From assembly GCA_950295325.1 (NCBI GenBank), contig OX485803.1, forward strand, positions 5,084,001-5,148,000: a stretch of DNA of 64,000 nt. Direction: 5' to 3'. This document shows, in pieces, positions 1-64,000 of this stretch. The translations under genes were made by a program, and so were the position numbers. Source of the DNA: Polytrichum commune (taxonomy: Eukaryota > Streptophyta > Polytrichopsida > Polytrichales > Polytrichaceae). The stretch's first letter is position 1, and every line of letters starts with the position of its first letter. A model generated the notes under the pieces. It had not been told where the DNA came from. It saw only the letters and a program-made list of their open reading frames with translations, and did not search any database.

Positions 1-45
1 CGCCCTACTACCGAAATTGCAAGTCTGCACGCAACATTCGCCGAG
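1..45 (+). CDS. Possible exon end of a gene entering from the left edge
   Basis: The first 45 bases read as an open frame (RPTTEIASLHATFAE) that stops at a good splice donor, GAG followed by GTATGT. A pyrimidine-rich acceptor ending CCCAG lies at about 160, and joining to it continues the frame as LEEAYV and then TAG. This could be the last coding junction of a gene whose body lies outside the window, or part of a pseudogene. I do not recognise the protein. Confidence 0.3.
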
Positions 46-139
46 GTATGTTTTTTGAGAAAGAACCAAGTGAGGCCGTTAGGGCTACAGAAGGACCAGG
101 ACACTGCATTCACTTGTGCTTCATCTCTTACTGTTTTTC

Positions 140-790
140 CTCTGCCTAACTGACTGCCCAGCTTGAAGAGGCTTATGTGTAGTTTAAAATCGAGTCAAAC
201 GCTCGAGGAAACTTATTCGGTGGCCATGGCCGAGCAGTGGGTGGCTGCGAGCCGTGTGGACCCAACGGTTGGGTCTATATTATCCAACACAATTAGTATT
301 GGGGAGAGATTATGCACATCGTTGAATAACTTTGTATCTAATCAGTTGCACAATACGGCATTTTCTGAATGAATGAGGTGGATGTGTTTGAATGTCTTGT
401 TCACCCTAACTTTGGGTAGAGGGCATTAAAGTCTCTTCCTCATGGAAATTACACCTAGGATGTCAAGCATCATACTTGCTGCTCAGCTTGAAGAGGCCTA
501 TGTGTAGCATCGTAATTGAAGCAATGTATTTCATAATGGCCATTGGGTGGACCTAGTGGAGCAATCAGTGGCTGCAACCCAGATCGACCCAGCAGCCTAA
601 TTCAATGCAATTTCGCACCGGAACAGGTTGTGCACATCATTGAAGGACTTTGTACAAAGTCTGCTGGACAGTATGATATTTTCTGATTAAGGTGAATGTG
701 TTTGAATGCCTGGGTCCATCCTAAGAAACGTTGGGTGAAGAGTACCATAATCTCTTCCCAATGGGAATCACACTAGGATGTCAAGAATCA
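140..790 (+). pseudogene. Tandem pair of diverged terminal-exon copies, unknown protein
   Basis: Two blocks, about 140-475 and 478-790, are diverged direct copies lying head to tail. Each starts with a splice-acceptor-like CCAG or TCAG followed by CTTGAAGAGGCTTATGTG (one base differs in copy 2) and TAG. Each then carries a coding-like stretch and a shared tail containing GTGTTTGAATG and CTAGGATGTCAAG. In copy 1, one frame (163-372) stays open and contains AEQWVAASRVDPTVGS and SIGERLCTSLNNF. In copy 2 the equivalent frame is broken (VAATQIDPAA, stop, RLCTSLKDF). The similarity continues past the stop, so a genomic segment that included 3' flank was duplicated. The coding-like frame is not the frame entered from the acceptor, so at least copy 2, and perhaps both, is non-functional. 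Family not recognised. Confidence 0.4.
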
Positions 791-1344
791 GACAGAATGT
801 GTCAAAAACTGATGTTCTGGTCAAGAAAGGGCCAAGTTAAGAAGTAGCTTTTGCAGTCATGAATATGACTGCCTAGGTTGCTACTTTAATGGTACTGGGT
901 GATGTTTTGACCTAATGAGCAATTGTTATCTGACCAGAGGGTTGCTTAAACTCAAAGCCTTAATCTGGATCTCATGGGAACTCCAAGGTTAAGCCACCCT
1001 AAGGCTGGAACAACACTTGGATGGGTGACCTTCCTCACACTCGATTTCCAGTGCACCCTACCATCTGTGGTCCATGCAATCATGGTGGGGGTATTTGGGA
1101 GAGCCAGATATTTTCAACCAACCATCTGGGAACCTCGGGACTAGACCTTGGGGGATATAAGTGGAGGTCGACTTGTCTAAGACTGTTCAAGGTGTTCACC
1201 TTTTAAAAGAGGCAGTAGTCTTTGGGGGCCCTCTAATTCTCATGCATGTTTCCAGATTATATCTAAACTTAGACCAACTCAAAGATGAAGCAACACTATA
1301 ATTCACGTCGGTGGCAACATCGGAGTCATCTCTTCTTTTCTTCT

Positions 1345-1668
1345 CATCTGCCCAAACATGAGTGCTTATGTTGTCCTTGAGCCTTTGAAATGCAGTAGGC
1401 ATGCGGGTTATACGAGAGCTGTGCAAGCAAATGCGATCGGAGACGGTGACAATTGGCAAGGAGCGACGAGAGAGAGGAGATGGAAGTGCTGCCAAACGCA
1501 GGAAAGCTGCTGCTGCTCAGGAGCAGGCCGGATTGCTTGGGATGCCAAGCACACCCGCTTCACAACCTATTGACAACATGGTGGGAGGATCCCCAGCCGG
1601 GGTCAACTTTGTTTTATTGCCTCAGAACAACCCTCCAGTTATCACTGAATTGAGTGATTCACCATAGC
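1345..1668 (+). pseudogene. Decayed U1A/U2B''-type spliceosomal RRM protein gene
   Basis: The open stretch 1401-1667 encodes KERRERGDGSAAKRRKAAAA, then QEQAGLLGMP and later NPPVITE. This resembles the basic, alanine-rich linker and the start of the second RRM in plant U1A/U2B'' snRNP proteins. Upstream, across frameshifts, the bases still spell pieces of RRM1: a DVV.L...LKC.RG-like stretch near 1365-1395 and QANAI near 1427-1440, matching the family's ALKT.K.RGQAW and ATNA.RQM blocks. RRM1 is shortened, frames change at least twice, and RRM2 stops after its first strand. No introns are evident, so a processed copy is possible. The identification rests on remembered family features and is moderate. 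Confidence 0.45.
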
Positions 1669-3179
1669 ATCATCATACGCCATGGAAATGATGACTCAGT
1701 GGCTAAGTCTGGGTTTAGGAAGGCTATGTTAGACCTGAGTATTTCTAACTACACATGGGTACATGAACATGAAGTGGACCTAACCAACTCAGGATTTCTC
1801 CATTTGTAAGATTTATGTCTAAGCACAAACAGCTTCCTGTGAAGTTAATGCTCCGTCGACAGCACACCTCATGTCCTACCTCAGGGCTGGAAAGTAAAAT
1901 GGAATTCGAAACACTTAGGCCTAGCCAGAATACTGATGTAATCCTGATTAGTAGAAGCAGCTACATTTGTGATTCAACATTAGGGACAGTGATTCAAATT
2001 CCTCCCTTCCAAATTGATGACAGATTGAGTAGTTTGAAAACCATGTATTTGTTGCGTATGTGAGTTATTCTTTATTTCCGATCAGCTATCTTGCAAAGAG
2101 TTTGTTGCCTGCTGAGCAGAAAGAGTGTTCTTGGCTCTTGTCACATCGGATTGCAGGTTATATTTGCTAGCCAGTCGGGTCTATCTGATGGTGAGCATGA
2201 GATATTGTGACCATGAGAATACCTGAACAGATATCATTTAACTCTTTATCTGCCAGCCTTCACAAAAGCAAGTCGGCTGGTTGGCAAAAGAATTTGTGCA
2301 GCTAAAATTTAACTTCTGGCTTACATTTATGATGCTCAATTGTTATTGACATTCAATATGTATAGGACATTGTGCAATCTACCCCATGACAGCTATGAAT
2401 GAATGGTGTCATGGGCATAGACTGACACTCTATAATAAGGTAGACATGTCGTAGCAGGCACTTTCAAATTATGTTGCATGTCTTCATAAAATTATAGTTA
2501 ATTTGGTTCACATTCTAGGTTCAAGGCGAGTCATAAGGAGAGCAAGCACTTAATGATGTTGACCACCACAATCGACCTTGAAGTACGTATCCCATTATGA
2601 AGGATGTTGGATTAAGTCACATCTACCTTAATCTGAATCTGAATTGGGATAATTTGATGAAAATCTGAAGTTATAGCCACCTTGCAATAAGTATGTTGTT
2701 TGACTTGCTCTAGTGAAGGCTAATTTGTTTTATTTGGCATGATATAAATACTTATATATTTGACTTTGGTACTTACTCTTATTTGGATGACTTGGTGATT
2801 GTACATCTACTTTTTTTTCCTGAAGATGCTCCCTCTAAGGTATGTAAGACCTTAGGCCCAAATAGGCTTCAAGAAATAAACTAAGGGAGTGGTAACCAAG
2901 AGGTAAAGGAAGGACAAATACTGGTGATAGCATGTAATTTTCAATTGAATGGCTATTGTGTTTGTAGTCACAGTTGTGGGCCTCCTGTCTCAAATCTTTT
3001 GAAATTTGAATAGTTTGAGGTGGCTTAAACTCAAAGCTCTCAAGTGATTTTAAGCATTCTAGATGAATACAGGAACATCCAAATGATTGGTGTTCGGAGA
3101 AGTATGAGTGATCGATGACCCCTCCAAGCAGTTTTTGTAAATCACTCAATTACATCAAAGATGAGTATTCTAAACTCCC
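1669..3179. other. No gene seen
   Basis: AT-rich DNA with only short, unconvincing open frames on either strand. No splice-consistent exon chain, RNA gene or well-defined repeat was found here. Confidence 0.4.
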
Positions 3180-3480
3180 TCAAGAATCCAAGGAAACACT
3201 CGAGAGGCATGATGGACATCAATGGAAGAAAATGATGTTTTTTAGAGTTTTAAGTTGTTAAACATACGTGGAATCTTATGAAACTATGCAAAGGAAAGAA
3301 AGCATTAGGGTGTAAATGGGGGTTTAAGATTAAGTTGAAAGCCAATAATATGCTAAATGAATACAAAGCACAATTGGTTGTTGAAGGTTATAATCAAATT
3401 CAAGGGATTCATTATAAGACTTATTTGTTTTAGTGGTAAGGACAACATGGGTTCAAATAAGTTTTATAATCAATCCCTTG
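3180..3480 (+). mobile_element. Ty1/copia polyprotein fragment, start of reverse transcriptase
   Basis: Across several frameshifts and stops the plus strand spells the conserved lead-in and first part of a copia reverse transcriptase: a DG.QWK block near 3210-3225, TW.L.KL..G.KALGCKW.FKIKLKA around 3265-3345, then YKAQLVV.GYNQIQGI.YKT.F and VVRTTW near 3360-3455. Such elements integrate through an RNA intermediate. This copy is defective and lacks gag and integrase here. It continues in the same orientation at about 4430, after some 950 bp of unrelated sequence. Confidence 0.75.
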
Positions 3481-4429
3481 AATCAAATAATTGAGATTGA
3501 CAGCATGGGTTTTTCCGGCAAAGCAATCACATCATTGGCTAGTGGTGGGGGGGGGGGGGGATAGGGTGTATGGTGCAGGGATACAGGTGTCACAAGCCCA
3601 CAAATTTCGAGATTGGAAGGCGGCAGGGCAGAGTGTAAAGTAGATTGCAAGATTTCGTTAACGCTCAGTGAATTATTTGTTAGTTTTAGGGACATCGTTG
3701 TCTTGTGAGGGTGAAGTGTGTGTCTCGAGTGGGTTATTTATTTGGCTACGAATATTGCTTGCAATCACTATGTTGGTTAGTTTCCAGCGCTGGTTGTTTT
3801 GTTGTGTGTGCATCTCCACTACAACAAGGTAAATAAATTGTGTGTGTGTGTTGAGTTTATTTGTCTACTGGGGTTTTCCTCTATGATTTGGTGTGTGAGT
3901 GAACTTTGCAGGTGTAATGCACGTTTGTTTGGTTTTGTTGTTCGTTTTGCAGGTTTACTTGGTTCTCCTCTTTGTGTTACTTCCAAGTATTACATTGGTT
4001 ACTATTGGGTGGTTTTGTTACACTGGGCAATGTGTTGGGCAAGCTTGTGATGGAGGTTTTAGTTTTTTGTTGTTTTGAGATGCGCAAATATGAACTTCAC
4101 CACAAATGTGCACGATACACTTATTGAAAGACTTGCACAATGGTTCTTTTTCTTGTGTCATGGAATATTGTTGCAAGTAGTCGGTTGGATGAGTCACCGT
4201 TGACTAGAGCTTGCACACAACAGTTCATGGATAGTTCAAGAAGTGGAGGGGCAATAAATATTTCTACATGGGGCCCATAATTAGTATGTGTAATTGCTTT
4301 GTTAGTAAACTTGACCTTGTGTTGACATGTCGTCTTTAAGAATTGATTTTCTAAAATATTTTGCAACATGGTGCTAATCAATACTCCCAACAAGGTAGTC
4401 TCATAGTGAGATGATCATATTTGAGAATA
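3481..4429. other. Sequence interrupting the copia remnant
   Basis: This stretch separates the two parts of the copia remnant. It contains a run of 14 G at about 3547-3560 and a GT-rich segment (about 3700-4080) with no recognisable protein. It may be an inserted element, but I could not define terminal repeats or a target duplication. Confidence 0.35.
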
Positions 4430-5245
4430 ATCAATCAATGTTGAAGAGTTTCAACATAGAGAATCCAAGGCCTAGTAACCCGTCACTTGAAGTTGGATGC
4501 AATAATTTCATGTGTGATGAGTGGTGATCTCAAAAAGAAGAAAACTCATGCAAAATATACCTTATAAGTTGGTTGCATGTTCTTTGATACATTTAGCACT
4601 ACCATCAAGATCAAATATATTGCTCAAGTCATATATGTTATTGTACAATGCAACTCCAACCCAAGGCCTAAAAATTGGTCAATAGTCTAGAGGATTCTTC
4701 ATTATCTTAGAGGAACTAGTCATGATAGGTTGAAGTTTCGAAGTGATGGAACTACTAGAATCATTGGTGATTATGATTTTGACTAGACAAGAGATCATGA
4801 CAATAGAAGATCAAGAAGTGGATATGTTTTCAAATTAGCAAATGAGGCTATATCATGGAGTAATATGAAGTAAAAAAAATCCGATAGCACAATTTAGCGT
4901 ATAAGCTGAACATATGACCATGTGAGAGCTACAAAAGAAGACATTGTGGTTACGACTTATTCTTTAAGAAATGGGAGTTCATCAACCAAACCAATGCGTA
5001 ATTATTGTGATAGTCAAAGTTGCATGGATATGACAAAGAGTCTAGAATTCCACAAGCATACATCATATTGAAGTTCAATTTCATATTATTTAAGAAAAGG
5101 ATGGAACTTGTGAAATTGATTTTTTTTTTTATTGCCCAACTATTGTTATGGTAACGGATATACTAACCAAGAGTCTACCGTATCTTAAATTAGGGTTTGG
5201 CAAGGAAAATCTAGGAGTTAGTGATCTAACCATAACTATGGACAA
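4430..5245 (+). mobile_element. Ty1/copia polyprotein fragment, RT end and RNase H
   Basis: The plus strand, read across stops and frameshifts, matches the end of a copia polyprotein in order. It has the LKRF.M...KP block near 4440, the YKLVACSL...R...IY.HVIYVIV.CN-like region near 4570-4660, and LR.LRGT...L.F near 4690-4730. The RNase H core follows: G..D.D, RR..SGYVFKLAN.A.SW near 4770-4860 and YCDSQSCMDM near 4995-5025. The tail is ILTKSLPYLK near 5155-5190. It has the same orientation as the 3180-3480 piece, so both probably come from one insertion. No flanking LTRs were identified. Confidence 0.8.
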
Positions 5246-5282
5246 GTCTTCAAAAAAAATGTTCAAAAAGACTAGGAGTTAT

Positions 5283-5495
5283 GTTTTGTCTAATTAGTCT
5301 GGGTTCCCATTTGGAGTTTTGTTTTTCTATAACTTTTTATTGAGAGTATCATTTCTTACCCAAATAAGATAAGTAGTTAGTACGTATGCACACCCAAAAA
5401 AATGATATAACTTAGTTGGTACAAAATGATACTCTCAGTCAAAAGATATAGTAACACGTAACTCCAAATGGTTATCCATGCTAATTAGATAAAAC
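5283..5495. mobile_element. Foldback MITE, copy 1
   Basis: Two arms of about 70 bp (5283-5355 and about 5425-5495) are reverse complements, beginning GTTTT.TCTAATTAG and containing CCATTTGGAGTT, around a spacer of about 70 bp. A second copy of the same design lies at 60834-61050. This fits a non-autonomous DNA transposon with long terminal inverted repeats. No target duplication could be fixed with confidence. Confidence 0.7.
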
Positions 5496-6674
5496 AATGT
5501 AGTTCATTAGAGAAGGTAACTTATGAATTTTACTGTTGAGCTAAGTAGGAGGGGTAGCTCAAACTGAAAGGTCTAAAGTGACCTTAACCCTTAAATACTA
5601 CAACAAGCCGAAATGGATCACCACCTAATATTCTACTAGGGTTTGCAACTCACTAGAAGCAATCTGCGTGGATGGAAAGGTATTTGCCGGTGTAAGATGG
5701 TGCCCACTACCATGTAGGCCAAAATAACATATAAAAAACTCATACTCCAAGCATGTAGGATTTCTTGTTAGGTTGGCATTGCTTGTTTTGGGAGGTGGTT
5801 CCATGTGTTGCTCAAAAGCAAGAACCAATGATGCCCAATCTCGCTGGGGTTTTTTTTCCTTAGGAGAAGGTGGTGATTGTGCACAACTTGACTAGATGGA
5901 TTTGGAAAGAAGTTTATATATTTATTTATTTATTTATTTATATTTAAAAATTAAAAATTAGTGCACATGTTGTTTGCTCCACGGAAAAGGGATAATCTAC
6001 CAAAATGACCTCATGTGGCCCCTTCAACTTTGAGGGTGACGGACTTCATCTAAATGTGCTCAAAAAGACCCAAATTTTTGGAAGTTGCCCCCTAAATGAA
6101 GGCCATGTTCATATGTCAATGTGACCTAGAAAATGTGGTCCGATTGACTTCAAATTTTCACAACAAGAATATATGGTAGTCTAGTTCACATTGGTATAGT
6201 TGGATTTGAAAAAAACAAAGTCTATTTTGCTACATAACAAAAAAAAAATCAACATTGGTGTTGGAGGTGCCTAAAAATGGAATGTGAAGACTTGAGCGTT
6301 TAGGGGTTAAGCATTCTAGATGAGTGAATGAACAACCAAGTGATTAGTGTTCCAGTATCTTGACCCAAAGCATCAAAAAAACTACAAGTTTCATTTGCAT
6401 ATCAATAAGGAGGCTCAAAGTGAGAAGATGATCATCAACTTATGTGACTTCCTTCTCTATAGTTGTTACTTGATTGTCAAAGCCTTGTACTCAACACAAA
6501 GGATACATTGACTCTGGCAACAAGGCAAGAAGGAAAACTACTGGAAAGAAGTGCATTCTATCTGGTCATAAAGAATAATGTTAAATCTATAGCCATTCTG
6601 ATGACCGGTATACAAATAGCAAAACTGGCATGACACGGTCCCCAAAATCCACTTACTCTGCACTTTGAAGTACT
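5496..6674. other. No gene seen
   Basis: AT-rich non-coding DNA with homopolymer tracts and a short TTTA repeat near 5925-5942. No exon chain or defined element recognised. Confidence 0.4.
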
Positions 6675-7545
6675 GTTCCTCCTCTTTCGTATGACACGTT
6701 TGGGAAACACAAAAAAAAAGTCATATTATCGAGGTGTCATCTTCTCATTAATATGAGAAATGGTGTAAAGTTGTCGTATTATTGAGGGAATATGAAAACA
6801 CAAATAGTACGAGCTTAAAAATATGTACAACAAGTTTAAGCAGTATAGATGGTATGAAATAATAATTTATAGCTCCAAACAAATACAAATGTTCTTAAGA
6901 ACTCTTGAATTAAGAGTCCAAAGATCTATGGTGTTGCCTACCCAAGTTAGCAATTGTCATCTTATCTAAGTTCCCTACTAATTTTTGAAAACTAGTAATT
7001 TCATTAACACCAAAATATAGAGTTCTCTAATAAGAAACTAGACAATAATGATGCATGACGTTTAGCATCACTAAACTTTACCGTAGGTGAAGCAACATCA
7101 TCCACATCTACTAAATCTAGATCAATATGAAGACAAAATGAAATTAGAGACTGCAAGAATGTGAGAGAGTGCACAAGATACTGGTGATACTATATCACCA
7201 TGTGTACAAGGCAATATACTAAGCAGGATGCCACTCTAACCCTAACCATGTCCATTCTACACTAGTAACCCTAATTCACATTAAGTTGCCAATGATAAGT
7301 GAAGTTCCCAAGTAGTTTCCAAGTGGAAATGGATGTATTTTAGATGTACATAACATAGGTGAAAGGATTTTTAGCATTAACTACCTCTTTAAGATGACAA
7401 AACAGAGATTCTAATTGTCGCATTATCGAGTGTCGTAGTCATATAAACGAGGGAGTTTTGAACTAAAAAGTTTGGTCACGCAAAAATGTGTCGTAATATC
7501 GAGGGTGTCGTATAAACGAGTGTCGTATTAACAAGGTTATACTGT
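6675..7545. mobile_element. Probable DNA transposon with reiterated subterminal motifs
   Basis: Both ends of this stretch carry repeated variants of GTCGTATTATCGAG: left side about 6685-6790, right side about 7415-7535 (for example GTCGCATTATCGAG, GTCGTATAAACGAG, GTCGTATTAACAAG). Clusters of short subterminal repeats are typical of hAT-like and related non-autonomous elements. The interior has no transposase frame. The outer limits are estimates, because perfect terminal inverted repeats could not be located. Confidence 0.4.
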
Positions 7546-7761
7546 ACAAACAACATTCAGATATTCTCTTTTGTGCACAAACTTTCCGGTTTCCCACAAC
7601 TAATGTTTTCTCCAAATAAAATAAAAAAGATGGCAACACCTACTGATTGAGCATGTTACACATTCTGAAAACATCAAGCAGGCTGGCTGATGAGAAGTAA
7701 TGAGCAGTGTCATAACTGAATAAAGAGAGAGGCTTAAGAACTAGAACGCAAATACAATGTG

Positions 7762-10700
7762 TTACTTCTTGATTGCCACAATGGTTCTGTGGCGAGGGGA
7801 ACACTCTGTTTGTGATGGAAAACTGAAGCCTCGTTTCTCAATAGCACTTTCAATGTGAAAGGTTCTATAATCATCAAAATATGGCTCCGTCGCTTTAAAC
7901 TGCGGGTTTATAACATGCCACACATCACATGTTAGAAAATGCCCTGGTGCCTTTGGTTTTACCAACAAGGCATCCAAACAAAGCCTATGGTAGTAAGGTA
8001 GCTCAACCAAACACCAACACCGAACCTATGACCACTCAAATGAAATATTGGAACACAAATGTAGGACATCCAAGGATCTCTCAGTTGTGAGTGTGAAAGG
8101 ATGAGAGATCCTTGGAGATCCTACGTTTGCGTTCCAAAAAGGAGCCCTCCCATTCATTGGGGTGGTCATAAGTTCGATGTCGGTGTTCAGTTGAGCTACC
8201 TAACAAGATCTTTATGTGACCCACTGTAATTTTCTACTTTCAGAATTAACAGGGATGACTTAGCCATTTAAAGTGGAACTATAGGTTCAAAACCATAATT
8301 CGTGATGTTCCACAGCAAATGGGGTCTTGACGAAGAGTGGACTCTTGTCAAGGCTTCACTCTCCATCCACTCTAGTTTTCAAGCTCATTTTTTTTTCAAC
8401 ATAGGTCCACAATATTTGTCCATCCCTACCAATTACACACTTTAGCATAGAAAAGAGGTGCAGCGGACAGTTTCAACTTACAGCAGTAAAGGCAAAAATG
8501 TTGTTGATCATGTTTTGTACAAGAGGGGAATATGGATTCATCTCCATAATAGCAAGGGCGCCCCCTGGTTTTAAGAGCCTATGTGCTTCCTCAATTATCT
8601 GCACACACATAAAAGTGACCTTAGAAGATGCACCCCAAAAATTTAGTGAAAAAAAATTTGAAAATGTAGAACCATGCATAAAGACTTCCTAAATTGGTTG
8701 CATTATGATGTTCAACAGACCTAAAACGAAACCCTTCTTCCATACAAGTTCAATATAGATAACCGTACAAAGATCTCAATGCACAAATCAGTAAAATTTC
8801 TCCATCTACCTCTTTTGTTGCAGACCGAGGTAGTTCATGGCAAACAAGAGACAGAGACACCAAATCGAAGGCCCCGGAAGGTAACCATGTATATTCCCCA
8901 GCTGCATGCATAAAGTGCACTGGTAGTTTCTGCTCCTGCTTCATACAAGATGAAAATCCATCAGTTTTCTGAAGCAACTCCTGAAATAAACTACCATACT
9001 CCGAAAGTGGTTAGAAAATATTCTTTTGCAGGCTAAAATAGAATCTGGGCGATGGCAGACTCTGCAGTCTATACATATTGCAGAATAGTCGTGTGTCTAT
9101 AGAGAAGTGGCATGTTCAAATGTATTCTTACCAGAAGATCAGTCTGCTCTCTTAGCCGAAAATTTGCCATGGATATGAAATAAGGTGAAAGATCCACACC
9201 AATCACGTGTGCACCTGGGAAAACCTGGAAGGAATTTCAGGACCAGATTGAACTTATAAAAAGGCCATTGCATGGACATTATTTGGGAAGCATTTCCACA
9301 TAAGCCTAACTTGACAAAGCACCTAACTTCCAGAAAATAACATAACAGGCTCCGACAAGACAGAAAATTATGCACAAAAAAATAGAGTTGTCCTTTAAAT
9401 CAATTTGAGTTTTCAACAGGAGTCGATGCAATATGAATATCCATTGGTTGTTTTGCATCCAAAATCAATACTTTCTTTCCACTTGTGGTGCATGGTCGGA
9501 GGTAGTGTTTGAATTTGAATGAAGAGTAACTTATTTTGGTTCCTTAAGGGCAAAACTCATTTTAGCACCTCTTGGCATGCCAAAATGAGTTCGACTCTCA
9601 ATGATCCGACATAAAATGCTGTTCATTCAAACCTCTACACTCCCTCAAGCATGCACCAAAAACTTACAGAACCTGGAAGGTCTTGTATGCAATACAACAA
9701 CCTCCCAACCAGAAGTCATGTCGAATTAGAAACAACTCTAACATACACAAGAAAAAATCACATCCTATAATTGTTTCTCAACCTGGTGAAGACCAAACGT
9801 GCTCAGCCCAGCTGCACAACCGATGTCCACGATTACATGAGGAGTGAAGTCAAGCATTTGACACAGCTTTTCATGATAAGAATTTCTTAACCTGACATCA
9901 CCATTTGGATCCAAAATTTTCCTCTGCAATCACCACAAAGGTAATTACCTGATTAATGACAAATAAAACTCCCAACGCACAAGAGAAAGTACAACGACAG
10001 AATGCATTCATAGTTTGCAGAACTACAGTGACAAGGAACTGTGGAAAGAGATTCTACAAGCCTTCTATAATCTTGATTTGCACAACTGAATTGGATGACT
10101 TTGATGCAGATGAGTTACCTCAGGATCAAACACATTGGCATGCACAGATTTTGCTGCCAGCTCCACTTCTAATGCAGCATCCCATGATAAATTTCCATTG
10201 TCATATGCGTGAAAGGGCTTTAAATAATACTGTAGAAAACAATATTCTCAGTCAACCTACCTGCAAAGGCAGCACATTCTGAGCAAGCAAATTCATCCTA
10301 TCTACAGACAGCAGACTATAGGGAGAACTACAACTGGTCAATGTCTCATTTGATGTATGTGGCCCTATTGTGGGCACTTCCAACTTGGTAAGTTTTGATC
10401 GTTGCATTGAATTGGGAATTGTTTCATCCAGTAACCAATTGAGAATCACGCAGATTGTCATTTCAAATTTCAACTTCAGGGTTTCACAAGATGCAAAATT
10501 ATGAGGTCAAAGTGAATATTCCCTTTCTCTTTACGTGATCACTTAGGCTCTCCCTATTGTATTAACTAATGAACCTAGTATGATGCTATATTTTTGAGCA
10601 CATAGCCCAATCTCATCGTAACATGTGCCTTTTTCCATTATCTGTTCTTAACTACAAGCCTTGCCATATGCCACTCAATTACAGATGTTCGACTAAGAAA

Positions 10701-12150
10701 AGTGACCACATAAGGCCCACATACCTTATGCCCTCTACACCATCCCCCTCATTGCAGACAACATTGCATTTTCCAAATTTTCTTTGAGCCATGCTGTGCA
10801 CCCATACAGAGTGCAGTTCGACTGATCACTCAAAAAACAATGGAAACAATAGAAATTACAGAGATGGGGAGAATGAATGGGAGAATGGGAAGATAAAAGA
10901 AATTTGAAGAGATTCCTACTTCTGGGTACTCGATGTCAGGATTTTGAGCGGCTTTCAACTCGGAATCCCAATCATGAGTCTGGAGCCTGGCTAACTCCGG
11001 AGCCCAGGGGAACCCAATGTCTGTCCCTCTTTCAATAATCATTTTTCTGGCTTGTCCCGAAGCAAACTTGAAAAAAGGCTTAAAAGAAAACAGCGCATTC
11101 ACAGCGCCAGTCATTAAATTCATGGCCGGTGTCCCTTCTGGAGCAATTTCCGTCTGGCTCGAATTAAACTGAGTGGGTGCTGAAGTTGCTCGACAGCGTA
11201 TGCCCGGGACCTGCAACCCATACAAAAAGCAGGGTTAGATTGATCAACGCCCTGGCATCCCTCCCTGCAATTGCCCTCCTAAAGTCTACTCCACTCCTGC
11301 CCTGCACTCTGACCCTAACAAAACCGACCATCGCCAACATTGAACCCAAATGCGACTTACACCCAATACCACCGCCAAGACTTCCAAGAGGTATACAAAA
11401 GTGCACACAAAATTCAGAGTCACCCGTATATATTCCCATCCTCCTCTGACGCAATTGCATACTCAAATCCCACCCTACTCCTACCCTAATCAAACCGACC
11501 ATCCTCGAAAATAAACCCAAATGCGACTCACATCCGATACCCGCCCCCGAGAATCACAAAAGGGGGAAACGAGTGCCCTGAAAATTCACAATCACCTGTA
11601 TTCCCATCCTCCCCTCACCAAATTCCATACTTAAATCCATCCCACTCATATCATAACCAAACCGACCATCCTCGAAATTGAACCCAAAATTCGACTCACA
11701 TCCAATACCACAACCACATATTACCAGAGGGAGAAACAAGTGCAAGAACGATATACAGTCACCCGTATATATATATTCATTCCTATCCTCCCCCTCACGC
11801 AATTGCATCCTGAAAACCAATGCATTCTACTCCTGCCCCGCACTCTGACCCTAACGAAACTAACCATCTCGGACATTCAACCCAAATGCGACTCCCACTC
11901 AATACCCACCACCAAGAATTACAAGAAGGATACACAAGTGCAAGCAATATTCAGTCATCCATAGTCTCATCCTCCCCTCCTGCAATTGCCTCCTGAAAAT
12001 CCATTCTGCTCGTGCCCTGTACTCTGACACTACCAAAAAGAACCATCAACGACATTCAACCGAAATGCGACTCCCATCCAATACCACCGCCATGAATTAC
12101 AAGAAAGAGAAACATACCACAAAACGCACCGCCATCGCGGCCATGGCCAT
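7762..12150 (-). CDS. Class I SAM-dependent methyltransferase, probably plastid-targeted, 8 exons
   Basis: Exons on the minus strand are 12150-12118, 11210-10920, 10229-10119, 9923-9783, 9224-9132, 8980-8810, 8598-8482 and 7899-7762. All have GT-AG borders and all join in phase 0, giving 364 residues. The N-terminus (MAMAAMAVRFV, then a Ser/Thr/Arg-rich stretch) looks like a chloroplast transit peptide, and the first of three close ATGs was taken as start. Visible Rossmann methyltransferase motifs are VDIGCAAGLST (177-187, SAM-binding motif I), VIGVDLSP with acidic D203, AFDLVSLSLVCHEL (260-273) and LLKPGGALAI (288-297). The tail has EPYFDDY and SPRHRTIV. This order matches a conserved plant UbiE/COQ5-like family of unknown substrate; a role in plastid small-molecule methylation is inference only. 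Introns carry a tandem array, a MITE and a foldback repeat. Confidence 0.88.
9424..9705 (-). repeat. Intronic foldback repeat (family D), methyltransferase intron 4
   Basis: Read on the minus strand this 280-bp block matches repeats in introns of two other genes (about 23640-23930 and 32690-32975). Shared landmarks are TCGAACTCATTTTGGCATGCC, AAGAGGTGCTAAAATGAG and GCAAAACAACCAATGG. Its left part (GGTGCATGCTTGAGG then TTGAATGAA) is roughly the reverse complement of a segment further right, giving a foldback form typical of a MITE. Confidence 0.65.
10366..10722. mobile_element. MITE family C, in methyltransferase intron 2
   Basis: One end reads TATTGTGGGCACTTCCAAC and the other CCACATAAGGCCCACAT, so a short inverted TATTGTGGGC-type terminus is present. 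Internal landmarks shared with other copies are GATCA.TTAGGCTCTCCC, TTTTTGAGCACATAGCCCAAT and ACTACAAGCCTTGCCATA. Better-bounded relatives lie at 49719-50090, 52574-52857 and 57716-58109, and decayed ones near 13180-13330, 20120-20330 and 40310-40476. Confidence 0.65.
11225..12117. repeat. Five-unit tandem array in methyltransferase intron 1
   Basis: Five diverged units of about 170-195 bp fill intron 1. Each contains AACCAAATGCGACT-like, CCAATACCACC-like and CTGACCCTAACAAA-like landmarks; the GCGACT word or a close variant recurs near 11350, 11522, 11694, 11887 and 12066. The last unit runs up to the exon 1 splice donor, so the array seems to have grown from the exon 1/intron 1 border. Confidence 0.75.
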
Positions 12151-12164
12151 AGCCCCTCTCTCTC

Positions 12165-12202
<38 letters not shown>

Positions 12203-12260
12203 TCTCGCTCCTCTCCTCAGTGTCGCTGCAGCTCCGGCCCAATTCTGAGTTGAATGTGTT
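12151..12260 (-). promoter_or_regulatory. GA-repeat leader of the methyltransferase gene
   Basis: Just upstream of the chosen ATG (minus strand) lies a GA microsatellite, seen as CT repeats at about 12156-12205 on the plus strand. It probably falls in the 5' leader or core promoter. GA-rich leaders are common in plant genes. The KGD4 gene in this window has the same kind of leader. Confidence 0.5.
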
Positions 12261-12359
12261 GGATAAGCGAGAGACGGAAATTTGAGCAGTCTTCAAGACA
12301 CAGGATGAGTCCTGTGTTGTTGCGTGTCGTGAGCAGTGCCTTATCAGTCGCAGTGAGTT

Positions 12360-13020
12360 AAGTTAAGGATGAGAAGGGCAGCGAGGAGATGACGATGATG
12401 GGAGGACGCGGAGAAGGTTTGCAACTGCGAGAGAATCCCGGTGGCAACAGAGACCAGGAGGAACAGTCACGCAGCAAGGGAAGGAAAAGAGGAAGGGATG
12501 CCGCGGCCGTTCCCTTCCGACGGCGGCGACAGTCCTGCGGAGCGTCCGTCTGCGTCCGTCAGTGTCCGTCAGTGTCAAGGGAGGCCAGGAGATGATGGGG
12601 TGGGTCTAAATACCCCCATCGAGCGTGGCTCAGAGGACAGGTTCGGTGGGGTTCATTTTTCTGGCCCTCCCCGTTTTAGTCCCTTGGGGACTTTTGGGGG
12701 TTTTTTTTTGCTAAATTTGGGTCCTGCGGCCCCAAATTACTCTAGGAAGCCCCTTATGAGATCAAGTAAGGCCCCACCCAATTAAAAAAATAAGGGGCAT
12801 GTTTTATCCCAACCCTACCACCCCTTCCCGAACCTGGCCTCCGAGCCACGCTCGATGGGGGTTTTTAGGCAGATCCGGAGATGATGATGGTGATGGTGAT
12901 GGTGATGAATTGAAGAGAGAGAAACAGTCGCAGCTGCGGCCGTTCCCTTCTGACAGCGGCGGTGGTCCTCCGGATGACAGGCGGCAGCGTCCGTCAGGGC
13001 CTGCCATCATCATCTCGTAG
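12360..13020. repeat. GC-rich duplicated segment upstream of the methyltransferase gene, split by a MITE
   Basis: The blocks 12360-12600 and 12871-13020 are GC-rich and related. Both begin with a GATGATG-rich stretch and contain AACAGTC.CGCAGC, CGGCCGTTCCCTTC, a CGGCGGCG-like run and GCGTCCGTC. They flank a 267-bp MITE. Short overlapping open frames occur on both strands, but none has a recognisable domain. They may be leader exons or promoter DNA of a divergent transcript. Confidence 0.45.
12604..12870. mobile_element. MITE with about 50-bp terminal inverted repeats
   Basis: The left end (CTAAATACCCCCATCGAGCG then TGGCTC) is the reverse complement, with few mismatches over about 50 bp, of the right end (GAGCCACGCTCGATGGGGG then TTTTTAG). 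The 267-bp element is GC-rich at its ends and has no coding capacity. It sits between two related GC-rich blocks upstream of the methyltransferase gene. Confidence 0.75.
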
Positions 13021-15237
13021 TTCATTGCATTGACAATTTGCATGCTAAATAACTTTGGTAGATGAGTCTTCTATGCTTACATTTTCCATCTAGCCCACTT
13101 CTCTCGGGATATGAAACATGCATTACTATGAGACGGTTAGCGAATCCAGATGGAGGTTGAAGCCACCGATTTCCTCTAAATTTTTCGGAACTCATATGAA
13201 TATCTCATTCGTTATCCAAGTGAAGATTTCCGTGCTCACTAGCTAAATGGTCAAATAGGTCTCCCCAATTACGTTCAACATTTATCTTAACATGATTATC
13301 GTGTTTTGAGCATGTTAATTACATACTCAAAGCATAAATGGATGGGTTATGGATCTTCTAGAATCCCAAAGTAGTACCTTGGTCAACAAAACCTAATCGT
13401 TTATTTATTCACCCAAATACGTACTATGGGCCACAGAGTGCTAGACATCCTTTGGTTCTAAACAATAAATTGACCTCGAATCTTTGCCACATGGAAACTT
13501 TGTATTGGTTCAAACCTACACCCTAAACTCCGTCATGTCAACCTCTTTAATGTCACTCCCTTCTCTTATATCCCAAACCCTAAGGAACAGATATTCTCAA
13601 TTTAAATCTCACTCCTTGTTGTCACGTTTCCCTCCCATACACCATGGGTTTTGACATTAAAATGAACCACCGAAGAATTCAAACCACACGCTCGCACGTC
13701 ATCATTGGTCTTCAAGACATCATGTTGTCATCAAGCACATGTCTTGAAGCGCATCCCTAAGGACTACTCATTTTTCTTTCAGGGAACGTGGAGGAGTTAT
13801 ATGGCTAGGAAGGGTCAAACAAGGTCCATGACATCGAGCATATATATTTTTTTTTATTTTTTTATTTTTTTTATTTTTTTTATTTTTAATTTTTAATTTT
13901 TTTTCCAATCATGTAATTTAATGCCGTTGTGCTCATAACGCAATTACTAATTCATCGGGAAATTTGTATGAGATTGCTAAAGGATTGTAGTGTTCAAAGT
14001 GTTTGTGATAGGTGCTTCTACATGAAGGGGTAACATAACATTACTCAGTTGTGTAACAATGTTATGTGGGACTGGAAATCCCCCAAACATTATGACCCTT
14101 CTATTATAGATTACCCCCACATTTGGGGTATACACAGCCCAACTACCATTCATTGCAGATTGGTAGTCCTTGGCAATTGGCCATTCATATAAAGACATTT
14201 TATCAATGAAGATGTGTGTCAGAATCAGAATCGCAATTGCAATTAGAATGTTATACACTAATTTTAGATCGGATTTACGTATCGATGCTCATTGGGCTTG
14301 CTACCCAATTGTGGGTCACCACCATATTACCAAGAATCCCACTTGTTTGAAGTATGGGCCAGGTCGGTTTGGAACTTGACCAAGCTTTTAAGCATGTCTA
14401 ATGGGGAAGTTCTCAATAAGTGTGAAAGCATTCTCTAAGGGGTTGTTTACACCAGGGACCATGAAGTCGTCCCAAGGCCCTGTAAAATATGTGATTGGTT
14501 GTTGAACTCGTCTTGGGACCACTTTAATTTACACCAAGGAAAAATTGTCAGAGTGACCATGGGGTTTGAGGTCCTTAGAAGACATATTTTAAGGCCTACT
14601 TTATCCATCGACATGGTCCAACGGATTTTGTGATGGGAGAGGCAAAAATAAGGTGCTCTAGTAGAAAAGGCAGGGGGTCATAGCATAGAAATGTTGTTAT
14701 AATAAAAATTTAATGAATTTTTTTTTGGAGGGAAGAGAAAATGAAGACAAGAGAATGGCCCAAACTTGAATTATTTTTCTTTCTCAAGACCGCCAAATTT
14801 TTTGGCATGTATTACCCAAAAAAACCATCACATTCACTTGTTGGTGCATGGTCATTCCTCTTGGTCCACATTCGGTTTACACGTGATGAGGGGCCCAAAA
14901 GCTTTGTAAATTGATTTTGAAAGAACTCGGACCATGGAAGTTGGACCATGAAGTCGGACCATGGAAAAAGAAGGCCATCTTCCATGGTCCAACGTCATCG
15001 TCCATGGTGTATATGGGCTTTAAGAGATCTAACTTATGGTCAACCCTAACAACCCATAAATAGAGTACTATATCTATTGGCTCTTTGACGTGACACCGTG
15101 GCATCCAAACTAAATGCTATGAAAGTGTTAGACGTGAAGTGGAAATTGCTTGGGAAACACAAACAATCGCCTAGTAACTTCCGGGTACGTCCTATATATG
15201 GAACCGGACCAAAATCCGAGACATTGTTGACTAAATA
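13021..15237. other. Gene-free stretch with repeat remnants
   Basis: It contains a decayed MITE family C copy (about 13180-13330), a T-rich tract (13848-13905), a decayed copy of the CATAACATTATTC foldback family (about 14028-14130), and a stretch with GTTTACACC and GGACCATG words near 14441-15020 that may be another MITE. No coding gene seen. Confidence 0.4.
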
Positions 15238-15576
15238 TGATATTTAGTGTTTGATTATATTTAGTGTTGTTACCACCCTATCCTGCTCAACACTAATTTT
15301 CAATTCTTTAATAATTAGTGTTAGACATAAATGCGCCGCCACCCTCCCTACCGCCACCTCCCTTCTCCTTTTATCATTGTTAAATTTTTTTTTCATATCC
15401 TTACTAACGCTAAATTCGTGCATGCAACTTCCACATATTACCATAGTTGATATTTAGTGTTTGAGTTTACATTTGATGTTACTTACTTTCATAGGGTTAG
15501 TGATATTTAGTGTATGTATTCGTATTTAGTGTATCAAACACTAAATATTATATTTAGTGTAGCTTTGTTGCATCTG
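15238..15576. repeat. TATTTAGTGT-motif repeat cluster
   Basis: The word TATTTAGTGT recurs at least five times between 15240 and 15560, some copies facing each other (ATTTAGTGTATC...AACACTAAATA). The same words flank a MITE at 59735-60060 and appear near 40010, 42240, 42870 and 60250. They probably mark termini of another low-complexity DNA element family. Confidence 0.5.
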
Positions 15577-15844
15577 GGGTTGTCAGACCTCTTTCTTCCC
15601 ATTCTCGGAGAATGGAGAATGGAGAATGGAGAAAACTTCTTCTCCTCCACGGGTGAAGAATGGAGAATGGAGAATACTTCTTGTGCGAAAGTTGTACTGT
15701 TTTTCACACGGGATCGCTTCTTTTTGTTGCGGCGGGGCTTTAGGGCCACTTTATACTTGGGGCCGGATTGAAGGCCGGCCGGAACTCTCAAAATTTGGGC
15801 CAATAGGATCACTCGATAATAACGCATCAATTAGCTAAAATATG

Positions 15845-16370
15845 ATAGCATTAGGCTAATAATACAACAATTAGGGTGCTAATCACACACTTAAGATAAA
15901 AATGATACATTGAAGTATTTAATCAAGCACATGGTATGGCTTAGGCTATGGGTTGGTCTAAAAAGGCAACAATTAGTATAAGTATGTTAGCAATAGGGTA
16001 ATAACACAATAATTAAGACGTTAATCATACACTTAAGATAAAAATGAAACATTTTAAGTTGTCAATCAAGAATTTGGCGTGCATTATTCAATGGGTTAGT
16101 CCACTAACACAATAATTAGCACAAATATGGTAGAATTAGGCTAATAACACAACAATTAGGATGCTAATCACACACTTAAGATAGAAATGAAACATTTAAG
16201 CATTTAATCAAGCATATGGTATGACTTAGGCTATGGATTAGTCTAATAAGATAACAATTAGTGTAAATATGATAGCATTAGGCTAATAACACAACAATTA
16301 ATGTGCTAATTATGCACTTAAGACAAAAATAAAACATTTAAGCCGTTAATCAAGAATATGGTGTGCCTTC
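15845..16370. repeat. Four-unit 142-bp tandem array
   Basis: Units are spaced about 142 bp apart, judged by the recurring CACTTAAGATAAAAATGAAAC landmark (GATAAAAATG-like word at 15895, 16037, 16180 and 16322). Other shared words are TTAGGCTAATAACACAACAA and AATCAAGCATATGGT. The array lies inside the middle nested element. Confidence 0.75.
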
Positions 16371-16649
16371 TAAACCACACCCATCGGTCATTCCATTGAA
16401 CATGGTAGATAAATTTATAGGAGCATTTTGACGTTGGAATAGATTCAAAGGCCCCAATTTAGTCTAGTGGGACCCAATTTCGATTCGCTAACCACAATCC
16501 TATAGATGTCATCCCCCATATTATTAAGTGTCATGAAACTTAATTGTCGTGAACACCGGGCATTGACCATGGTAAGTTCTATGAAACTTAACCCTCAAGA
16601 CCATCGGGCCCTAGAATCGGGCCTCACCGCTTTACATGTGACAAGGTTA

Positions 16650-17043
16650 GAGCATCCTCAGTCGGTCTAGGTAAAGCTCACTGCAAACCAAGACCTATCT
16701 TGCTTAAAATGCTCAAAATTTAGAGGGAGTGCACCAAATCTTGCTTAAAAATGGAAAGATCCTCCCACACTCCCTCTAAATGTCAAAAATTTGGAGGGAG
16801 TGTGGGAGGATCTTTCCATTTTTAAGCAAGATTTGGTGCACTCCCTCTAAATTTTGAAAATGTGGTGTTTTCAATGAGGGATTTCACCTACGTCAAATTT
16901 TTACAATTCTTTTTTCTTGAGAAATATCTCACGTTTATTTAGGTGTGCTTCTAATGATGGTAATTTCAGTTTCTAATTTTAGGTCAGTCAAAAGATAGGT
17001 TTTGGTTTGCAGTGAGCTTTACCTAGACCGACTGAGGATGCTC
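16650..17043. mobile_element. Innermost MITE with 52-bp inverted ends and an internal palindrome
   Basis: The first 52 bases (GAGCATCCTCAGTCGGTCTA...) are the reverse complement of the last 52 with one mismatch. TTA flanks both ends (16647-16649 and 17044-17046), pointing to a PIF/Harbinger-type (Tourist-like) MITE. Inside, about 16714-16778 and 16792-16857 form a second, practically perfect inverted repeat with a loop of roughly a dozen bases. The low divergence suggests a recent insertion. Confidence 0.88.
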
Positions 17044-17343
17044 TTAGGCCCCAAAAAAGTTCATAAAGTGGGGCCGGATTGAGGGCTTAATCGGGCTGGT
17101 GCTCCGGCCGGCCCCATGCCGTGTATAAAGCCGCCCTTAGTTGATCGGACTTCAAATCGAGCGTGTGAATAGAGCACAAATTCTTACCACATGTTGGCGG
17201 CAATGGTAATTCCCATTCTCCATTCTTCATTCTCCATGGGCCACAAAGGGGTGTCACACCTTTCTCCATGGAGAAGCTATCCTATTGGCTCCTCTTTTTC
17301 CTCATTCTCCATTCTCCATTCTCCGAGGAGGTATGACAACCCT

Positions 17344-20300
17344 ATAAGGCCCTCTTTACATGAGAAAGTCGAGGCCTTCAAAAAATGAAGCCACGTCACA
17401 CGAAATATTGATTCAGGTCAAGAAAGGAGGGCGTTTTGACACGGCCCCAGGGCAGCCGATTGGTTTCTCATTTTGGTCTAACCCAATTATTCTCTTCCCT
17501 CGGGTAATGTCAGATGTTGTCTTTTGTGCATTAGAATGTAATTGTATCCTATTAGAATATGAGTTTGAGGGAATGACTTTGATTCCCTATGTGAAGCAAC
17601 GCTAAGTTAAGGGTGGGTTGACATTAGGATCGAGGGCCATGAAATTTGGGGGGTCCAAACCACCCCGTGAGTTAAATCATGGACCTTACTTTTAGACTCA
17701 AGATTGGACCAAAGCTTAAAGATTTCTTTTTCAAACTAACGGATGTATTTTCTTGAGTGGGGACTGCCGAGATTTGACAGGCAATGATGTCGAATTAGTG
17801 ACCACTTCACTTCCATTTATAAATACCTTGGACCCCAATCCTAGTGTAAACTCATTGGGTTCAGCATTTTGCCTATCGACCAATAAGATTGCTCGGATTT
17901 GGAGTGTCTTGGATCCTAGTGTAAAGCCCGTTCTAAGAATCGTAAAAATGTGTGTGGGATCGAGAACCAAAGGCATTTTGATGCAACATCAAAAGCAATG
18001 TAGGGTGTATGTGAGATCATTATAATGTGCAATCATAGGCCTCGAATGTGTAGAATGTGTGATGGTTTTTAGTGTTTAAGATAGGCTCGTGATAGGGTGA
18101 GCACTTCACTATGCTTGACATTCATTCCTCAAATTATAGGTGATTCGTACCTCAATTTGAAATAGGAAGGAAGAACGAGCTCACAAGTGCAACCCTGAAA
18201 GGACCGGGATGTGTTTATATGGGATACATAATGACTACTATGAAACCCCAACAAGAATTGAAATTATATGTTGAATTTGTCTGTGGTATTGGGTCCTTAT
18301 TTATCATAAGCCTAGAAATGAGGTTGTGAATACAAAGTTTATATGTGAAAATGGCATAACGTTATTCAAATCCATAACAATGTTGTGTGGGATTGATAAT
18401 ATGCCATTGAATATTCCTGAATATTCCCCCACATTCAGTATGTGTGAGTGATTTGATGTACGCAACACGTATTCAAGTCTAGATCATCTAGAGAAGCTTG
18501 AGCCTCCCTACAATTCGTTCTATGTAAATATGTTGTAACGGGCTTTTACACCTTCGTAATAATTCAAACGTACATAGGCGTGACTAAATCACTACTATGT
18601 GTGAATATATAACTCCTTTGGCACGTGGATCACACTCTTTACCATGTGCCCGTGATCCTTTTTTACTCTAAAACCCACGGATCATGCTTCAAAAATGTTT
18701 ACAAAATCACAACTTCACATGTTTACCATGTGGATCAAATCCCAACTTCTACATGTTTAACATGTGGGTCCATGTGACATTCACAAATCGTACATAGTTA
18801 CAAGCCTTCATTACTTCCACCTCTCATGGCTTCTTTCATTTGGCAAGACTATCTAAAACCCACAAAACACTATCTACAAAGAGTTTCCCTTAAGGTAGAT
18901 AATGGGTCTTAAGTGGCTCACTTTCAAGTCGTTTTCTTTATTGAACCCCCTATATTTGATTGGTGTGTGGTCCAACGAGGATCACATAACAAACATCATA
19001 AAGATACGTGTTCAAAAGAGATTGGACTTCATCTTCAAATATGAATAATTACTCTACACTCAATACTGAACACAATTGAGAAGACCGAAATATCTAATTA
19101 TGAAATCAACAAAATATATATTCCCCGATAACCATAACTAAATCAAAGGAAACACGATTTTCAATTGGGTTTTTTTTGGGTAGATGTGTCATTGTAGATT
19201 TGCTAAATCCATAGAAGAACTTGTAGAACATGAACCAAATAACACCCACATACCTTATTGCTCGATGTGTTGAGAACCTGGCAGTCCACTCTACTTCTTT
19301 ACCTCTGCTTTGTTCTCTCTTCATTTCACATGTGCTTATTCTAGTAGTAGGACCCCCTACTACCCGTCACGTAATCCCATAAACATCTACACGTTTTTTT
19401 CATGTAGAGGTGAGCCCGCATCATTGAAATGCCCACAAGTAGATCACTCTAAGGCATTTTTGTGCACCACGTGCGGTTGGGGTTTTTTTTGTTTTGGGGC
19501 TATTTACCTTCAAGGGCTGAATTAAAGCCTCCCTATAATTACTTAAGTTTAAGAGATGGCCCATTTGTTTGCACCCTTCCATTACTTATATTGTCCAAGT
19601 CACTGCAATTTTTCGTACTCTATATTTCTTTTAAGTAATTTTGGATAGACGGAATTCCCAATTATCATCCATCCCCGTGAGTCCTAGACCCATTTACATA
19701 CCATACTAAACATACCTTCTAGGATCCTTATCTTCATCCCCTATATTAATTTTACAAAAAAATAATGGCCCACGTTTTATGTCCATCTAACTTACTTATA
19801 ATGGGATTGTCTACATTTAATGGCTCCTTCATTATTTGGAATTCCTTTATAATTTTTATCTTAAATGATTTTGATCCTCTCTATATTATGCCGCGCGTCA
19901 TTTTTAAAATGCACTAAGTGATCTACCCGTGGAAATGCCATGTCATCAAATATAATCTAATAAAAACATGTAAAGTCTCGCTCTCTCTATCTCTCTTCAA
20001 GTCTAAGCCAAGTGGGCTTCAATGGGCACTTTTAGCTATGCACCCACTTCTCATAGGGTTTGCATAACATGAGATTAGTTTGAGATGAATAGCATATGCA
20101 AATTGTGTCTATACTCATTTTTCTCATGATTTTTTGAACTCGCATGAATATCATATTCGTTATCAAAGTGAAGATTCTTCTTGTTTATTAGATGGTCATC
20201 TACATCCCTCCACTTATTTTCACTATTGAGTTTAGAATGGTTATTAAGTTTTGAACACATACTCCAATTTTTTCTCATCTGTGGAGTCTTCACATAAGGT

Positions 20301-21480
20301 ATGTGGGTGTTGTTCGGTTTGATTTTCATGTTCTTCAACTTCTACTGATTAGATTTACACAACAAGACATGTGTTGCATTAGCCAATCTATGCTAAAGCA
20401 TCCACAAAAAAGGACATCCCTTTATTTAGTTATAGTTGTCGGAAGTACATTTTTATAGATTTTTCAATGAAATTCTTTGGTCTTCGAAATGAAATGAAAT
20501 GAAATTGATGATATAGTATAAGAAACCAAAATGCTTATGGGACTAGAAGTACACCAAGATGTTGTCTAAAAAAACTCATTTCCTGGAGTAATGGAGTGTA
20601 GTGGCCAAATTACTATCATTTGCTTGAATTTTTTTAAAGAAAATCAAGAATTATCAATGTAAAATGAAAATGCGTTGTGTTGTTTTTTAATTTCAATTTT
20701 TTCAGATGATATACCGTAGCACCATAGCTGGTTCATGCACCTGGAAACGAATATTTATTTATTTATTGAAAAATAAGGTTTGTCAACTAAAAATATAATT
20801 TATGAAATTTCATCAATCCTGTGATTTAAAAAATAATAATTTGTTTTTTTGGTAAGGTCCAACACTACTAGAAGTAGGTTGTTGTTGTTTTTCTAATCAT
20901 TCGTGACAACTTCTTGGCCTTAACCCTAAGTATCCACCTTAACCTTACTTAATGTGGCTCTTGTTTGTCTTTGCACAATGTATGTGTTACGTCTTTTGTA
21001 TGTCTTTGCACTTTGACATGTGTGAGAAGAGTGTTAGAAATGGCACCAAAACAATGACGGGTTGATCCTTCTTTTATCCCTATTAGCAAGGAGGAGAGGG
21101 AGATGGATATAAAAAGAAAGTTTGCCGCTTTGAGTGAGTAGGGCACTGAGCCATTAACACATTAGCATGCAACCTCTTATGGTATGTTGACGTGGTTGGA
21201 GCTTAGAAGAGTCCAAATTTTTCATTAATTAGTTTTTTTCCTCAGATATATATTTCACTTATTCGTTTGATCGGGTTCATAATTTCCGATTTTTTTCGGT
21301 TTTTTATTTGGGAATTATTTTTGCACGAACCGGCTATGGTGCTATGGTAGTCACTGAGCCAATGTCCGGCACATCCTATCACTAAATTTTTGTACATAAG
21401 GGGTCTTAATAAAGGGTCACACACGCACGTGGCTCCAATTCTCAAAGAAGAGTGCCCCCAAAACCTCCTCTTAGTACTTA
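17344..21480. other. Gene-free stretch
   Basis: Mostly AT-rich DNA. It includes a decayed copy of the CATAACATTATTC foldback family at about 18355-18440 and a decayed MITE family C copy at about 20120-20330. No convincing exons. Confidence 0.4.
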
Positions 21481-21536
21481 GTTGATCTTAAGGAAGAAAG
21501 GCTAGGAAATTGGAAGAGTGAGGAGTAGATCAAAAG

Positions 21537-21570
21537 GAGAGAGAGAGAGAGAGAGAGAGCGCGCGCGAAC
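21537..21570 (+). promoter_or_regulatory. GA microsatellite in the KGD4 leader
   Basis: A GA run of about 22 bases followed by GCGCGCGCG lies roughly 55 bases before the KGD4 start codon. It is probably in the 5' leader or at the transcription start and mirrors the GA leader of the methyltransferase gene. Confidence 0.5.
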
Positions 21571-21619
21571 GAAGAGAGAAACAAGAAGATTTGTGATCGT
21601 GGTTGCAAGATTGGCGACC

Positions 21620-24036
21620 ATGGCAAGCGCTATGAATATCGCCAAACGCATCCCGCTTATCAAATTCCCCAATCGCAAAGCTGGCCCAGCTGGCCAATCT
21701 CAACCACAAGGTAATGCACTCCTTGTCCACGATTGTTGGTTGGATGGATCCTAGGGTTTCATGCAATGTTAGCCTGTGGTTGGAAATGCAGGATTGGAAA
21801 TCAGGCCAATGGGTGAAGGCTCCTGAGGGATGCTCGAAGTATGTGATGTCCTCTGTGATTTTCGTCTTGAATTTGCATTTCTACTTTCATGTGTCTGAGC
21901 ACGTGGTAGCCGTGAATTCGTATGCTAAATTTGCGTACTAGGGTTCGTGGTGCACACGGATCAGACCGACGGGTGAAGGTTCCTGAGGGTGTTGGAAGTA
22001 TGCGATTCCTCTGTGATTTTCGTCCTGAAGTTGCATTTCGTATTGAATGTGTTTGAGCGAGTGGCAGCGGTGAATCCGCTTGCTAAATTTCTGGATTAGG
22101 GTTCGTGGTACATATGGATCACACCGACGAGTGAATGTTCCCGAGGATGTTCGAAGTATCTGATTTCTCTGTTTTTTTTTTTTATCTTGAATTTCTGTCT
22201 ACTTTCATGTGTTTGAGCGAGTGGTAGCCGTGAATCCGTTTGCTAAATTTGTGGTCCTTGTGGCTTCATAATATTCTACGTTCTACGTAGAACGTGATCA
22301 CGATAGCGTCCTGGGTGAGTCTAATGCAGGTACGTTGTGTGCGTTGCGCCCCTGACACTGAATGTGATTGCCCCTCTGGACTCATCTGTACTTTGAGCTT
22401 CAGCAATGGCTTTTGATTGTTTGCTTCTGCTCAACCTGGTCTGCAAAAGCATCCGAATAATGAGGTTCCTTAATAAATCAAACCTCCAGTCATATTGGTA
22501 TGCAACCATTTCACAGCACATGAAAGTAAAGATTTAGGGCTAATGAAGGAGTGGCTTGATCAGAGAATATATATTTTTTGTATGTGAGGAGAAGCAAGAG
22601 CGCACTTTAAGAGTACCTTCTGTGGAGCTACGAGTGTCCATTTTACTGTACTACAATCGCTTCTTAAACGTCAAGGCTCAAACAGTGTCTTACTGCTGAT
22701 TACCGTTCTGTGGCAATCTTTCCTCTTCGCTGACATGACAAATACAGAGGAGCAGGAATGCCATATAGCTGTAGGGAGGCTAATGCGTTACCAAAAGATG
22801 GGATTTGATCGAATGCTTGTTTTGAAAGTTCCGTCACATAGGTTGTGATGACCTAATAATGAGGTAAACATGTGTAACTTGATATTTGTAAACGATTGAT
22901 ATTTCCCTGTCAGGTTTGATGTGTGGAGTGTTGGCAATTGTTTTAGGTCCGAGCATATTTGCATCTGAACAAATGCTGATATCTTAAGTGATATGGAAGG
23001 GTGCAGGTGTGATATCTGAGCCCTTCCAAACATAAGCATTTGCCATTCTCTTCATCATATAAAGTGGGTTGAAATCCAAGGTTTTTGTTGTGACCTACTT
23101 GGAATAAATACAAGTAAATTTACAACATAATCGCCAGTACAAGTGGATGTGGTACTGCTCGAGTTGCTTTAAGCAGGAAAGACATCTGCGGGTATGATAC
23201 TTCATTTGACGAAGGTGGTTTTTATTTCTAAATTTGGGCTATTACTGGGAACACAAGGAACGGACACGGTTTTTGCTTTGTTTTGGTGAACAATTCTAGG
23301 TTCTTTACTGATAGTTTCAAAGATAGTTTCTGACCAAAGTTCTGCTCCTGTACTTCATCAGCAAGTAGAGCTTCAGCCTCAAGTGGAGCAGCAAAGAGTG
23401 ATTCGGCCCCTTCACTCCCTGCTGGGACAGCAAGTAGCCAACCTCATCGCACAAGACTATCAAAAGAGGAGATTGAATCTATACTAGTAATGGCCTCTCA
23501 ATCCCACCATTTTTCCAACCCAAACCAGATGCAACCAAGATGGTCAAGTTGTCAGTTTGTCAGTTTTTTCTTGTGATTTTGTTTATGAGGTTCATTACCA
23601 TGAGTTTGTGCTTCAACTATGGCCATTAGAGTTATCCTCTAACTGGACATGACTTTTGGTTGGAAGGTGGTTGATTTGCTTACAACACCTTCCATGTTTG
23701 GTAAGTTTGCGGTGCATCCTTGGAGGTACTGTGAAGTTTCGAACAAAGAACAATATATCATTTTATTGAGGGTCGAACTCATTTTGGCATGCCAAGAGGT
23801 GCTCAATTGAGTTTGGCCCTCTATAAACTGAAATAGGTTGCTCTTCATTCAATTTCAAGCACTACAAGTGGAAAGTACCTATTGATATTGTGTGCAAAAC
23901 AATCAATGGAAATTGTAGGGGACCAACTCTCGACAAAAGTCCCATTGATTTAAGTTTCTTGAATCTCTAGTCACCTTTCCTTACTGACTAAATTCTGGTT
24001 ACACCTGTGCAGCTTGGGGGTGCTCCTGGAGCATGA
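21620..24036 (+). CDS. KGD4: Mitochondrial 2-oxoglutarate dehydrogenase adaptor (KGD4/MRPS36-like), 3 exons
   Basis: Exons are 21620-21710, 23362-23486 and 24013-24036, with GT-AG borders (phases 1 and 0), giving 79 residues. The N-terminus MASAMNIAKRIPLIKFPNRK (1-20) has the family's IKFP.R signature and a mitochondrial-type basic presequence. A Ser/Ala-rich middle follows, then QPHRTRLSKEEIESILLGG (58-76), the conserved C-terminal block that in this family tethers the E3 subunit to the 2-oxoglutarate dehydrogenase E1-E2 core. The protein was first catalogued as mitochondrial ribosomal protein S36. The last exon supplies only LGGAPGA and the stop, an eight-codon micro-exon. It was chosen because reading through the donor at 23487 gives an unrelated tail. 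The start context GCGACCATGGC is favourable. Intron 1 has a tandem array and intron 2 a foldback repeat. Confidence 0.85.
21800..22260. repeat. Three-unit tandem array in KGD4 intron 1
   Basis: Three diverged units of about 160 bp share GGGTGAAGG.TCCTGAGGG, CTCTGTGATTTTCGTC.TGAA, GTTTGAGCGAGTGG and CTTGCTAAATTT words, starting near 21808, 21971 and 22129. The array begins about 90 bp after the exon 1 donor. Confidence 0.75.
23640..23930 (+). repeat. Intronic foldback repeat (family D), KGD4 intron 2
   Basis: Plus-orientation copy of the family also found at 9424-9705 and 32690-32975. Landmarks are CTTCCATGTTTGGTAAGTTT, TCGAACTCATTTTGGCATGC, AAGAGGTGCTCAATTGAG and GCAAAACAATCAATGG. Confidence 0.65.
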
Positions 24037-25380
24037 ACTCCGTTGTCCAGGCCTTTGGAGGTCTTAATTGAACCAAGTATCTTCATCAAATGCTATCTAC
24101 AATGATGGCAGAGACATGTTGGAAAATCCTTCCTGCTGCAACATTTGTGATGGGCTGCACTGTGCCCTCTTATATGAATCATCTTTTAGTTGTGTTTCCA
24201 GGGGGTTGAGTTGGAACTGCAATGTTCTGATCAAATGATGCTCAAATATTTGAATATCAACTAGGGTCAAAAGTTGGCGACTGGCCCTTAGAAGTCCATG
24301 GACTTGTTGTTTGCACTATCAGCATTCCCTCCATCTCACTGAAACTTCACTTGTGGAATGTTTTTGAGTATATATGCTCCTTACCCCGCCAAGTAGATTA
24401 GGATTGCAGTATTCCTTCGTTCAGAAACATGGATCATTTCTTGCAAGGAAGGACCTTCCGTATGTTCTTAATGTTCACCATATCTACCGATTGACGCACA
24501 CGTGACCTGAATTAGATTACTTTCTCAGGCACCTGTCTCAATAATTACCCGAAGTGTGAGGCTACGCGCCGGGCTCAATTGTATACATTTGTTTTTAGGT
24601 TGCTATATTCAATTATGTACAATCACAACCCAATCTACGGAAAGTGAATAACATATCTTACATCTATATCATCTGAAGCGGTCTTCTGACACTATTTATA
24701 AATGTACGCTTACACTACATTATTGAACAAAATCCCATATTTGGAAGGACATTGATTAAATCTGCTAGTATTCAAAATGCTCATTGGGAGGGGCACATGC
24801 TTCATTAATGGCAAAGTACGGGCACATTTGGGTCAAACATACACAAGCTATTTTGTAGCGCAAGCAGAGGTTGCCACAAACATGGGCGAAACCGCAAATT
24901 TCTTACCAGAAATTTTCACATTTTCTCGATTATGATCACGAGTCGCAACTTTTTCTCTGTATTTGCAATATCAGTGTTTTTAGCTGCTGCTTTGGGCAGC
25001 TTTGCTTTAATGAATAGTACAGCTAGATAGCCAACTCTCTTGTATGGAGAACCAATGGTGGCAACAAGCTTGGAAGCAATCTATCATGATCAATGTTGAT
25101 AACTCTGTCTATCTGTTGATGATCAGCGTTGACGTCACTGAAACTAAAGACTGGCTTGGCCAGTATTTCAATGCGAGTAATCTGGTGTAAGGAAACTGGT
25201 GATGACCAGTTGATCTGGTCAAGGAAACTGAATCGATTTCTTTGAAGCTATCTTAAGTAGATTGCTACGGTGCGAGGCGAGTTCCTTCTTGTGTTCACCT
25301 CTGCATCCACATGTCTCAAGGGTAACTGCTGGTTTGATTGCAACAATCATCACTAGGAGCATTGAGACGTAAAACCTCCC
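24037..25380. other. Intergenic between the KGD4 gene and the downstream minus-strand gene
   Basis: It holds the 3' flank of KGD4 and the 3' flank of the convergent gene at 25381-26599. No further exon or clear repeat was recognised. Confidence 0.4.
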
Positions 25381-26599
25381 TCACTCGATGATTTTGGTAA
25401 CCACAAGGTCAGGTGCTGTGAGTGCCGGTGGTTGTGAGAAGTTTTGGAAGCTCTCTCTGGAACGGCTCCGACGTCGTCTATGGGTGGGGCTGCTGTAATA
25501 CTCGATGTGATCATTCTCTCGCATGGACCCCAGGAGGTCACTTCGCCGTCGAGAGTTTGCGATCATCCTGTCTTTCCAAACCCTCCCGTCCTGCAATTCG
25601 CGCAAGGCATCAATGCAAACTAAATTAGAGTCGCTTAAACAGTGTAACCTTACAGTGAAGTTTGGCCTTGCATTCTGATTGAAACTATCCTAGTGATTGC
25701 ACCCTAGTGGAGACTTTGATCCAGATTGGATAATGCAGCGGCATGAGGACATTTGAAACTTGAAAGAATCACAAAAGCCTGGTGTATGCAAGGACTGGCT
25801 TCTCTGTGGCATTGAATTTAGTGTAGTTCTGCACATCTTCTTTACATTTTGAGACACAGTTTCATTATCACAACAAAATCACTAACAAGCTTGCAAGGTT
25901 GGAAAACCTCAACCTAGAGTGCAACGATTTCATAAATGAACATTGAGGTGAGTGAATAGGTTTGAAAAACAGGAGATTGCATATGAGTTGACCTAGCAGG
26001 AAGTTTGGCTTGCATTCTAACTGAAACTATCACCCTAGTTGAGAATTTGATCCAGATAGTTCGATGTAGCAGCATGAGAAAGTTTGAAATTTGGAAGAAT
26101 CACAAAAGCGTGGTGTATGTAAGGACTGACGTCTCTGTGGCATAGAGTTAGTGTATAACTTCACATTTTGTTAAAATCTTGAGGCGCAGTTTCATCATCA
26201 CAACAACCTAACTAGCAAGCTTGCAAGGTCTGAAAACCCCAACCTGGAGTGACAGGATTTCGCAATTGTAAGATTGAGATGAGTTGACAATAGGTTCGAG
26301 AAAGAGGAGGGTTGCATACATACATGCATAATGCAGGGCTCCGGGGGTGGACACCGAATGGGTTGGTCCAAATCAACGGGCTCCATGGGGTGTGCAACGT
26401 TGCTGAACTCTTTAGGATAGTCCACGCCATTCGAAGATGCGAAGCTGGACATGTGATCTCCGCCATTCAGCTTTCGATCACTGCCATTACTCTGCAGCAT
26501 TACATTCCCATTGAAACCCAGATCGTCAGTGAACATCCATTTCGGGCTCAATGATGCTTCTCTCCTTTCTCCTCCAATGGATAGTTCTTTACAATCCAT
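25381..26599 (-). CDS. Conserved plant protein of unknown function, 2 exons
   Basis: Exons are 26599-26324 and 25590-25381 on the minus strand, joined in phase 0 by a GTATGT donor and a TTGCAG acceptor, giving 161 residues. Exon 1 starts MDCKELSIGGERREASLSPK and ends in a proline/cysteine-rich motif, PIRCPPPEPCIMH (80-92). Exon 2 continues directly as DGRVWKDRM (93-101), then an arginine-rich stretch HRRRRSRSRES and the C-terminus APDLVVTKIIE. The protein is hydrophilic, with no membrane segment or signal peptide. The seamless CPPPEPCIMH-DGRVWK join and clean splice sites argue for a real gene. I do not recognise a characterised family. The basic stretch might be a nuclear localisation signal (inference). 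The intron is a tandem duplication. Confidence 0.7.
25640..26315. repeat. Two-unit tandem duplication filling the intron of the 161-residue gene
   Basis: Two units of about 330-345 bp share GAAGTTTGGC.TTGCATTCT (25657 and 26000), AATCACAAAAGC.TGGTGTATG, TCTCTGTGGCAT and GCAAGCTTGCAAGGT (about 25885 and 26215). They cover nearly the whole intron. Confidence 0.8.
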
Positions 26600-28770
26600 T
26601 TATTGTCTACACTATACTTTAACTTGGAGCATCATGTCCGACTACTTACAGATCCCGGAGTCTATGTAGAATGGAGAATCAATCTCTATGTATTCTTTTA
26701 ATCAAGACAGGAGAAATAGAAATAGAAAAAGAAAGCACATCTTCCTCCAGATTTATCTCCTCCACCAAATTGCCTTGGGAACGAAAAGTTTTGCACTCAC
26801 GGAAACAACGCAGAGGTCCATGTGAGAGGGAAGATTCCCGCTCTGCACCACTATGCCAAGAATATGAAAAGAGAGGAAAAACTCAGGAGAGTAAACTGTC
26901 GAATTGATATCTTCCTAGGGTTTTGGTGATTGGCGCCAATGCAATCATATCTCTGAAGTTCTCATCGAAAATCCTTTGATCCTTGCCCTATCAACGGATG
27001 CAAGCTCCGGATCGAATCCGAAATCCTGTATCGAACTTCAATCTGACCTACTCTATTCTCGATCCGCTGAAAAACACCGATCATCTCCATACTGTTGTTC
27101 TTCAGCGGCACTGAACCTAATACTTGTCGACTGAAAATACAATGTCATCACAATGTGGAAGGATTGAATCACCTACCATGCGCCTCTCCATTGCTGAGTC
27201 CACGCTGCAGATCCACCATGCTCCCCGAAGGAAGGCTACAGACAGACAGACAGACAAGCTCGGATAGAGATCTAAGTTACTTTAAACGAAGACCATAAAC
27301 CCTGGCATTACTTCATTGGCGAGATAAGATAAAAGTTGTCACAAAAATTTCCCGAATATTCGTAAAGAAGGAAGAGTCCGTGTTTCTCTCATCTCGCCGA
27401 AACTCCGCCACATCTGCTGAACAAGTGGACAACGGAAAATTGGAATTGCCCGAATAGGGAGCTGCGTTGCAAGATTAGCAAGCTTTCGAGTTTGCCAGCC
27501 CTGGCTTCTTGCCTTGCGTTTCGGGTGACGGAGCCAATAGCAAGACTTGTTTTTCAAGAAATCTCTTGTTTTGTTGGCTACCGTGGCACTCTATGCATCA
27601 TTTCCTTTAAATAGAAATCTCTATTTCAGTTCATCGCTTCGTTGATGATGAAAGCCTTTGAAGTTTAAACCACTTACGTCCGGTGCTGACACTGTCTTTT
27701 GATTACCTCGCCCTAACGTTTTCATGTGATCGCACAACTTCTTCCTCCGGATACTTAAGTAGGTCACACAGGCAGATCAGCAGTGTCAACACAAGAGGGA
27801 GGGCAAACCAACCCATACACTGGCTCCTTGTTGGATGACTGCCGCCAGTGTACGGGTTGTTTCGCCCCAGCCTTTACAGATGAGTCCTTCAGTTCCGAAA
27901 TAGTCCTCATGAATGGCGGTGGTAAAAAGCCATCCTTACCATTGCAGATGATGCTGATGTATAATTTTTGTGATGATCAATGTCTGTCGACATTGCCAGA
28001 TCCTGTGCTGATGACGATGTCTCTCAACATTGCAGACGGTGCTGTGTTTTGATGTCCCTATCAAGAATGCTCATGACTGCTCAGCTCAGATCTCAGGGTT
28101 GTGATGATACACGAAGAACAATCACCCTTGGGGAGATGATGAGTTGTTCATAATGTCAAATTTGAGACAGACAGACCGAGGGATATAATGTATTGCTGTA
28201 TTTTCATGTTTTATCATTCATTCAACTGGCCTTATGAAGGTCAGCGAAGTCCTTCAAGAATATTCGTTGAAGACCGCAATCTGCTGCCGAGGAAAAGTCT
28301 GCCAAGAAGGATTCAAACTGTAAACAGAGATGATTTAGGGTTTAGAAAGAACACATGTCCACATGATGAGTACAGGCATTAATGGGAGCTCATCGCTTAC
28401 GGCATCCAGATCATTCTGCTAGAGCGCTTTGCCATAACGATCGGTATTGCCGGCACGTAATTGATGAGATCCACCATGTAGCTGTAATGCTCTGCTCTAC
28501 TTTACAAAACTTTACAGCACACATCTGATCTTATGTCAAGAGAGTCTCCCGAACAAATAGCTTCGCAGATCTACCGGGCCCAGAAGATGTAAATCCGTGT
28601 GCTCATAACACCAAAGGTAGATGGGTCTTAAATGGTTACTTCTTCCTACTAGCCCATTTCGCCTGGATTACAAAACCAAAGACGTGATCAGTACAAAATG
28701 TTTAGCAAGTCTGCATCGAGGCCGCAGCCACTATCATCATAATTTTCGGAGCTCACATGAACATCTTATT
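26600..28770. other. Upstream of the 161-residue gene; no further gene assigned
   Basis: It probably contains the promoter and any untranslated leader exon of the minus-strand gene ending at 26599. Short open frames at 26671-26907, 27339-27557 and 27783-28052 have no recognisable domains or splice partners, so they are not called. Confidence 0.4.
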
Positions 28771-28772
28771 TA

Positions 28773-29269
28773 GGGCCACTTCACACACGAGCCAAGGGCC
28801 GTGACCATGAAATTGTGAGAGCCCAAACGAAAGTGTGCAAATGCCGTCCCAACACACCTCCAACATCATGTAGTGGTCACGGACCCTTAAGTGTAATGTG
28901 AAGTCATATGTGACCGGGCCCTCAACCAAATGCTATTTCGACAAATTTCTATTCATGCGGGTCCTTACACATGATAAAACAGAATAAACCAACGGTTGTG
29001 AGAGTTCAGAGTGCCATGGTCTCCCAGTTTTGTGTTAAGCCTACCTCCAAGAGGTGGTTTTTGAAAATAATCCAAGGGACCATGAAACATGATCCATTCA
29101 ATACCATGTAAGAGTCCATGTAGACTTTACACCCATCCTGCATTCACATACTTTGTTGGTCCCTCAAGCGTAGTATGAAGCGAACATGGACCGGCTCCGC
29201 CATTTCCACCACTGAGAGTGTTTGAAGTGTAATGGTCACGGGCCTTCAGTCTTGTGTGAGAATTGGCCC
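28773..29269. mobile_element. MITE family A (GGGCCACTTC ends), copy 1
   Basis: The ends are GGGCCACTTCACACACGAG...GGCCGTGACCAT and, reverse-complemented, GGGCCAATTCTCACACAAG...GGCCCGTGACCAT, with TTA at both flanks (28770-28772 and 29270-29272). The 497-bp element has no coding frame. TTA duplications and G-rich ends fit a PIF/Harbinger-type MITE. It sits inside a family C fragment (GGAGCTCACATGAACATC flank). Confidence 0.85.
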
Positions 29270-29272
29270 TTA

Positions 29273-32200
29273 ATATCAAACTAAACATTCTCGTGCTCAT
29301 CAATTGGTCATGTAAGTGCCCCAATTATGTTGAACATTGAGCCTAGAATGGTCAGCATATTTTGAGCATGGAGTCCAATCCCCTTTGAACAAATGTCTTT
29401 TTGGAATTTGTTCTTATAGGCACACCAAACCACATACCACTCAAATGTGAGTGCCCTAATAAGAAAAAATAACCGAATAAGGGTTGTCTACCTTACATGA
29501 ACTACCAATCATTCGCACCGACCTCTCCTCTTTCATCTTCACTCTTTTGTGTGGCTTATGTGGTCACTTGTCTTGTGTGGTTGCCTAGTTGGAGGTTCTC
29601 ATTGGACTTTAACCCCTCGAGGCCGAAGCAAAATCTCCCCAAATTTATATTAAACAATAGATTTGCAAAAACATAAGCAACTTTTAATCCTTTTTTTTTA
29701 ATCCGGTACATATTATGGTAGATTTGAATGTATGGATGGCATCTTAGTGAAGATTAAATGTTGCACACAGAATTTCAACCATCCATGTATCCAAAGAAGC
29801 ACAAGATTATAAACAAATGTGTACATTGGTATAGAGGTGACTACTTTAACCAAATGTCCACCTCATCCTTTAGGGGTTAACCCTCAATGGCCTACCCCAC
29901 AAATTGTCTTAGTCAATTGTTAGTGGCCCATGTATTCAATCATTAATATTATTTCTCATCTTTATAACATTATTGAGTTGTAGGCCGTTGCATTGTGGGG
30001 TCGAGAATTTTATGGGCATAAGACCCTTTTTATTATGGGCTTTCCTTACAAAATGAACGTAAGTATTGTTCTCAAGTAAGTATTGTTCTCAAGTAAGTGT
30101 TGTTCCCCCACGGTTGTACACCAATAGGGGACCCAAGGCTCAACCTTACTCTCCATTTTTAAATTTATGAACAATGCCTTATCTACTTGATGTTCACCAG
30201 TGCCAAACCCCACATGAGAGTTGGCACCCATTGCACATGTCGAATCATAAACCTAAACTACTCCTTATTTGCCAATGGATATTCCCCTAAAATGTATGGA
30301 TTATGCTAGCCTCTCACTTTCCACTCCCTATTTAAAAAAGGAGTAGAAGTGAGAGGTTGGGTAATGTGAAGTTCACAAGCTCGATCATCAAATTATGTGC
30401 ATGATTATCCTCTATACCTCATGAAGTACTAGCATTGATTTATAAAGTGACATTTGTGACGGTTTGATCATTCTCATTTCATTTCAAGATAATTTCATGT
30501 TTGCAACTTTCCACCAATTTAAGATATCCGTAAATTGAACCAATCTTATCAAATTTCTCATCAAAACGATGATATTTGTGATCATGATGAATGTTCAAAG
30601 TTGTTTGCTAAGATTTTCAAAGAGAACACTTTGTAGCATTGATATGACCATATCTATTGGGCATATGGATGCAAAAGTAACCCTAAAATGTAGACCTAGC
30701 TAGGCGGAACAATGCTTCTTAGATCTTTTGGTGGCACAAATTTCATAGCATAAAGAAATTTAGTATAACCTTCACTAATTTTCCACACTCACTGTTAGCC
30801 CTCCCTTATTCATTTGGATAATTAGTGCAATCATTTACATGTAGAGAGATATTTCCCTTGAAATCTTTTGCTTCTTTGCCTTCAAAACTAAGGAAATGAC
30901 CTAGCATCTCCCATAATTGTGTTTGGGCTTTGGAATAAAGTAGACATGCCAAAATCCAACATAGCAATAATTTGGACACCTATATTTGAGTTGTAAGTGG
31001 TTTGGTGTGGATTTAAAAATAGACACCAAAAAGACATATGTTTAAAAGAGACTAAAAAAAATTGCCAAAAAAATTGCTAACTATTCTAAGCTCTACAATA
31101 AACACGATTGGAGGCAACCTCTATGACCACTTAATGAGCTTGAGAATCTTGACTATGAGAATGAATAAGACATTCATATGAGCTCTGAAAATTATGAGGC
31201 AAATGGCTACATGCACAATTTGGATTTGCTAATCATCTCGCACTAATTGTGTGTTTCATATCCTATGAGAAGTGGGAGCAAAGAGAAAAGTGTCCAAATA
31301 ACACACCTCTATATCAAGTATCATTCTTGTATGAGAGTTGGGTATATAAGAAAAGGTGATGCTTGTTGCTATCATGGCAACCACAAATACTACCTATGAG
31401 GTACTTGTGCCCAATTCAGTTCCTATCTTAATTGGACACCTATATTTTGAGTTGTGGCTCCAAGAACAGCTATAATAAAAAAAAACATGTGTCTAAACAT
31501 GCTCAAAACATGATAGCCATTTTAGGTTCAATAGTCAACATAATTGGGGAGACCTATATGACCATTTCATGAGCACATGAATCTTCACTTTCATAATGAA
31601 CAAAATCCACTCCAAAATTTGTAAGGAGAGTGGCTATGAACTTGATTTGGATTTTGCTAATCATCTCATACTAATCTCGTGTTTCATGTCCTAGGAGAAG
31701 TGGGCTACTTGGATAAAGTAACCATTTAAGATTCATCTACCTTATCCATTTCTGTCAAAGATGCTATCCACTTTATACAGTCAAAAGACCCTAAACTTGT
31801 CGCTAGGTAGTAGAAAACATGGTCCCAAACTCGTAAAATTGGCGCCACCAATCTATGAGGTTTTAGATTAGACATGTCAACTTCACAAAGCAGTTGTTTG
31901 GAACCATGTTGTTTTTTACTCCATCTGTTCCATTATAGCTATAACACCCCACAATGCATAGGAAGAGCAACATTTCCCTCAATAACTATTTATAGTAACA
32001 AATTTTGCTTGGTTCTTACACCAAACAACCAGAACAAACATCGAATTGTTACTTTACTAAACACTTTATTGCAAACCACATCTGTCTCAAACATAGATCG
32101 GATCTACTTCATTGCAGATCAAAAACACTTCTTGGTACAAGTAGCTCTGCTTCATCATACCCTCTGATGAGCACCCAGCATTCACTAACCATTTCCACGT

Positions 32201-32341
32201 CACATACTACAATATTAGTTCTTCCTCTAGGAGTGGAACGTGTCAATATCAGTGGTATATTTTTTTCAGATAATTCTGTGGTATATTTGAGATCTAATGG
32301 CCTAACATTTCAGCACTGATAAGCACTATTGAAAAAGGTTG
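29273..32341. other. Gene-free stretch
   Basis: AT-rich DNA with family C fragments (for example near 29300-29450 and 31490-31620) and no exon-like frames. Its right end is the 3' flank of the IWR1-like gene. Confidence 0.4.
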
Positions 32342-35300
32342 TCAACGTCGTCGACTCCATCGTAATTGTTCTTCAATATCAAATGCGACTGTATCGTACT
32401 CTTCATTGTCAGAAGCAAAAGGATCAAAGTCACCGGAGCCTTCACCATCATCACTACTATCAGCAGCAACTCCATCTCCAAAGTCATCCTCGTCAGGATA
32501 ATCATTGATGGGATTGTTCTCATCTGCAACACCATACCCAAAATCATAAGGGCACTTGATGAACAGGAAACTTTGAATTTGGGAGACTTTCAGGACGATC
32601 CCATTTAAAACTAACAAAAGCTGTACTTTGAATACAATAAGAGTACTCAAACTCAACTCGACTTTGGATCCGGAATAGGTTGTTTACACACAAACTTTCC
32701 ATGTTCGGTAAGTTTTCAGGGGATGCTTGAAGGTAGTGTGAGAGGAGGTTTGCCTGAAGAACATTCTAAATTAGTTCCATGAGGGTTGAACTCGATTTGT
32801 CATGCCAAGAGGTGCTAAAATGAGTTTGGTCCTCAATGAACCAACATCGGTTGCTCTTCATTCAAATTCAAACACTACCTCAGAGCATGTACCACGAGTG
32901 GAAAGCAATTATTGGTACTGTATGCAAAACAACCAATGGAAAATCATAAGGGACCAACTACTGGCGAAAACTCCCGTTGAGTCGAAGGATAACTCTAATT
33001 CCTCAAAGGAAACTTACCATTTGAGTCCTGACTGTCATACTCTGATTCAGCAGGTTCTCCCCAATCATCTCCATCATTCTCCACTATCTGTACACTGCAA
33101 ATGGAACCAGTCCAGTAATTTAGAACTCAGTCCACACTAGCACACAAGAAAACTAGACCACCAAGTCCAAAAAGGGGGCATTTCTAAATTGACCATTAGA
33201 AAGTTATGTAGAAGCTTGCATCTTAGCATTATAAACAAGATCAAAACTAAGATAATGTGCGTGTGAGTGTACCAGCTCACCTGTATTTTGACAAGAGTAT
33301 CTAAGGACAATAGAAAAATATGCTCACACCATATTCTTTACAGTGAACCAAGACTGTAATGCAAATATCTAAAACACCTTCAGTTCTCATTCTCATATTG
33401 CGAAAATTTGATCGCAAGAGAAAACAGGAGAAAAGGTGAAATTCTTTAACAACCCTTGAAGGTCTGAAACTTACATGGGGACAAACTGATCTTCCAGACC
33501 CTCCTGCTCACCAGAGTCCTCAGCCATTGCATATACATCATACACATAGTCCTCTGCACAACTCAAACTTGTTTAATGTTAAAATCTTAAATCGCACTTA
33601 GGGTTGCCCTCTTGGAATTGAAGAACCCAGAATTAATTATTGGTCTATAAGGGCTATTCGGTCATGTACTTATGCCTTTACATTACACTTGAAGGCCCGT
33701 GACCACACAAAATTCAGTTTCAACTCTCCATGGGGTACGCCTTTAGGTGAGTTTTAAGGGCCCTCACACTTTCAGAGTCATGGCCATTGGTCATAGTGTA
33801 AAATGGCCCTAAATTCCTTGCAAGTTCTTGCCAATTCTCATTTGTAGCCCGTTGAGTGGGTGACTAGAAAGCAAATCGAACCCGTACATTGTTGATAAAT
33901 CACATACAAGTTTGGCATGTGTAAATAACATAGTTCTAGAAACAGTATTTGGGTTGTCAAAACAGGACTGTAATAACTGTAGGGCCAGGCTACACCTTTT
34001 TCAGTTTGTGCAACCAAAGAGGCTAAGTCTTCTTCCACGTCAGCAGCCACCTCAGGTAAACATTCCCGCAATAACGGTAAATAATTGCACATCAGGGCAC
34101 CATCCGCTAGTGCAGCTTCCCTGTCAAAAGCAACCCCCACAAAACAACATTTAGAGCCTCTGCGTGGCGTTCGTTATAGAATTACACATGGCACAAGAAT
34201 TAGTTCCCAAAGGACTGCACCATTGATGGAATTGTCTATGGGTGAATCTATGGTATCGATGTATGATATCAAAAATGCAATCAAAGAACCTCCCTGACCA
34301 GTTCCAAGATTTGTGATACAAGTCAAAAATTGATACTTGATGGGTATCAGAAGATGAGAGAATCTTTGAATACCTGAGTTACTATTTGGGTCAATAACAT
34401 CCTATAACCATATTGATACTAAGGTAGTTTTGCCTAAGTATGAAAAGTTCTTGCATGGTTCTTGTATAGACCCAAATGGTATCAAACATATAAATATTTT
34501 GAAGCACCTGTACCTTACTGGTATTAAAAAAATGTAAAAACCTCACTATATCTACCTGATTGGCATAAAAAAAGTAGTGATATCAGTCCAACATTGGACT
34601 GCACCACCATGGGAAAAGGAAGAAATCAAATTTGACATTAAATAAGGAATAACAGAAGGAAGCACTTTACCTCTTGGCTCGCTCTCGTTGGGACCTTTTT
34701 TCCGCAACTTCAGCTTCGCCTTCCTCGTCGACACGGACGACATCATAGAGATGAAAGCGGTCATACAGTGCATCATTTTCTTCGTCATCATCACTCGACG
34801 TTTTTCCAGGTACTCTTCTACTCTTCCAGACTTGCTCAAATCGCGCTCTCTTTGCAACTGCCTCGTGCTTTTCCTTGGCGGCATGGAGCAATTGGTCTTG
34901 CTTCCCCTTGCTTTTGGGCCGGCTTTCTCGTGGCTCCTTCCGCTTTTCAAGAGCCGATTTCCTTTCACTTACCTTCTGGAGGAGAGATTCATAAATAGAC
35001 ACCCCGGTCTTGTTTGATGGACTAACTGTTTCCACTCTCCAAAACAGTAACTTTGAAGGAGTCGTAACATCTGCACCACAACATTGTCTTCCAGTTTAAT
35101 GGCATGTGTAGCACCGATAACCTAATAAATAGCACAAGATTCTACAACTTACTGCAATAAAGAAATGAAACTGAGGAAACCCAAGTTTCCGATGATAACA
35201 AGGTTTTTAATGACAATACCCTCTCTGAATTTCAAGTATGCTCACTTACAAATAATGAAAGGAGGATGAGACCAACCAATCGACTAATAATCTAAGAACT

Positions 35301-36357
35301 TACTGCAATGTGAAATGAAACTGAGGAAACACAGAGTTCCCACAATCCAAAATTTTCAATGATGATACTCTCTGGCTTTCAAGTAAGCATACTTCAACAA
35401 ACAAAAGGAGGATGAGACCAAGATGTGCGTACTCGTAGGTGGTGCAGAGTCCAATGTGGATGACAATGTCAAGGCACCAATGTCGGGTTCATGTCGTTTA
35501 CTTGGTGGATCGCTAACCTCCAACCCTGCCCACATTTACATTAAAGTCAAATCGGTAGTTAGTGCTGTAGTTTTCATCCCATCCAAACAAGTTACTCTGA
35601 AACGTGAAGGTTAGGGTTTAGGGTTTAAGGTGGGAAGCAATACAATTTCAGAATTGATGACCTTCAGTTGATCACCTGTGGATATTCTGTGAGAATTCAA
35701 GGAATTCACATATCAAGTCAACAGCAAGAAGGTAGTAGATTCTATAATCAACTTAAGCCCTCGAACTCAGTGGTTAGTGCTGTAGTTTTTCCTCCCAAGT
35801 CCAAAAAAGGTACTCTGAAAATGTGAAGGTTAGGGTTTATGGTTTAGGGCAAGGAAGCAAATTGATGAAATTCAGTTGATCATCTGTGGAAATTCTTCTG
35901 TTCATGGACACAAATCACATCGACAGCACGAAGGCAGCATGATTTATAATCAAGTTGAGCCCTCAAATTCCAGTCGTTACCTAGTGCAGTAGTTTCATTT
36001 CCAATCCAAACAAGGTGCTCCAAAAACATGAAGGTTAGGGTTTATGGTTTGAAGCAGAAAGCACTGCAATTACAAAATTGATGAATATCTGTCAGGTGCT
36101 CATCTATGCAATCTTCTTCCGTCAAAATGTATTTTTTGTGGAATCAAAGAAAGATCGACGGAAGCAGGAAAAGGGTAAGAGTTTGGCTTACATATATTCT
36201 CAAGAGGCGCTTGCTCTCTTTTTCGCTTCACTCGCACAACTCTGGGCTTTGCTGGTGCTGCTGATTCAGCACCATCATTCACCTCTTCCTCCTGTGATGA
36301 TGCAACCTCCAAAGTTTTCTCTATAGGACCGCTACTTCCTGCCTCTGCCACCTCCAT
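32342..36357 (-). CDS. RDM4: IWR1/RDM4-type RNA polymerase II nuclear import factor, 6 exons
   Basis: Minus-strand exons are 36357-36192, 35070-34671, 34120-33996, 33553-33475, 33094-33018 and 32523-32342. All have GT-AG borders and consistent phases, giving 342 residues. The N-terminus has PRVVRVKRKRE, the usual start of Iwr1 family proteins, then LFWRVETV and a basic KRARFEQVWKSRR stretch. The Iwr1 domain follows: DYVYDVY (232-238), VQIVENDGDDW (258-268), EYDSQDSN (275-282) and NPINDYPDE (286-294), then an acidic tail and RWSRRR at the end. Yeast Iwr1 guides assembled Pol II into the nucleus; Arabidopsis RDM4/DMS4 also serves RNA-directed DNA methylation. Length fits the plant members. The exon 1-2 join (split Tyr codon) is the least certain. 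The start is the first in-frame ATG, AAAATGGAG. Intron 1 has tandem arrays and intron 5 a foldback repeat. Confidence 0.88.
32690..32975 (+). repeat. Intronic foldback repeat (family D), IWR1-like intron 5
   Basis: The third copy of the family seen at 9424-9705 and 23640-23930, with CTTTCCATGTTCGGTAAGTT, ATGCCAAGAGGTGCTAAAAT and GCAAAACAACCAATGG. It lies opposite to the gene's orientation. Its TTGAAGGTAGTGTGAG and CTCTTCATTCAAATTC segments face each other as a degenerate foldback. Confidence 0.65.
35140..36100. repeat. Tandem arrays in IWR1-like intron 1
   Basis: Two arrays lie side by side. Near 35149-35430, two units of about 150 bp share AACTTACTGCAAT, GAAATGAAACTGAGGAAAC and AAAGGAGGATGAGACCAA. 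Near 35545-36080, three units of about 205-220 bp share AGTGCTGTAGTTTTC-like and GTGAAGGTTAGGGTTTA words (about 35606, 35825 and 36030). The latter includes short telomere-like TTAGGGTTTAGGGTTT, a telobox-like motif. Confidence 0.75.
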
Positions 36358-39060
36358 TTTGCCCAATTCCTTTCACATTAAAACACACACGATCAATTCA
36401 CGATTTTCCAGACGACCTTTCATTTCCATCACGCCCTCCAAAATCGAATCTTGTAAACCTAAACCTTGTCTTCTTCTTGCCATCATCAATGAAGAGATTG
36501 CTTTTCCTCATCCCTCCATCCAGCCATCCATCGGAAACCCTAAATCCCTGGTTCCTTTCTTTCTTCCCTAAGTTATTCGTACCCTGACACCCAATCACAA
36601 CTTCGCAAGGGAACACGAATCCCATAACAACAACAAAAACACTAAATCCAATTTAAGCTCACCTCCCTCGCTCACTTGGATTCAATCTCGCTGTATATGC
36701 TTTCGTGGCAAAACATGCAGACCTAAAAACTTGTTGAATCGCCAAAATCCGTCTTCCACTCCTACAAAAAAGAAAGAAAAAGAAAACAGATAATCGAAAG
36801 GCTTCAATGATGGTACTACTTGATTAATACTTACAGCGTTGTTTCAATGATTTGTGGGGGTTATTGGGAAACGATCCCTGCCTGCCTGCCTGCATCATCC
36901 TAATCATCAGTTTAAGTTAGGCAACAAGAATTTCTGATGAAAAATGATGAACTTTGCGTTCTTCTCTGGCAGCCTGATGGCATTACCTCCCAACCAAGGC
37001 TCCTTTTTGCACCCATCACAAGCAACCAAAAAGGCATATAAAAGTTTCAGATTTACGAATCTTGCCCGTCAAAAGTAACATGAAAATGGAAAAGAAAAAA
37101 TGCCCATCACATGGAAAGGCCCAAAACACAAAATCAACCCATCAAAAGAAAGGTCCCCCTCAACCATTACCCGTCAACCATATCTCGTGATTATGGACTA
37201 CCAATATTGTATCCCGTAATATATATTAAGACACGCTTCGATTTCATAGTGACTTAGGAGGTATTACGAATCAACTTCTGCACTTGTAAGTGACACCTAA
37301 CTAAACTTGATTTGAGTTTGTGTTGACTTTTTGATGTGCATGCTCACATACTAGATTGAACTATACCTATGAGAGCAAATTCCAATTTCCAAAATCAAAC
37401 TATTTTGGGAGATTGTCAGCGAATGTGATCACAAACACAAGTTGAACATAAATTTTGGTTTGGATAGAAATTGTTTGCGTTGGAGATTCTTGACTAGAAG
37501 TAGGTCCTCTTTTCAGGCACAACTTTATTCTTGTACACCAAGGTCATCCTTTATTAGGTTAGCTTCCTCATTAAAACACCTATTTTTGGCTCCTAATCGG
37601 CAGTATAGTCACTCTAATTCAGTGGGTGAGTAATACATGGTGATTTAGTCGCCACCTTTATGATATTTGGGTTAGTCACCTTTGCAAAAATCAAACTACA
37701 TCCATCATCCTCCATAATTAGGAGTGCTACCCACCAAGCTATGACACGTTTGATTTTTGTGGGCGAGGTGGGCAAATTAGGAGGCATCATGTGATTTTAA
37801 GGTGCCGACCAGCTTGTATTGTGGGTATTCTATAATGAAAAGCCAATTCAACAACATTTTCTCCTACCCATGACCACTTTAGAGACATGCACACATCCAA
37901 TACTGGAATTAAATGTGGTTTTCATTGGCAAATGACCCATGTAGAATCTACTAATGATGTCGTCCACTTACATGACATTGAATAATAAAAAAGTTCCCCC
38001 TTATACCACCAAATAAGTATCTTGGGAAACATAGTATCTTCAATTCCATAGCCTAGATCAATACCTTCCTCAACTCCAATTTCGGTGATTTCAAATTCTT
38101 TAGTCCGGAATCATAATTGCTAACATGCTCAAGCTTCCAATGCTCAAATCAATTAACTCAATGATTCCATAAAGTCGGAGGTGTCCACATTAGCCTCATC
38201 TACCTTTAAGTAATAAGTAGAGAAGAAGAGACCACAAAACTTGTTGTATGGGCATAAAAAAATATGCTTGGAAAAATATTAGTGGTATAGATTGCCCCCC
38301 GCCTTTGCTTGACCTTTAGCATTAGCACAGTACATGACATGTAAACCTTCTCCTTCGATATGTAGAAAAAACTCTTTCTTCGTATTCTTCATACTATTTT
38401 GTATTATCTACAATCACGCTAGCTATGGTGTCAACTTTAAGTTGTTTATCATGTTGCTTTGATTTCTCAAGGAGGAGGCTTGAAGGGTTGTCAAGAAATG
38501 CCACCCACATTGTCCTACGTTCCCCATGTTCCCCAATTCCTACGTTCCACGTTCTCATGAAGAGGGTCACCGTCTAGCTTGGTCACTCATTTGGCCTTGA
38601 GACTTAGTAAGGGAATACCAATGTGAAACAGGCTTTTAGAAATGTTTCATAGAATTCAAGATTGATCCTTATAAATTAAGATATATTAACCTAGAAGGAA
38701 TTGTATTAAACCATATCCATATGGATTGTCGAATGTACTCACATTGTACAAGGGCCTCATGTGATTACTCTTCTTAATCATACATATGTATGTGAATGGC
38801 ATACAACAAGGCTTGTAGTTAAGACCAATCCCCCACCAAACATCGAGAAGACATATGTGACAATGAGATTGGACGATGTGCTCAAATATAGATTCAAATG
38901 TGAGTTGCTTATTTGATCATTTAAAAGAGAAAGAGAATCTTCACTATGATATCTTATACAATTTGCAATTTAGGCCCAATCTGGAACTAAAATATACAAT
39001 TTTTGCGATAGGGAATTGTTAATTGAATGAAACAATTTATTGTGATCCAATCCAACAACT
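36358..39060. other. Upstream of the IWR1-like gene; no other gene seen
   Basis: The promoter and leader of the minus-strand IWR1-like gene should lie in 36358-36900, which is CT-rich on the plus strand. Beyond that the DNA is AT-rich and has no convincing exon. Confidence 0.4.
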
Positions 39061-40274
39061 ATTATTATATTGTGGAGTTGAAGTTCCCCCCAGTAGAGCC
39101 CCATACCGTTGGGCTAGGGATTTGTGGTGTCTACGTAAACTCATTCGTTGTGAATGTGAAAACGCAATGGAATTATATTATAACCTATAAATGTTCATTT
39201 TGAATTGATTTGGCCCCACAAATAGAGGAAGATACCCCAAATTAGTCTAGTGATGTCAAATGGAATGAATTGGCCCTCAATCGTGTAGGGGATTTTTTTT
39301 GTTTTGGTGTGCCTTATCCACGATGCATGAGTTTTCATAGACTCCATGGATCCCGAGCCATACCAATGTATGGTGGGACTCTCTAGTTGTTCATTAGGGT
39401 ATTTCCCAAGTATTTGTGGCTTATGTCCGATCATTTTTCTCAATTGGACAACTAAGGTAGACAAACCCATTTTTGTTAACCAAAATCAATTTCGCATAAG
39501 TGTAGCACAAGTGTGATACTGGAGTGATTTCTAACAAATTTGGAAATCGGTATGACAACGTTTAGCAAAAAATAATCACATTTCATTTCCAAGTTTTGGA
39601 ATAACCCCAAATTTCCAAAGGCAAGATTCCTCCCAACCCATATCAACGGCATAGGTTAACCTATTTCCGTTAACTAGAAGTAGAACACTTGAGTACAATT
39701 AGTGCCTTTTTCAAGGAACTCAAATCTATGCCCTCTTAAGTTACTTTTCCCATCACACCGAATGTGACAGCAACATGTGTGAAACTTCATGGTTTTTCCC
39801 AATACGTTAAGAAAACGGTGCTACAAGTATGGAACTTCGTGGATTTAAGAGTCTTTGTGTATTAAGATTGGGGGCGTTATTGGAAATGGGTATGTCTACC
39901 ATATATTTGAGTGGTACGGAGTATATTGCAAGGCCCTTAGTAAAGACCAAAATTTTTAAACCCCGCGTGTCACAACGAGATTGGACTATGCTCATATTGT
40001 TGTTAAACACTACACTAAATATTGTATTCAGTGCCACTTACCATTTGGAGTTACATAATGCCATGTGTTAAACTATTTATACCATTGTTTACCAAAGTGA
40101 AGATGTTAATGTTCTATAATGTCCAAATAACCACTTTGACCTTTGTTCGCAACAAACGAGATATACTATAAGTAGTTACAACACTATGTAATTTCAAATA
40201 GTGAGTGACATTAAATAGAATAGTTGGTGTAGTCTATGTCCAAGAGCTAACACAATCACTAGGGGTGCATTTGA

Positions 40275-40308
<34 letters not shown>

Positions 40309-42578
40309 TCATTCAATGAGAAGAATCTAATATCTATTTTGACCTCTCATGACCTTTGTATTCCAATTCTGCTTCTCCAACTTGGAACGGCAATCTTCAT
40401 GTTTTGCAATCACTAACTGGATGAGACAATTCTTAATTTGATGGATCATACAATGGAGTGGAGGTGCCCACAATAGGGCAAGAGGGAATCATCGCATACA
40501 AGTGTACCTCTCATTGCTCCAACATAGAGGCCTTGAATTCATATGCAAGCTGGAGAATACAACTTTTATATAGTTGATTTCACACCAAAATGAGCATTAA
40601 AGACCCCAAATTAATATAGTCCAAGTGAATTTGAGACGAATTAGCCACAAAGCTATAGAGAGATCAGGTGTTCATGTTGGATGGATGAGAGGTACGCTTG
40701 TATGCAATAATTTCCTTACATAAATTGTAGCCTCGGTACTCCTAGAAAATCCGTACAAACTATGAGGAATGTGAATTAAGGCATTACTTGCTCCTCATAC
40801 GTTTGTGTATCGTCCCATTAATGGAAGGCTTATATGTAGTGGAAAACAAGTCTCCATGATAGGTGTACTCACCTTCAATTACCACCACCTCAACACAAGT
40901 GAGTGCTAGAAACGCTATTGTCCTCTAAGCGTACGGTTGCACTAATGACCAATTACCATGACCACTGCTCTCTAGATTCTATCATTGGTTGAGAACGGAG
41001 TGGCGATTCCACTTCGTTTCACACGATGTCGGCAAAAGTGAAAGTGAATATGTCAGGGAACGGATGAGAAAGCGACATGGAATCTTACATATTCTTAAAT
41101 GGATAAATTCATGATGGTCACCCATATTTTGCAACAAGAGAATCCAAATAAATTTTCTCGGCACGAAAATCGCGAGTGACCGTGTCAAGGGAAAATTGTA
41201 GTTTTAGTATTTTTTTAATTTTCAACGCCATATTGTTAATAGTTTTTCAGCATTTGTCTATTTATAGTCATCTAACATTCTTTTGAGGTTCTTGAAAATG
41301 CTACATCATGGTCTAAGTCCGCTCTACACTATGGTCCCATGACCAAGGCTCTTAAGAAGTGATGTGAAGTTCTCTTGGTCATGGTCTTCGGACCGCTGAC
41401 CACAACCCCGAGAAATCCTAGAGTCAACAAACCTTTTTCCTAATACCCCCCCCCCCCAATCTTAGTACATAGAATCCCTTAAAATCATGAAGTTCCACAC
41501 ATGTAGCCGTCATTTTCTAACGTGATGCAAAAAAAGTCACGAAGAATCACACATGTAACTGTCACATTTGGTGTGATGAAAAAAGTAAGTTAAAACGGCA
41601 CGGATTCAAATTCTCTAAAAAGGGCACCAACCGTACTCAAGTTTCCATCCTCCCATATACCTGAAATAGGTCGACCTATGCTGTGAACATGGGTTAGGAG
41701 AGAATCTTACCTTTAAAATTTTACAATAATCTCATAACACAAAAATAAATTACGATTTTTCAAATTTTCATGTTAAACATTGTCATATCAATATCCGGAC
41801 ATGTGAAAAATCACCCCAATATCACTACACTCATGCGAAATAGCATAAGGTAACGTCAATATGTATGTCTACCCTAAACCCTAACCCCTAAACCCTAATC
41901 ATACTTTTCTCTTGCGGTCCTTGCCGCTCACGTGCGTAAAAAGGCCCTAACTTAACTTGATTTGCCCTCGCCTAAACAACACCCTTCCTTTGCAAGCACG
42001 TACTAATTAAGGTGCTCCCTCCACACTCAAAATTGATTGTATCTAGACTTATGCAAAGTGGACGCCTCCGAGGAAGTCGTAGGATGTACAACAGGTGAAC
42101 ATTTCAGAGCAGGTCATCATTGTCCTGAAGAACTTACACGAGCAAGCCGCCAGTGAATTTGCAGCAAGTACTTATAACCTCACCGTCTCCTTGGGAACCG
42201 TGTAAGTTCACACTAATGAATGGGGAGAAGCGACGTCTACACTAAATAACCCTATTAGTGTGGGTGGAAAATGACTAGTGTGGGCCACACTAATCTTCTA
42301 GTCAAGGTGGAATTAACGTGGGTCCAGACGCTTGGTCTTTTTCCAAGTCGTCACGAAGACGTCCGACCAACACGTCGAGTATGAGTTACAGGATAAAAAA
42401 TAGCACACAATAAAGTAGTCATCCACATTAATTTTTTAGAAAAAGAATGATCGTGGTCCACACTGATTTTCACTGTAAATCTAGTGTGGATTGAAGTTGA
42501 TGTGGCCCACTTCAATTCTCATTATGAAAATCAGCGTGGGCTCTACAATTTCGTTTGTGGCCCACAGTAGTAGGATTG
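39061..42578. other. Repeat-rich gene-free stretch
   Basis: It contains a decayed foldback (about 39112-39355) related to 58549-58783, a family C remnant (about 40310-40476), a GA microsatellite (40274-40309), a C run (41448-41457), short telomere-like CTAAACCCTAA words near 41875-41900, and several TAGTGTGGG words near 42230-42560. No coding gene found. Confidence 0.45.
40486..40713. mobile_element. Foldback MITE, family G
   Basis: The left arm, TCGCATACAAGTGTACCTCTC...CCAACAT, is the reverse complement of the right arm, ATGTTGGATGGATGAGAGGT then ACGCTTGTATGCAATAA. A related stretch with the same arm lies near 58335-58370. No coding capacity. Confidence 0.6.
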
Positions 42579-42770
42579 TTTAGTGAAGTTACATATGACC
42601 TGGTTGAGTTTGAAAAAGAACTGGTTGAAGTTCAAGACTTCATGAAATTTATGGATCAATCTAGAGGGATTTACCAGAATATCCCTACGTTTACTAGAGA
42701 AAATTTGAAAGATGTCAACATGTAACCGGTTTATATTGGAAACAATAGGATCTCGACCGATTATGCCCAC
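42579..42770 (+). repeat. Repeat family B, copy
   Basis: It shares CTGGTTGAGTTTGAAAA...CTGGTTGAAGTTC, AAAGATGTCAACATGTAACC and GATC..GACCG.TTATGCCC with copies at 51930-52130, 56661-56880 and 57219-57425, and with inverted copies in 53858-55275 and 62190-63190. Length is about 200 bp; probably a small DNA element. Confidence 0.6.
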
Positions 42771-43340
42771 AAATCTCCATGGACATCGTTTCATTTCACA
42801 CTAGGCAAAGCCTCCACCATCATCCCATGGCCTCCCTTTCCGACTCAACATCAATCTCTAGAACTACACTAAATATTGTACTTCGTGTCATATGGTATTT
42901 TATGTATGTCATTGTGGTACCTTCTCTAGTGACAATTTTTGTGGACAAGTCTACAAGTATTATTGTCATACCAACTTACTTTTGTTCATTCAAAAAGTGA
43001 TTATTGGAACGAGTTTTAAAATATTCCGCATTCTAACATTTTTGTAATGAAATATTGTCGGGATGATTGAAACTTGAATGAAATATGACTCCGCTTTGCA
43101 TGCTCATGTGGACTTGTCACTTGACATACATTCGATTCTCATTGATTGGAATTCATCATGTGTACACTTATAGTGATGAGAGATAGGTAGGGTTGAAAAC
43201 AAAACAAAATGTTGATATTCTTGCATTGACATGAATTTGAGCCCGTTCAATTTGCCATAATCGTGGTTGTCCATGATGAAGAGCAATGCATGGGACATTC
43301 CTTTCATAAGGCGGGTTTTATGGTATCCAAATTTTATGAC

Positions 43341-44228
43341 ATTTTGTTAAGGATGAGGTATATGAGGTATTTTATGACATTTTGGTGCATAAGTTTCATG
43401 CGATTCTTGATGATGGGTTTGGAAATCTTTTTCAATTTTGCCGTTGATTGTTCATCTATGATGCCTCCAAATCATGTCATAATAGTATTAGGGGGTTGAC
43501 CTTCCATCCTATGTTTAAGTATGTCTATTGTTGAGTCATTTTTAACGTGTTCCTTCTTGATGGTTGTCTCTCATAACATTATTCAGATCCATAACAGTGT
43601 CATGTGGGACTGACAATAGTTCACAAAATATCCCTATATTCAGCCCGAATGTGGGAATATCATGTGGAATATTGTCAGTCCCACGGAACATTGTTGTGGA
43701 TCCGAATAATGTTATGCTAAGTATCAATCATGGCAATGTGTGAATTCGATATTATATTGTGTGTAATGGGATGGGGCTATTGATACTTGACTCTAATTGG
43801 GGGGCGCCTATTGTGCATATAGTGTCATGCCTTAGTCTTGCTTTGCAACAACAAGTTATGTTATTGCACGGGCATGGTAATAGCCGTTTTAAGAAGGTGT
43901 GGCCACATGTCTTTATCATTGTGCAATTGGGGTTTGTGTGGGTAAGTGACCAATTGTTTTGTCTATATATTGTGCATATTGGAATCTGAGTGTTTTGGGT
44001 AATTTGTGCTTTAATTATTCCGGTGACTTTCCAAAAGAAGTTGGATAGTTTATGGTTAATTTGTTCAATGGTTAGCCATTTGTTGACGTGTGTGAATTTG
44101 TATTGAGTTATAGTGGGTTCACTTTCTGTGTGCTCTTTGTTGATGAATGTGTGTGTGTGTGTGTCGTTTTGTGATGTCATTGCCATGTGTGGCAATGGCC
44201 GGGGGAGGGGGGGGGGTGCGACAACCAA
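43341..44228 (-). pseudogene. RLE-type non-LTR retrotransposon C-terminus, copy 2, interrupted by a MITE
   Basis: Read on the minus strand, this is a decayed homologue of the plus-strand copy at 55288-55925. Order: a DMWPHLL knuckle remnant (near 43890), then LLPCPC, CCCKARLRHDTICTIGAP (RPD has become RHD), and IIEF-like bases near 43740. A 145-bp foldback MITE at 43572-43716 follows. Then come GWKVNPLI (near 43510), GGIIDEQS-like bases, and HQNVIKYLIYLILNK ending near 43341. Frames shift several times and parts are deleted, including most of the segment between knuckle and RPD. It keeps GGATGGAAG where copy 1 has a stop, so the two copies decayed independently. The 5' part (reverse transcriptase) may extend into 44229-44840, but I could not confirm it. 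Confidence 0.7.
43572..43716. mobile_element. Foldback MITE, family E, inserted in the retroelement remnant
   Basis: The arms CATAACATTATTCAGATCC...GTGGGACTGACAATA and their reverse complement on the right match over about 55 bp. Decayed relatives lie near 14028-14130 and 18355-18440. The element separates two parts of one retroelement reading frame, so it inserted after the retroelement did. Confidence 0.75.
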
Positions 44229-45660
44229 TATGGGATTGTGTGTGCAGTATGTATGTGGAGGTTTGGGTTTTCTATGTCTTTAGTTGCTCCATCATTTGCT
44301 ATGTGCTTTGACTTTCCATAAGTGGTTGTTTTTTGTTTGGTCCAATAGATTGGTGGACAATGTATGCTACTTACAACTTATATAAGTGGTGTTGCTGGGA
44401 GAATGGGTGTACGCTGTGTGATTGTTTATGAGGTGTATGATGTTGATGCTAATTATGAAAATTTAGGTATCTAGTTGGGTAGTTTGTACGGATTAATGGC
44501 CAATACAATGGCATCGAGTTCCGCTCTATATCATCGTAGCCTTTCAACAATTTGAAGGTTGTTGTTGGGATTGGTTTGATTGGGTATGTATCATTGCGGA
44601 TGTTGATATTTTATGTATAATGTGTACGAGTTTTTGTGTTACTTGTTTGTGTCATGGAGGGTGTTGTTGATTATATACACAAATTATGTATATTAGGGAG
44701 GGCTATGATCATTGGTAGTATTTAAGCCATTATGGTGTTGGTGCATATATGAAGGAGTGGGGTGAGATTGTTAGAAGTGAATGTAGGTCGTTATGTTGGC
44801 TTGAGGGGAGTTGATGGGTTGGGTAGAATTGAATAGAACACGAGACATTCAGGTCTAAGGTAGACATGTCTTAAGTGGAAACTTTTTTGAGATTGAAACC
44901 TTATTGCGGGAGATCTTCAACATGCAATTTCTTGACATACTTGCAAATGTGTATGCTTGATTTCTAATACAAATTTGGATAGAAATTTTTTAATGCCAAT
45001 TTGGAGTTCATGGGAATTTGTTATAAGTTTCTAATATGCTACAAGATTTGTTGTGTTCATAGATGCACCACGGATGTGTTCCCATGGAAAAAGCTTTTGA
45101 TATTTAAAGTAAACTCCTTAGTATTATCACATTGAACACAAGTCAAATATTTTGGGCATTCATTTACTTCAAATAGATCGGCATATGAAACTTTTATGCA
45201 AATAATGGTGGCATTCACTTTCAGATTATGTAGTAGGTCTTCAAAGAATTAATTACATGGTAGGACTAATTCAACTGCATTCTAACATCAATAAAAGTTG
45301 GAAGGTGAGCAACCACTTGATGATGATGAGTTCCACTATTCAACATTGAAGTAGGTATTCCGTTTTTGGAGGCGTTGTTTTCGAAGACACATCTACCTCA
45401 ACCGATATTCTTCACCAATTCAATGCAATACTTTTGCTAGTAAGACTGGGGGGATGTTAAACCTCCCCCTACGAGCTTTCAAGGGGAGGTGGGATAGGGA
45501 CCGGGGCAACCCCCCAGAAAAATACCAAATTTTCTACTCTCGACAGAAAATTGGTGTCCATCCCGCCCGACTCAGAAAAAAAACATTGCCTTGTATTCTT
45601 GAAGGTCGTTGTCCACGAAACCCATATTGAGTGCACTTCACCTCCAAGGTCCAAATTCCA

Positions 45661-45699
<39 letters not shown>

Positions 45700-47270
45700 C
45701 TTCCACTTAGTAAATAAGCAATTGATTGGGATTTCATTCTTGAAGTGAAACCGTCAATAAAACATATAACTAACTTGGAAGTCAAGAACATTATGAAATC
45801 CTCATTAGCATTGGGGTTATAATCTTTGTGACTTACCATTTGAAAGGGCCTTTGTCATTCAAAAACAAAACTTAAGTGATCAATCTATTTGTAGTACGTA
45901 TATGTTATAATAGTTTAGGTAGTGCCTTCTACTTTCACAAGTATTCATATGCATTCAAACTATTTAAATGTGATTGTATATAATCAAACGTAAATAACCA
46001 TAAATCATTATTTTTGCTTCAAATTTTTTTGTCATGTGTCATGCTCACATTTGCTGAGACCCAATTTTATTCCACGTCCACGTGGAAACTACATTCCGGC
46101 ACATATAAAGATGAAATAGAGAGCCCTCTTGGGGTAGATCGAAGGTGCTTGATTTCCTTATTGAATCAGCCTGCATTAAAAGTTAGTGTTTTCATGCGCG
46201 GGAGATGTCAATCCGAGGGCGTAGCTTGAGGGTGTTGGGATATTATTAGAATTCACAAGCTCAGAGCAAGATTTGTAGGTTTCATTGAGACCGCTGATGA
46301 TAAGATAATGGGATTGCAAACGATATTGGAACTTAGGGCAATCTCGGATCGGGGTTCACGCAGCTGGGAATTCATCTCCAGTTATGAAGATGGATCGAAG
46401 CAGTTTGATTCCTTATTGATTGTCGGTAGGTTGATGGGTGTAGGGACTTTATAATTCACCAGCTCAACTTGTCAAGATCAACCGCACTAGTGCACTAATA
46501 ATGATTGATGAGGACGAACGATGCGGCATGAATAGCCAGTCGGTTGCAAAGGATCGATGCTGCAGGTAGGGTAAGCAGGAGAGGGTGAGGGGGGGGGGGG
46601 GGGGTTGCACTAATGTTTAATTACTTAAAACTTCAGTCTTCGGAGATGGAAGGAGCAATTAATATTTTCTTCGTGATACTGCATGATGCAAGATTACGTG
46701 TAATTTGGATGTGAATCAATGGGTGGAGTATATGATACATATCTTCACGTCTGGGGACTACGAGCGGAGCTCAACCTGTCAATATTAGGAGAACTAGGCA
46801 AGCTCAATCTTCAAGTAGTTCAGTACGAGGCTGCGCCATAGGAGATCATCACGGGTAAGTGAGAGGGAGAGAGAGAGTTTATGTGCGGATGGATGTGCAG
46901 GCGGGGGGTTTGGAGGAGGACTGAAGTCTGTGTTATGATCTTTGACTGGATAGCCTAAGTGATTCAGTGCAAGACGTAGTGAGTACATGCAGGCAGCACT
47001 CAGTATATCGAGGGGGAGATTGCATCGATCGAGGCTAGGGTTGAAGTCCTTGCGGCTGGCTGGCTGGCGGGGTTCTTATACGGTCGCTGCTTGGTGCATG
47101 CGGGACGTTCCAATCCACAGAGGACATATCGTCCTTTCTGTAGCTCTAGACTTACTGAGAGCCTGTACTTCGTTGAGACGTAGTGCAAGAGAGGGTGCAT
47201 GGTGGTGGAGGAAGAGGAAGAGATTAAGCTGCAAGGACTGAGTTCGTCATGGCCTGTTGTGTTGCAATGC
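44229..47270. other. Gene-free stretch, strongly G/T-rich at its left end
   Basis: 44229-44840 is G/T-rich on the plus strand and may be the 5' part of the minus-strand retroelement copy. A TG microsatellite lies at 45662-45698 and a G run at about 46590-46605. No convincing exons before the lipid-transfer-protein gene. Confidence 0.4.
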
Positions 47271-47271
47271 T

Positions 47272-47735
47272 GCAGCTGCTGCTTCTCGAAGACTTCAGCT
47301 TCTTCACGCAATATTTAGTCCAGCAGCTCGGGGGAGGGATAATTGCATTGGAGGTCCAGGGGTAAGGTAGGATGGATGTGGAGGCTGGGAGACAAGGAGA
47401 GGAAGCAAGGTTGACCAATTTCGTCTTCACCTGTTGCAGCTGCTTTCCGATGACTTCTTATTCTTCCCGCATATAGTCCAGCAGCTCGGAGGAGGGATAA
47501 TTGCATTGAAGGTCCAGGATAAAGAAGACTCGGGATGTGAAAGTTGGGAGACAAGGAGATTGAGCAAGGTCGACCTATTTCGTTTTCACCTATTGCAGCA
47601 GCTGCTTTTCGTGCGGCATTGAGTGCAGCAGCTCGGAGGAGAGATAATTTCATTGAAGGTCCAGGGAAAGAAAAGATGGATATGAATGTTGGGAGGCAAG
47701 GAGGAGGAGTTGGAGCAATGTCGGTGCTTCTACTA
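47272..47735 (+). repeat. Three-unit tandem array spanning the lipid-transfer gene start
   Basis: Units of about 150-163 bp begin near 47272, 47436 and 47597. Each has a GCAGCTGCT word, GTCCAGCAGCTCGG-like, AGGGATAATTGCATTG-like, AAGGTCCAGG and GGGAGACAAGGAG-like landmarks in that order. The third unit runs into the coding start at 47676. Earlier units hold counterparts of the same start region (ATGGATGTGGAGGCTGGGAG near 47373). Confidence 0.75.
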
Positions 47736-48041
47736 CTGCTAATGCTTCTGACAACACGGGGGATGGTGGAGACCGCGGAGGGATGCAGCCTGGTCCAGTT
47801 GGTGACATGCATGCCGGCGAGCAGGAGCGGGGCTATGAAACCCAGCCTGACATGTTGCAACCATCTGAGGACGCTCAATGCAAGAGCGCATGGGATGTCT
47901 CGGATGACTTGCTTGTGCTCTCTGTTCACATCCGATGCCGCTCGACTCCAGGGTGTGAAGCCTCGAGTGGCTCTAGGCATTCCCAGGAAGTGTAGGTTGC
48001 CAGTTCCACGAGGCTACATGTGCAATGGTACGCTGTCCTAA
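47676..48041 (+). CDS. Lipid-transfer-protein-type eight-cysteine secreted protein
   Basis: A 121-residue single-exon frame. A hydrophobic segment (about residues 15-27, MSVLLLLLMLL) gives a likely secretion signal with cleavage before about residue 37. The mature part has the eight-cysteine pattern of the nsLTP/2S-albumin fold: C37, C45, C60-C61, C79-L-C81, C106 and C116, spaced C-7-C-14-CC-17-CLC-24-C-9-C. A hydrophobic residue in CXC resembles type 2 LTPs, but the 17-residue CC-CXC spacing is long. Family members bind lipids in the cell wall or apoplast. The ATG at 47676 was preferred because it places the signal peptide near the N-terminus. The sequence after the last cysteine, AATGGTACGC, could be a splice donor, so the final residues NGTLS are uncertain. 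Confidence 0.75.
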   Translation: MDMNVGRQGGGVGAMSVLLLLLMLLTTRGMVETAEGCSLVQLVTCMPASRSGAMKPSLTCCNHLRTLNARAHGMSRMTCLCSLFTSDAARLQGVKPRVALGIPRKCRLPVPRGYMCNGTLS

Positions 48042-48472
48042 TCTCTTTATAATCTCTCACTATGCTCAACTTTCTTATCTTTCTCGAGAAATGGCGAGAA
48101 ACGGCGAGCAATGCCTTCTTCTTATCTTTCTCATATCGTTCTTGTGAAAGTTCAGCATTCAAGTTCCATTGAGACTGACGATAAATGGGTTGCAAAGGAT
48201 CTTGGTAGGGTAAGATTGAGGTAATCGCATGAGCTCGGAGTTCAGCTTCAGCTGTGGAGATGGAAATATTCGAATTTTCTTACTGAAACATAGACAAATA
48301 TATCATGTGTTTTGGGGGTGTTTCTATGCCCGGGAGATAATGTAAATGGGTGGAGTACAGGAGACGTTGAGGTGTAGGGAGCAAGGCCTTCTTATCTTTC
48401 TCACACCCTTCTTATGAGTTCAGAAGACTTGCAAGTGCTCATACGTACTCCGTCTTCAGAATAAACCCTAGC

Positions 48473-48855
48473 CTCGTCGAGTAGTGCTCTGTACATCGTA
48501 AGTAATGGCAGGTTAGAAGTAGGTATCCTGTGTCCAATAATTGAATCCTGTTAATAATCTTATGCCTGCCGTTGTTCCGTTTTTCACACTTTTTCCATGT
48601 TTTTCTGCTCCACTTTTACAAAACCTCGGTGGACAACTAGCTCGGTAAGTTCTTATACACTGGGAGATGTTCAACCGTTTTCCGCGATCAACAAACGCTA
48701 GCGTCATCGGGTAGTGCTCTGGACAACACCATAAATGCTACGTAGTATTCTGTGTCCAAGAAATGAAGCTTGTGAAAAATCTGCTGCCTGCCGTTCCCAT
48801 TTTGACAATCACTTACGCATGTCGAACGTCACACCGTTTTTACGAAAACCTCGGT
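48473..48855. repeat. Tandem duplication of about 222 bp
   Basis: 48473-48640 and 48697-48855 share GTAGTGCTCTG.ACA, ATTCTGTGTCCAA-like, TGCCTGCCGTT and ACGAAAACCTCGGT-like words. The right copy abuts the long foldback at 48861-49410. Confidence 0.6.
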
Positions 48856-48860
48856 TGAGT

Positions 48861-49410
48861 GAGACAGACGTACTCTCTGCAGAAACCGTGGAGCGAAATC
48901 GAAGGTAGATGACTAAATGGAGATGATCATCATGAGGAGCGGGGGAGGAGTACTAGTCCTCCTCAACCCCGTCAAAGTGATCCTTCATCCGGACATAGCC
49001 CAAAAGCTCCTCCATACGAGGACCTAAGTGGCCTTCACAGAGTTTTGAGGCTCACCATAGTGATTCATCGAAAATGTCAAGCATTCATATTACGTAACCG
49101 AGTCGTGTAACATTCTTCGTCTAGAGGACGAGGTTGTGAAACGAACGAAACAACAAAACCACTTCACATCACTATGCAGCTTCAAGGCTTGACGACTTCA
49201 AAGCATCAAAACTATGGTGAGCCTCAAAACTCTGTCAAGGGCACTCAGGTCCTCTTATGGAGGAGAAGTTGGGCCATGTCCGATGAAGGATCTTTTCTAC
49301 ATGGTCAAGGAGCATTAGCACTACTCCACTGGTACTCATCATGATCATCTCAATAGAATTGTCTACCGTCGATTCTGCCCCAGAGATTCTGCAGAGAGTA
49401 CTTCTGTCTC
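48861..49410. repeat. Long imperfect foldback with about 200-bp arms
   Basis: The arms 48861-49061 and 49211-49410 are reverse complements over most of their length, around a loop of about 150 bp. The outermost part has GTACTCTCTGCAGA in both arms, and the innermost 24 bases (49038-49061 versus 49211-49234) match perfectly. No coding frame. It could be a MITE or a young hairpin small-RNA precursor. I do not recognise a known miRNA in it. Confidence 0.7.
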
Positions 49411-51929
49411 ATACAGCTGAAGTTTTTGTAAAGCAGCATGACGATTACATATAAGACGGATAAGTGTTATTTTTGTTATCTTACAATTGTAGAGGAGAAC
49501 ACAAGTATAACACAAATAACATTCTCCTCTCCAATTGTAATATCCTTACATAGAGGAGCATTTTGATAAGGATTGTCCCGTCTCTACGTGCGCAACATCG
49601 CTCATCAATGTGAATTGAAACCTCTGAGATCATCACAAGTCTGAAATTTCAGTAGGTATGAAGTTGATGACGTATCAAGGATATTGCACTTGCAAAGTAA
49701 GTGTAGCCTGGTCTAAGGTATTGTGGGCACTTCCATCTCTACATATATAATTTTGGTTGTTGGATTGGGGTGGGAACTGTCTCATCCGCTTAGCAATTGT
49801 GATAGATCACAAAGATTGTCTTTTCAAGTTTCAGAATTGGAATCTGGAGGCAAAAGTTATAAGAGATCAAAGTGAAGATTCTCTCTTTAGGTGATCAGAC
49901 AGACCCTCCCAATAGTGTTAGACTGTTGATCTAGAATGGTGTCTATGTTTTGAGCACATAATCCAATTTCATTGGAACGCATGTCTGTTTGGTGTCCGTT
50001 CATAACTACAGGCCTTGCTAAATACCATCTAAATGTAGGTGTCCAATTAAGAAGTGTGATCACATAAGCTAGGGGGCATTTAGCCTGTTTGACACCGTCT
50101 TGATGCACTTTTAGTCCCATAAGCCTTTTGGCTTCTCAGACTTCATAAGGTCCACACGCTGTAACTTATTTCATGAGATATTGCAGACATTGCAAGAATG
50201 TTGCACATTATGGAAGCACTTTTCAATGTATGTATATTCTGATATTAATGCCTCTCATACTACTGTTGCAGGTCTCAGAGTGCCCGGAGGTTAGGATCAA
50301 TGAAGGTACCATATTAATTACTCTCGTGAGCAGAGAATAGAATTGTGCATGGTTATGGGGTACTTACATGCAATTGTACAACTTCGAAGCCATAGAGGGA
50401 TGATGTGGATGATATAAACTACTTTCTGACACTATGAAATATCTGTGAATCGTTGGTGCTCACTTTCATTTAATATAATTACCTGGCTAAGACTGATGCC
50501 ATGTGATCTACTGTCAATATTGTTCGACAGCAATCCATTTGCAAGACAATCTTGCAAAAGTTATGCCAATTTTTGAAGTCTTCAGGATCAAGTGGTTCAT
50601 AATCTGAATCTGAAGCAGATCAATTGTTTGTGATTGTCATCAGCAGAGATCGATATATGAGTCAAGATTTTGTGGGTGAAAATGTTGACGATATTGTTTT
50701 TTTTAAGAATTTGTGTCTGGATATTGTACAGAAAACCAGGTCATGGTTGGTGTTAGTGTAGCTACAGATCAACCATCAAGGGCATACTGAATCTGAATGA
50801 CTCCTTTGTGTGATATTTTGCGATGACTTCAAATTCTTTGAAGTAAACTTCAAAATTTGTATGCTTTCAATTTCTACATTAGTGCAGTGTTGTAATGGGC
50901 ACACACGTTAGATTTTTGGCATTCAACCAAGCCATTTTGAATTGAGCTAGCCTACCTTGGAGGCAAATCTGCACCAATTTATTGAATATTCAAGTTTGTC
51001 TGTTGAGAATTAAAGACAAAGTGAAACAGATTCCACAGGAACACGGCATTGCTATCCTAAGTTGCAAGAGATGGGGTTATGACTTGCAAATCAGTAATTA
51101 AATCAATCCTGGGAATTGTGTCAATTTGGTGGTGATGATGCTTGCATTGATAATGTTAGCTGTTTAAAATAAACCTCATTTGGGAGGGCACAGTGTTCAC
51201 TTGTACTCACAATGACGTTCTTCATTAAATTAACATTAACGTACCGTCTCAACGAAGTGTGCCTGTCGAGCAAAGTTTCCTGAAGAAGACATGCAAGAAT
51301 ATTCATTCTGTTGATGGTGAAAGGATGAGCTATGTACAAATAGCTATCAAATGACATGTGTGTGTGTGAGAAGATCTGCAAGTGTGTTCACTTCCTTTTA
51401 TTGATACGATTGGTGTGATATTGATACGATTGGTGTGATATTGATACGATTGGTATTGATATTGTTTATTGATCCTTTTATTGCAAGAATGTAAGTTAGT
51501 ACGATTGGTGTGCTCTTTTACCTTTGTATGAAAGTTGAAACCTGCAATTCATAAACGTTGGTGTTAAGTAGGTAAGCTAATGATTGATCAAATCCAGTTA
51601 TTTATGTGCACACTAAGTGCACGTGATCGAACAATATCCTACACTCGCTTTTTGGAGAATGCAAAAGAGCCGAGTGAGTTATTGTGTCAACTTAGTAGCA
51701 ATGGCCGCCTCGCTTTCCCTACTCCTGGAAAAGTAGACAGCCCACCAGAAATCCTCGAGATTCCAAAATGAATTCATTGTTGTGGAATGATAGGGAGCTT
51801 CAGCTTGCTCATGATGGCAAGGGCTCGACACCTTCTAGTTTGAAATTGGCTCAATCGAGTTCAAATCACTGAAGGTACGATGGGTCTTGAATGGTTACTT
51901 TTTGTGACTAGCTCACGTCTCCTCAATGA
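49411..51929. other. Gene-free stretch with a family C copy
   Basis: 49719-50090 is a family C element (TATTGTGGGCACTTCC end, GAGCACATAATCCAAT and ACTACAGGCCTTGCTAAATA inside). A TTGATACGATTGGTGTGATA micro-tandem lies at about 51400-51460. Nothing coding was recognised. Confidence 0.45.
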
Positions 51930-52130
51930 ACGGGGAGAACCAGCTGCTCATTACAGATAAACTGGTTGAATTTGAGAAGTATCTGGTTGAAGTTCGAGAT
52001 TCCAGGAAAATTACTGATCATTTTAAGGGAATTTAGCGAACATATCTCAAAAACGATAAAGAAAAACCGAAAGATGTCGCATGTAACCAGTTGGACTTGG
52101 AAACACGAGGATCTTGACCGCTTATGCCCA
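51930..52130 (+). repeat. Repeat family B, copy
   Basis: ACGGGGAGAACCAGCTGCTC, AACTGGTTGAATTTGAGAAG, AAAGATGTCGCATGTAACC and GATCTTGACCGCTTATGCCC landmarks. It is followed directly by family C sequence (GGAGCTCATATGAACATC near 52240). Confidence 0.65.
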
Positions 52131-52573
52131 AAAATCTACATGGACACCGCTTCTCCTATGGTTACATGAAACACACGATTATTACAAGATGGTGAACAAA
52201 TCCAAATTGAGGCTCCATAGTTTTCTCCAAACCCTCATAGTTTTTGGAGCTCATATGAACATCTTATTTACCATTTACGTGAAGATCATGGTATTCTTTA
52301 AGTGGTCATATGCTCCTCCTCCCCCCCCGGCAAGCCTCCAATTACATTGACTATTGAACCTGGAACGCTTGTCATATTTTGAGCACGTAGTCCAATCCCA
52401 TGTAAACATGTGTCTTTTTGGTATCCGTTCTTGGAACCACACCTACCAAATATAGGTGTCTGATTAAGAGAAGTAGTTGGATTAGGCACGTCTACGTCAC
52501 CTCCATTCCATTTCTTCGCCTTGCTTGTGTACCAGTTGGCTATCTTCATTCTTCACCAGTCAAAGGCTATAAG

Positions 52574-52857
52574 ATATGTGGGCCTTATGTGGTTACTCTT
52601 CTTAAGATTGGACTACATGTTCAAAATAATTTGACCATTGTAGGTTCGATAGCTATCGCAAACGGGAGGGCCTATGTGATCATGTCAAGAGAATGAGAGA
52701 CTTTCGTTTGACCCTCTTATAACTTTCGGGTCTCAACTCCGATTCTAGAACTTGAAATGACAGTTTTGTGTGATTTGCAATCGCTAACAGGACAAGACAA
52801 TTCCCAGCTCGATCCAATGTCAAAAATTTGTTTGTGGAGTTGGAAGTGCCCACAATA
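52574..52857. mobile_element. MITE family C, copy
   Basis: The left end is TATGTGGGCCTTATGTGGTT and the right end TTGGAAGTGCCCACAATA, inverted relative to the copy at 10366. Internally CTCAACTCCGATTCTAGAAC and GACAAGACAATTCCC landmarks. Confidence 0.6.
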
Positions 52858-53425
52858 GGACCACGTACCTTAGATAACTTGATTCTTCTCTAGTCAAAGC
52901 ACGTTAGTAAGGTTCGTACATGTGGACCTTGTGTGGTCATTTGTTCCACATTGGACACCTACATCTGAATGATTATATGACAAGACTTGTAGCTTAGAAA
53001 TCGACACAAAGACAGAAAGGAAGAAAGGAAGAAGAAAAAAAACAAAAACAAAAACAAAAACAAAAACAAAAAAAAACACATGTGCTTCCGATGAAAATGG
53101 ATGATGTGCTCAGAATATAGACACCATCAAGATTTTCAGTCGTGAACCATAGTCAGGAGGGACCTACCTTTTCGATCCCCAAAACAAAAGAAAATGGAAA
53201 CCCTCACTTTGACTTCCTACACCTTTGGCACCTCAACTCCGATTCTAAGGGAATTGGACGGTTTGAATTATGACAACCCTCAAGACTCATAACATAATCA
53301 CGGCAGGCAATTCCCAAGCAGCCCAACAGCCACACAAACAAGGTCTCATGGCATGGGGTTCGAGCGCGCACACAAAAAACATAAATGAGGCCGCATAAGT
53401 TATTACTATAAACTTCAATGAGAGA

Positions 53426-53427
<2 letters not shown>

Positions 53428-53489
<62 letters not shown>
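53428..53489. repeat. TA microsatellite
   Basis: An uninterrupted TA dinucleotide run of about 60 bases, likely variable in length between individuals. Confidence 0.95.
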
Positions 53490-53492
<3 letters not shown>

Positions 53493-53857
53493 TATGTGTG
53501 TATGAGTGTGGACGATCGTAATGATCACGAGGCCGACTCCGTGCCTAGCTCGAAGGTCAATCCGAACCCGTCTGTTGACTTTCTCACTTGAATCGCGAAA
53601 CATGAATTCTTCGCGACGATTTTTGTCCGAATGCCAAGGTCGTCGAGGAATATACATGTATGACAACAAGACAACAAAGTAACTTCTAACTCAGTTCTTC
53701 CCTTTATGGCTGGATCGACATGCATCACCGAAAAGGAGAGCACCACTGGACGGGGGTATAAAAAGTCCATGTCCGTAGACCCATTTCTGAGGAGTTATTT
53801 ATAATAGGCCACTGCTTCATGTATAGCCCGCCCACCCAGAATAATACTCATCAACAG

Positions 53858-55275
53858 CAGTGCCCGGCGAGATTTTGGGGCCACAAGCAAGCGGTCGAGG
53901 ATCTCAGTGTTTCCCAAGTCCAACCGGTTTGCATGTTGACATCTTATTTAGGGCCACTTCACACACGAGCCAAGAGCCGTGACCATGAAGTTGTGAGAGC
54001 CCAAAAGAAAGTGTGTGTCCAAAGGCCGTCGTCCCAATACACCTCCAAAATCATGTAGTGTGGTCACGGACCCTCAAGTGTAGTGTGAAGTCATATGTGA
54101 CCGGGCCCTCAACCGGTGGAGGATCCCAGTGTTTCCCAAGTCCAATCGGTTTGCATGTTGACATCTTATTTAGGGCCACTTCACACACGAGCCAAGAGCC
54201 GTGACCATGAAGTTGTGAGAGCCCAAAAGAAAGTGAGTGTCCAAAGGCCGTCGTCCCAACACACCTCCAAAATTGTGTAGTGTGGTCACGGACCCTCAAG
54301 TGTAGTGTGAAGTCATATGTGACCGGGCCCTCAACCGGTGGAGGATCCCAGTGTTTCCCAAGTCCAACCGGTTTGCATGTTGACATCTTATTTAGGGCCA
54401 CTTCACACACGAGCCAAGAGCCGTGACCATGAAGTTGTGAGAGCCCAAAAGAAAGTGAGTGTCCAAAGGCCGTCGTCCCAATACACCTCCAAAATCATGT
54501 AGTGTGGTCACGGACCCTCGAGTGTAGTGTGAAGTCATATGTGACTGGGCCCTCAACCGGTCGAGGATCCCAGTGTTTCCCAGTGTTTCCCAAGTCCAAT
54601 TGGTTTGTATGTTGACATCTTAGGGCCACTTCACACACGAGCCAAGAGCCGTGACCATGAAGTTGTGAGAGCCCAAAAGAAAGTGAGTGTCCAAAGGCCA
54701 TCGTCCTAACATACCTCCAAAATCATGTAGTGTGGTCACGGACCCTCAAGTGTAGTGTGAAGTCATATGTGACCGGGCCCTCAACCAAATTCCATTTCAA
54801 TGAATTTTCTATTCATGTGGGTCTTCACGCATAATAAAATAGGATTAAATCAACGGTTGCGAGCGTTCGGAGTGCCATGGTCTCCTGGTTTGGTGTTAGG
54901 CGTACCTCCAAGAGGTGGTGTTTGAAAATAGTCCAAGTGAGCATGAAACACAATCCGTTTGATGCCATGTGGGAATCCATGTAGACTTCTACATCCATCT
55001 TACATTCACATACTCCGTTGGTCCCTCAAGCGTAGTGGGAAGCAGCGAACTTGGACCGGCTCCGCCTTTTCCACCAATGAGAGTGCTTGAAGTGGAATGG
55101 TCATGGGCTCTCAGTCTCGTGCGAGAAGTGGCCCTTAGGGTTTTCCTTCAAGGATTCGAGGCATCTTCCATAGATTCCTCGCGAAACGATGGGTTACTTC
55201 TCCTCAAGCCTTGAACTTCGACCGGCCGTTTCTCAAACTCCACCGCTTCATCTACAACTAACGACCGGTTCTCCC
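53858..55275 (-). repeat. Repeat family B copy split by a family A MITE complex
   Basis: The left piece 53858-53950 (AAGTCCAACCGGTTTGCATG, TTGACATCTTATT) and the right piece 55137-55275 (CCTTGAACTTCGACCGG, CTCAAACTCCACCGCTTCAT, ACCGGTTCTCCCT) together make one family B element in reverse orientation. The MITE complex at 53951-55136 is inserted in it. Confidence 0.65.
53951..55136. mobile_element. MITE family A, copy 2, with its left end amplified four-fold
   Basis: It starts GGGCCACTTCACACACGAG and ends CTCGTGCGAGAAGTGGCCC, with TTA on both sides (53948-53950 and 55137-55139). Instead of one left end there are four, starting near 53951, 54171, 54393 and 54618 (spacing about 221-230 bp). Each repeat carries about 165 bp of MITE left end plus about 57 bp identical to the host flank just outside the element (GATCCCAGTGTTTCCC...GTTGACATCTTATT). 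The last unit runs on into the rest of the MITE. Confidence 0.85.
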
Positions 55276-55287
55276 TATGCATTGGTA

Positions 55288-55925
55288 TGTGGGGTGTGAG
55301 ACACGTGGCCACACCTACTATCTACATGCGAACACCCATACTTAAAAGGTCTAAGAATCGCTCGGCACAACAAAGCAGTGCACCTCATCACCCAGACCCT
55401 GCAACCAAACAAAAACACCCGATACTACACACTAACCAATGCATGCATCAATAACAATAGGTCACCGGACCAAACAATTCCACATTGGCTCCTTAGATGT
55501 ACATGCTCGCAACCACCATGCTTATGCCTAGCCAAACTCCGACCCGACATACTATGTCTCATAGGAGCCCCAAACCACACACCAACCCCAATTACACCTT
55601 CCCCCATAATCACAACCCAATTCATCGAATTCACATACTGTCATGACAGATTCCCCGACCAAGCCATCGCACACAAACACACTAAATACGACCCACTAGT
55701 AAACACCATACAAAACAACAGATGAAAAACTAACCCACTCATCACCATCATAGTCGGAGTCAGAGGAGCCATACACGAACACTCCATCAACAAACTCACC
55801 AACCTTAAAATCCCAAAACAAGCCTCATGAAAAATATCCACCAAAATGCCATCAAAGACCTCACATACATTATTCTTAACAAAAGAAAGCTAGAAAACAA
55901 ACAAACACCTGTCCCCCTTCCCTAA
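55288..55925 (+). pseudogene. RLE-type non-LTR retrotransposon C-terminus, copy 1
   Basis: In one frame from 55288: a CCHC-knuckle-like block CGV-stop-DTWPHLLSTC (the second Cys position is TGA), then GLRIARHNKAVHLITQTLQ, IPHWLLRCTC, AKLRPDILCLIGAP, FIEFTYCHDRF, KHTKYDPL, NPLITIIVGVRGAIHEHSI and LKIPKQAS. The frame then shifts and ends MKNIHQNAIKDLTYI, LNKRKLENKQTPVPLP and TAA at 55925. Knuckle, RHN, RPD and a downstream glutamate are the signature of restriction-like-endonuclease (RLE) non-LTR elements such as the R2/NeSL/CRE types. The endonuclease nicks the target for reverse transcription. Stops at 55297 and 55723, a frameshift near 55837 and the missing reverse transcriptase make this a dead, 5'-truncated copy. 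The plus strand is unusually poor in G. The minus-strand relative is at 43341-44228. Confidence 0.75.
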
Positions 55926-56660
55926 GAGAAAAAAAACTTTCTTGAATATAACAAATGAGCCCTCCTCGTAAGAGGCATCACGCTTATTACTGCATCACGG
56001 AAAACCGCGATGAGCAATAAGCTAACGGGCTCTCAGTCATGCCGGTACCTGGCTACGGGCGTCATATTTATTTACATGGGGTGTTATTCTTATTACTTTT
56101 CCAACACGGACAACTATGGTTTTATTAGTTGTGCGCGTGGTGTGGTGAGGATCGAAGAAGAAGAAGAAGCGCAAAAGACGCGTGTTTGAAGTAAATTGGA
56201 TTACGTTTTCAAATCTTTATCAAACAACTCCATAGGTATCGTCACAGTGGACATAACTGGTCCCAAACCCTAATGTAAAACCCTAGTAAGAGCCCTCGTA
56301 AGTGTAACTTATCTTACACACTCCCCGGCCGCAAGTAATAGCCGCTGTAAGTTTGGTCATAAAAACGGGGTCTGCAGGCATGACTCTTCCACTCCAGGCT
56401 CCTGCCAATGTGTCAATAACTAGGTATTTATTTATGGGTTGAATAGCAATTATCCTCGAAGAGGTGGTGTCAAACAAAAGGGAGGGCAGGCAGAGAGAGT
56501 GATTCTCCACTCCCCAACTTCAATGTTATGCAAGGTACGAACATGTTTACCCCCTCGGCCCCAAAGATTATTGCATTTCCGCTTTAAATTCGCCTCGCGG
56601 CATCCGATATGGGCTCGGTCCCATTCAATTTAAATAACCATGGACATTATATATATAGGG
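55926..56660. other. No gene seen
   Basis: 3' flank of the retroelement copy. Includes a GAAGAA run near 56150-56170. Short open frames have no recognisable content. Confidence 0.4.
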
Positions 56661-56880
56661 GTTAATGAACGGGCAGAACTGACCGCTAGTTACAGATGAA
56701 CCAGTTAAGTTTGTGAAATAACTGGTTGAAGTTTGAGGCTTCATGAAAATCACCCATCTTCTTAGAGGAATCCATGGAATATACCTCAAATTAACCAAAG
56801 GAAACACCGAAAGAGCACAACATTTAACTGGTTGGACTTGGGAATAACTAGGGTTTTGACCGGTTATGCCCCTCAGGGGG
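56661..56880 (+). repeat. Repeat family B, copy
   Basis: AACGGGCAGAACTGACCGCTAG, ATAACTGGTTGAAGTTTGAG, TTAACTGGTTGGACTTGGGA and TTTTGACCGGTTATGCCCC landmarks. Confidence 0.6.
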
Positions 56881-57218
56881 TTCACTCCCTCTTATATTTT
56901 GCATACACGTGCGTTCGGGACCTATTTATTTTACATCTACAATGAATATATTGAACCCTATTTTTTATCGCACGTTGTTCTACGATTTTTGCCAGTGAAC
57001 CCCCCGAGTTATGCCCAAAACATTTACTCCCCGGACACGGATATGGATCCCCGGGATGACCAAACTCCAAGGGAACGGGAGGTTATAAGAAGTGTTGTGG
57101 GATGGGTATATACGTGAATTTATGGCCTCAATAATTGACGTCGATAATGGCATCGAAGAACACCTACCCGTGGGTATTAAAATTGTAGTACTGGTCAAAT
57201 ATTGATATTTGGTGAGGT

Positions 57219-57425
57219 ACAAGGAACGGGGAGAACCAACAACTAGTTGTATATGAATTGGTTGAAGATCAATCAAGGTTTTTGATTCTGGAGAATTAAC
57301 CATCATTGTAGAGGAATATATAGAATATACACCTCTAATTGAAGAAGACGACATGGAAGATGTCAACATGTGACCGGTTGGACTTGGAAACATTGGGATC
57401 TTGGCATATTACACCCAAAAGTATT
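57219..57425 (+). repeat. Repeat family B, copy
   Basis: AACGGGGAGAACCAACAACTAG, GAAGATGTCAACATGTGACC, GGTTGGACTTGGAAACATTG and GGATCTTGGCATATTACACC landmarks. Confidence 0.6.
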
Positions 57426-57715
57426 CCCGGGCATTCGATGGGTATGTCAAAGTGAGAGAATCTTTGTATGCCTGAGTTATTGTTTGGGTCAATAGTACCA
57501 GTCTCAACCATAATGACACAAGGCTCATTATACCTCGATATGAAAGTTTTTGAATGGTATATAGATCTGAATGGTATCGAGAACAAAAAATAGAATAAGA
57601 AAACCCATCAAATATCCGTATCCTATTGGTACGCAAAAAATTGTGAAATCCTCATAACACATACCATACTGGTATCAAACAAAGACAATACCAAACCAAT
57701 GTTGGTCGTAAGGCA

Positions 57716-58109
57716 TATTGTGGGCCTTATGTGGTCAATCTTCGTGATTGGACACATATGATTTAAGTGGTGTATGGCAAGGTTTGTGGTTAAGAATGGA
57801 CACCAAAAAAACTTGATGTATCATCACGATGAGAGTGAGAGAGTGTGTGTGGACACTACATGCTCATAATATATTAAACTATTTACATATTCAAGTTTTC
57901 ATTGAAGTCAGAGGGCTCTTTGTGATCACTTAAAGAGAAAGAATGTCTTCACTTCGGGCTCCCATAACTTATGCATTCTAACTTCAATTACGAAAACTGG
58001 AAATGACAATACATGTGCCCAATTCGCAGTGGTAGCTAATTGGATGAGATAATTCTTGATTTCAATCAAATGCTCTAAATCTAGGTGGAGTTTGGAAGTG
58101 CCCACGATA
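57716..58109. mobile_element. MITE family C, copy
   Basis: The left end TATTGTGGGCCTTATGTGGTC and right end TTTGGAAGTGCCCACGATA form a short inverted terminus. The interior has GGTTTGTGGTTAAGAATGGA, CACTTAAAGAGAAAG and TTGGATGAGATAATTCTTGA, shared with other copies. Confidence 0.65.
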
Positions 58110-59742
58110 CAAAGACTTTAGTTCATAACACCTACCAAATGTTGCAATAAAAAACAAGATTCTTTCAAGGTTTGTACCAAGGTGACTCTTGAACAAAGTC
58201 GGGCCAATAGGCTCGAATCTATGTCAATATTTCAACCAATGTTCATTTTTCTTTTCCATCTATAACTCACCCTAATACTTTGTACCCAAATCATTGCACT
58301 TGGGTGGCTAGAGATTTTTGGCGAGAGGTGATTATCATATACAAGTGTACCTCACATCCATCCAACATAAACTTGTGACCCCCTATAGGTTTATTGTCGA
58401 TTCATCTCAAATGGCTTTGAGTATACTAATTATGGGTCCTTAAAGCTAACTCCAGCGTCAAACCAATTGTTTCTTAAATAACATTTTAGGCTACATATAC
58501 TAAGTTATGTATACTTGTATGCAATATCTCCCTTCTCTCTAGGATTTGTGGTATCTACGTAAAGTCATTCACTCCAAAGGCAAAAACGCAGTGAATTATA
58601 TTATAGCATGTAAATTGTTATTTATAGGATATTCAACTCCAAAAATAACATCAAAGACCTTGTAGAAGTCTAGTGAAATCCAGCTAGAATGAATCGGCCA
58701 TCAAGCTTCTAGGGAACTTGCTTTTCACTATAGTCCCTCCATCCACAATGAATGAGTTTACACAAATGCCACAAATCACAAGCCCACTAGGGTGACCCAT
58801 AAGTAATACGTAGGCACCTACTTTTGAGGTGTGTATTTTGTATACCTAGTAGTTGCGTATAAGCTTAGGCCATAAACTTCACCACCGCAATTACAATGAT
58901 GTAAGGTAGAGGGTGTTGAAACCAACATCCTGAAAACCTTGCATAATAAGTACATATTGATTATAAGAATGTACACCATGTGAACATCATACCCCCTAAC
59001 GGTTTGGTTTTCTTTTCTCTACATGGGAGTGTTAAAAAACTGGTTCATAAGGCTTCCACATGTATCCCGAATACCCTAATTTTATTGGTTTAAGGTGCTC
59101 CTACATTACGTTATTCTAGAATTGGAAACGCGGCTCATTGGCTTGCTTGTAGCAAAGTCAACTAACTTACTCGACACATGCTCGGCACCCTTGCATAACA
59201 CGAATAGGTCATTCATGTTTTGAACTTTGATCCAATTTATAAAGTCAAGTCCTTCAAACCAAATGAATGATTTCGATGACGAGGTTGACTTTGTTCAACA
59301 TACAATTGCTAATTGTTCAAAACTATCCCGATCTTCTACACCATCCATAGTATCCACCATCATGGTGCATAACATTATTCAATTGGGTGGGGTGGGGAAA
59401 TAAGCTCTATTGTATTTGAAATTATACTCTATTTATTCTCATAACAAAGCACTACATTGGCAAATTCAAATTGAAAAACTCGGGTGAAGGAGTGCATTGA
59501 ATTATTGGAATGGGACAGCTTGTAACATTGAATAATGTCATGTAGTTTCAACAATGTTAATTATATGATTTGGGGATATTTTGTAAAACTTTTAAAAACT
59601 TTTCTCATCAACAAAACCACACTTTTATGTGTTTTTTTTTGACAAAATGGAATCTTGATAATTAATTAATATAATCAAATTTTGCCTAAACCTTCAGTAC
59701 ATGATCTGTGTGTAGCCTAAAAGCTAGAGACGTCTACACTAA
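58110..59742. other. Gene-free stretch with foldback repeats
   Basis: A foldback element lies at about 58549-58783: left GATTTGTGGTATCTACGTAAA, right CACAATGAATGAGTTTACAC...CCACAAATC. A stretch near 58335-58370 shares the arm sequence of the 40486-40713 element. No exon chain seen. Confidence 0.5.
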
Positions 59743-60031
59743 GGGCTGGTTTACACTACGGTGGCGAAGTCCACCGGTCATGAAAAAAAGGGTGTTCCTC
59801 AATTGTGATTGGTCGAAAATGCAACTCTTGACCGGTGGGTGTTTACACTAGGTGAAGAAAACAATGGTGGTGAACTTTTCTCATGGATGATAAAATGACA
59901 TGGCCGCCTACATGGCGGCACTCTTTGGAGTTGGGCCTCCGGCACATCCACCATTTGCCTCATATAACCATGTCTTGGCCAAGCATTCTTGACCGACCGG
60001 AGGCCTTCTCCACCGTAGTGTAAACCGGCCC
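59743..60031. mobile_element. Tourist-like MITE
   Basis: The ends GGGCTGGTTTACACTACGG...CCACCGGTC and, reverse-complemented, GGGCCGGTTTACACTACGG match over about 38 bp with few differences. TAA flanks both ends (59740-59742 and 60032-60034), as for PIF/Harbinger-type insertions. The 289-bp element disrupts a TATTTAGTGT-type repeat (CTACACTAA, then GTGTGATATTTAGTGT). Confidence 0.88.
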
Positions 60032-60833
60032 TAAGTGTGATATTTAGTGTCACCAATTCTAATTGTCTTGCTCTATACTAGTTGTAAACCGTGGTATATA
60101 GTGTCACCAACACTAAATGTTAACCCAACATTGTTTGTCACTCCTTGTGAATTGTTTGGGAGGTTTTGGCCAATGGATGAATTCGTCCATCGTCCATTAC
60201 AATATTTGTTCACTTATTTGTAAGAAGCGTCATCCAAAGGGTTATTATAGTGACACTAAATATCATAGTTAGTGCAGTATTTAACTTTTGAAGGGAAAAA
60301 GGGACCGTGGGTAGATTTTAAAAGGTCTCTTTATTCCTTCGACCAACCGTCGTGTGTAAGTAGTTAGTTGTAGACAATTGCAATATCATGACATGCGACG
60401 GAGGTGGAGGGACATAGTTTCATAAAAATGGATTCCTTTGGGAACACATTCAACGGTGGCCGAGTTATCAATGTCGTGTTTGAGCAACATTTACAATGTT
60501 GGGGTTTCAAATAAAGAAATGAAGTAGATGAAAGAAGTTATTGATAGCACTTAGATTGAGTATTCTATTGTGAAACAATATTCTATTTGACTGCAATGAG
60601 ATTTGAAATCACTCAATTGGATAATATGGTGACGTTTTATTAGGAAGCTCAACGGAACATGTGCGTGGATTAAAAGGTATGATGAAAGACATGGGGCAAT
60701 ACCACCCTAAATAACAAGGTTAAGACGATAGCTTAATATTCCCCTTGTTGTTCTTTGCATGCTTTGGAGCTCTCAACGTTATTTTGCATAGTTCATGGAG
60801 GGGCGGTTCATGTGTTTTCAAGAACTACGTGAA

Positions 60834-61050
60834 ATTGTCTAATTAGTGTGGGTTACCATTTGAAGGTACACATTGCTATAACGTTTTACTGAGAGTGCAT
60901 TTTTGTTCATGAATAACATGCATAGTTAGTAAGCGACCGAAGAACATGATATAAAACCGAGTTGGTAAAAACCGATATTGTAATATATCGGTAAAAAATC
61001 ATAGCAACATGTAAACTCTGAACGGACCACCCACACTAATTTAGAAAATT
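60834..61050. mobile_element. Foldback MITE, copy 2 of the 5283-5495 family
   Basis: The left arm ATTGTCTAATTAGTGTGGGT...CGTTTTACTGAGAGTG and the right arm ending CCACCCACACTAATTTAG are inverted copies, and the left arm matches the 5283-5355 arm. Confidence 0.65.
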
Positions 61051-62189
61051 TAGTGTACTAAAAAATAAATTGTGCGATTTGAGGTGGGTGTAAAAAATTC
61101 AAGTGCACTATTTCCTAGGAAATTTCCGCTTCTTTTCAAAAACAAAAATTGCATTGCTAGCCCAAATCCTCCCCTTTCACATCCGTGTTGGACTATTGGG
61201 CAAAAGCACAAGGGCCGAACTATGGTAGATGGAGAAGTTCTCAGATAGTGTAAGAGATCATGAGTTTTACATATGCAAACGCCCCGTGAGGGAGCTTAGG
61301 ATTTATGGCACCATGTTCGTGGCATAGAATGAATGCGAGAAAGGAAGGGGGGGGGGGTTTGAAAGTTAAAAATAAGATGAAAGTTTTTGGATTTCTCATC
61401 CCAACGTAGTCTCATTCTGCTAACTCAATGGTTATGATGTTAATGTCGGGGTCAAATATGCTAAAAACAAACCCTAAACCCTAAGTTCAGGGGTCCTGCT
61501 TGCTATTTACATTTTTCTATGGCTTACAAAAGAGACGTCCCTCTAATGTAAGATGGATGCCATGCTAGCCTAAAGTAGGTGGACTAAATCCTAAACCCTA
61601 AACCACTAAACCCTAAACCACGACTAAATCAAGGGAGGTCTAATATTGATTTGTTATATATATATATATATGTGAAATGGATGCTTCAATATAGATTTGC
61701 TAGTGCAACACGAGTTTCATTGACATGTATAAATCTTATCAGTGGAAGTTGGAGACCATGGAAAGCAAACCGACTGACATCAACATACCTTAAGGGCCTC
61801 TTGGACCTCAAAGGATTGCACTCTCTTGCCTTACGAAAGACGACTCCTCTTCATGTTAAAACAGATGCAACGAAAGCTTGAACTCGGTGGACTAATAGCC
61901 CACCCACACAAACTAGTGCATGCCACCAATGAACGGTTCCTACCAACATGGGGCCACTTTTAGAGTTGGTTTAGCCAGTGAGAGCCACTAGATGTAACCA
62001 GTGTTGGTACTCACCTTTCACTGGTGGTCCGCATCAATAAGTGTGGGTGGGCTATAACTTGAGGACCACGACACTAATTCCAAGATCAAATATGCTCAAT
62101 GCGCACAAGGTCGATCGAGCTACAATGGATTCCCAACGTTTTCATCTCACATGGTTGCCATGAATCCTCCTTTGGCCCTCACCAATGTC
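61051..62189. other. No gene seen
   Basis: It contains short telomere-like AACCCTAAACC words near 61470-61490 and 61590-61620, a TA run near 61655-61671 and a G run near 61346-61358. No exon-like frames with recognisable content. Confidence 0.4.
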
Positions 62190-62890
62190 CAGGGAGATTT
62201 TTCACGCACAATCGCTCGAGATCCTAGTGTTTCCAAGTCCAACCGGTTACATGTTGACATCCTTCGGGGTTTCCTTATTAATTTGAAATATATTCCTTAG
62301 ATTCCTCTAAAATGATGGGTAGTTTTCCTTGAAGTCTTGAGACTCAACCACTTAGGGCCACTTCACACACGAGCCAAGAGCCGTGACCGTGAAATTGTGA
62401 GATCCTAAAGGAAAGTGTCCAAAGGCCATCCCAACACACCTCCAAAATCATGTAGTCTGATCACGGTCTTGAAGTGTAGTGTGAAGTCATATGTGACCGG
62501 GCCCTCAACCGAATGCTATTTCAATGAACATCTATTCATGCCGGCCCTCACGAACGATAAAATAGAATAAACTAACGGTTATGAGCGTTCGGAGTATTGT
62601 GGTCTCCCGGTTTTGCGTTAAGCCTACCTCCAAGAGATGGTTTTTGAAAACAGTCCAAGTGAGCATGAAACATGATCCATTCGATACCATGTACGAATCC
62701 ATGTAGACTTCACATCCATCTCGCATTCACATACTCCGTTGACCCCTCAAGCGTAGTGTGAAGTAGCGAACTTGGACCGGCTCCGCCTTTTCCACCAATG
62801 AGAGTGCTTGCAATGTAATGGTCACGGGCTCTCAGTCTCGTGTGTGAAGTGGCCCTTATTCTCAAACTCCACCGATTCATCTGTAACTAG
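62190..62890 (-). repeat. Repeat family B copy split by a family A MITE
   Basis: 62190-62354 (CAAGTCCAACCGGTTACATG, TTGACATCC) and 62856-62890 (CTCAAACTCCACCGATTCAT) are the two halves of one reversed family B element. Another reversed copy follows at about 62950-63190. Confidence 0.65.
62355..62855. mobile_element. MITE family A, copy 3
   Basis: The ends GGGCCACTTCACACACGAG and CTCGTGTGTGAAGTGGCCC are perfect inverted repeats over the first 19 bases, with TTA on both sides (62352-62354 and 62856-62858). Length is 501 bp. This single-headed copy shows the normal structure against which the amplified copy at 53951-55136 can be judged. Confidence 0.9.
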
Positions 62891-62949
62891 CATCTCTCTC
62901 TCTCTCTCTCTCTCTCAAGATGGATCCCTTTGATGTTGAAATTAATCGG

Positions 62950-64000
62950 ATCAGTGTCCGGGGAGATTTTAGTCGTGTCTCCAAGTCCAACTGGTCACAT
63001 GTTGACATCTTATTGGGTTTTCTTTATTAATTTGAGGGTATATCCCTTAGATTCCTCTCTTTCCTCTCAAATGCTCGGCGACTAACATTCCTTCCCTTCC
63101 CTTCCCTTTCCTTCCCTTCAGAAGCCTTGATGAACTTCCCATGCCACCGGCTGTTTCTCAAACTCGACTGCTTCGATCTATAACTAGATAGCGTGCTCGT
63201 TCATTGGATCGCATGCATTATAGAAGTAATTAACTTAGGTAGCCCACCCTTGGACTCGTTCTCTCGCATGCATCGTCACAGCAGTCAACAAACGATCTCC
63301 AAAGCCATTGACACACGACGACCGACGCTGATTTGTATTGAAATTGGGGGTCAACAGCATCCTCCGACAATTTGAGCTTCATGCAGGAGACAAAGCCTAT
63401 ACATATATAGTACTTATAAACTACTCATTCTTAATTTTGCTTCACCCCAACTCCAGTTTTCGACGTTGGGAAAGCAACTCAACGTCCAGGTGATGAGAGA
63501 GAGACACAGAGAGAGAGAGAGAGAGAATGAATTAGTATTATTATTGCATATATATGAGCGAGCGTACATATATGTCCACCATCCCACACAGAAAACTAGT
63601 TGACTTGACTTCCTGTGAGTGAGTTTGTGGCCGATTCGTCGAAAACGATTTCAAAGTAAATTAGTTTAATTTCAGAGCTAATTCCGGGGTCAAACCTCAA
63701 CCAAATACTGTAAACTCGTTCATGGTTGCATGCTATTTCAAGGTTTTTAATTAGGTTGAATGAAGGAGACGTGTGTTCGTATGTAAGACTTCCCTCTCTC
63801 TTTCTCTCTTTCTTTCTCAAATGATGTGTGGAATTGAGTCTGGTTCTATATTGATCGATTGATGAATAATGAGAGTCTAGGCAAAACAGTTGTTTGACTT
63901 AATCACAGTTCTCTCTGCTTATTTTTTATCGTAGGCTCTTACCATACAACGCAATAATTTTATAATTGTGGATTGGGGGGCAAGGGGTATTAATCTACAG
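62950..64000. other. Family B copy, then gene-free DNA to the right edge
   Basis: About 62950-63190 is a reversed family B copy (CAAGTCCAACTGGTCACATG, GTTTCTCAAACTCGACTGCT). A CCTTCCCTTCCC run lies near 63090-63118 and a GA microsatellite at 63498-63527. No gene recognised to the end. Confidence 0.45.

Follow-up and report, generated by a model that had tools for sequence, protein, structure and literature searches.

A decayed, 5'-truncated retrotransposon copy in Polytrichum commune and its probable dual-endonuclease family

Two decayed copies in the window

The window, which is the whole 64,000-nucleotide stretch of Polytrichum commune DNA analysed here, corresponds to C1:5084001-5148000; the assembly totals 407.8 Mb and has 64 contigs. 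It holds two copies of a non-LTR retrotransposon, copy 1 and copy 2, with the following features.

55290..55297, + strand: candidate target-site duplication, 5' copy, TGGGGTGT, abutting copy 1 at its 5' end
55298..56076, + strand: copy 1, read as a dual-endonuclease non-LTR retrotransposon truncated at its 5' side, covering the last part of the ORF2 polyprotein and the 3' UTR
55300..55925, + strand: remains of the restriction-like endonuclease (RLE) domain, with the second half of the CCHC knuckle, RHN, RPD, E, KY, GVRGAIHEHS, LNKRKL and a stop
55723..55725, + strand: in-frame TGA closing a 141-aa open stretch (55300-55722)
55954..56066, + strand: structured 3' UTR of copy 1, with a 6-bp closing stem, a short hairpin, a long covarying hairpin and a 3' hairpin
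56077..56084, + strand: candidate target-site duplication, 3' copy, TGGGGTGT, 8 bp, matching 55290-55297
43205..44816, - strand: copy 2, a strongly decayed relative with remnants of RNase H, linker, knuckle and RLE, and a 3' UTR; its 5' limit is approximate
43205..43321, - strand: 3' UTR structure of copy 2
43572..43716, no strand assigned: fold-back insertion, an inverted repeat with 70-nt arms (81% complementary) that splits the RLE of copy 2

Copy 1 is about 780 bp long and shares 94% DNA identity with a sister copy, L002, over 55298-56074 (blastn). Its conserved blocks are HLLSTC (55312-55329), ARHNKAV (55360-55380), RPDI (55540-55551), IEFT (55624-55635), KHTKYDPL (55675-55698), VRGAIHEH (from 55759) and LNKRKLENKQ (from 55875), the last followed by the stop TAA at 55923-55925. 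The initial annotation had read these blocks in a single frame; all of them are present in the order it gave, but they are split over at least two frames, as the frame of LNKRKLENKQ and of the final TAA differs from that of the preceding blocks. Together with the TGA at 55723-55725, this frame change indicates that copy 1 is broken at least twice, by at least one nonsense mutation and at least one frameshift. The CCHC-like knuckle proposed for the beginning of the frame survives only as its H...C half, at HLLSTC; homology to L002 starts at 55298, and the absence of the CX2C half is explained by 5' truncation inside the knuckle. Likewise, the RLE remains do extend to the stop at 55925, but the element itself, annotated earlier as 55288..55925, continues with its structured 3' UTR to about 56076. 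A Pfam scan of the window frame found no family. Copy 1 is an ordinary dead fragment, and the interest lies in its family.

Copy 2 was detected by tblastn (E 6e-5), and blastn searches with L002 and with three long copies of the family (L039, L040 and L041) gave patchy matches between 43342 and 44816. Its RNase H remnant was recognised by eye; Pfam gave no match to it.

Several other repeats surround the two copies. A MITE-like repeat of about 0.5 kb occurs at 54620-55137, 28770-29272 and 62351-62858; its copies are 85-86% identical, and its ends match in inverted orientation (GGGCCACTTCACACACGAG) and carry TTA. Just upstream of copy 1, at 53888-54786, lie four tandem 222-bp units composed of MITE sequence and part of a second repeat. 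An interspersed repeat is found near copy 1 in both orientations (42587-42786, 51924-52147, 55154-55283, 56663-56871, 57220-57434 and 62206-62354), and the MITE appears nested in its copies at 55154-55283 and 62206-62354. The window also contains a frame with a plant lipid-transfer protein domain at 47541-48038 on the + strand (PF14368, E 4e-9) and short interstitial telomere-like repeats of the CCCTAAA type at 41872-41898 and 61584-61621.

A native family with two endonucleases

Using the 141-aa frame of copy 1 as query, we scored 150 RLE matches in the genome, the window copy included, among 4,449 first-look candidates (E <= 2e-66). The other 149 are 71-94% identical to the window copy at the protein level and are spread over all seven large contigs; the scored copies have open frames of up to 2,422 aa. 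At the DNA level, copy 1 matches 40 scored genome places over nearly its full length, itself included. Two full-length copies, on contigs C3 and C4, share 98.7% identity in the 3.7 kb at the 5' side and 99.8% in the 2.3 kb at the 3' side, with homology lost at their 5' end (GAGAACAAAGAAG); the copy on C4 measures 12,558 bp (about 12.6 kb). This is a native, multicopy family.

The initial annotation had compared the element with the LINEs of angiosperms, but the host is not a flowering plant. Contig C8 (146,561 bp) contains rbcL with trnR-CCG beside it and two uninterrupted PF00148 frames of 520 and 508 aa, which we take to be chlB and chlN; another frame was read as accD, and we assume the contig to be the plastome. 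Angiosperm plastomes are not known to carry chlB and chlN, and frames of this type therefore identify the host as a non-flowering plant.

DNA of an alga, an oomycete or an animal, present in the assembly as a foreign or chimeric stretch or acquired recently by horizontal transfer, could have accounted for an RLE in a land plant, a group credited with L1 and RTE LINEs alone in the available text of a 2022 review (PMC9033089). We consider this very unlikely, since scored copies occur on each of the seven large contigs, which speaks against a chimeric or non-plant contig, and protein identities of 71-94% point to long residence. In addition, both window copies are decayed, one of them interrupted by another repeat, and no relative was confirmed in the collections searched, which were viral and prokaryotic. 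Horizontal transfer is also not needed, because the same type of element has been reported from green algae.

We read three long copies, L039, L040 and L041, each of which has in one frame Exo_endo_phos_2, RVT_1 and RNase_H matches above the Pfam cut-off; Exo_endo_phos also exceeds it in two of the three (L039 and L040). The domain order is AP endonuclease (APE), reverse transcriptase (RT), RNase H, then CCHC and RLE, with PF00075 E values for RNase H of 2e-16 (L039), 4e-15 (L040) and 4e-13 (L041). As all three combine an AP endonuclease with an RLE, the element carries two endonucleases rather than an RLE in place of the APE. What had been annotated as an RLE-type non-LTR tail in a plant is accordingly a C-terminal RLE tail in a plant nuclear genome, with a layout unlike that of L1 or RTE, but it does not belong to an RLE-only element. 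A plain RLE element of the R2/R4/CRE/NeSL/HERO type would be suggested by the window copy alone, which shows RLE features only, and by the RT, which is nearest to R2 in the PDB; with the AP endonuclease in the RT frame of 3/3 long copies and RNase H between RT and RLE, we judge such an element highly improbable. Against PDB sequences, the RT gave R2 first (1e-27), L1 ORF2p next (7e-19 to 6e-18) and then Bombyx R2 (2e-17), with bit scores of 100 to 63 for R2 and 71 to 68 for L1, so that these scores do not separate the two groups.

Upstream of ORF2, L039 has a 457-aa frame, taken as ORF1, in which no Pfam family exceeded the cut-off. A Pfam search for a protease family in ORF2 and the scanned 5' pieces found none, a search that a diverged protease could escape. 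At the 5' end of a full-length element (L079, 2779-5580) lies a 934-aa uninterrupted low-complexity frame that is rich in T, P and H and has no Pfam family. Between RT and RNase H, a match resembling PCIF1_WW (PF12237) was noticed at aa 1684-1770 of L039 ORF2 and also in L040 and L041; it counts as no more than a lead to a PCIF1-like domain, being below the Pfam cut-off in all three (E 1.1e-5 to 1.3e-6), and a profile of the region found no PCIF1 structure.

The 16 aligned RLE copies share the knuckle pattern CX2C-X9-H-X4-C. In this alignment (A4), C60, C63, H73, C78, R90-H91, P150, E178, K194 and K197-Y198 are invariant in 16/16, and the D of RPD is conserved in all copies but one (15/16). 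We built a structure model of the RLE for the family, with the window stretch included in its alignment. Foldseek placed R2 proteins at ranks 1-4 among PDB chains for this low-confidence model (E 2.7e-4, 2.7e-4, 6.8e-3 and 0.088), and in the VIA comparison it aligned to the C-terminal R2 endonuclease in each of the five R2 entries given, with weak Z. An RLE sequence profile run against the PDB found no R2 chain. Motif order, residue invariance and the weak structure model suggest that the RLE is of the R2 type and PD-(D/E)xK-like.

Both endonucleases are under purifying selection. Between subfamilies (three pairs, with synonymous sites near saturation), omega was 0.17-0.20 for the APE and 0.07-0.12 for CCHC plus RLE, and over 82 of 91 RLE pairs the median was 0.086 and the maximum 0.122, the other nine having been left out because dS was too small or undefined. 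That a C-rich, A-rich stretch was read by chance, or that an RNase H-bearing plant L1 was mistaken for an RLE element, has a near-negligible probability: the window frame is compositionally biased, Pfam matches nothing in it and plant L1 can carry RNase H according to the accessible part of PMC5348765, but omega stays at or below 0.122 across the 82 pairs used, the R2 endonuclease is the best structural match of the RLE, and RNase H lies upstream of CCHC here, the reverse of the order in that account of plant L1.

In 3/3 long copies, an NPGP motif sits within YY-x-WNNST-x-I-x4-GD[I/V]-x-x-NPGP, give or take one residue. The 2A-like motif or motifs lie N-terminal to the enzymes, in L039 within the same 2,422-aa frame; in L040 and L041 the motif is in a frame other than that of the RT, which indicates that both copies are frameshifted, and the consensus E position is occupied by K, Q or H. 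A 70-aa query over the motif gave 151 matches, of which 150 were scored among 662 first-look candidates. The form D[V/I]ExNPGP fitted 29/37 pattern hits from 30 loci (27/35 when the doubly fetched L064/L065 is counted once); since the query came from one of the fetched copies, close relatives are over-represented. Tandem units occur at C1:44784403 and C1:44784862 (frames of 2,409 aa) and at C1:66446772, C1:66447006 and C1:66447423 (841 aa), and the equal frame lengths within each set suggest that the units share one frame. The 2A-like motifs suggest that ORF2 may be recoded by StopGo.

The 3' UTR and the insertion sites

The family 3' UTR is a strongly covarying structured RNA. In an alignment of 36 rows (32 distinct; L004, one of 36 oriented loci, was excluded because its 3' part is unalignable), 92.3% of cells pair and two-sided changes occur at 19/34 pairs, a number reached by 0/500 shuffles, with slid controls giving 4-8. 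Of the covarying pairs, 14 belong to the long hairpin and 5 to the 3' hairpin; the two closing stems are nearly invariant. The 3' UTR of copy 1 matches the covariance model with E 1.2e-24 (copy 1 being included in the model), and its tail folds with z -5.63 for 55926-56040 and z -3.28 in a shifted stretch. Taken alone, the 3' UTR of copy 2 folds poorly (z 0.77 for 43226-43340, a stretch shifted relative to the later model match); its sequence nonetheless fits the family structure, with 64.9 bits and E 5.6e-14 in a model that includes its row.

A weak covariance-model match at 1189-1330 of the window (+ strand; 16.9 bits, E 0.027) is possibly a third, ancient tail. Elsewhere in the genome, three 3' UTR matches start near the first stem (query 35-38), at G000:C3:21399377, C1:27018491 and C4:7206257, and it is possible that they are very short truncated copies or SINE-like partners. 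The 3' tails of the family are T-rich and mostly (TTTTC)n-like, and those of the window copy's own subfamily are (TATT)n-like.

The full-length copy on C3 has a perfect 13-bp duplication, TGCAAGGGGAGAT, on its two sides, a clear case seen once; for the full-length copy on C4 we looked for a flanking duplication and saw none. L005 has, like the window copy, an 8-bp candidate, and the remaining 12 of 14 truncated copies have no duplication longer than 7 at their rough junctions. As a wide-window comparison of mismatched loci reached a length of 8 in 5/182 pairs, the 8-bp duplication of copy 1 is by itself modest evidence. Rfam, ARAGORN and a comparison of flank columns revealed no common target. 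At 20 insertion loci, Rfam gave a single match, a tRNA, and no rRNA or snRNA; this tRNA-like match, about 70 nt past the 3' end of L015 (1/20 loci), was rejected as ARAGORN did not confirm it and found 0 tRNA genes in 33 loci. In the comparison of 34 flanks, the null is exceeded at column 1 alone (0.52 vs 0.43 bits), an excess attributable to the trimming of a leading T.

Place among known elements

The segment 55298-56076 is very probably a dead, 5'-truncated copy produced by target-primed reverse transcription, for which the perfect 13-bp duplication of the C3 copy speaks, from a long dual-endonuclease non-LTR element; the copy measured spans 12.6 kb. ORF2 of this element comprises, in this order, one or more 2A-like motifs, APE, RT, RNase H, CCHC and R2-type RLE. 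For such an element, a cycle can be proposed in which its RNA would direct the synthesis of an ORF1 protein and an ORF2 polyprotein, and ribosome skipping at the NPG/P motif or motifs could free the enzyme polyprotein. The RT would then bind the structured 3' UTR, as the covariation suggests; in R2, the 3' UTR is structured and is known to be bound by the RT. Either endonuclease might nick the target, with the exposed 3' end priming cDNA synthesis, and the second strand would be cut either by the partner enzyme or by the same one, generating target-site duplications (13 bp once; 8 bp as a candidate). RNase H may help to remove the template, and incomplete synthesis would leave 5'-truncated copies such as copy 1.

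R2 elements of insects, birds and turtles provide the closest PDB relatives of both RT and RLE and share with our family the CCHC and RLE that follow the RT at the C-terminus, as well as a structured 3' UTR. R2 itself lacks both AP endonuclease and RNase H, and its insertion site is 28S rDNA. In contrast, the present family has an AP endonuclease, unlike the RLE-only R2 clade, and no common target, 28S rDNA or other, was seen at the loci examined. In land-plant L1 and RTE elements, an AP endonuclease likewise precedes the RT. The family also resembles those plant L1 that carry RNase H (PMC5348765, in part), but it differs from land-plant L1 and RTE in its RLE and in its mostly (TTTTC)n-like tails, those of land-plant LINEs being (A)n or (GTT)n in the available text of PMC9033089.

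Judged by domain content and published descriptions, the family is a probable member of Dualen/RandI. Dualen encodes both APE and RLE according to the portions available of PMC3636483 and PMC4640811, and in the corresponding portions of other sources Dualen/RandI is listed for green algae only (the 2015 survey PMC4438587), RandI is assigned to green algae and L1/RTE to flowering plants (PMC3747384, Table 3), and Dualen/RandI is present in relatives of Chlamydomonas (PMC8226300). As described there for Chlamydomonas and other green algae, Dualen/RandI resembles our family in combining AP endonuclease and RLE in one element and in having RNase H, and green-algal RandI does so in 3' tails other than poly(A). 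The land-plant host, the length of 12.6 kb in the copy measured and the one or several 2A-like motifs in ORF2 set the family apart. Dualen is also said to encode a cysteine protease; in our family, Pfam recognised no protease family in the pieces scanned. Similar unannotated proteins may occur in other non-flowering plants. A search of the accessible literature on Dualen and retrotransposons listed no land-plant Dualen case.

Motifs of the 2A type inside an element's own protein have precedents in trypanosome L1Tc and in sea urchin and other animal non-LTR elements (PMC4981915, in the part available), with which the family shares D[V/I]ExNPGP; it differs from the trypanosome and other non-plant elements covered there in its plant host, its added RLE and the tandem motifs of several copies. 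For plant viruses, the available part of a 2026 study reports no evidence for StopGo.

Whether all of this amounts to an abundant and recently active land-plant lineage of Dualen-type LINEs with a length of 12.6 kb, which releases its enzyme polyprotein via StopGo/2A and carries two to three tandem units in some copies, is in our view evenly balanced. If so, Dualen would be extended from green algae to land plants, and plants would provide a natural case of StopGo use, a matter on which the 2A-like motifs bear directly. A dual-endonuclease family in a land plant also allows one to ask why two endonucleases are kept and which of them nicks first, and it raises the question of whether Dualen was present in the ancestor of green plants and was then lost toward the flowering plants.
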